A stretch of 28,589 nt of DNA from a virus. Below the pieces are notes generated by a model. It saw only the letters and a program-made list of their open reading frames with translations, did no database searches and was not told the DNA's origin. Positions 1 to 28,589 of this stretch are shown here, piece by piece. Position 1 is the stretch's first letter. Each line of letters opens with the position of its first letter. The translations under genes and the position numbers were made by a program. The DNA is taken from positions 1 to 28,589 of the IMG/VR virus record IMGVR_UViG_3300030430_001510. The stretch is one strand, 5' to 3'.

Positions 1-39
1 GGCCGATATAAAATAAGAGAAAAAAATCGAGGTTTTTGG
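1..39 (+). promoter_or_regulatory. Leader of the packaging operon with a possible -10 box
   Basis: This A-rich stretch carries TATAAA at about positions 7-12, which could be a sigma70 -10 box. Any -35 element would lie before the window. A GAGG ribosome binding site sits 8 bases before the ATG of the small terminase. The terS frame stays open to the first base, so a start upstream of the window is also possible. The promoter is a guess; the ribosome binding site is better supported. Confidence 0.25.
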
Positions 40-366
40 ATGAGATCAGAAGAAGCAAAAGTGTTGAGCTTGCGGTTCAAGGACACGATCCTTGCGATGC
101 GGGATTACAACCCAGCAGAAAAGGCGTTGGTCGATCAACTAGCCCAACAGTTCAGAGATTGGTTTGAGGCCAGTTTGATTCTTGACGAACATGGTTTGAT
201 CACGGTCGGCAGTCAGGGCCAACCCCGGACCCACCCAGCACTCGACATCAAAAACAGTGCCTCTGACCGAATGGAAAGATGGCTACGCAGGCTTGGCTTG
301 CTGGACGAAACGCCAGAAGCGGTCGATGCGTTAGACGAGTTGAAGAAGGAATTGTTGGCTGGATAA
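40..366 (+). CDS. terS: Phage terminase small subunit, P27-like
   Basis: The 108-residue protein would recognise phage DNA and deliver it to the packaging motor. It has the P27-type (Terminase_4) layout: an N-terminal helical part (NPAEKALVDQLAQQF), a central GQPRTHPAL segment matching the conserved G...HPA core, and a C-terminal helix ending in RRLGLLDE. It lies directly before the large subunit, the usual partner. It is shorter than typical P27 proteins (about 130-160 residues), and the frame is open upstream to the window edge, so the N-terminus may be incomplete. The ATG at 40 has GAGG 8 bases upstream and is the simplest start. The assignment rests on the motif and the position next to TerL. 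Confidence 0.8.
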   Translation: MRSEEAKVLSLRFKDTILAMRDYNPAEKALVDQLAQQFRDWFEASLILDEHGLITVGSQGQPRTHPALDIKNSASDRMERWLRRLGLLDETPEAVDALDELKKELLAG

Positions 367-1975
367 ACCGCCCACTGATCTCGCTGGATTCGACCCAACC
401 CAAAACGCTGATGGGTACACCTTCGACCCTGGAAAAGCAGACCGGGCAATGAGATTCTTTGGGCTGTGCTTGCAGCATCAAAAGGGAAAGTTCGCTGGTC
501 AACAGTTCGAGTTGCTGGAATGGCAGAAGAATCTGATCGCCACAATTTTTGGTTGGGTGGATGAGGATGGGCTTCGCAGGTTCAAACGTGTCTGGCTTGA
601 AGTACCTCGGAAAAATGGCAAAAGCACACTGAGCAGTGGCCTTGGTCTTTACATGCTTTTTGCTGATGGCGAAAAGGGTGCGGAAGTTGTGAGTGCTGCT
701 TCTGACCGGGAGCAGGCCAGGATTGTGTTCGATGTTGCTGCGGGTATGGTCCGAGCTGATCCACTGCTTGCCAAGTCATCGAAGGTACTTCACAACACAA
801 TCAGGAACACGCTTACTGGCGGTACATTCAAAGTTCTGTCTGCTGATGCTGGAACCAAGCACGGAATGAACCTATCTGGTTTGATCTTTGATGAAGTCCA
901 TACCCAGAAGAATCGTGATCTGTGGGACACCTTGCATACCAGTCAGGGCAGTAGGGAGCAACCGTTAAGCGTTGCCATCACAACAGCCGGTCACGATAGG
1001 AACAGCATTGCGTTTGAGCAGCATGACTACGCAGAGAAGGTTCGTGATGGTGTGATTGAAGATCCAAAGTTCCTGCCAGTGATCTATGCAGCCAAGTCGG
1101 GCATGGATTGGACTAGCCCAGACACCTGGAAACACGCGAATCCGAGCATCGGAACAGCGATATCAGAGGAATACTTGGCGGAAGAATGCAAGCGGGGCAT
1201 TGATGTTCCAGCGTTTGCTAACTCTTTCATGCGTTTGCACCTGAACATCTGGACTGAAACAGAGACTCGATGGCTTCCGATTGAGAAGTATGACGATCTC
1301 TGTGGGGGTGAGATTGATGAGAACGAGCTGGTGAACCAGCCATGTTGGGTCGGAATTGACTTGGGAGCCACACAAGATATGACTGCTGCGGTTGCTGTCT
1401 TTGCAACTGAGGGTGGTTCAGTGACGGTATTGCCGAAGTTCTATTTGCCTGCTGATGGTGTTATTGAGCGGGAACGCCGTTACAGGCAACCGTTTCGGCA
1501 GTGGGCCGATCAAGGCAAACTTCGATTAACACCGGGAGCCGTCACTGATTATGACTACATCTTCAATGACATCTTGGAAATGCGTGAGAAGTTTGACCTG
1601 CAAGAGTGCGCACTTGACCGTTGGAATGCAACCGACTTTGCGATCAGGATGGATCGTGAAAGCATCCCGGTCGCCTTCTTTGGACAGGGGTATGTGAGCA
1701 TGAGTGCGCCAGCAAAACGATTGGAAGCCTTGGTGGTTGGTGGCAAACTCAGGCATGGCAATCATCCAGTAATGCGGCAACATGCTTCCGTGGCCTGCAT
1801 CGAGACTGATCCCGCTGGCAACATCAAGCCATCCAAGAAAAGCAGCAGGCATCACAGAGAACATATTGATGGAGTCGTAGCCATGTGCATGGGACTAGGC
1901 CGAATGATGGCACATCAAGGGTCGGAAGAAACAGCATCAGACATCTATGAACAAGGGGGGTTGCGTTGCCTCTAA
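359..1975 (+). CDS. terL: Phage terminase large subunit (packaging ATPase and nuclease)
   Basis: This is the motor that pumps DNA into the prohead and cuts it. Numbered from a start at 359, it has Walker A PRKNGKST at 83-90, Walker B LIFDEVH with D178/E179, and a RNase H-like nuclease domain with IDLGATQD, CALDRWNATD and HIDGVVAM supplying acidic residues. The first ATG is at 449, but the same frame upstream encodes GYTFDPGKADRA, which fits the conserved N-terminus of this Terminase_1 family, so translation must begin earlier. Between the upstream in-frame stop (341-343) and 449 there is no ATG, GTG or TTG. A CTG at 359 has AAGGA 8 bases before it and overlaps the terS stop by 8 bases. I therefore place the start at 359, with 449 as fallback. 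Confidence 0.93.
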   Translation: MDKPPTDLAGFDPTQNADGYTFDPGKADRAMRFFGLCLQHQKGKFAGQQFELLEWQKNLIATIFGWVDEDGLRRFKRVWLEVPRKNGKSTLSSGLGLYMLFADGEKGAEVVSAASDREQARIVFDVAAGMVRADPLLAKSSKVLHNTIRNTLTGGTFKVLSADAGTKHGMNLSGLIFDEVHTQKNRDLWDTLHTSQGSREQPLSVAITTAGHDRNSIAFEQHDYAEKVRDGVIEDPKFLPVIYAAKSGMDWTSPDTWKHANPSIGTAISEEYLAEECKRGIDVPAFANSFMRLHLNIWTETETRWLPIEKYDDLCGGEIDENELVNQPCWVGIDLGATQDMTAAVAVFATEGGSVTVLPKFYLPADGVIERERRYRQPFRQWADQGKLRLTPGAVTDYDYIFNDILEMREKFDLQECALDRWNATDFAIRMDRESIPVAFFGQGYVSMSAPAKRLEALVVGGKLRHGNHPVMRQHASVACIETDPAGNIKPSKKSSRHHREHIDGVVAMCMGLGRMMAHQGSEETASDIYEQGGLRCL

Positions 1976-3852
1976 CTGATTGGTTTAGACGGAAGCCGGA
2001 GACAGAAGAACGGCATATTGGTACGAGCAGCAATGTGGGTCTCTTTGGACTCCCATCGACAGCGGGTGTGAGGGTTGACGAAACTTCTGCATTGCAGTTG
2101 TCAACTGTCTACGCCTGCGTTCGCATCATCTCAGAGTCAATTGCCAGCCTGCCGGTTCATGTCCATCGCAAGACACCAAACGGAGTACGGGAAGCAAGAG
2201 AGTTGCCACTGACCAATGTGCTTGGGCAACAAGTAAACCCTGACTTGACCGCGTTCATGTTCTTTGAGTTGATGGTTTCTCATGCTTGCCTTTACGGAAA
2301 TGCCTACGCAGTCATTGAGCGTAATGCCCGTGGTCAGGTCACTGGGCTTGCTCCGATTGAGCCAGCATATGTCCAGGTCAACTTGACGGAATCAGGCCGC
2401 GTGGCTTACCGCATCACATCCAACAACACTGATGTTGCATTACCGTCAGAAGATATCTTGCACATTCGTGGGCTTGGCCCCAATGGTTTGAAGGGTTATT
2501 CACCCGTCGCTTTGGCTAGAGAAGCCATTGGTCTTGGTCTTGCATCGGAAAGATATGGTGCTGCATACTTTGGCAATGCTGCTATGCCATCTGGTGTGTT
2601 GAGTGTCCCAGGCAAATTGAGTGATGAGGCTTTCAACAACCTTCGTCAATCTTGGGAAAACCTACACCGTGGAGCATCAAACTCGGCTCGTGTTGCGTTG
2701 CTCGAAGGTGGTATTGAGTTCAAGCCATTGAGTTTGCCACCTAACGAAAGCCAATTCCTACAGACTCGCAAGTTCCAGACACTTGAGATTGCAAGGATGT
2801 ACCGGGTTCCACCGACTCTGCTTGCTGAGTTGGATGGCTCTTCTTCCTACGGCTCGATTTACGAGTTAAACCGTGGCTTTGTTACTCACACACTTACCCC
2901 GTGGGCTAGACGGATTGAGAACGAGCTGGAGAGCAAACTGCTTCCAAACGCCGACTACAAGATCACATTCCATTTTGAAGAGATGTTGCGTGGTGACTTG
3001 GAGAGCAGATTCCGTGCATATCAACTGGCACGACAGGCTGGCTTCTTGTCGATCAATGATATTCGTAGAGCAGAACAACTAGATCCAATTGGCGAGAATG
3101 GTGATGACTATCTAAGCCCATTGAATATGGAGAGATTGCAGCCTAGTCGGGCTACGTCTGAAAGAAGCATTGAACACCGTTCATTTGATCCTGCTGACCG
3201 TCAACGCATTGTTGATTCATTTAAACCTGCCCTGCTTGATTCACTCTCCGAAATGGTCGAACTTGAGATTGATGCAGTCGAGCAATATCGGGAAAAAGGG
3301 AATGAGCCTATTTTGAGATGGGCAAGCCGGTACTTCGCGTCTGAGTATCAACGTCAACTCTTTACAATCATCTTGCCTGCTATTCGCAAATTCGCTTCAC
3401 AACTTCATTCAAGTGCGATTGCAGAAGTGGGTGAGATGGATGCGATTAAAGACGAAGTTCTGCGGAACATTGCTGACAGATTCACAATCAGACGTTCTGT
3501 ACGTGCAAGAAGCAATCTCCAGTCAGAGGACATTGATCGTGTTCTCGAAATCTGGAGAGAAGAGAAAGCTGAAACAATTCTGGACTCCGAAATGCGCAGG
3601 CTCGAAGGTGCTTTGATGCTTGAGTTCTACCGCAATGCAGGGGTAGAAGAAGTTCAGTGGTTCAACGGTCCAGGTCAAAAGTGGTCATCTCTCGAAGGTA
3701 GGCGTGTCCCTACTGGTGAGCCTTTTGTTCTGCGAGGCGAAACTGTCGTGTCTGATGATGGGGAAGAGTACGAAGCCCGAACTGATATCCGACATAGCCC
3801 ATTGAACAGCAGTGACAACAGCACTATCAGGGCGGTTCGTAATGGCGACTGA
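1966..3852 (+). CDS. Portal protein (HK97 family) fused to a MuF-like minor head domain
   Basis: The portal is the dodecameric DNA gate at the capsid vertex, the docking site for terminase and connector. Residues 1 to about 400 are a typical HK97-type portal: LSTVYACVRIISESIASLPV near the start, then LYGNAYAVIERN, GYSPVALAREAIGLG and MYRVPPTLLAELDG. The remaining 230 residues are predicted helical and end in WSSLEGRRVPTGEPF and RHSPLNSSDNSTIRAV. This resembles the end of SPP1 gp7/MuF minor head proteins (HPPLHPxCRCTI), with the two cysteines replaced. No separate MuF gene is present, so portal and minor head protein appear fused. The TTG start at 1966 has AAGGGGGG 5 bases upstream and overlaps terL by 10 bases. 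Portals alone are usually 380-450 residues. Confidence 0.93.
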   Translation: MPLTDWFRRKPETEERHIGTSSNVGLFGLPSTAGVRVDETSALQLSTVYACVRIISESIASLPVHVHRKTPNGVREARELPLTNVLGQQVNPDLTAFMFFELMVSHACLYGNAYAVIERNARGQVTGLAPIEPAYVQVNLTESGRVAYRITSNNTDVALPSEDILHIRGLGPNGLKGYSPVALAREAIGLGLASERYGAAYFGNAAMPSGVLSVPGKLSDEAFNNLRQSWENLHRGASNSARVALLEGGIEFKPLSLPPNESQFLQTRKFQTLEIARMYRVPPTLLAELDGSSSYGSIYELNRGFVTHTLTPWARRIENELESKLLPNADYKITFHFEEMLRGDLESRFRAYQLARQAGFLSINDIRRAEQLDPIGENGDDYLSPLNMERLQPSRATSERSIEHRSFDPADRQRIVDSFKPALLDSLSEMVELEIDAVEQYREKGNEPILRWASRYFASEYQRQLFTIILPAIRKFASQLHSSAIAEVGEMDAIKDEVLRNIADRFTIRRSVRARSNLQSEDIDRVLEIWREEKAETILDSEMRRLEGALMLEFYRNAGVEEVQWFNGPGQKWSSLEGRRVPTGEPFVLRGETVVSDDGEEYEARTDIRHSPLNSSDNSTIRAVRNGD

Positions 3853-5374
3853 CTTTCCAAACAAGGGTGATGACAAAAAGATTTCACTTCGCAACTCGGA
3901 GCATCCACAGTTTGATCGTGGTTGGGCTGAAAGATTGAAGTCCGAACATCCAGATGTATGGCGAGCTGGTGGCAACATCCGTGGGAATGAGGCTTTCAAC
4001 CTGTGGGGCAAAGCTCGTGATGGGTCTGAGACAGAAGCAGTTCTTGATTGGATCAAAGAGCGTGAAGCGTGGATTGCAAGACACTTTCAAGATGGGGCGC
4101 AGTTCAAGAGTGGCAAATCACCGACCCTCTCTTCAATCGCAGGCGTTGTGGCCCAAATCAAATGGGGAACCATTGGAACGTTGGGAGAAGGAAAGATGAA
4201 GGAAGTTGTGAACGAAGTCATTGCCAAGCGTGAGAACCGTGCAGTCTCAGCCAGAATTGAGAAGGCACTGAAACGTAAGGTGGAAGAACATAACGAAGAG
4301 TACGGAGACGATCCACGCAAACGGGCTACTTACCGCATGTTGGAAGCCTGTTTCAAACGTGGTGTTGGTGCTTACAAGACCAATCCGCAGAGCGTAAGGC
4401 CAAGCGTAACCAGTGCGGACCAATGGGCTTTGGCCCGTGTTAATGGCCTGCTTTATGCGCTGCGGAACTTGAGATTCCGAAGAACTAAGTACGACACCGA
4501 TTTATTACCAAAAGAACACCCACTTTCGTCTAAGGGGAAAAACAGTATGCCTGAAAAAATGAACGATGAACAACGTGAGCGAGTGGGAGAAGATAAATAC
4601 ACCACTCAAGAAGAAGCAGTTAGCCGGGCTGATGCCATTGGTTGCAGTGGATTTCACACAATCACAGAGGATGGGGAAGAGATTTTCATGCCCTGTGAAT
4701 CGCACGAGGAATATCTGAAAACGATGTCAGAAGATTCTGAGACAGAAGAACCAATGACTGCACGACCAGGCTACAACAGGTCAGAAAACACGTTCTACGA
4801 GTCTCGTGCTTTGCAAAACATCGAGTTGAATGATGAGCATGATGAAGATGACGACAAGTTGCCTACCATCGTTGGCTATGCAGCAAAGTTTGACTCTGAC
4901 TCGCAAGACTTGGGTGGCTTCATCGAGCGTATTGATCGCAACGCCTTTGACCGAGCGTTGGAAGAACGACACGATGTTCGTGCTTTGGTCGATCACGACT
5001 CAAGCAAAATCATTGGTCGTAGTGCTTCTGGAACGCTCCGCATGTCTACTGACGATGTTGGGTTGCGGGTTGAGATCGACCCTGCAAACACTCAGGCTGG
5101 TCGTGATGTTGTTGAATCTATCCGGCGTGGTGACATTGATGGGATGTCCTTTGGCTTCCAGGTCATTCGTGATGACTGGGCCGAACGAGATGGGAAAGCA
5201 TTGCGAACTATCCACGATCTGAGTCTCAAAGACGTATCGACCGTTAGTTTCCCTGCCTATCCAGCAACAGAAGTTGCACTGCGATCACTTGATCGACAAC
5301 TTAATCGCAGGGACGGAAATGGCTTGAGCGTGAGCCTCGCCATGGCTCGCTTGCGACTCCAAGAACTTGAATGA
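3842..5374 (+). CDS. HK97-type prohead protease with long N-terminal phage domains
   Basis: The C-terminal part, about residues 325-480, is a U35/HK97 prohead protease, which cleaves capsid protein and scaffold during maturation. GYAAKFDSDSQDLGGFIERI opens the domain, H385 lies in LVDHDSS and S436 in GMSFGF; these are the expected catalytic His and Ser. SFPAYPATEVALRS closes it. Before it are two other conserved-looking segments: a helical domain (NEAFNLWGKARDGS, IAGVVAQIKWGTIGTLGE) and one with RGVGAYKTNPQSVRPS and QWALARVNGLLYALRN. I have seen such segments beside phage head genes but cannot name a function. The total of 510 residues is over twice the usual protease length. The ATG at 3842 overlaps the portal stop. 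A second start at 4547 may give a 275-residue form. Confidence 0.88.
   Translation: MATDFPNKGDDKKISLRNSEHPQFDRGWAERLKSEHPDVWRAGGNIRGNEAFNLWGKARDGSETEAVLDWIKEREAWIARHFQDGAQFKSGKSPTLSSIAGVVAQIKWGTIGTLGEGKMKEVVNEVIAKRENRAVSARIEKALKRKVEEHNEEYGDDPRKRATYRMLEACFKRGVGAYKTNPQSVRPSVTSADQWALARVNGLLYALRNLRFRRTKYDTDLLPKEHPLSSKGKNSMPEKMNDEQRERVGEDKYTTQEEAVSRADAIGCSGFHTITEDGEEIFMPCESHEEYLKTMSEDSETEEPMTARPGYNRSENTFYESRALQNIELNDEHDEDDDKLPTIVGYAAKFDSDSQDLGGFIERIDRNAFDRALEERHDVRALVDHDSSKIIGRSASGTLRMSTDDVGLRVEIDPANTQAGRDVVESIRRGDIDGMSFGFQVIRDDWAERDGKALRTIHDLSLKDVSTVSFPAYPATEVALRSLDRQLNRRDGNGLSVSLAMARLRLQELE
4532..4549 (+). promoter_or_regulatory. Internal ribosome binding site and in-frame ATG in the protease gene
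   Basis: AAGGGG at 4532-4537 lies 9 bases before an ATG at 4547 that is in frame with the protease. Initiation here would yield a 275-residue product starting MPEKMNDEQRE and keeping the whole protease domain. The spacing is ideal, and the site falls between the N-terminal domains and the protease. It could be chance; expression of the short form is inferred. Confidence 0.45.
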
Positions 5375-5470
5375 CCGAAAACAATTCAGCCGACTGGCTA
5401 CGCAACTGCGTGGGGCAACTGCCCAAGTTTTCTTTCCACACACATACAACTCCAAATAAGGGGAATTGTC

Positions 5471-6655
5471 TTGAAAATCAATGAATTGAAAGAAGAGCGC
5501 GCAGGGCTTATCGCCAAATCGCGTGCAATCCTTGATGGTGCTGACCAAGAAGGTCGCTCCGTCCTGAACGCTGACGAGCAATCTCGGTTTGAAAATCTCG
5601 AAGGTGAGATTGAAAAACTGGGTCGTTCCATCGAGCAACGTCAGTCACTCGACAAGTTGGAAGCAGCTCAGGCCGCTGTCGAAGTTACCGCAGAAGTGCA
5701 TAACCGAGAAGTCACCCGTGACTCTGGTGAGTACCGCAGTGCTTTCTTGAAGGCTATGGCTGGTGGCAACCTGTCGGCTGATGAAAGCCGTGCTTTGTCC
5801 ATCGGAACCAACTCTGCTGGTGGCTTCCTGGCTACCACGACGATTGAGCAACAAATTGTTGAACTCCGTCAAGAGTTGAACTGGATGCGCCAAGCCGCAA
5901 CCACGATGACCGTCGGCAATCAAACTGCCTTCGCTGTCGAGTCTGACATCGGTGCTGCAACCTACAAGGCTGAAAACTCATCTATTGATGAAGATGACCA
6001 CGCCTTCTCACAAACTTCATTCTTCCCACGCCGACTCGGACGGATTATGAAGATCAGCAATCAATTGCTCCGATTCAACGGAACCTTCTCTGAGGGTCAA
6101 CTGGAATCCTACATCTCCAACTCTTTCGCCAAGCAGTTCGCCTCTGTCGAACTCCAGAAGTTCTTGGTCGGTGCAGGTTCTGGTTCCAACGAACCAAAGG
6201 GTATCTTTGACGGTGCAACCAGTGGTAAGACTGCTGATGCTGCTGACTCTTACACCGCAGATAACATCATTGATCTGTTCTACTCGGTGGCAAAAGAGTA
6301 TCGTTCAGCACCCGGAGCTGGTTGGATCTTCTCACCAGAAGCCACGCAAATCCTTCGTAAGTTGAAAGATAGCAACAATCAGTACCTCTTGACCCCAGGT
6401 TTGGGTGAGGCTCCTGATACGTTGCTTGGCAAGCCAATGTACGAGTCTGACTTTGTTGCTGCTGTTGCAACCGGAACTACTCCAGTTGGATTTGGTGACT
6501 TGTCCTACTACTACATCGTTGACTTTGGTGGGTTTGAATTCACCTCACTCCCAGAACTCTACTCCGCCAGCGACCAAGTTGGTGTGAAGGGTATTGCCTA
6601 CAACGATGGCAACCGAATGCTCGACGCAGCGTTCAAAGTCTTGACAATGGCTTGA
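5471..6655 (+). CDS. Major capsid protein, HK97 gp5 fold
   Basis: This 394-residue protein forms the icosahedral shell. Residues 1-75 are a charged coiled coil (the delta or scaffold domain, KINELKEERAGLIAKSRAIL onward), normally removed by the prohead protease encoded just before. The mature part begins around residues 85-110 (AFLKAMAGGNLSADESRAL). It contains the family signatures GTNSAGGFLATTTIEQQIVE, the E-loop region, a helix with SYISNSFAKQF, GSGSNEPKGIF and the late SPEATQILRKLKDSNNQYL. A TTG start at 5471 with AAGGGG about 8 bases upstream fits the protein N-terminus. A strong terminator follows, as expected for the most abundant virion protein. Confidence 0.96.
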   Translation: MKINELKEERAGLIAKSRAILDGADQEGRSVLNADEQSRFENLEGEIEKLGRSIEQRQSLDKLEAAQAAVEVTAEVHNREVTRDSGEYRSAFLKAMAGGNLSADESRALSIGTNSAGGFLATTTIEQQIVELRQELNWMRQAATTMTVGNQTAFAVESDIGAATYKAENSSIDEDDHAFSQTSFFPRRLGRIMKISNQLLRFNGTFSEGQLESYISNSFAKQFASVELQKFLVGAGSGSNEPKGIFDGATSGKTADAADSYTADNIIDLFYSVAKEYRSAPGAGWIFSPEATQILRKLKDSNNQYLLTPGLGEAPDTLLGKPMYESDFVAAVATGTTPVGFGDLSYYYIVDFGGFEFTSLPELYSASDQVGVKGIAYNDGNRMLDAAFKVLTMA

Positions 6656-6671
6656 TAACCATTGAACCACG

Positions 6672-6703
6672 GAGTCTAGGGGGGAAACCCTCTAGGCTCT
6701 TTT
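6672..6703 (+). terminator. Rho-independent terminator after the capsid gene
   Basis: GAGTCTAGGGGG and CCCTCTAGGCTC pair over 12 bases, with two G-U wobbles and a GAAA loop, followed by TTTT. It sits 16 bases after the capsid stop codon. The next gene's ATG begins at 6704, immediately after the T run, and no other ribosome binding site is visible between. Partial read-through must supply the connector and tail genes unless they have a promoter I cannot see. Confidence 0.8.
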
Positions 6704-7369
6704 ATGTCTCCATTAGAACCAAATGCGTTGAACGATCTGTTCTTTCAGCAACAGGTTCAAACGCTTTACACCCTTACAGAAGCCAGCACTGAGGCTGGTC
6801 CCTTCGTATCCACCAGTGATTTGAAGGATTGGTCGCGTGTTGACCTGAGTGATGATGACACTCTGATTGCTGGGCTGCAAACCGCAGCGGTAAAGTATGT
6901 CGAAAACGTGACCAAGCTCAGGATGCTTCGCACCACCCTGACGGTTCGTTACAACATAGTTCCTACTTGGGATTCGCTGGCTTTGCCTTTTGGTCCGTTC
7001 TATTACGGAAGTGCTTCTGACTTGACCGTGAGTTACACAGACTCGGATGGAGCAAGCCAGACTTTCGATGCAAGCAACTATGTAGTTCCAGCATCAGGAA
7101 CACTGATTCCGCGTTTGGGTTTGAAGCAGGGTAAAGAGTGGCCCACACTGGCGGATCAAGATGGTGCTGTAGTGGTGGAATACAAAGCAGGCATTGGTGT
7201 CGATAGCCCAATCACCGGGATCGAAGTCGAGCCTTTGAAGTTGGCGGTTAAGATGTTGGTTGCCCACTGGTACGAGCATCGAGAAGCAGTAGATCCAGTC
7301 AAAATGCACATTGTCCCACATGGTGTAGACCGAATCTTGGCTCAGTACCAAACACAAAGGGCTTTTTAA
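6704..7369 (+). CDS. Head-tail connector protein (gp6-like)
   Basis: The 221-residue protein probably forms the adaptor ring under the portal. It contains VSTSDLKDWSRVDLSDDDTL followed by IAGLQTAAVKYVENVTKL, matching the gp6-like connector motif in which a Leu-Lys-x-Trp-x-Arg helix precedes an acidic run and a long helix. The C-terminal half (EPLKLAVKMLVAHWYEHREA) also fits the family. The N-terminal 40 residues are extra compared with usual members of about 100-190 residues. The ATG directly follows a terminator T run and lacks a clear ribosome binding site. It overlaps the next gene by one base. Confidence 0.85.
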   Translation: MSPLEPNALNDLFFQQQVQTLYTLTEASTEAGPFVSTSDLKDWSRVDLSDDDTLIAGLQTAAVKYVENVTKLRMLRTTLTVRYNIVPTWDSLALPFGPFYYGSASDLTVSYTDSDGASQTFDASNYVVPASGTLIPRLGLKQGKEWPTLADQDGAVVVEYKAGIGVDSPITGIEVEPLKLAVKMLVAHWYEHREAVDPVKMHIVPHGVDRILAQYQTQRAF

Positions 7370-7686
7370 TGCGTTCAGGGATGCTTAGACATCGAATCAC
7401 CGTGCAGAACTCATCTGTAACGGTAGACGCAATGGGTGAGCGGGATCACTCATACAGCGATGGATTGTCTTGTTGGGCTAGGGTTGTTCCTGCCAGAGAG
7501 ACTGAGTTGCAAGATGCAAACCAGACCAAAGCAAGAATCACACACAAGATAAGCGTTCGCTACAGAACTGATATCACCCCGACCACCCGCATCAAGTTTG
7601 GATCACGCATCTTTGAAGTGGTTCAGGTGTTGAATCGTGACGAGCTGGATGAGCAGTTGGACATTATGGCACTGGAGATTGTCTGA
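7369..7686 (+). CDS. Head-tail adaptor / head closure protein (SPP1 gp16 type)
   Basis: This 105-residue beta-rich protein has the standard adaptor layout: MRSGMLRHRITVQNSS at the start, CWARVVPARETEL in the middle, THKISVRYRTDITPTTRIKF and a final strand pair GSRIFEVVQVLNRDE. This matches the Phage_H_T_join family, which closes the head below the connector ring. Length and position after the gp6-like gene are typical. It overlaps its neighbours by single bases, indicating translational coupling. Confidence 0.88.
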   Translation: MRSGMLRHRITVQNSSVTVDAMGERDHSYSDGLSCWARVVPARETELQDANQTKARITHKISVRYRTDITPTTRIKFGSRIFEVVQVLNRDELDEQLDIMALEIV

Positions 7687-8204
7687 TGGCAAAAGCGGCT
7701 GATCTTGGTATCAATGTCAATATGAAAGACTTCGAGAAACTTGCTCGATCATTGGCTATGGTTGAAAACATTGATCGTGATAAGGCTCTCAAGCGAATCT
7801 TGCAGAATGTTGCTCTGACCCCAGTGCGTAAAGATGCCCAAAGACGCGCACCAAGTCCAGGTGGCGGAGCTAGGGGTGAACTCAAAAAAGCAATCAATAC
7901 CAAGAAGCCAGTTCATAAGATCACTGGTGAAATCGTTGGCATGGTTGGAGTGGCAATCGGGAAGCCTAAGAACCCTAGATTCAATCTTGCTGCAATTATG
8001 GAGTTTGGTAGAAAGGCTTTCCCCGCCAGAATCAAAGCCCCAAATGGTCGCACCTATACAGTTGTCATAGGTCGAACGCAACCCGGACATTATTTAACGG
8101 GTGCAATGAACAAAATTGGTCCAACCATACCTGCTGCTTTTGCTAAGAAAATGGCACAGATTGTGAAGAAGAAAGTGAAAATGGGCTTAGGAAAGGGGAT
8201 CTGA
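7686..8204 (+). CDS. HK97 gp10-type neck / tail-completion protein
   Basis: The 172-residue basic protein matches the HK97 gp10 family. It has an N-terminal helix around KDFEKLARSLAMVENI, a central RRAPSPGGGARGELKKAI segment corresponding to the conserved proline- and glycine-containing turn, a beta part with EIVGMVGVAIG and IMEFGRKAFPAR, and a basic C-terminal helix. These proteins help join tail to head. Position between the adaptor and the DUF3168 gene is the usual one. Start ATG overlaps the preceding stop. Confidence 0.85.
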   Translation: MAKAADLGINVNMKDFEKLARSLAMVENIDRDKALKRILQNVALTPVRKDAQRRAPSPGGGARGELKKAINTKKPVHKITGEIVGMVGVAIGKPKNPRFNLAAIMEFGRKAFPARIKAPNGRTYTVVIGRTQPGHYLTGAMNKIGPTIPAAFAKKMAQIVKKKVKMGLGKGI

Positions 8205-8650
8205 TGTCAATAGAAGTACGACTAGAACCTGCCCTGTTCACCAAGCTGAAAAATGATTCAGACATCAATGGCATGGTTTCCACCCGAATCAGTCCTGTTG
8301 CTTTGGATCAAGAGTTAGACCTGCCCGCGATCATGTACGAGATCACTGGGTCTGATCCCAAGCGAAACCTTGACGGAAGAAACAACCTGATTCAGTCAGA
8401 TGTGGACATTTACTGCATTGCTGAAACGTACTCTGACGCTACCAAATTGGGTGAATATGTCCGTAGAAGCATGTCTGGTGGTCGTGGGAACGTGTTTATA
8501 AACGACGGTGGGTTGGTAAATGTACGGATTCTGGGTATAACCCATACTGATGACCGAATTGAATACAGCCCACCTGTCGATGGCGGCAGAACTGGCACAT
8601 ACACCAGACGTTTTTCATTCCTAATTTCATACAGGCCAGAGGATTCATAA
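8204..8650 (+). CDS. Tail terminator, DUF3168-like
   Basis: The 148-residue protein resembles the DUF3168/gpU-like tail terminator that caps the tube at the head-proximal end. It shows the N-terminal helix (EPALFTKLKNDSDI), the strand PAIMYEITGSDPKRNL with a typical Pro-Ala-x-x-Tyr motif, the segment SDVDIYCIAETYSDATKLGE where a strand leads into the long helix, and a late YTRRFSFLISYR strand. It overlaps the preceding gene by one base (TGATG). Confidence 0.82.
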   Translation: MSIEVRLEPALFTKLKNDSDINGMVSTRISPVALDQELDLPAIMYEITGSDPKRNLDGRNNLIQSDVDIYCIAETYSDATKLGEYVRRSMSGGRGNVFINDGGLVNVRILGITHTDDRIEYSPPVDGGRTGTYTRRFSFLISYRPEDS

Positions 8651-8651
8651 T

Positions 8652-9098
8652 ATGACAGCAACACTTGGCAATGGAGCCACCTTCACTTGGGGGTCAAACG
8701 AGATTGGGCAAGTCATGTCCATCAGTGGCCCGTCACAAGAGAGGAACATCGTTGATGTGACCACCTTGGGTAGCACCCAAACCCATAATGTTACTGGTGG
8801 CAACACCCAAGCCACCCCAACCCGTGCGTTTTTGGGCGGTTTCGCGGATTCGGGTGAAGTAACACTTGAGCTGCAAATGGGCTTGACTGATGGCGGGGGG
8901 GATGACAAAAAGCACGAGGGACTTGTCGATGACATGGTTGCTGGTACGGCTCGAACCGCTGTCATTGTTCTTGCTGCAACCGATACCATCTCGTTCAGTG
9001 CATTCATCACTGGATTGAGTATCAACAACGCAGTGGATGAAGTAGTTACGATGTCCGTTACCTTTAAGGTTAGCGGTGACGTTACATTGAGCGCATAA
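8652..9098 (+). CDS. Tail tube protein, first of two paralogues
   Basis: The 148-residue protein is probably a major tail (tube) protein. It starts ATLGNGATFTWGSNEIGQV and continues SISGPSQERNIVDVTTLGS, with a late strand ITGLSINNAVDEVVTMSVTF; this is the beta-sandwich pattern of siphovirus tube subunits. Compared with the next gene it contains an insertion of about 13 residues after TTLGSTQTHN and a Gly/Asp-rich loop (LTDGGGDDKKHEGL). It starts two bases after the tail terminator gene. Which copy dominates in the virion cannot be told from sequence. Confidence 0.82.
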   Translation: MTATLGNGATFTWGSNEIGQVMSISGPSQERNIVDVTTLGSTQTHNVTGGNTQATPTRAFLGGFADSGEVTLELQMGLTDGGGDDKKHEGLVDDMVAGTARTAVIVLAATDTISFSAFITGLSINNAVDEVVTMSVTFKVSGDVTLSA

Positions 9099-9108
9099 AG
9101 GAACTCAG

Positions 9109-9537
9109 ATGGCTATTAGAATTGGAAATGGTGCAAAGTTTAAGTTCGGCTCGGGTCCGACAGATGTTGGTGAAGTGATCTCAATCTCTGGGCCAAACTT
9201 TGAACGAAGCTCAGTAGATACCACCAACCTCGGAACAACCACTGCCCGCACATTTGTTGCTGGTATGTTTGATCCTGGTGAAATCACCCTGGAATTGAAC
9301 TTCGATAACAATGATGCTGGTCAGGTGTTGCTTGAAGCGGCTGTTGCGACTGGAGCGGAAAACGCTTGGGAGATCGAGTTTGCCGCAACGACAGCAGAAG
9401 GTTCAGATCCGTTGACATTCTCAGGAACCTGCATTGTCCAAAGTTTCAGCAACAACATTGCTATGGATGAAGCGGAAACCGCAAGCGTTACCCTGAAGGT
9501 TGTTAAGGCAATCAGCACGGATGCGGACGCTTCCTGA
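9109..9537 (+). CDS. Tail tube protein, second of two paralogues
   Basis: This 142-residue protein is clearly homologous to its upstream neighbour: IGNGAKFKFG, GEVISISGPNFERSSVDTTN and a late NNIAMDEAETASVTLKVV correspond in order to segments there. It is likely a second tube subunit, or a tube variant used at one end of the tail. AAGGA lies about 10 bases before the ATG. It overlaps the following chaperone gene by one base, placing it in the usual position of the major tail protein directly before the G-like gene. Confidence 0.84.
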   Translation: MAIRIGNGAKFKFGSGPTDVGEVISISGPNFERSSVDTTNLGTTTARTFVAGMFDPGEITLELNFDNNDAGQVLLEAAVATGAENAWEIEFAATTAEGSDPLTFSGTCIVQSFSNNIAMDEAETASVTLKVVKAISTDADAS

Positions 9538-9881
9538 TGCTTGACCGAGATGCAATCCTCAATGTCGTTGACCTGAAACCAGAAGTGGTCGAAGTCCCTG
9601 AATGGGGTGGGTCACTTTACATCCGAATGCTGACAGCATCTGAACGTGACAAGTTTGAGGCGAGTTGCGTAGGCACTGGCAAGAAGCAGAATCTCACCAA
9701 CATCCGTGCGCGGCTGGTCGTGCTTTGTGCGTGCGATGAGGCTGGTGAAAGACTGTTTACCGATGCTGATGCAGAGGCTCTGGGTCGCAAGTCCGCTGCT
9801 GCGGTTGATAAGGTCTTTGGTGCTTGCTCCAAACTGAATGGATTTAGCAGTCAAGATATTGAGGATCTTGAGGGGGAATAA
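9537..9881 (+). CDS. Tail assembly chaperone (G-like), zero-frame product
   Basis: The 114-residue acidic protein lies between tail tube and tape measure, the position of lambda G. It contains WGGSLYIRMLTASERDKFE, RARLVVLCACDEAGERLFTD and DADAEALGRKSAAAVDKVF, a pattern typical of siphovirus tail assembly chaperones. The chaperone coats the tape measure during tail assembly. The last codons are GAG GGG GAA before TAA, and a -1 shift on this G run fuses the protein to the next frame. Confidence 0.85.
   Translation: MLDRDAILNVVDLKPEVVEVPEWGGSLYIRMLTASERDKFEASCVGTGKKQNLTNIRARLVVLCACDEAGERLFTDADAEALGRKSAAAVDKVFGACSKLNGFSSQDIEDLEGE
9872..9878 (+). other. Programmed -1 ribosomal frameshift site (GGGGGAA)
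   Basis: The zero frame ends in GAG GGG GAA TAA. The -1 frame has a TGA stop at 9869-9871 just upstream, then stays open through the T-like frame. The shift must therefore occur in the few bases between 9872 and 9878, exactly on a run of five G. The product would continue GIKARPTLLFMLKLALALG and reach about 217 residues. The site fits the conserved G/GT arrangement of siphovirus tails. GGGGGAA is not the best studied heptamer, so the exact slip is inferred. Confidence 0.75.
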
Positions 9882-9904
9882 AAGCCAGGCCAACACTTCT
9901 GTTC

Positions 9905-10189
9905 ATGCTCAAGTTGGCACTGGCACTAGGACAACCCCTCTCTCAAATCCGTAGCATGAGTAGCCATGATCTCGCTTTGTTCATGGCCTATGACAGAATC
10001 AGTCCTATTGGGCCTGAGCGTATTGATGCTGGACTAGCCATCCAGACATCTGTTATTGCAAACTCCCACAGGTCCAAGAACTCGACCGCTTTCAAGCCGG
10101 AGCAGTTTATGCCGTGGTTGCCGAAGAAAGAACAGACGCTTGATGAGATGAAGGCGATTCTTATGGGCATGTCAAAATCCAAAGGCTAA
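9905..10189 (+). CDS. Tail assembly chaperone T-like domain, made by -1 frameshift
   Basis: Alone this frame gives 94 residues from the ATG at 9905, but it is open from 9872 and its conserved part begins before the ATG (ARPTLLFMLKLALALG). It then has MSSHDLALFMAYDRISPIGP, the hallmark of the T-like domain (ELAxWxAYxxxxPxG). It should be expressed as a G-T fusion that bridges the tape measure and tube subunits. There is no good ribosome binding site before 9905. It is followed two bases later by the tape measure gene, as expected. Confidence 0.82.
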   Translation: MLKLALALGQPLSQIRSMSSHDLALFMAYDRISPIGPERIDAGLAIQTSVIANSHRSKNSTAFKPEQFMPWLPKKEQTLDEMKAILMGMSKSKG

Positions 10190-10192
10190 ACC

Positions 10193-12589
10193 GTGGCAAG
10201 CATCAAAGCACTACATATCGAGATCGGCGCGCGTGTATCGGGCTTCACCCGCAAAATGCGGAAGATTCGTCGTTCCGTGCAAAGGATGTCCCGTCGTATC
10301 AAGAAGATGGCATCTGCGTTCACGGCGGCTGGACGTAAAGCGGCGTTTGGGATTGGTCTTATTGGTACAGGCATGGTGCTTGCTGGCAAACGCTTTGCGA
10401 CGTTTGAAGCAAACCTACTTAGGGTCAAAGCACTGACAGGAGCGGCGGAGAAAGACTTCAACGCTTTGAAAGCGACTGCCGAGCGGATGGGTATCACGAC
10501 TGCATTTACTGCTTCAGAAGCGGCAGAAGCAATGGTGAAGTTGGCCCAGCAGGGTCGGACAACAACTCAGACGATGAAGATGCTCCCGCACGTTCTTGAT
10601 CTTGCTGTTGTGGGTTCATTGGACTTGGCAGAAGCGGCTCGTTTGGCGGGTGTGACACTCAACCAGTTTGGTATGGGAACGCATGAGGTACAACGTGCGG
10701 TTGATGTGCTTGCTAAGGGTGCGTCCGTTTCTGCTACAACTGTGCAAGAGTTGGGTGAGGCGATGACCTACGCTGGCCCGCTTTCAAAGAACTTGGGTTT
10801 CTCGCTAGAAGAGACAACTGCTGTTCTTGCTGCGTTTGCAAACGTCGGTGTTGTGTCTGGTCGAGCTGGTCGTGCCTTTGCTGCTGTTCTTGCAGAACTT
10901 GGTTCTGAGATCCGAGCAAAAGGACTTATTAATGCGTTGGAAGATTTGGCTAAATCTGGCAAGACTGCTGACCAGTTGATGACTGAACTTAACCGGATTG
11001 CAGGTCGCTCTGTTGGTTCATTGCGAGAAGTAACTGGTGAAATTGAGTCGATACAACAAAGGCTCGCTAAATCAACAGGTACAGCGAAAAACTTTGCTGA
11101 AACAGTTCTCTCCAGGCTCCAAGGTGCTTTCGTCCGGTTGCGTTCTGCTGCTGACGGTCTTGTGAATGCCTTGGGAGAAGCGTTCGCACCCTTCTTGATT
11201 GGTGCTTTTGAATCTGTGACTGAGGCAATGAAAACAGCAGTTGGTTTCCTGGATGAATTCCAAACCAAGATGGGGCTAACACAGCAGGCTGGCGAGGGTT
11301 TTGCAACTTCCATCCTTGTTGGCATAGGCGGCTTGCTTGATGGCTTGACAATGATTATGACAAGGGCAGAAGAGGTCGGTAAAGTTTTGGCAATACTTTA
11401 CACACCCTTCCAAGTCCTTTTCGCGGCGATTGGCTTGCTGCTTGGTGCTTTGACTCAGGCAATTTCTTCGATCAGCGGTGTGCTTGGGTTTGATGAAACT
11501 GCATCAAGTTTGCAGAACTTTACAGATGGATTGGCACAACAAATTGACGTTATTGCTGATGATATTCGTAATACATTCGACACTTCTATACATGCTGTCC
11601 GCAGTGACACCTTGTCTTTCATTGATCGGCTCGGTGACAATATGGATCGCATCCGTCGAGCCTTTACGATCAATAAGGGGTTGGAAGAGGTAACGCCCAA
11701 AACTCCGGGGCGTGATGAACCTGTAGCCAATATGTTCCGCAGGGAAGCAGAGAATCTGGCTGACATCTTCCCTGTTCTTGCAAAAGAACTTCTTGATATG
11801 AGTGCTAACGCTCAAGACGTTACTGACAACTTTGCTCGATTACGTCCTGATCACGACGACAGAAGGTTCATGGACATGAGTTCGAGAACCGCTAATCCGT
11901 TTAGAAATCTGATTTTGACGAATGAAGCATTGCAACGTGTCAATGGTGATATGTCTCAGATCTTCGAGAATCTTCTAGATAACGGCATTTCAGTCAAGGG
12001 GATCAAACAGTTAACTGACAACTTGATGGACGTCCAAACTGCATTCGATCAAGGACGGATCTCGTTCGAGGAAGCAGCAAGACTGCGTACGAGTTTTATT
12101 GAGGATGCTGGCGGTCTGGGCGACAAACTTGAGCCACCAGAACCACCTGACTTTGGTGAGCTTAAATCCTTTATAGGACAGATGTCGGCTACTGAATCAG
12201 AGCGTATGTTTGTTGCTGATCTTGCAGGTTTCACAGGTGTAAACCTTGATGCAATTTTGGATTCCACAGAACTTACAAATAGCGTTGTGGATGAATTCAT
12301 CAATCTGTTTGAGCAGATGACCACGGCAGTGGATATGGGACGCTTGGAACCACAGGAATTTGCAGACATAAATCAAGCGTTGCAGCAAAAACTCTTAGAG
12401 GCAGCGGAAAGCGACATTGATCCAACTCAAGGCTTCACCGATTCATTGCAAACTGCTCTTGGTGCAGTGAAGGTTGATCCATTTGCTGAAACCAGTCAGA
12501 AGCGTACAATGAAGGCATCAGAAGAGACTGCAAAAGCAACCCAGGAAATCGCTAAAAACACCAAAGGTTTGGGAAGCATTTTGACATGA
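10193..12589 (+). CDS. Tail tape measure protein
   Basis: The 798-residue protein fixes tail length and is threaded through the tube. The N-terminus is strongly basic (KMRKIRRSVQRMSRRIKKM), then comes the TP901-type core: FNALKATAERMGITTAFTAS, EAAEAMVKLAQQGRTTTQTM and DLAEAARLAGVTLNQFGM. Hydrophobic segments near 370-420 (ILVGIGGLLDGLTMIM, LLLGALTQAISSISGVLGF) are probably membrane-inserting. The rest is helical and charged. By the usual rule of about 0.15 nm per residue the tail would be about 120 nm. GTG start at 10193 with AAAGG 8 bases upstream. Confidence 0.93.
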   Translation: MASIKALHIEIGARVSGFTRKMRKIRRSVQRMSRRIKKMASAFTAAGRKAAFGIGLIGTGMVLAGKRFATFEANLLRVKALTGAAEKDFNALKATAERMGITTAFTASEAAEAMVKLAQQGRTTTQTMKMLPHVLDLAVVGSLDLAEAARLAGVTLNQFGMGTHEVQRAVDVLAKGASVSATTVQELGEAMTYAGPLSKNLGFSLEETTAVLAAFANVGVVSGRAGRAFAAVLAELGSEIRAKGLINALEDLAKSGKTADQLMTELNRIAGRSVGSLREVTGEIESIQQRLAKSTGTAKNFAETVLSRLQGAFVRLRSAADGLVNALGEAFAPFLIGAFESVTEAMKTAVGFLDEFQTKMGLTQQAGEGFATSILVGIGGLLDGLTMIMTRAEEVGKVLAILYTPFQVLFAAIGLLLGALTQAISSISGVLGFDETASSLQNFTDGLAQQIDVIADDIRNTFDTSIHAVRSDTLSFIDRLGDNMDRIRRAFTINKGLEEVTPKTPGRDEPVANMFRREAENLADIFPVLAKELLDMSANAQDVTDNFARLRPDHDDRRFMDMSSRTANPFRNLILTNEALQRVNGDMSQIFENLLDNGISVKGIKQLTDNLMDVQTAFDQGRISFEEAARLRTSFIEDAGGLGDKLEPPEPPDFGELKSFIGQMSATESERMFVADLAGFTGVNLDAILDSTELTNSVVDEFINLFEQMTTAVDMGRLEPQEFADINQALQQKLLEAAESDIDPTQGFTDSLQTALGAVKVDPFAETSQKRTMKASEETAKATQEIAKNTKGLGSILT

Positions 12590-13440
12590 GCGACAAGGTT
12601 GAATACGACGTTTTTGAAAAGTCACGTTCTCTGAGCGTAACATCTGAATCACGGGAGTTAAGAAGAAACTTCATCGTCAAACAGGTGCTGCCAACTGACG
12701 GTTCAACTCCAGCATATCCGGTAGATTTCACTGGCATCTTCAATGCGACTGGGATGGCATATAATGAAGAGTTACCAGACGAACCTGGATTGTTCTTAAC
12801 AACTTACAATGTCACAAGCTCGGATGAAGGCACGTTCCAGTGGGATGTTGAAGGTTGTTACAAGCCTGATCAAGTCATCAACGATGGTGGCGGCGAGACT
12901 GGTGGACAATTCGATCAGATCAACTCTGACATTGAAGTTTTATTCTTGGACACATGGCGTGTTGGCCCGTTTGATAACGAAGATCCTGCATCAACTGACG
13001 GTTCGATTACTGATAGTGATGACATTGGTGGCAGTTCTGTTGATGTTGCGGGTGAACCCATCACAAGATTTGTAACAACACAGACAACGGAAATCACCCG
13101 AAGGTTCTCTTCATTCCCCAGTTTCGATGTTACAGTCGCAAGATTCTTGGCGGGTCGTAGAAACTCTCAACCCTACCTTGGATGCCCTTCGGGTACTTTA
13201 TTGTTTGAGGGTGCAAATCTATCGCGTGAAGGCTCTAACACCTACACAATGCGATATAGATTCACATACGATCCAATCAGACACCAAAGACAGGTTCCCA
13301 AACGTCATGCAAACGGAGATGTAGTGACAGAAGAAGTCGGGGTTGGTGTCGAGAAAAGCACAGTCGCCAAAACCGTTATCTGGAGACAACCCTTCCCTCA
13401 GACAGCAATCTTCAGTGTTCTCGGGGTTGATCCTGTCTGA
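12586..13440 (+). CDS. Tail protein of unknown function, possibly distal tail
   Basis: A 284-residue acidic, beta-rich protein with no motif I can name. It starts with an ATGA overlap on the tape measure stop, and its position directly after the tape measure is where a distal tail (Dit-like) protein is expected. Features: FIVKQVLPTDGSTPAYPVDF near the N-terminus, an acidic Ser/Thr/Asp linker around residues 120-165, and YTMRYRFTYDPIRHQRQVPK followed by a strand-rich end (TVIWRQPFPQTAIF). The function is inferred from position only. Confidence 0.6.
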   Translation: MSDKVEYDVFEKSRSLSVTSESRELRRNFIVKQVLPTDGSTPAYPVDFTGIFNATGMAYNEELPDEPGLFLTTYNVTSSDEGTFQWDVEGCYKPDQVINDGGGETGGQFDQINSDIEVLFLDTWRVGPFDNEDPASTDGSITDSDDIGGSSVDVAGEPITRFVTTQTTEITRRFSSFPSFDVTVARFLAGRRNSQPYLGCPSGTLLFEGANLSREGSNTYTMRYRFTYDPIRHQRQVPKRHANGDVVTEEVGVGVEKSTVAKTVIWRQPFPQTAIFSVLGVDPV

Positions 13441-13973
13441 TGGCACAGTACCCTTCCATCTCAAATGGTCTTGGCAAACTTACGCCAGGTTTGTTCAGTA
13501 GATTGATGACGATGCTTCAGGCGTTTGAAAGTTCTAACGCCAGCATCAATGGTTTCCGTAACTCTACCAAGTTGGATCTGCGACAAAGCATTTTGCCGGG
13601 TCGATTCTTTTTTGCAGAGATAACCGGCAACTCTTCTCTTGGCACAAACAAATTCAAATATGAATTTAGTCACGTTGATCCGATCAACTGGGCTACTGCA
13701 ACTGATGGTGACTTTGAGGCACGGTCTACCGGGTGGGGGGCAGAAGAGGGTTCCGGAACTGTTTATGCCTTCAACCTGATGGAAGTCAATAATACTGCAA
13801 CTGAGATCAATCCCGGTGTTGGTGTTGGCACGGGTAGCCCATCTGGTAGCACGTTGTCCATAGTTCCAATCAGAACGGGGAGCATCGTGATTATGTGGCC
13901 TTCTATCTCTGATGATGGTGAACAGGTCTTTTTCTTTCAGGCCGAAAATGCAATCAGTGTCTCCTGCACATGA
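13440..13973 (+). CDS. Small tail-region structural protein
   Basis: A 177-residue protein, unrecognised. It begins PSISNGLGKLTPGLFSRLMT, then a helical part, then a beta-rich half (FFFAEITGNSSLGTNKFKYE, TVYAFNLMEVNNTATEINPG, SIVIMWPSISDDGEQVFFFQ). The glycine-rich VGVGTGSPSG turn and alternating strands suggest a small tail-tip component. The ATG overlaps the previous stop (TGATG) and the next gene begins at an ATGA overlap, so it is translated as part of the tail operon. Confidence 0.6.
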   Translation: MAQYPSISNGLGKLTPGLFSRLMTMLQAFESSNASINGFRNSTKLDLRQSILPGRFFFAEITGNSSLGTNKFKYEFSHVDPINWATATDGDFEARSTGWGAEEGSGTVYAFNLMEVNNTATEINPGVGVGTGSPSGSTLSIVPIRTGSIVIMWPSISDDGEQVFFFQAENAISVSCT

Positions 13974-16726
13974 CCAGCTTGATCAAAAAAGTTTGTTGCT
14001 GTGATGCCGAGAATAAGTATGTGGAGTTTTTACTCCCACCAACATGCTCAGACAGAGGAGCGGTTGGATGTGGTTGTGGTTCAGACAACCCACACGACTG
14101 GAAAGCAAACACTCACGGTTGTGGTTCTTTTGACCCTACAGACTTCGAGTGCGTAGCAACAGGAAGAACGGGTTGTCCTGACGATTGCAATCCATGTGGT
14201 GCGGTTTACTTAGAAAAAGATGAGTTCTACAATCTGCAACTGCATACTTCTAGTGGAATTGACTGGAGTCCAACCCATGAGCTTATGGAGCATTTTGATG
14301 GATGGTGGCAGGCGGGTGGACAAGATTTTACGATTCAAACCTGTTCAACTGACTCTCCTAGCAGCACACGCATCAGAACATGGACAGACAGCAAGCCATG
14401 TGGATCAAAAAATGATTTGACAAAGGTTCAAAGTAACATTTGTTTGGCTCCAGTCAGATTAGATCCGACTGATCCCAGAAATCCATTTACAGCCGGATTT
14501 ATTCTCAGCACCGAGTTAGTGTCTTTAGGCGTAACTGCACCAGCGGACATGACTGCGGGCAACATTACTAATCTGAATGTCGATACTGGTGATGCCTACT
14601 TTGCAATCGTTTTTAGGGTGAAGTCTGGTGCAACAACTGGACGTAGGCGAATCTTTGACCAGGGCGATGACAATTTTGGTTTGATTCTTGATGGCACAAC
14701 GTTGAAAGCATGTTTTGGGTCTGAACCAAACAGTGCGCAAGAAGCAAACCTTGCAACTGGTGAATGGCACATAGTTGTTGCCAAAAGACAATCCGGTACT
14801 GTTTCTGCAAGGCTGAACGGTTCGGCGTTCACGACAAACAACGTGTCAAACTCTGACAGTATTAGCACATCACAAGCCTTCAAAATCAACACAATCAATT
14901 CTGGAGATACAAGATTTCGTGGTCAGTACGGAGACTTGATTGTTGCTGGCAGTACGATTGAAGACGATGACATAGAAAAACTGGAGTGGTATCTGGCAAA
15001 CAGGTTTGGTTTGCTGGGCAACCTTCCCAGTGGTCATCCATACAAATCGGTTGCTCCACAAGTAACCGACTTGACACCAAAGGAATTCAGTAGTCGGCTG
15101 GCTAACTGTGTTTTCAAGATAGATTTGCCTGGAGCTGGTGTTGTTCCATGCTTGCTTAATGCTGGTGGGTGTCTTGGTCCGATTGAAGTTTCTATCGGAA
15201 ATGACTGCAAGACGATCAACACATCAAACATAAAACGCGACTGTGCTGAAAACGTGATGTTTTATGGGCAACAACATCCAAACCCAGCAAATCGTTACCC
15301 CACTGGTGGTGGTTCCTTTGCACCACTCGGCAGCAATTGGCATGAATGGAGTTGCATTTATAGATTTTGGTCAGACACCATCGGTTGCTTTTCTACTCTT
15401 AGTACAAATTGCCCCCTTGAGTGTAGTGACGATCAATTGCCATACGATGATTCGTTAAATTTAGTCTCAGCCGAGTGGTCAAGAGGTTTATGGGAAAGAG
15501 ATTGCGATCAATGTGTAGATTGCAACATGACAGATGCAACAGAGAAATTTCTTTTGACTGGTACACAATCTTGCAAAGGTGGTGAAACTCACAGTCCACA
15601 AAGTGATATCTTTTTCGTAGATCCCTTCAACGCTCTATACGGATTAGATGACTACACAAACCAATCAAGATGTTCGCAAGAACTGGACGGGTTCCCCCCA
15701 GATAATTGTTGTGCAGAGGGGACTGGTGATAGTGACGCTGCCTTTTTGACTAGCAAAAATTCACTTGGACCCACTGCTCAATGTGATGTCAGTTGCCTAG
15801 ATTCAAACTTCAACATTCAAACCTCATTCCCACCCTTTAACGATTGTATTGAACCCGAGGCACTTGATTCTGGTATTTGTGATGACAATCCTACAGCTCT
15901 GCCTAACGCATGTTGTGTCAATCAGGGTCAAGAATTACCAAGCACATACGCAGTTCAAGTTGGTGAATTGTTCATACCGCCAAGTCAAGCACCAGGTTGT
16001 GGTGGGAGTTTTCCAGACACTTGTGATTGTGAAGCATTGATGGGGTGTGGTACTTCACCATGTGCAGATACTCCAACATGCACAGCAGACTTTGGTTCTA
16101 GTGGTAGTTTCTGTGGGCCGCTAACAGGGTGCGCTGACAATCCAAATCCAAAGTGTGATTGCTGCAATCAGGGAGATCAAAACTTACCTTCATGCAGTGA
16201 GTATTCCTGTGAGGAACTTGGATACGAGGGGCTATTCAGTTTTGCGGAAGCTGGTTTGAGTCGTATTGCATCATCTTCAAATCTTGTATTTAAGACCTCA
16301 AACATAGGTCTTGGTAAGTATGAAAACGAAGGTTCTCCCGCTAACAACGGATTCATCTCATTTACTACGCTTGATGCAAGCACAGTTGCTTCTGCCTTGG
16401 CTCCTGCCGGTTGCCCACCTGCTACCAATTTAGATTGTCCAGAATTCAGGTATCCATTGGACAGTGGGATTGACGATCTCAAACTGGATTGCGGTTCAGG
16501 AACTGGTCCAAATGGCAGTCGTGGATATCACACCGTTAGAGTCGCTTGGGTGCTTCGTAGAAGGCGTGGGACACATAGCCCACCGCACCCGTTTCTCTGC
16601 TCTGATGGTCAAACGATAGTTGGTACTTACAGAAGGTTTGCAAATGACGGACACGACCCAAGGGGTACTTATTCTGCTTTTGGAAACACACCTTCATATG
16701 CCCCACAAACAATAACAGTGAGTTAA
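13970..16726 (+). CDS. Large cysteine-rich tail tip/fibre protein with LamG-like domain
   Basis: The 918-residue protein has over 50 cysteines, many paired (CCC at residues 9-11, then CC, CDC and CxxC). Residues 1-165 are a Cys-rich head with GCGCGSDNPHDW and GCPDDCNPCG. Residues about 165-360 form a LamG/concanavalin-like sandwich (YFAIVFRVKSG, EWHIVVAKRQSGTVSARLNG, ending LPSGHPYKSVAP). Residues 370-750 are a second Cys-rich stretch, and the last 170 are beta-rich. LamG folds bind glycans or protein, so it is a good candidate receptor-binding protein. The LamG part is shared with the gene at 17926. The cysteines may hold metal or form disulfides outside the cell. Confidence 0.7.
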   Translation: MTSLIKKVCCCDAENKYVEFLLPPTCSDRGAVGCGCGSDNPHDWKANTHGCGSFDPTDFECVATGRTGCPDDCNPCGAVYLEKDEFYNLQLHTSSGIDWSPTHELMEHFDGWWQAGGQDFTIQTCSTDSPSSTRIRTWTDSKPCGSKNDLTKVQSNICLAPVRLDPTDPRNPFTAGFILSTELVSLGVTAPADMTAGNITNLNVDTGDAYFAIVFRVKSGATTGRRRIFDQGDDNFGLILDGTTLKACFGSEPNSAQEANLATGEWHIVVAKRQSGTVSARLNGSAFTTNNVSNSDSISTSQAFKINTINSGDTRFRGQYGDLIVAGSTIEDDDIEKLEWYLANRFGLLGNLPSGHPYKSVAPQVTDLTPKEFSSRLANCVFKIDLPGAGVVPCLLNAGGCLGPIEVSIGNDCKTINTSNIKRDCAENVMFYGQQHPNPANRYPTGGGSFAPLGSNWHEWSCIYRFWSDTIGCFSTLSTNCPLECSDDQLPYDDSLNLVSAEWSRGLWERDCDQCVDCNMTDATEKFLLTGTQSCKGGETHSPQSDIFFVDPFNALYGLDDYTNQSRCSQELDGFPPDNCCAEGTGDSDAAFLTSKNSLGPTAQCDVSCLDSNFNIQTSFPPFNDCIEPEALDSGICDDNPTALPNACCVNQGQELPSTYAVQVGELFIPPSQAPGCGGSFPDTCDCEALMGCGTSPCADTPTCTADFGSSGSFCGPLTGCADNPNPKCDCCNQGDQNLPSCSEYSCEELGYEGLFSFAEAGLSRIASSSNLVFKTSNIGLGKYENEGSPANNGFISFTTLDASTVASALAPAGCPPATNLDCPEFRYPLDSGIDDLKLDCGSGTGPNGSRGYHTVRVAWVLRRRRGTHSPPHPFLCSDGQTIVGTYRRFANDGHDPRGTYSAFGNTPSYAPQTITVS

Positions 16727-16728
16727 AT

Positions 16729-17097
16729 ATGCAAAAAGTAAATTGTGATCATTGGAATGAGGGCGTCTGCGCCTTGAATTACTTTGGGGGTCGCCCCTCT
16801 TACGGAACTTGTGTCGGTCACTGCCCAGTGTATTTGAAGGTAAACGGCAAGACGTTCAACCATCAAACGCACTTGACCGAGCATGAGCCACGGAAACCTT
16901 TCGATCCCGTGTTGCATCGTCGCAAAATCAAGATCACTCATAAAGGGTTGGGGGATACTGTGAAGTGGGCAATTGAGAAGTTTTCTTTTGGTCTTATCAA
17001 ACAAAAGAAGGGTTGTGGCTGTGCAAAAAGACAGTCATGGTTAAATCGTCACTTCCCTTATCAATTGCCGAAATGGTTGAGAAGGATAAGTAAATGA
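16729..17097 (+). CDS. Small Cys/His protein in the fibre cluster
   Basis: A 122-residue basic protein. The N-terminus carries CDHW, GVCALNYFGG, GTCVGHCPVY, giving four cysteines and a histidine in 30 residues, consistent with a zinc or iron site. The C-terminus has KKGCGCAKRQSWLNRHFPY, a Cys-x-Cys basic motif that I associate with small unknown proteins near phage tail-tip genes. It starts two bases after the previous stop and overlaps the next gene by ATGA. Function unknown; a chaperone or tip component is possible. Confidence 0.6.
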   Translation: MQKVNCDHWNEGVCALNYFGGRPSYGTCVGHCPVYLKVNGKTFNHQTHLTEHEPRKPFDPVLHRRKIKITHKGLGDTVKWAIEKFSFGLIKQKKGCGCAKRQSWLNRHFPYQLPKWLRRISK

Positions 17098-17924
17098 CAA
17101 TCATCACATGGACTGGTGCTGCAAGCGGGGATTGGAATACTGCGGGTAATTGGTCTACCAACTCTATACCCACATCCAGCGATACCGTCATCATCAATGG
17201 TTCGGACAAAACAATCAGCGGTACTTCCATACCAGCAGTTTCTGAAATCAAGATCCTTGATGGCTTCACTGGCACGTTTGGTGTAAGTGGCGGCAATCTC
17301 GATGTTGATGCAACTACGGTCTTTATCAAGTCACCAACTGCACCAGTGTTTATATCTGGAGACTTCACCACAGTCATTATCACTGACAATGATGGCACTG
17401 CTGATTCAGTCAACATTGGTTCTAACTCGAATATCACATCATTGAGATATCTTGGTGGTGCTGGCAAAGTAACCCTTGCAGGCTCTACGCTGACCAATCT
17501 TGAATTCATAGGGACACCAAGGGGGAGCATCACGATTCCTTCTACTGGACCCACTGTCACAACCGTCACTATGGATGCCGGGCAACTTGATACTTCTGCA
17601 AACATAACCACAGCAAATGTGAGCGGTGGAGAACTTTCAGTTAAAGGTTCTGCAAATCTGACAACTGCCAACATTCGCGGCAAGTCTGTTGTGTCTTTTG
17701 AGTCATCGGGCACACTCACCACTGCAAACGTCTTTGACAAGCCAAGTGTATTAACCCTGGAGAAGAATGTCTCTGCGGGAGCAACCCTGACTGATGTCAA
17801 TCTCTATGACGGGACGCTGGATGACAGATCCGGTAGCGGGGCTACAACATATACCAATGGTGTGAGCGTTCGTGGTCAGGGTATCGTCCGAGCTGATGTT
17901 AACAGAACTCTTGTGGTGACTTGA
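17094..17924 (+). CDS. Beta-solenoid tail fibre protein
   Basis: The 276-residue protein begins ITWTGAASGDWNTAGNWS and PTSSDTVIING, a motif found at the start of beta-strand-repeat regions of large secreted bacterial proteins. It is followed by a run of short Val/Thr/Gly-rich strands (TTVFIKSPTAPVFISGD, VTTVTMDAGQLDTSANITTA, GELSVKGSANLTTANIRG) of about 20 residues each, predicting a right-handed beta-helix. It is paralogous to residues 250-509 of the next gene (LDGFTGTFG here, LEGFTGNIG there). Probable fibre or spike for host recognition. ATGA overlap with the upstream gene. Confidence 0.65.
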   Translation: MTIITWTGAASGDWNTAGNWSTNSIPTSSDTVIINGSDKTISGTSIPAVSEIKILDGFTGTFGVSGGNLDVDATTVFIKSPTAPVFISGDFTTVIITDNDGTADSVNIGSNSNITSLRYLGGAGKVTLAGSTLTNLEFIGTPRGSITIPSTGPTVTTVTMDAGQLDTSANITTANVSGGELSVKGSANLTTANIRGKSVVSFESSGTLTTANVFDKPSVLTLEKNVSAGATLTDVNLYDGTLDDRSGSGATTYTNGVSVRGQGIVRADVNRTLVVT

Positions 17925-17925
17925 T

Positions 17926-19455
17926 ATGCCTTTGTGGACACCGGATGATCTTGGCACAGGAATCTTGACTGCCTGGTACAAGGCCGATTCGATCAAACAA
18001 GATGATGGTTCTGCTGTCGCCACTTGGGACGATTCCAGTGGTAATTCAAATACCACATCTCAGTCTGCAACCGCCAGACAGCCTTCGTTTGAAAAAAATG
18101 AGTTGCATGGTAGACCAGTTGTCCGATTTGACGGAACAAATGACATTTTGACTGATGGTGACATTGCTGCACTTGACGTTGGTACAGGTGACATTTGGAT
18201 GGCTTGCGTATTCAAATCCACCGACGATTCCGCAGTGCAGAACATCTTTGAAAAAGGTGCAACCAAGTTTGGCTTGCGTGTCTTGGCGAATGGCAACCTT
18301 CAGATGATTATGGGTTCAACCACATTTTCCGCAGTTCAGAATTCAGGCAATTGGTCACGAACAGAATTTGTAATGATTACTGCCGCAAGGGTGTCCAACA
18401 CGAATAACGGATTCGTGAACGGTAGTGCATCAGATTCAACAGGCTTGACAGACAACGGCAGCATTTCCAACAGTGATGTCTTTGACATAGGTGCAAGGGC
18501 TGTCGGAGCAGGTGCAATGACCGGCGATATCGCAGAAGTGTTGGTTGGGGGGGCCACATTAAGTACCTCTGATCGACAAAGGCTTGAAGGTTATCTAGCA
18601 CATAAATGGGGCATGACCGCAAACCTGCCATCTGACCACCCATATAGGCTTGTTCCGCCAACAGTCAGTATTCCAACTATAACTTGGATTGGTGATGGCA
18701 ACCCTGCGGATATTACTGATCCCGACAACTGGAGCGATGGACTTGGACCAACAGCATCCAAACGCTGCATTATCGCAGATAAGTCAGACTCAATAACCTT
18801 TGGAAATCTGATATGCAAAGAGTTGAGTGTGCTTGAAGGTTTCACCGGCAACATCGGCACCACATCTAGTGCTTTGAACGTGACAGCAGATAATGTGACT
18901 ATTAAAGCACCTTTGGCCCAGACATACTTGGACTTAGACGTTGACAGTGCTTTTTTGGAAAACGCCGGTCTTGGGTGCAAGTTAGAGGGAGACATAACAA
19001 CGCTTCATTACAGCTCGCCAACAAAAGCAACGCTTGAAATGGACACTTTGGTTACGGCAAATGTCGAAGGTGCTGGAAGGGTTGCGACTCTGCATTTAGA
19101 CAAGGGCGTGGTAACCAATGTTGGCCCAAACGGATCAGTCAAAATCAATGGCGATGTGACTACGGTGAACGTGAGTGGGGGCAAGGTGTTCTGTGGAGAT
19201 CATGTTGTCAACACATTCAACATCAATGGCGGTCATGTTGCTTATGGTGGTGACACTCTCACAACCTTAAATATTTACGCTGGCGAGTTCGACTTGGGGG
19301 GGAATGAAAACACTCAGGTCAATATTACGAACCTGAACCTGTATGGGGGCTTCGTTGACTTACAAAACGCGATCTCTGCGGCAGAAGTCACGAGCCTCAA
19401 GACTTTTGGAGATGGGCGGATTAGGCTACCCCTTGGGACAACTACAGTCAGTTGA
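17926..19455 (+). CDS. Tail fibre with LamG-like head and beta-solenoid shaft
   Basis: A 509-residue two-module protein. Residues 1-245 are a LamG-like sandwich: LTAWYKADSI and VATWDDSSGNSN at the start, FVNGSASDSTGL and GDIAEVLVGG in the middle, ending in YLAHKWGMTANLPSDHPYR. Residues 250-509 restart with ITWIGDGNPADITDPDNWS and continue as strand repeats (VNVSGGKVFCGDHVV, LTTLNIYAGEFDLGG, NITNLNLYGGFVDL), a predicted beta-helix. The first module resembles the middle of the 918-residue protein and the second resembles the preceding gene, so the three genes share parts. Likely glycan-binding fibre. Start is 1 base after the previous stop. Confidence 0.68.
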   Translation: MPLWTPDDLGTGILTAWYKADSIKQDDGSAVATWDDSSGNSNTTSQSATARQPSFEKNELHGRPVVRFDGTNDILTDGDIAALDVGTGDIWMACVFKSTDDSAVQNIFEKGATKFGLRVLANGNLQMIMGSTTFSAVQNSGNWSRTEFVMITAARVSNTNNGFVNGSASDSTGLTDNGSISNSDVFDIGARAVGAGAMTGDIAEVLVGGATLSTSDRQRLEGYLAHKWGMTANLPSDHPYRLVPPTVSIPTITWIGDGNPADITDPDNWSDGLGPTASKRCIIADKSDSITFGNLICKELSVLEGFTGNIGTTSSALNVTADNVTIKAPLAQTYLDLDVDSAFLENAGLGCKLEGDITTLHYSSPTKATLEMDTLVTANVEGAGRVATLHLDKGVVTNVGPNGSVKINGDVTTVNVSGGKVFCGDHVVNTFNINGGHVAYGGDTLTTLNIYAGEFDLGGNENTQVNITNLNLYGGFVDLQNAISAAEVTSLKTFGDGRIRLPLGTTTVS

Positions 19456-19507
19456 TTAAAGACCCATCCCCCAAATATCCGATAGAATGGTATTAAGGAG
19501 ACTAATT

Positions 19508-19630
19508 ATGAACCTGATTAAGAAAATCCTTGCCATCTTCTCACTTCCCCGCAAGACCTGTTCTTGCAAAGTCCCGCTGGTCTGCTTGGGTCAGGGAGAT
19601 TATCAAAAAGATTACTGTTGCCAGGGTTGA
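19508..19630 (+). CDS. 40-residue Cys-rich microprotein
   Basis: A short reading frame with a strong AAGGAG ribosome binding site (19495-19500) 7 bases before ATG. It encodes a basic amphipathic or weakly hydrophobic start (NLIKKILAIFSLPRK) and a Cys-rich tail (TCSCKVPLVCLGQG, then DYCCQG), five cysteines in all. It lies between the fibre genes and a structured terminator, so it may be the last gene of the late operon. I do not recognise it. The ribosome binding site and Cys pattern argue that it is real. Confidence 0.55.
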   Translation: MNLIKKILAIFSLPRKTCSCKVPLVCLGQGDYQKDYCCQG

Positions 19631-19660
19631 ACATAATCCACCCACCCTGTACCATTTCGC

Positions 19661-19689
19661 TTGACCCTCCCTCCGCGACACTATTGGAT
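19661..19689 (+). promoter_or_regulatory. Possible weak promoter for the DNA-metabolism genes
   Basis: TTGACC at 19661 and TTGGAT at 19684 are spaced by 17 bases, resembling a sigma70 promoter with a poor -10 box. It would start transcription about 65 bases before the terminator hairpin at 19759. Weak evidence; the match could be chance. Confidence 0.2.
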
Positions 19690-19758
19690 CGGCAAAATCG
19701 GATGAGTGTCGGGGTCTTTTCAGTAGGCTTTTTGTGTTTGGCCTACATCCTTTCTGGG
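19672..19758 (+). other. Structured leader: two hairpins before the terminator
   Basis: CGACACT (19674-19680) pairs with AGTGTCG about 22 bases later, and GTAGGC pairs with GCCTAC around 19726-19750 with a T-rich loop. Together with the terminator just after, three stem-loops stand in about 120 bases with no credible reading frame. This could be a folded 3' end of the late transcript, a small RNA or an attenuator leader. Confidence 0.35.
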
Positions 19759-19792
19759 CCGCTCGGTTGTTCTGCATCCGGGCGGTTTTTTT
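19759..19792 (+). terminator. Rho-independent terminator at the late/early gene boundary
   Basis: CCGCTCGG pairs with CCGGGCGG (8 bases, one G-U) around an 11-base loop, followed by seven T. It closes the structural gene block. The ATG of the next gene lies three bases after the T run, so the downstream block needs its own promoter or antitermination. Confidence 0.8.
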
Positions 19793-19795
19793 ATT

Positions 19796-20146
19796 ATGAA
19801 AACTGATCCTCAAAAACAACTGGCAAAGACCATTTTCTTCTTTCTTCAATTCAGTAGAAAGCCTGAAGTTGCTATGCAAAGTCGGGCCGATGATGTCGCA
19901 GAAGTATTATCAACTTGGGCAATGCAACTCCCTGACATCTATAAGTTTCTATTGATGATGCACCAAGCCTGTGATAAGGCGATGAACAAGTATCCAGACA
20001 CACCAACTAACCAATTGCCTGTCGTGTTCACGCTTGACCAACTACACAAAGCACTGGTCGAAGCCATGCCGCTTGAGAAAGTAGATAATCTGCTTGACCT
20101 GCTTAACGCAGCAAACAGGAATATGAACAAGGCAGATGACACATAA
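19796..20146 (+). CDS. Hypothetical helical protein
   Basis: A 116-residue protein, unrecognised, mostly helical: DDVAEVLSTWAMQLPDIYKF, LLMMHQACDKAMNKYPD, LDQLHKALVEAMPLEKVDNL, LDLLNAANRNMNK. No signal peptide or membrane segment. The ATG at 19796 follows a terminator T run without a ribosome binding site; the ATG at 19874 (MQSRADD) is an alternative start. It opens the DNA-metabolism block. Confidence 0.55.
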   Translation: MKTDPQKQLAKTIFFFLQFSRKPEVAMQSRADDVAEVLSTWAMQLPDIYKFLLMMHQACDKAMNKYPDTPTNQLPVVFTLDQLHKALVEAMPLEKVDNLLDLLNAANRNMNKADDT

Positions 20147-20348
20147 TGTCAGTGTAGGTTTTTTTTACATCACAGACTCACATGAATTTTGTTACACCAT
20201 CCGTGCAATCGGCTGGTACTGGTGGATTGCAGAAGATTCAAGCCTGCCGGAAACTAATCCGATAGGACCGTTTGAATCATTCAATGATGCACAAGGAGAT
20301 GCGAATGAAAAGTGTGATGGGTTTGAAATGTGGCGGGCCATTTGTTGA
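20136..20348 (+). CDS. Small hypothetical protein
   Basis: A 70-residue Trp/Tyr-rich acidic protein (FFYITDSHEFCYTIRAIGWY, FESFNDAQGDANEKCDGFEM). Its ATG overlaps the preceding stop by 11 bases and its end overlaps the RecE-like gene start, which suggests a coupled small gene. Its FxSFxxAxxDA layout resembles small phage proteins of unknown function. No function proposed. Confidence 0.5.
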   Translation: MTHNVSVGFFYITDSHEFCYTIRAIGWYWWIAEDSSLPETNPIGPFESFNDAQGDANEKCDGFEMWRAIC

Positions 20349-21213
20349 AGAGGACGATGAATATCACTCCTACTGCAAGTCAGGTCAGGTCATCGCCAGC
20401 AGTGCGTTTAAGGTTTTTCGTGGATCACCTGCTGACTACAAAGCTAGATTCATTGACAAGATTGACCAGCAAACTGAATCCCCTGCGATGGCACTTGGGA
20501 AAATGGCACACTGTCTTATTCTCGAAGGCCGTGGTGCGTTTGATGATCGGTATGAGGTGGCAACACCTGAGCTGCAAGAAGAAGTTGGTTTGGTCAATCC
20601 AAAGACCGGCAAGCCTTGGGGCGAATCGACTGCTGCTTATCAAAAAGCAATTGCAAACTTCCGTCAAAAGTCTGGCGGGCGTGAACTTTGCTCGATGGAG
20701 CAGTGGGGTCTTATCTCAAAAATGCACCATGCCGTGTTTGAAAATGAAGTCGCAGCACAGATGCTCGGTCAAGAAGGCATGCCGGAGGCAGTCTTTCGCT
20801 ATCCATCCGACCAACTTGGTATAACACTCCAGTGCAAGGCAGACAAACTGCTTTTGGATGGTGAAGGCAAAATCTGTGGGTTTATTGATTTGAAAACTTG
20901 CGAGTGTCTGCATGAGTTCAAACGCCGGGCAAGGATCTTCCAGTACCCCCAGCAGATGTGCTTCTACCGGGAGACAATAACCCGTGTTGGAAAAACTGGA
21001 CTGTCCACCCTGGAAATGTCGAAGAACTTTGATGTGCATCTAATTGCTGTCGAAAAACGTACTCCACACAAGGTAGGAGTGTGGGCGTTTGGCAACGAGC
21101 TGCTGGACGAGATGGAAGAAACACTGCGAGCAGAACTTGTTAGTTTTGCAAGATGCTTCCACTCAAACGTTTGGCCTACCGGGTTTGAAGGAGTTCAAGA
21201 ATGGGATTGGTAA
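20305..21213 (+). CDS. RecE-like PD-(D/E)XK exonuclease
   Basis: The 302-residue protein matches RecE/DUF3799-type phage exonucleases, which resect duplex DNA to make 3' single strands for annealing. The N-terminus has a VIASSAFKVFRGSPADYKAR segment and MALGKMAHCLILEG, the usual helix with a conserved GxxxHxLxL motif. The active site is in ITLQCKADKLL (Asp) and GFIDLKTCE (Asp-x-Lys), followed by the diagnostic FQYPQQMCFYRE helix. AAGGAG lies 6 bases before the ATG at 20305, so I prefer it over the upstream ATGs at 20272 and 20299. It overlaps the annealing gene by 13 bases. Confidence 0.8.
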   Translation: MKSVMGLKCGGPFVEEDDEYHSYCKSGQVIASSAFKVFRGSPADYKARFIDKIDQQTESPAMALGKMAHCLILEGRGAFDDRYEVATPELQEEVGLVNPKTGKPWGESTAAYQKAIANFRQKSGGRELCSMEQWGLISKMHHAVFENEVAAQMLGQEGMPEAVFRYPSDQLGITLQCKADKLLLDGEGKICGFIDLKTCECLHEFKRRARIFQYPQQMCFYRETITRVGKTGLSTLEMSKNFDVHLIAVEKRTPHKVGVWAFGNELLDEMEETLRAELVSFARCFHSNVWPTGFEGVQEWDW

Positions 21214-21602
21214 AAGCAGAAACCATTAACTTGAAAGGCCAATCTTATGAGTTGGTCAAGTCAAGAGTCAAGAGACTGCATTCGCAGTTTCCGGGTTCAT
21301 CCATCAGAACAGAAGTTGTCGAGAGCAAATACAGCGATGGCGGTTATCTGGCAAGTGTTGTGGTGCAGGCGACGATTGCTGTTCGGCTTGGGAAAGATGA
21401 CATACAAATTGCACAAGGTATGTCAATGTCGGAGAGAAGTAGAGGCGGTCAAGTTGGCTTCTTGGAGAAGTGTGAAACCGCAGCAATTGGTAGGGCTTTA
21501 GCAAGCCTTGGTTTTATCTCAGACGGTACTGGGTTTGCCAGTGGTGATGAGATGCAAAAGTTAGAAGCCCACGAAACTCGTGAGCAGAAAAAGGACTGGT
21601 AA
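21201..21602 (+). CDS. Probable single-strand annealing protein
   Basis: The 133-residue protein lies between a RecE-like nuclease and an SSB-like gene. Its core GFLEKCETAAIGRALASLGF matches a motif (ExCETSAIGRALAxLG) common in small phage recombination proteins thought to anneal complementary strands. Strands SIRTEVVESK and YLASVVVQATIAVRLG precede it, giving the beta-beta-beta-alpha pattern of Rad52/Erf-type folds. ATG at 21201 with AAGGAG 7 bases upstream, inside the end of the nuclease gene. The exact superfamily (Erf, Rad52 or other) is uncertain. Confidence 0.55.
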   Translation: MGLVKAETINLKGQSYELVKSRVKRLHSQFPGSSIRTEVVESKYSDGGYLASVVVQATIAVRLGKDDIQIAQGMSMSERSRGGQVGFLEKCETAAIGRALASLGFISDGTGFASGDEMQKLEAHETREQKKDW

Positions 21603-21967
21603 TGGATAACAATCAAAAATTTCGAAGAGTAGAAACGGCAAAGGGTAGTTTGTTTGTCAATCAAAGCAAGCAGCCAGGAACAGCTCAACCTGATTTCACA
21701 GGAAAGGTAACGTTTGAAGATGGAACAGAACATAGAGTCAGTGGATGGAATTCAATCGGGCAACAATCAGGAACGCCATACATCAGTTTCAAGTTGTGGC
21801 AAAAAGCAGACACGCCTTCTGAGGGAAGCCAACCCACTGCTAAGGGCGATTCCATCTTCCCGACTCCTGCAACTGATGAGCCAAATCCAGCCTTTGGTAA
21901 GCAGGTTCAGCAGCAGCCAAGCCAACAGCAAATGATGAGTCAGGGTCAGGATGAGATTCCGTTTTAA
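21602..21967 (+). CDS. Small SSB-like protein with acidic DEIPF tail
   Basis: A 121-residue protein. The first 75 residues are beta-rich (RRVETAKGSLFVNQSKQ, DFTGKVTFEDGTEHRVSGWN, TPYISFKLWQKA), compatible with an OB-like fold or a DUF736-like domain. A Gln-rich linker (QVQQQPSQQQMMSQGQ) leads to DEIPF, the acidic hydrophobic tip typical of SSB proteins that recruits partner enzymes. It follows the RecE-like and annealing genes and overlaps the latter by TAATG. Role inferred as ssDNA binding in phage recombination or replication. Confidence 0.55.
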   Translation: MDNNQKFRRVETAKGSLFVNQSKQPGTAQPDFTGKVTFEDGTEHRVSGWNSIGQQSGTPYISFKLWQKADTPSEGSQPTAKGDSIFPTPATDEPNPAFGKQVQQQPSQQQMMSQGQDEIPF

Positions 21968-21988
21968 TAATTGAAAGGTGGGTCACGG

Positions 21989-22729
21989 ATGACACAACCG
22001 CGCAAGAGTAGAGTTCCTTGGGTCAAGTTCTATCCTGATGATTACATCGGTGGGACAAACTTTTTACCCCTAGAAGCCCGTGGAGCATTTTGGCAACTTT
22101 GTGCTTTGCAGGCTGCGGGACATAAGTTGCCCAACAACTTTGACCAACTGTGTATAGCTTGCCCCGGTCTCAACAACGCCATTTGGGTGTTGATACGCGA
22201 CAAGTTTGAAGTGTTGGAAGATGATTCTGGTGAGCAATATCTTGCAAATCCACGCATGACGGACGAGCGAGAGAAGGCTGAAAAGGAGGCCCGTAACAAC
22301 CGGGAAGCTGTTCGGAAAAGCCGTGCAAAGTCTCAAAACTGTAATCGTAACGTAAGCATTACGAAACCGGCCCAGAACCAGAACCAGAACCAGAGCCAAA
22401 ACCAGACCCAAAACCAAAACCCTCCCCCCCAAAAGCCCCCCAAGGGGGGCCAGGGAGAGGGGGTTCTTTCTAGTCAGGGTGTAAAACCCTCTCAGATCCT
22501 CTGTGAATGGCTTCAATACTTCAGGAGTGCCGGGGGTCGTTATGACATTGGGAAAGCGTCAGAAGCCAAGCTAGGCCGTGTTATGGGCAAAATGGACCCA
22601 GACGATGTGCAGCTGATGTTCCAGGCGTTGGAAGAAGAGAGAGTCAACAATCTGAACAAGGACAAGCGATGGCAAGATCCAGTTGCAAGAATTATCGCAG
22701 AAGCCAAAAACTTTCAAGCGGTGAATTAG
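21989..22729 (+). CDS. DUF1376 replication-initiation-type protein
   Basis: The 246-residue protein starts with a winged-helix-like DUF1376 domain: WVKFYPDDYIGGTNFLPLEA, RGAFWQLCALQAAGHKLPNN and an acidic-basic helix DEREKAEKEARNNREAVRKS. Proteins with this domain are linked to initiation of phage DNA replication. A low-complexity linker of alternating Asn/Gln (NQNQNQSQNQTQNQN) then Pro/Lys joins it to a C-terminal helical domain (ILCEWLQYFRSAGG, KMDPDDVQLMFQALEEE, WQDPVARIIAEAKNF). The ATG at 21989 follows AAAGGTGG by about 8 bases. No separate helicase loader or polymerase is visible nearby. Confidence 0.75.
   Translation: MTQPRKSRVPWVKFYPDDYIGGTNFLPLEARGAFWQLCALQAAGHKLPNNFDQLCIACPGLNNAIWVLIRDKFEVLEDDSGEQYLANPRMTDEREKAEKEARNNREAVRKSRAKSQNCNRNVSITKPAQNQNQNQSQNQTQNQNPPPQKPPKGGQGEGVLSSQGVKPSQILCEWLQYFRSAGGRYDIGKASEAKLGRVMGKMDPDDVQLMFQALEEERVNNLNKDKRWQDPVARIIAEAKNFQAVN
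22372..22449 (+). repeat. CAGAAC microrepeat and poly-C/poly-G tracts
   Basis: Inside the DUF1376 gene, degenerate CAGAAC/CAAAAC hexamers are followed by seven C (22424-22430), six C (22436-22441), AA and six G (22444-22449). The last two form a CCCCCCAAGGGGGG inverted repeat. In protein the region is the Asn/Gln and Pro linker. Such runs are prone to slippage, which could change the frame of the C-terminal domain. Confidence 0.6.
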
Positions 22730-22731
22730 CC

Positions 22732-23034
22732 TTGGCTGTTGAAATATTGGCTTGCACTCACCCGTACAGAAAAACATTTAAGTTTTTTCGTAAAGACGGT
22801 GCATTTGTGTGCTACCCACAGCTTGTCCCAAAATGTCTCATTGTGTGTGGTGCTTATCACGCTGGTATCAGCAAGAAGGTTCTTTGTGAGCTTTTCAATC
22901 TAAGCCGAATGGATTGGCAGAAGATTGTTGATTGTTTCAACCGCCAGCCGATAAAGAAACAAGCCCAGGCTTGTATGACCGCAAGCAGGACGATTGCCAA
23001 ATATGCCCAAAGACCCCGCAGACAAATTGTTTGA
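22732..23034 (+). CDS. Hypothetical basic protein
   Basis: From a TTG start at 22732, three bases after the preceding stop and with GGTGA upstream, this gives 100 residues. An ATG at 22669 would add 21 residues but overlap the DUF1376 gene by 61 bases. The sequence has LAVEILACTHPYRKTFKFFR, CLIVCGAYHAGISKKVLCEL and FNLSRMDWQKIVDCFNRQP, the last two looking like a helix-turn-helix. The C-terminus is Arg/Lys-rich. Possibly DNA binding; I do not recognise the family. Confidence 0.5.
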   Translation: MAVEILACTHPYRKTFKFFRKDGAFVCYPQLVPKCLIVCGAYHAGISKKVLCELFNLSRMDWQKIVDCFNRQPIKKQAQACMTASRTIAKYAQRPRRQIV

Positions 23035-23188
23035 AGATTTAGGGCAAAGGCTCCGCTGGTGGCACAACGAATGGTCGCTAACCCCATTTGAAATTATGGG
23101 GGTTATTTCATTTCTTCTTGCCTGGGTTCAAGAGGGGAACTTAGAACCGGATGACGAAGAAGAAATCATAGATCAGGACGACGAATGA
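23003..23188 (+). CDS. Small acidic hypothetical protein
   Basis: The 61-residue protein (from ATG 23003; a TTG at 22994 is also possible) has DPADKLFEDLGQRLRWWHNE, TPFEIMGVISFLLAWVQEG and a strongly acidic end (EPDDEEEIIDQDDE). It looks like one of the many small helical, acidic phage proteins that bind host factors, but nothing identifies it. Overlaps the preceding gene by 32 bases and the next by ATGA. Confidence 0.5.
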   Translation: MPKDPADKLFEDLGQRLRWWHNEWSLTPFEIMGVISFLLAWVQEGNLEPDDEEEIIDQDDE

Positions 23189-23559
23189 GTAATCTGAACT
23201 GCAATTGTGTTGGCCCTCTCACAGTTGCAACAGCAACCGAACTTGGTTTCACGATTGAGATAGTCGAAAGACGCATTCCCCACACTCGTATCACCAAGGA
23301 CTTTTTGGGCTTTGCAGATTACATCGCCATTTCCCCGACTGAAACTCTCGCCATTCAAGCAACGTCGGGCAAGAACCACTCAACTCGCATCAAAAAGATA
23401 TTCAATGAACGACAGGAGCAAGCACTTGAATGGCTTGCTTGTCCACATAGAACGCTGGCGGTGTGGAGTTTTTCAAAGGTAGAGGACAGTTGGAAGCATC
23501 GAGAAACACGCCTATCGACCGAAGAAGTGAGACATGGGGAACTTGCCAAACGAAAATGA
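23185..23559 (+). CDS. PD-(D/E)XK nuclease-like protein, possibly resolvase-type
   Basis: The 124-residue protein has TATELGFTIEIVERRIPHTR, then TKDFLGFADYIAISPTETLA and IQATSGKNHSTRIKKIF, then EWLACPHRTLAVWSF. This matches the fold order of small PD-(D/E)XK proteins encoded by phages: an Asp (FADY), a second acidic (TETLAIQ) and then usually Glu/Gln-x-Lys. Here the Lys position is Thr or Ala (IQATS), as in many relatives annotated as nuclease-like. It may be a Holliday-junction type nuclease or a degenerate non-catalytic member. ATGA overlap with the gene before. Confidence 0.5.
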   Translation: MSNLNCNCVGPLTVATATELGFTIEIVERRIPHTRITKDFLGFADYIAISPTETLAIQATSGKNHSTRIKKIFNERQEQALEWLACPHRTLAVWSFSKVEDSWKHRETRLSTEEVRHGELAKRK

Positions 23560-23953
23560 TGTGGTTCAGTTTCTTCGGGAGTTCGCTGAGAGGACGAATC
23601 ACACCAAGTTTCCACTCTGGACGGTAGAAGATATCGTTTCAGAAGGCTGGCTTCTATGGGCCAACGTTCGAGCTAAATATCAAAATCGTGTTGACCAGAG
23701 ATGGCGTGGGCTACTAACAGTCGTGATGCAACGCCGACTACCAGAGATTTATCAAAAAAGTCTTGGAAAAAAGTGTCGTAGGGGTAAAGACCATTCTCGG
23801 TCGTATTACACCGATGCACAGCTGCATGATCGTCCACGACAGACTTTGCCAATCACCGAAGTAGGAAACGAGTGGATTTACGCCATCGCAAGCGGAGTAA
23901 TCCAAGGGATGTTTCTAGTTCAACTGCTAAGGCACTTTGATGGTGAAGATTGA
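23534..23953 (+). CDS. Sigma-like transcription factor candidate
   Basis: The 139-residue protein contains TVEDIVSEGWLLWANVRAKY followed by RWRGLLTVVMQRRLPEIYQK. This resembles sigma70 region 2, where an Asp-Leu-x-Gln-Glu-Gly helix precedes a Lys-Tyr element and a basic helix. The basic stretch KKCRRGKDHSRSYY follows. There is no clear region 4 in the remaining 50 residues. A late-gene activator that redirects host polymerase is plausible. It overlaps the nuclease-like gene by 26 bases and the next by 14. Confidence 0.4.
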   Translation: MGNLPNENDVVQFLREFAERTNHTKFPLWTVEDIVSEGWLLWANVRAKYQNRVDQRWRGLLTVVMQRRLPEIYQKSLGKKCRRGKDHSRSYYTDAQLHDRPRQTLPITEVGNEWIYAIASGVIQGMFLVQLLRHFDGED

Positions 23954-24161
23954 AAACAAACAGAATGTGGCCCTATGTGGTCGAGATTGGCTAGGGATTA
24001 TCTCTCTGGTCTTGACCCTTATGGCTGGCTTCTTTGCCGCATACAGTCGTCACGACCGTTTGTTGTCGGAAGTTTCAGTATCCCAAACCCTTCACTCTGA
24101 GCGTTTGAATCGACTGGAAAACAAGATCGACATGCTCGAAAGAGATTTGAGAAACAAATGA
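23940..24161 (+). CDS. Single-membrane-span protein with coiled coil, holin/spanin candidate
   Basis: A 73-residue protein with a short polar N-terminus, one membrane helix (DWLGIISLVLTLMAGFFAAY) and a C-terminal coiled coil (HSERLNRLENKIDMLERDLR). This layout fits phage lysis or membrane proteins such as inner-membrane spanins or pinholin-like proteins. ATG 23940 with AAGG 7 bases upstream. It is directly followed by a lipoprotein gene, which would suit an Rz/Rz1-like pair, though the lipoprotein also spans the membrane. Confidence 0.5.
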   Translation: MVKIENKQNVALCGRDWLGIISLVLTLMAGFFAAYSRHDRLLSEVSVSQTLHSERLNRLENKIDMLERDLRNK

Positions 24162-24556
24162 GATACTTGCCACTGGCTTTGCTCGCAGGTTGCCAGCAAA
24201 AGGTTGCTGGTATCACTGATAGTTTGAAAGGGGTGATGCCTTCCAGCCCAGCAGTATCACAAGCAACTGTGACTGCTGAACAAGCCCAGATTCATCAAAG
24301 TCTTTTCCCACTCTCCCTAGTCGGAGGCATTGCAGTCTTTGCAGGCATCATTGCGATGCTTTTTTTGCCTTCCCGAACAGGTCAAAGAGCCTTGGTTATT
24401 GGTGTGGTCTTGTGTCTGATCCCACCATCATTCCTTTTGCTCGGTCCTGAATTGCTCAAACCAGTGGCCCAGGTCGTAGCAATCATTTCACTGGTTCTCT
24501 TAGTTTTCTACACCGCAAGAGTGTGGGAACGAAAAAGGTATAACAAAGATGCTTGA
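24158..24556 (+). CDS. Membrane lipoprotein, lysis-cassette candidate
   Basis: The 132-residue protein starts RYLPLALLAGCQQK, a short signal with lipobox LLAGC (Cys12), so it is probably lipid-anchored. It then has a linker with SSPAVSQATVTAEQAQ and three hydrophobic segments: LSLVGGIAVFAGIIAMLFL, ALVIGVVLCLIPPSFLLLG and VAQVVAIISLVLLVFY. It ends in a positive RVWERKRYNKD tail. A lipoprotein with several spans is unusual. It shares ATGA with the preceding gene and may act with it in lysis. Confidence 0.5.
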   Translation: MRYLPLALLAGCQQKVAGITDSLKGVMPSSPAVSQATVTAEQAQIHQSLFPLSLVGGIAVFAGIIAMLFLPSRTGQRALVIGVVLCLIPPSFLLLGPELLKPVAQVVAIISLVLLVFYTARVWERKRYNKDA

Positions 24557-24662
24557 CGCTATCACAAATGACATCCTCAGCTCAGTTCTCATCTTTCTTG
24601 CTGGCAACATTGTCGGCATGTATCAAAAAGAATGGTTCATGCGTTGGTTAAATAGACGATGA
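24549..24662 (+). CDS. 37-residue membrane microprotein
   Basis: A short frame, coupled at both ends: its ATG overlaps the upstream stop and its stop (TGA) overlaps the next ATG (ATGA). It encodes ILSSVLIFLAGNIVGMYQKE followed by a positive end (RWLNRR), giving one membrane span with a GNxxG pattern. The tight coupling is the main evidence. It may be a holin accessory or export peptide; function unknown. Confidence 0.5.
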   Translation: MLDAITNDILSSVLIFLAGNIVGMYQKEWFMRWLNRR

Positions 24663-25684
24663 TTGCGCTCGTACTCGCATTACTAACCCAGGTCGGACCT
24701 CCTGCTGATACTGACGCGGTTGCGATGTGGATTGATGACCTGGGGCGTTTGACACCGTTTGGTCGTACGTTTGATGTTTACATCCAGACTGGGTTTGATC
24801 CTGACTTCTCTTACCCTAATGGCGATCCACGGCGACCATATATGATTGGTTCAACCCGTGGTAGTGAATCACCCACTCGTGCGTTTGGCTGGGCAATAGA
24901 AGGTCCGATTTTTAAGAACAGCAGGCCAGACCATCTGTATCCTTGGTTGGACAATTGCCAGGAATGTATCGACTACTGGACAACAGATACAGGAATTGAG
25001 TGTCCGGCTCCAGGTGCGTACTGGGACTGTGTTCAAGCAAACCCATATCAGCGGCATATGTATCTCGGTGCAAAGTTCACGCCGATCAACTGGATCTTTG
25101 AAGGCCCGGAGGGTTGCTGCCCAAGGTATGGTGACTTGGTGGATCTGGAGTACGCATGGTCGGACTCATGGATTCTGCACGGTCCCCTTGGTAAGAAGTA
25201 CGGAACCGCAAATCCACAATACAAGTACCCGATGGTGCAGCAGCAGCACAAGGATCTGATTGACACGCCTGTGTTGAAGTTCTGGCCTCACCGAGAGGAT
25301 ATCGTGGGACAACGCTGCTGTTCATCCCCATCGCAGAATGACTACGGTGATTTGATTCGTTGGAATCCTGATGTTGATTGGGAAAGCGAGAAATGGCCCG
25401 GAAGTTTTCACATTGCCAGGTTTACTGGCCCTGACTACTTCAGTTCAGGCGGTGTAGTTCGCTTTGCTTGTGGCAACGATCACCCATGTGATCCGGCCCC
25501 ATACTCGGTCGGTTACTACCCTGACAACTCTTGCCCGTCTGATTTGAATGAGGATGGAATGGTTGGCTTCCAAGACTTGTTGCAAGTGCTGGGTGATGTA
25601 GCTGGGTTCAAGTATCACCCTCAAACCAACAATGGCTTTAACGCCATCATCAAAGTTCTTTCTGAGTGGGGGGACTGTGGGTGA
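24659..25684 (+). CDS. Secreted protein with C-terminal dockerin-like calcium repeat
   Basis: The 341-residue protein has a short hydrophobic N-terminus (IALVLALLTQ) that may be a signal peptide, then a Trp/Tyr/Cys-rich globular part with a Cys-x-x-Cys motif (NCQECIDYW), CC pairs (GCCPRYG, RCCSSP) and no known catalytic motif that I see. The C-terminus has DLNEDGMVGFQDLLQVLGDV, an EF-hand-like calcium loop with Asp1, Asn3, Asp5 and Asp12, and then IIKVLSEWGDCG. This is the dockerin-like tail of secreted proteins of Planctomycetota. A host-like gene carried by the phage, or a lysis or surface enzyme, are both possible. It overlaps the HNH gene (GTGA). Confidence 0.6.
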   Translation: MIALVLALLTQVGPPADTDAVAMWIDDLGRLTPFGRTFDVYIQTGFDPDFSYPNGDPRRPYMIGSTRGSESPTRAFGWAIEGPIFKNSRPDHLYPWLDNCQECIDYWTTDTGIECPAPGAYWDCVQANPYQRHMYLGAKFTPINWIFEGPEGCCPRYGDLVDLEYAWSDSWILHGPLGKKYGTANPQYKYPMVQQQHKDLIDTPVLKFWPHREDIVGQRCCSSPSQNDYGDLIRWNPDVDWESEKWPGSFHIARFTGPDYFSSGGVVRFACGNDHPCDPAPYSVGYYPDNSCPSDLNEDGMVGFQDLLQVLGDVAGFKYHPQTNNGFNAIIKVLSEWGDCG

Positions 25685-26016
25685 CAATCAAGGTGGTCAA
25701 TGCTGACGGGTCGCTTAGGGATCTTGGAGCTAGGAACAAGCGGTACTCACGCGAGAACTCCAACAACCCCAGAGGACATCGCTGGCGAAAACTTAGAGCC
25801 TTCATCTTGAACCGTGATCCTATTTGTCAAGTGTGCCGGAACATGGCTTCTCAGCAGGTCGATCACATCAAGCCCATCCATCAGGGGGGCGACGATTCAC
25901 ATACCAACTTGCAGGGTATCTGTGAGAAGTGTCATAAAGAAAAGAGCGCAGATGAGATGACCCACCTGCGCTCCGTGCAGCATCCAGCCCGCCGCATAGA
26001 CAATATTATCCCTTAG
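25681..26016 (+). CDS. HNH endonuclease
   Basis: The 111-residue protein has the full HNH motif: ILNRDPICQVC (first Cys-x-x-Cys), QQVDHIKPIHQGG (Asp-His), DDSHTNLQGIC (Asn) and CEKCHKEKSADE (second Cys-x-x-Cys-His). Before it is a basic segment (NNPRGHRWRKLRAF). HNH proteins of this size near packaging genes nick DNA at cohesive ends in HK97-like phages, and if the map is circular this gene lies about 2.6 kb before terS. GTG start at 25681, overlapping the dockerin gene stop. It ends convergent with the minus-strand operon and overlaps it by 11 bases. Confidence 0.85.
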   Translation: MTIKVVNADGSLRDLGARNKRYSRENSNNPRGHRWRKLRAFILNRDPICQVCRNMASQQVDHIKPIHQGGDDSHTNLQGICEKCHKEKSADEMTHLRSVQHPARRIDNIIP

Positions 26017-26170
26017 ACTTGTTATCTCGAAGGATATTTTTGTTGATATGAAAGCAAGCAGCCTTGTGCATTGAGACTTCAATCGGCTGATTGGCAACCC
26101 ATTCTGACAACGCTTTGAGCGTTTTTTCGTCCCTGATTTGGACAGTCAGTGGTTCAAATTTTGTTTTCAT
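26006..26170 (-). CDS. Small hypothetical protein downstream of the endolysin
   Basis: A 54-residue protein (ATG at 26170, with AAAGGAA 8 bases upstream). Sequence: KFEPLTVQIRDEKTLKALSE, then ANQPIEVSMHKAACFHINKN. The strand-helix-helix outline resembles a ribbon-helix-helix DNA-binding protein, but it lacks enough features to be sure. It overlaps the endolysin by 17 bases and its end overlaps the HNH gene in opposite orientation, without a terminator between. Confidence 0.5.
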   Translation of the reverse strand: MKTKFEPLTVQIRDEKTLKALSEWVANQPIEVSMHKAACFHINKNILRDNKSKG

Positions 26171-26579
26171 TTTGTGGTTCCTTTGCTTTATCAAGCTCTG
26201 CCTTTACCTTTTTCCAGTAGGGCAATGATGATTTACGATACGGCCCGCTTGGGCCACCAACTTGCATCCGTGCTTTGAATTCATTCATGCTCATACCAGC
26301 AGGGATGCGATGCGGTTTGGCATAGCGAGCCATGAATCCACGGAAGGTTTCAACGCTCTTCTCAAGATCAAACACGGCATCAGGCCACTTGCCTTCTACC
26401 CCAGAGTCTTGAAAAAAGAGTGACCCTATTTGAAATGGGCCTGCACTACGCGGTACTCCGTCCACATAGTCACCCCAGATTTCACCAGTTCGGCAGTTGG
26501 TTTCCACCTTCCAGATGGCTTGTTCCAGTGGGGTCATGTCAACGCTTAGGGCGACAGTTGCAATCAATGTGCTAATCAT
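26154..26579 (-). CDS. Lysozyme-like endolysin with N-terminal signal or anchor
   Basis: From the ATG at 26579 (AAAGGA 9 bases upstream, one base after the preceding stop) it is 141 residues. A hydrophobic start (MISTLIATVALSVDM) looks like a signal or anchor. AIWKVETNCRTGEIWGDYVD with SAGPFQIGSLFFQDSGV has the order of soluble transglycosylase/lysozyme folds: a catalytic Glu, then Gly-Asp and Ala/Gly-Pro-x-Gln-Ile. RMQVGGPSGPYRKSSLPYWK matches the conserved HNGGPxG...YWxKV end. It would cleave the glycan strand to lyse the cell. An upstream in-frame ATG at 26708 lies inside the other gene and is unlikely. Confidence 0.75.
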   Translation of the reverse strand: MISTLIATVALSVDMTPLEQAIWKVETNCRTGEIWGDYVDGVPRSAGPFQIGSLFFQDSGVEGKWPDAVFDLEKSVETFRGFMARYAKPHRIPAGMSMNEFKARMQVGGPSGPYRKSSLPYWKKVKAELDKAKEPQNENKI

Positions 26580-26580
26580 G

Positions 26581-26805
26581 TCAACTATCCTTTCCGATTT
26601 GCATCCATTCCGCTTTCCGCGAGAGGCGTTTGTTTTCTGGAGTTTGTCCTGTGGTTGCGTTGTATTGGTTGCACATTTGTCTGGCATCTTCGATAGTTTG
26701 ACATTCACCGATTGTGTGTTTTGGCCCCATATGTGGTTCTAAACCACCGGGATAATCAGGATTGTCACGCCACCATGTACGGGTAAAAACTTTGAATGAA
26801 GTCAT
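26581..26805 (-). CDS. Small conserved-looking phage protein
   Basis: A 74-residue protein: FKVFTRTWWRDNPDYPGGLE, then TIGECQTIEDARQMCNQYNA and LSRKAEWMQIG. The RTWWRxN...PxGLEP...A...CxxYN...LSRKAE order is one I associate with small phage proteins of unknown function. It is the first gene of the minus-strand operon and precedes the endolysin. No clear sigma70 promoter directly upstream. Confidence 0.65.
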   Translation of the reverse strand: MTSFKVFTRTWWRDNPDYPGGLEPHMGPKHTIGECQTIEDARQMCNQYNATTGQTPENKRLSRKAEWMQIGKDS

Positions 26806-26889
26806 TTGAATTACTTTCTGTTTGACGAGCCACCATTGGCCCGTGAATCATCTTAATCCATCTCGGTTCAAAAGCAACCAAAAGCTAAA

Positions 26890-26980
26890 GATTTCTCAAA
26901 GTATTTCTCAAAGTATTTCTCAAACAATATTTCTCAGACATATTTCTCAGACATATTTCTCAGACATATTTCTCAGAGAA
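26890..26980. repeat. 13-bp-type tandem array, copy 1
   Basis: Seven units of TATTTCTCARAsA, starting near 26890, 26902, 26914, 26928, 26941, 26954 and 26967. The first three are 12-14 bp (TATTTCTCAAAG type) and the last four are 13 bp (TATTTCTCAGACA or AGAGA). The core TCTCAGAGA is a small palindrome. It opens the first composite repeat structure. Confidence 0.9.
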
Positions 26981-27007
26981 TGTCCATATGCAAATTGTCT
27001 CTACTAA

Positions 27008-27106
27008 TGACAATTCATTGCCATTTATCCTCTTATTGACAATCCATTGTCATTAAAAGTTATCGGACGTTATATAATCTTATTTAACTTAATAACCTGG
27101 CAATTT
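27008..27106. promoter_or_regulatory. Linker of composite repeat 1: palindromes, GTTATCGGAC and AT-rich stretch
   Basis: TGACAATCCATTGTCA at 27037-27052 is a perfect 7+2+7 palindrome; a variant TGACAATTCATTGCCA lies at 27008-27023. Then GTTATCGGAC (27059-27068) begins a nearly pure A/T stretch (TTATATAATCTTATTTAACT at 27069-27088) before the 14-bp array. The layout suits an operator plus an unwinding element. Confidence 0.55.
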
Positions 27107-27286
27107 GACGGTCTAGCTCTGACGGTCTATCTCTGACGGTCTATCTCTGACGGTCTATCTCTGACGGTCTATCTCTGACGATCCAGCTCTGACGATCCAG
27201 CTCTGACGGTCCAGCTCTAACGGTCCAGCTCTAACGGTCTAGCTCTAACGGTCTAGCTCTAACGGTCTAGCTCTGACGGTCAAGCC
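27107..27286. repeat. 14-bp tandem array, copy 1
   Basis: Thirteen contiguous 14-bp units of the type GACGGTCTAGCTCT begin at 27107 and repeat every 14 bases; the last is degenerate. Variants are grouped: one GGTCTAG, four GGTCTAT, two GATCCAG, two GGTCCAG, three GGTCTAG, then the degenerate end. There are no spacers. The unit is not a multiple of three and no frame through it is credible. Confidence 0.95.
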
Positions 27287-27298
27287 TGGACACAAAAT

Positions 27299-27319
27299 AA
27301 CCCGCCGATTTGGCGGGTT
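27299..27319 (-). terminator. Terminator of the minus-strand small-gene operon
   Basis: AACCCGCC and GGCGGGTT form a perfect 8-base stem with a 5-base loop. On the minus strand it is followed by ATTTTG. It lies 27 bases after the stop of the last gene of the 28233-27347 operon. A T-rich run on the other side (TTTGTGTGGTTT) is weaker. Confidence 0.7.
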
Positions 27320-27346
27320 TGTGTGGTTTGGGATTTGGTTCACAAA

Positions 27347-27562
27347 TCAATATTCCACATCATCGTACGCTTGTTTGTCTGAAATGTGGAAACCATAGCC
27401 ACGAATCCAATCCTTAGCTCTCTCTGACATCCCATCCCATTTGCATACCCAATACCCACCATCGGGATGATTTGTAGCTCTGATGACGTTTGTACCCATT
27501 GGAATGGTAGTGATCGTTCCATATGGCATAGCTTTGTATTCGATGTCTTTGTTCAATTTCAT
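27347..27562 (-). CDS. Small hypothetical protein, last gene of repeat-flanked operon
   Basis: A 71-residue protein from ATG 27562, with AAAGGT 6 bases upstream. It has KAMPYGTITTIPMGTNVIRA and GGYWVCKWDGMSERAKDWIR, an SH3-like strand pattern ending in an acidic tail (DKQAYDDVEY). It shares ATGA with the gene before. Unrecognised. Confidence 0.6.
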   Translation of the reverse strand: MKLNKDIEYKAMPYGTITTIPMGTNVIRATNHPDGGYWVCKWDGMSERAKDWIRGYGFHISDKQAYDDVEY

Positions 27563-27780
27563 GGGTTTACCTTTCTGATTCGTTCCCAATATTTTTCTTC
27601 AAATTCATTCATTGCGTATTCGCATCGTTCCATGGCTACAAACATTCTTTGTTTGTATTCGTCGCAATGCCCCAAACGTACGGATTCGTGCCAATGCGAT
27701 TCGGCGGTATAAAACGCTAACTGCAATAACCCAAATTCGTGGGATAATTCCTGGTTAGTCATTTTTTCATAATCCAACAT
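27559..27780 (-). CDS. Small hypothetical helical protein
   Basis: A 73-residue protein (ATG 27780, AGGTGAG upstream within the end of the preceding gene). Sequence is helical and charged: MTNQELSHEFGLLQLAFY, ESHWHESVRLGHCDEYKQRM, ERCEYAMNEFEEKYWERIRK. No domain recognised. It starts 2 bases after the preceding stop, so it is translationally coupled. Confidence 0.6.
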   Translation of the reverse strand: MLDYEKMTNQELSHEFGLLQLAFYTAESHWHESVRLGHCDEYKQRMFVAMERCEYAMNEFEEKYWERIRKVNP

Positions 27781-27782
27781 GA

Positions 27783-28034
27783 TTAACTCTCACCTGGAAA
27801 AATGTAGCCAAACTCATTAATCAGAATATCTCTGACGTTTTCACGATCCAATGAGTCGTAATATGTTTCAACGTTCTGATTTTGCAAACGAATGCGAATA
27901 GCTCTCGCCAAATCATTTACCTTCAATGAATGTCCAGTTTGGTGCGTTAATGGGTAAATGCCATGAGGACCATAGAAATGATTGCAATAATGGAAAAATA
28001 CAGAATCAATTTTGTGTTTGGTTATGTTTGGCAT
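27783..28034 (-). CDS. Small hypothetical protein
   Basis: An 83-residue protein, ATG 28034 with AAAGGA 8 bases upstream. It has VFFHYCNHFYGPHGIYPLTH with several His/Cys residues and LARAIRIRLQNQNVETYYDS, DRENVRDILINEFGYIF. Unrecognised. It starts 4 bases after the stop of the first gene of the operon. Confidence 0.6.
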   Translation of the reverse strand: MPNITKHKIDSVFFHYCNHFYGPHGIYPLTHQTGHSLKVNDLARAIRIRLQNQNVETYYDSLDRENVRDILINEFGYIFPGES

Positions 28035-28038
28035 TGTT

Positions 28039-28233
28039 TTATCCTTTCTTACAAATACCCTTGCGGTCGAACAAAATGTCGATCAATTCTTGATCGGACC
28101 ATTTTTCGTATCCTGATGGCATTGGATTCGCAATTCTTGCGATTTGCAAAATTTGCATCACTGACAAATCCATTTGCCATAGATGTTGCATGAAATTGTG
28201 AAACTGTTTGTAATCCATTTTTGGTTTTCGCAT
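28039..28233 (-). CDS. Small hypothetical protein, first gene of repeat-flanked operon
   Basis: A 64-residue protein, ATG 28233 with AAGGG 7 bases upstream. It contains DYKQFHNFMQHLWQMDLSVM and IARIANPMPSGYEKWSDQEL, ending in a basic tail. Helical, unrecognised. A near-consensus promoter stands about 40 bases upstream and the ATG itself lies in a TTTGACAATG element that repeats further upstream. Confidence 0.6.
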   Translation of the reverse strand: MRKPKMDYKQFHNFMQHLWQMDLSVMQILQIARIANPMPSGYEKWSDQELIDILFDRKGICKKG

Positions 28234-28301
28234 TGTCAAACCCTTCCTGTAAGTTTGCGTTTGAGTGATTCATTGTAAACCGTATCGGTCCATTGTCAAA
28301 C
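28231..28301 (-). promoter_or_regulatory. Strong sigma70-like promoter with repeated GTTTGACAATG elements
   Basis: On the minus strand TTGACA (28299-28294) and TACAAT (28277-28272) are 16 bases apart, a near-perfect sigma70 promoter. Transcription would start near 28265 and read the small-gene operon. The element GTTTGACAATG occurs exactly at 28301-28291 and 28241-28231, and as GTTTACAATG at 28280-28271, so it overlaps the -35 box, the -10 box and the first ATG. This arrangement suggests a repressor operator. Confidence 0.6.
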
Positions 28302-28312
28302 AGGATAAAACA

Positions 28313-28390
28313 TATTTCTCAGAGATATTTCTCAGAGATATTTCTCAGAGATATTTCTCAGAGATATTTCTCAGAGATATTTCTCAGAGG
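28313..28390. repeat. 13-bp tandem array, copy 2
   Basis: Six contiguous 13-bp units of TATTTCTCAGAGA begin at 28313 and repeat every 13 bases; only the last base of the last unit differs. The unit contains the palindrome TCTCAGAGA. It matches copy 1, which is less uniform. Confidence 0.95.
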
Positions 28391-28509
28391 GTTGCCCACA
28401 TGCAAAATGGTCCGATAATCGGCAAAAAATCACGTTTGTAACGTAATATGCGTTATCGGACCTCAAATAACCTTATATTACCTAATATAACGTTACAGCC
28501 CGATTCAAT
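28391..28509. promoter_or_regulatory. Linker of composite repeat 2: inverted repeats and AT-rich stretch
   Basis: GGTCCGATAA (28409-28418) and TTATCGGACC (28453-28462) form a perfect 10-base inverted repeat with a 34-base loop. CCGATAATCGG at 28412-28422 is itself a palindrome. GTTATCGGAC leads into an AT-rich stretch (CAAATAACCTTATATTACCT) and then the 14-bp array, the same order as copy 1. CCCACATGCAAAA at the array end matches CCATATGCAAA in copy 1. Confidence 0.6.
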
Positions 28510-28589
28510 CATGGTCTAGCTCTGACGGTCCAGCTCTGACGGTCCAGCTCTGACGGTCCAGCTCTGACGGTCCAGCTCTGACGGTCCAG
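28510..28589. repeat. 14-bp tandem array, copy 2, cut by the window end
   Basis: A degenerate first unit (28510) and then GACGGTCCAGCTCT units at 28524, 28538, 28552, 28566 and 28580 (truncated). These are uniform, of the GGTCCAG type. The array is still running at the last base, so its full length is unknown. Confidence 0.95.

Follow-up and report, generated by a model that had tools for sequence, protein, structure and literature searches.

Near the right end of an uncultured phage genome, two places carry, in the same order, an array of 13-bp units, a linker, an AT-rich stretch and an array of 14-bp units, and the question is what a composite structure of this kind, present twice, would do for the phage. 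The initial annotation had described this anatomy and likened it to an origin, a partition site or a packaging signal. The anatomy can be read directly from the DNA and was confirmed with Tandem Repeats Finder and shuffles, and the linker elements that had been pointed out, CAxATGCAAA and GTTATCGGAC, are present in both modules as described. As to what the modules are, we favour cis-regulatory regions in which tandem sites upstream of promoters would be bound by a putative regulator, a reading to which we give a probability of about 0.5, on account of the position and orientation of the 13-bp array and of the operator-like sites that neighbour it.

The stretch of DNA analysed, referred to as the window, has 28589 bases and makes up a complete viral contig record; it should be noted that records of the IMG/VR type classed as linear are often fragments. 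It stems from an uncultured tailed phage with a siphovirus-type late module on the plus strand, its minus-strand small genes begin at position 26006, and its right end falls inside the second 14-bp array (Table 1). Relatives were found by a search with the large terminase, and the DNA was read of two that reach the right arm, G2 (31025 bp) and G3 (29206 bp), whose identity to the window over matched long stretches is 74-90% and 71-79%, respectively. Each of them has one module with a 13-bp array, which, together with module 1 (W1) and module 2 (W2) of the window, makes four modules. The evidence on the modules comes from these three related contigs, in each of which the right arm is incomplete.

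Table 1. Features of the right arm of the window and of its surroundings (window coordinates unless another contig is named).
Feature	Position	Strand	Description
Late genes		+	Small terminase (Terminase_4 family), large terminase, portal, protease, capsid and tail genes
Genes after the late module			Exonuclease, single-strand-binding-like and primosomal genes, followed by the HNH endonuclease
HNH endonuclease	25666-26016
Operon of module 1	26006-26805	-	Downstream of module 1; 74-aa ORF, lysozyme (26154-26579), conserved 54-aa protein (26006-26170)
Promoter, module 1	26850-26877	-	Sigma-70-like by sequence motif, TTGCTT-16-TAAGAT, spacer CCGAGATGG
13-bp array, module 1	26889-26979	-	Seven (T/C)TGAGAAAT units, spacing 12-14 bp; Tandem Repeats Finder 26891-26977, 6.8 copies, 92% matches
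CATATGCAAA linker element, module 1	26985-26994		Counterpart in module 2 and in G2
Near-palindromic operator-like sites, module 1	27008-27052		TGACAATTCATTGCCA (27008-27023) and TGACAATCCATTGTCA (27037-27052)
GTTATCGGAC element, module 1	27059-27068
AT-rich stretch, module 1	27069-27100
14-bp array, module 1	27106-27285	+	GACGGTCYAGCTCT, about 12-13 copies; Tandem Repeats Finder 12.9 copies, 94%
Intrinsic-terminator-like hairpin	27299-27319	-	At the end of operon 2; the 14-bp array lies 14 bp away
Operon of module 2	27347-28232	-	Four small ORFs of no known function, downstream of module 2
Promoter, module 2	28272-28299	-	Sigma-70-like by sequence motif, TTGACA-16-TACAAT, spacer CCGATACGG
13-bp array, module 2	28312-28389	-	Six units; Tandem Repeats Finder 6.0 copies, 100%
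Linker, module 2	28397-28461		CACATGCAAA (28397-28406) and the inverted pair GGTCCGATAAT / GTTATCGGACC
GTTATCGGAC element, module 2	28452-28461
AT-rich stretch, module 2	28462-28500
14-bp array, module 2	28510-28589	+	At least 5.5 copies; Tandem Repeats Finder 28513-28589, 5.5 copies, 98%; cut by the contig end
Promoter, G2 module	from 29031 (G2)		Sigma-70-like motif match
Promoter, G3 module	from 27915 (G3)		Sigma-70-like motif match

The 13-bp unit, read on the minus strand, which is its natural reading relative to the genes, consists of CTGAGAAATAT plus 2-3 variable bases. Its core, TGAGAAAT, is found in 27 of the 27 units of the four modules (seven in W1, six in W2, six in G2 and eight in G3), always in a single orientation, and the three positions that precede it are variable. 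The units are spaced at 12-14 bp, with none skipped inside any of the four arrays; because they were picked by their core, it is this unbroken spacing, and not the count alone, that constitutes the evidence. Triple-unit matches of the family number nine, as against none in 100 shuffles, and on the minus strand of the window, G2 and G3 the core is confined to the arrays. A conserved core separated by free spacers has the look of a protein-binding site, and its conservation in three phage genomes gives good support to the view that the 13-bp family represents multi-copy, probably protein-bound sites. Two other interpretations of the sequence were rejected: the open frames across the 13-bp arrays stem from the stop-free unit and break where the spacing is 12 or 14, and folding as structured RNA gave z values of -1.7 and -2.2, with no Rfam match.

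The arrangement of the two repeat families had been regarded as not being what a promoter needs. This argument is not supported: a sigma-70-like promoter with a common spacer motif lies downstream of the 13-bp array in every module. In all four, the motif-based promoter sits between the array and the genes, and the orientation of the array is constant. In W1, W2 and G3, the array edge and the first promoter hexamer are separated by about 10-13 bp; in G2 the distance is about 110 bp. The CCGATAyGG-type spacer is common to the four module promoters, and within the window, G2 and G3 the motif was found only at these places; G2 has an additional promoter of this kind at 30519, which is not accompanied by a 13-bp array. 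Promoter-like sites were not in excess when the region was scanned with the consensus. A promoter of the form TTGCAT...CCGAT...TATGAT also precedes small-gene cassettes in wider relatives (L037-L047), upstream of the lysozyme gene, where an intergenic hairpin block (CCCCCGGTCGCCCACCCTNCGGGGTGGGC...) recurs between the cassettes.

The sequences between the two arrays contain further candidate sites. Near-palindromes of the form TGACAATnnnTTGYCA, at a spacing of about 29-31 bp, are present in the modules of the lysozyme operons, with two copies in W1, two in G2 and three in G3. Phage operators are often palindromic sites spaced in this way. When viral contigs were searched for paired TGACAAT palindromes, G2 and G3 were the only matches. 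Module W2 is without these near-palindromes; its linker contains an inverted ATTATCGGAC at 28410-28419 and an inverted pair that is found in G2 too. The inverted ATTATCGGAC, the near-palindromes of module 1, the terminator at 27299-27319 and the two promoters add to what the initial annotation had described. The linkers of W1 and W2 are not colinear, the distances between their landmarks being different, and they share one exact 10-mer, GTCCGATAAC. This match alone is only mildly unusual: when one linker was shuffled 2000 times, 65 of the shuffled versions had a 10-mer in common with the other linker.

The sequence of the second array is not conserved. Its unit is GACGGTCYAGCTCT in both arrays of the window, GCAGCCAGC in both arrays of G2 (six copies in each, about 1 kb apart, and nowhere else) and AGAGCCCACCG in G3, so that the unit is uniform within a genome and different, and indeed unrelated, between genomes. 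The 14-mer with up to 3 mismatches was found 21 times, whereas shuffles gave 2.9 on average and 7 at most. In the window, G2 and G3, the second array begins within about 10-25 bp of a terminator-like hairpin. The fixed order of the two families that the initial annotation had proposed applies to both modules of the window but not throughout the relatives: one second-type array of G2 lies at a promoter without a 13-bp array, and in G3 a plus-strand operon lies between the second-type array and the 13-bp array, which are about 1 kb apart. The G3 arrangement means that the order is not fixed and that the two families are no obligatory pair. The second G2 array is interrupted by a scaffold gap, and the G3 contig, like the window, ends in an array; such arrays break assemblies, so that metagenomic collections probably under-represent the operon-rich arms of these phages. 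G3 also has an array of a third kind (oriented 28167-28240, within L025), where about 4 copies of the 19-bp palindromic GGACAAAATGTCCCACCTT lie just upstream of the plus-strand operon, so that repeated sites near operon starts recur in the group. In the right arm of G2 (L024, about 18600-19126), a leader with a hairpin (CTGCACCGCGTCGGTGCA) and a ribosome site is repeated before several small genes.

Taken as a cis-regulatory region, each module would be the control region of one minus-strand operon of small phage genes, in which the elements follow one another along the operon as terminator of the upstream operon, 14-bp array, AT-rich stretch with GTCCGATAAC elements, 13-bp array, sigma-70-like promoter and genes; to these, module 1 adds the operator-like palindromes beside the AT-rich stretch and the GTCCGATAAC elements. 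The 13-bp array would most likely be a row of sites for one sequence-specific protein, encoded by the phage or by the host, which would bind the 8-11 bp core cooperatively and would set the activity of the promoters of several operons at a time, whether by repressing or by activating them. For the second array, binding by a protein that changes together with its site is probable as well, the alternative being a minisatellite at the operon border. No candidate for the regulator was confirmed; the 54-aa protein, which was found only in the array-bearing phages, gives a poor model. Should a regulator indeed act at the several sites of the 13-bp array, these would offer a well-defined binding site for tracing the master regulator in a group of uncultured phages whose small genes cannot otherwise be read. 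A testable question is posed by the second array, namely why its place past the operon terminators is kept when its unit is replaced in each species.

Of what was envisaged for the modules at the outset, multi-copy, probably protein-bound sites are well supported for the 13-bp family, and origin and partition are possibilities; packaging at the modules is unlikely, because six contigs (the window, G1, G2, G3, G4 and G8) all begin, to within 17 bp, at a common point upstream of the small terminase gene (window 1-40), a shared left end at window position 1 that is as expected of a cos-type genome end. If the modules were replication origins, the arrays would be iterons for a phage initiator and the AT-rich stretch an unwinding element, the two copies recalling oriL and oriR of SPP1. 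Direct repeats adjoin an AT-rich stretch twice in the window, 6-8 sites at 13-bp spacing alongside AT-rich DNA would suit an origin (or a centromere), and the window encodes a primosomal protein that resembles replisome organizers. SPP1 is, by analogy, the best precedent: its two origins combine direct repeats with AT-rich DNA, the oriL repeats lie inside the initiator gene, and one origin is intergenic, beside moron genes (PMC6316719). However, the array units are absent from the primosomal gene of the window at up to 2-3 mismatches, save for a lone, chance-level 2-mismatch site at 22230, and this gene has its own mid-gene CCAGAA repeat (22372-22421, also in G2 and G3), which makes a rival origin. 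Contig G4 ends in the CCAGAA repeat of this primosomal (O-like) gene, and the repeat may be an origin as in lambda-type O genes, or only code for a linker. GC skew around the modules, which had been put forward as a possible sign of an origin, tracks gene orientation and gives no support, and every 13-bp array lies upstream of a promoter, in one orientation. None of the analyses favoured an origin or a centromere, and we regard the origin reading as unlikely. Still harder to sustain is a centromere-like partition site that doubles as an operator. In its model, parS of pSM19035, 7-10 heptads per site overlap three promoter regions and are bound by a ribbon-helix-helix protein (PMC9499535). Arrays of short non-palindromic repeats near several promoters are consistent with such a site, as is the small 54-aa protein, which the module 1 operon encodes in each of the three array-bearing phages and which no other viral contig was found to have; its model is poor and without a structural match, however, and no ParA-type gene was recognised in the annotated regions of the incomplete arm. 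We regard partition as very improbable.

The length, asymmetry and single orientation of the 13-bp site, together with a second array whose unit differs per phage and is the same throughout a genome, also bring to mind the stoperators of cluster A mycobacteriophages, which are asymmetric immunity sites of about 13 bp in one orientation with a consensus that varies by immunity group. Stoperators are dispersed, most of them are not associated with promoters, and their consensus differs between subclusters (PMC6550527), whereas the sites described here are in tandem and their minus-strand core lies only inside the arrays; moreover, different species have the 13-bp family in common, in contrast to what a diversified immunity site would show, and the contigs, which are incomplete, contain no gene recognised as a repressor. 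We regard immunity sites of this type as improbable. The second array may also have no binding function at all and be a minisatellite of operon borders, expanded and homogenised by recombination and perhaps aiding the exchange of small-gene cassettes. Its unit is unrelated between species yet common to the arrays of one genome, and the gene content between arrays differs among relatives, both of which fit this idea; on the other hand, three phages have it in the same place, within about 10-25 bp of the terminator that precedes it, which suggests some constraint. We regard the idea as unlikely. In a more elaborate version of cis-regulation, to which we attach little probability, all small-gene operons would share a conserved array, the target of a single master regulator, and each would also have a border array, uniform per genome and entirely rewritten in each species, by which a co-evolving phage protein would recognise the operons as its own, in the service of immunity, partition or cassette exchange.

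No DNA similar to the modules was found in INPHARED (named phages) or PLSDB (plasmids). The earlier proposal to look for the units in phage genomes succeeded in part: searches of viral contigs for exact pairs of the 13-mer and 14-mer, in which near-identical records may have been left out, gave no match, as the units differ between species, and a relaxed pattern of three ATTTCTCA units recovered G2, G3 and four others (L028, L029, L032 and L033). The latter were rejected, as they look like unrelated arrays; in L028, the TGAGAAATA units upstream of a gene amount to an 8-bp match, which is not significant given the very many tandem arrays searched. Eleven wider relatives, found via the lysozyme (about 53-70% identity), show no such arrays within the stretches read, and most of them have the primosomal protein in common. 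Among solved structures, the lysozyme-like protein matches lysozymes of the invertebrate (i) type (best E 1.3e-10), which one would not expect in a phage. The neighbouring 54-aa protein, conserved in the window, G2 and G3, gave a structure model with a pLDDT of 62, which is too poor to judge whether it is a ribbon-helix-helix protein. At 24659-25684, the window encodes a secreted-looking protein with, by eye, a dockerin-like end, which is 76-84% identical in wider relatives and without a match in named phages or plasmids. When genome contigs were searched for a host with the capsid protein, the sole match, at 24%, was in an alphaproteobacterial-type genome bin.

Compared with known systems, the modules resemble oriL and oriR of SPP1 in having direct repeats and an AT-rich region at two loci, one of which in SPP1 is beside moron genes, but their array repeats were not found in the initiator-like gene and a promoter lies beside each array. 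With parS and omega of pSM19035 they share short non-palindromic repeats (7-10 in pSM19035) at several promoters; the spacing is 13 bp instead of 7 bp, the orientation is single, no partition genes were seen and a ribbon-helix-helix protein is only conjectured. Like the cluster A stoperators, whose consensus is specific to the group, the 13-bp units are asymmetric, 13 bp long and all oriented in one way with respect to transcription, but the modules have tandem arrays instead of dispersed sites, and no repressor was found. Finally, the modules differ from general multi-site operator or activator regions in that 6-8 tandem sites at 12-14 bp are joined to a species-specific second array, and no known regulator was matched, but they resemble these regions in having specific sites that are repeated in one orientation by a sigma-70-like promoter, with palindromes nearby.
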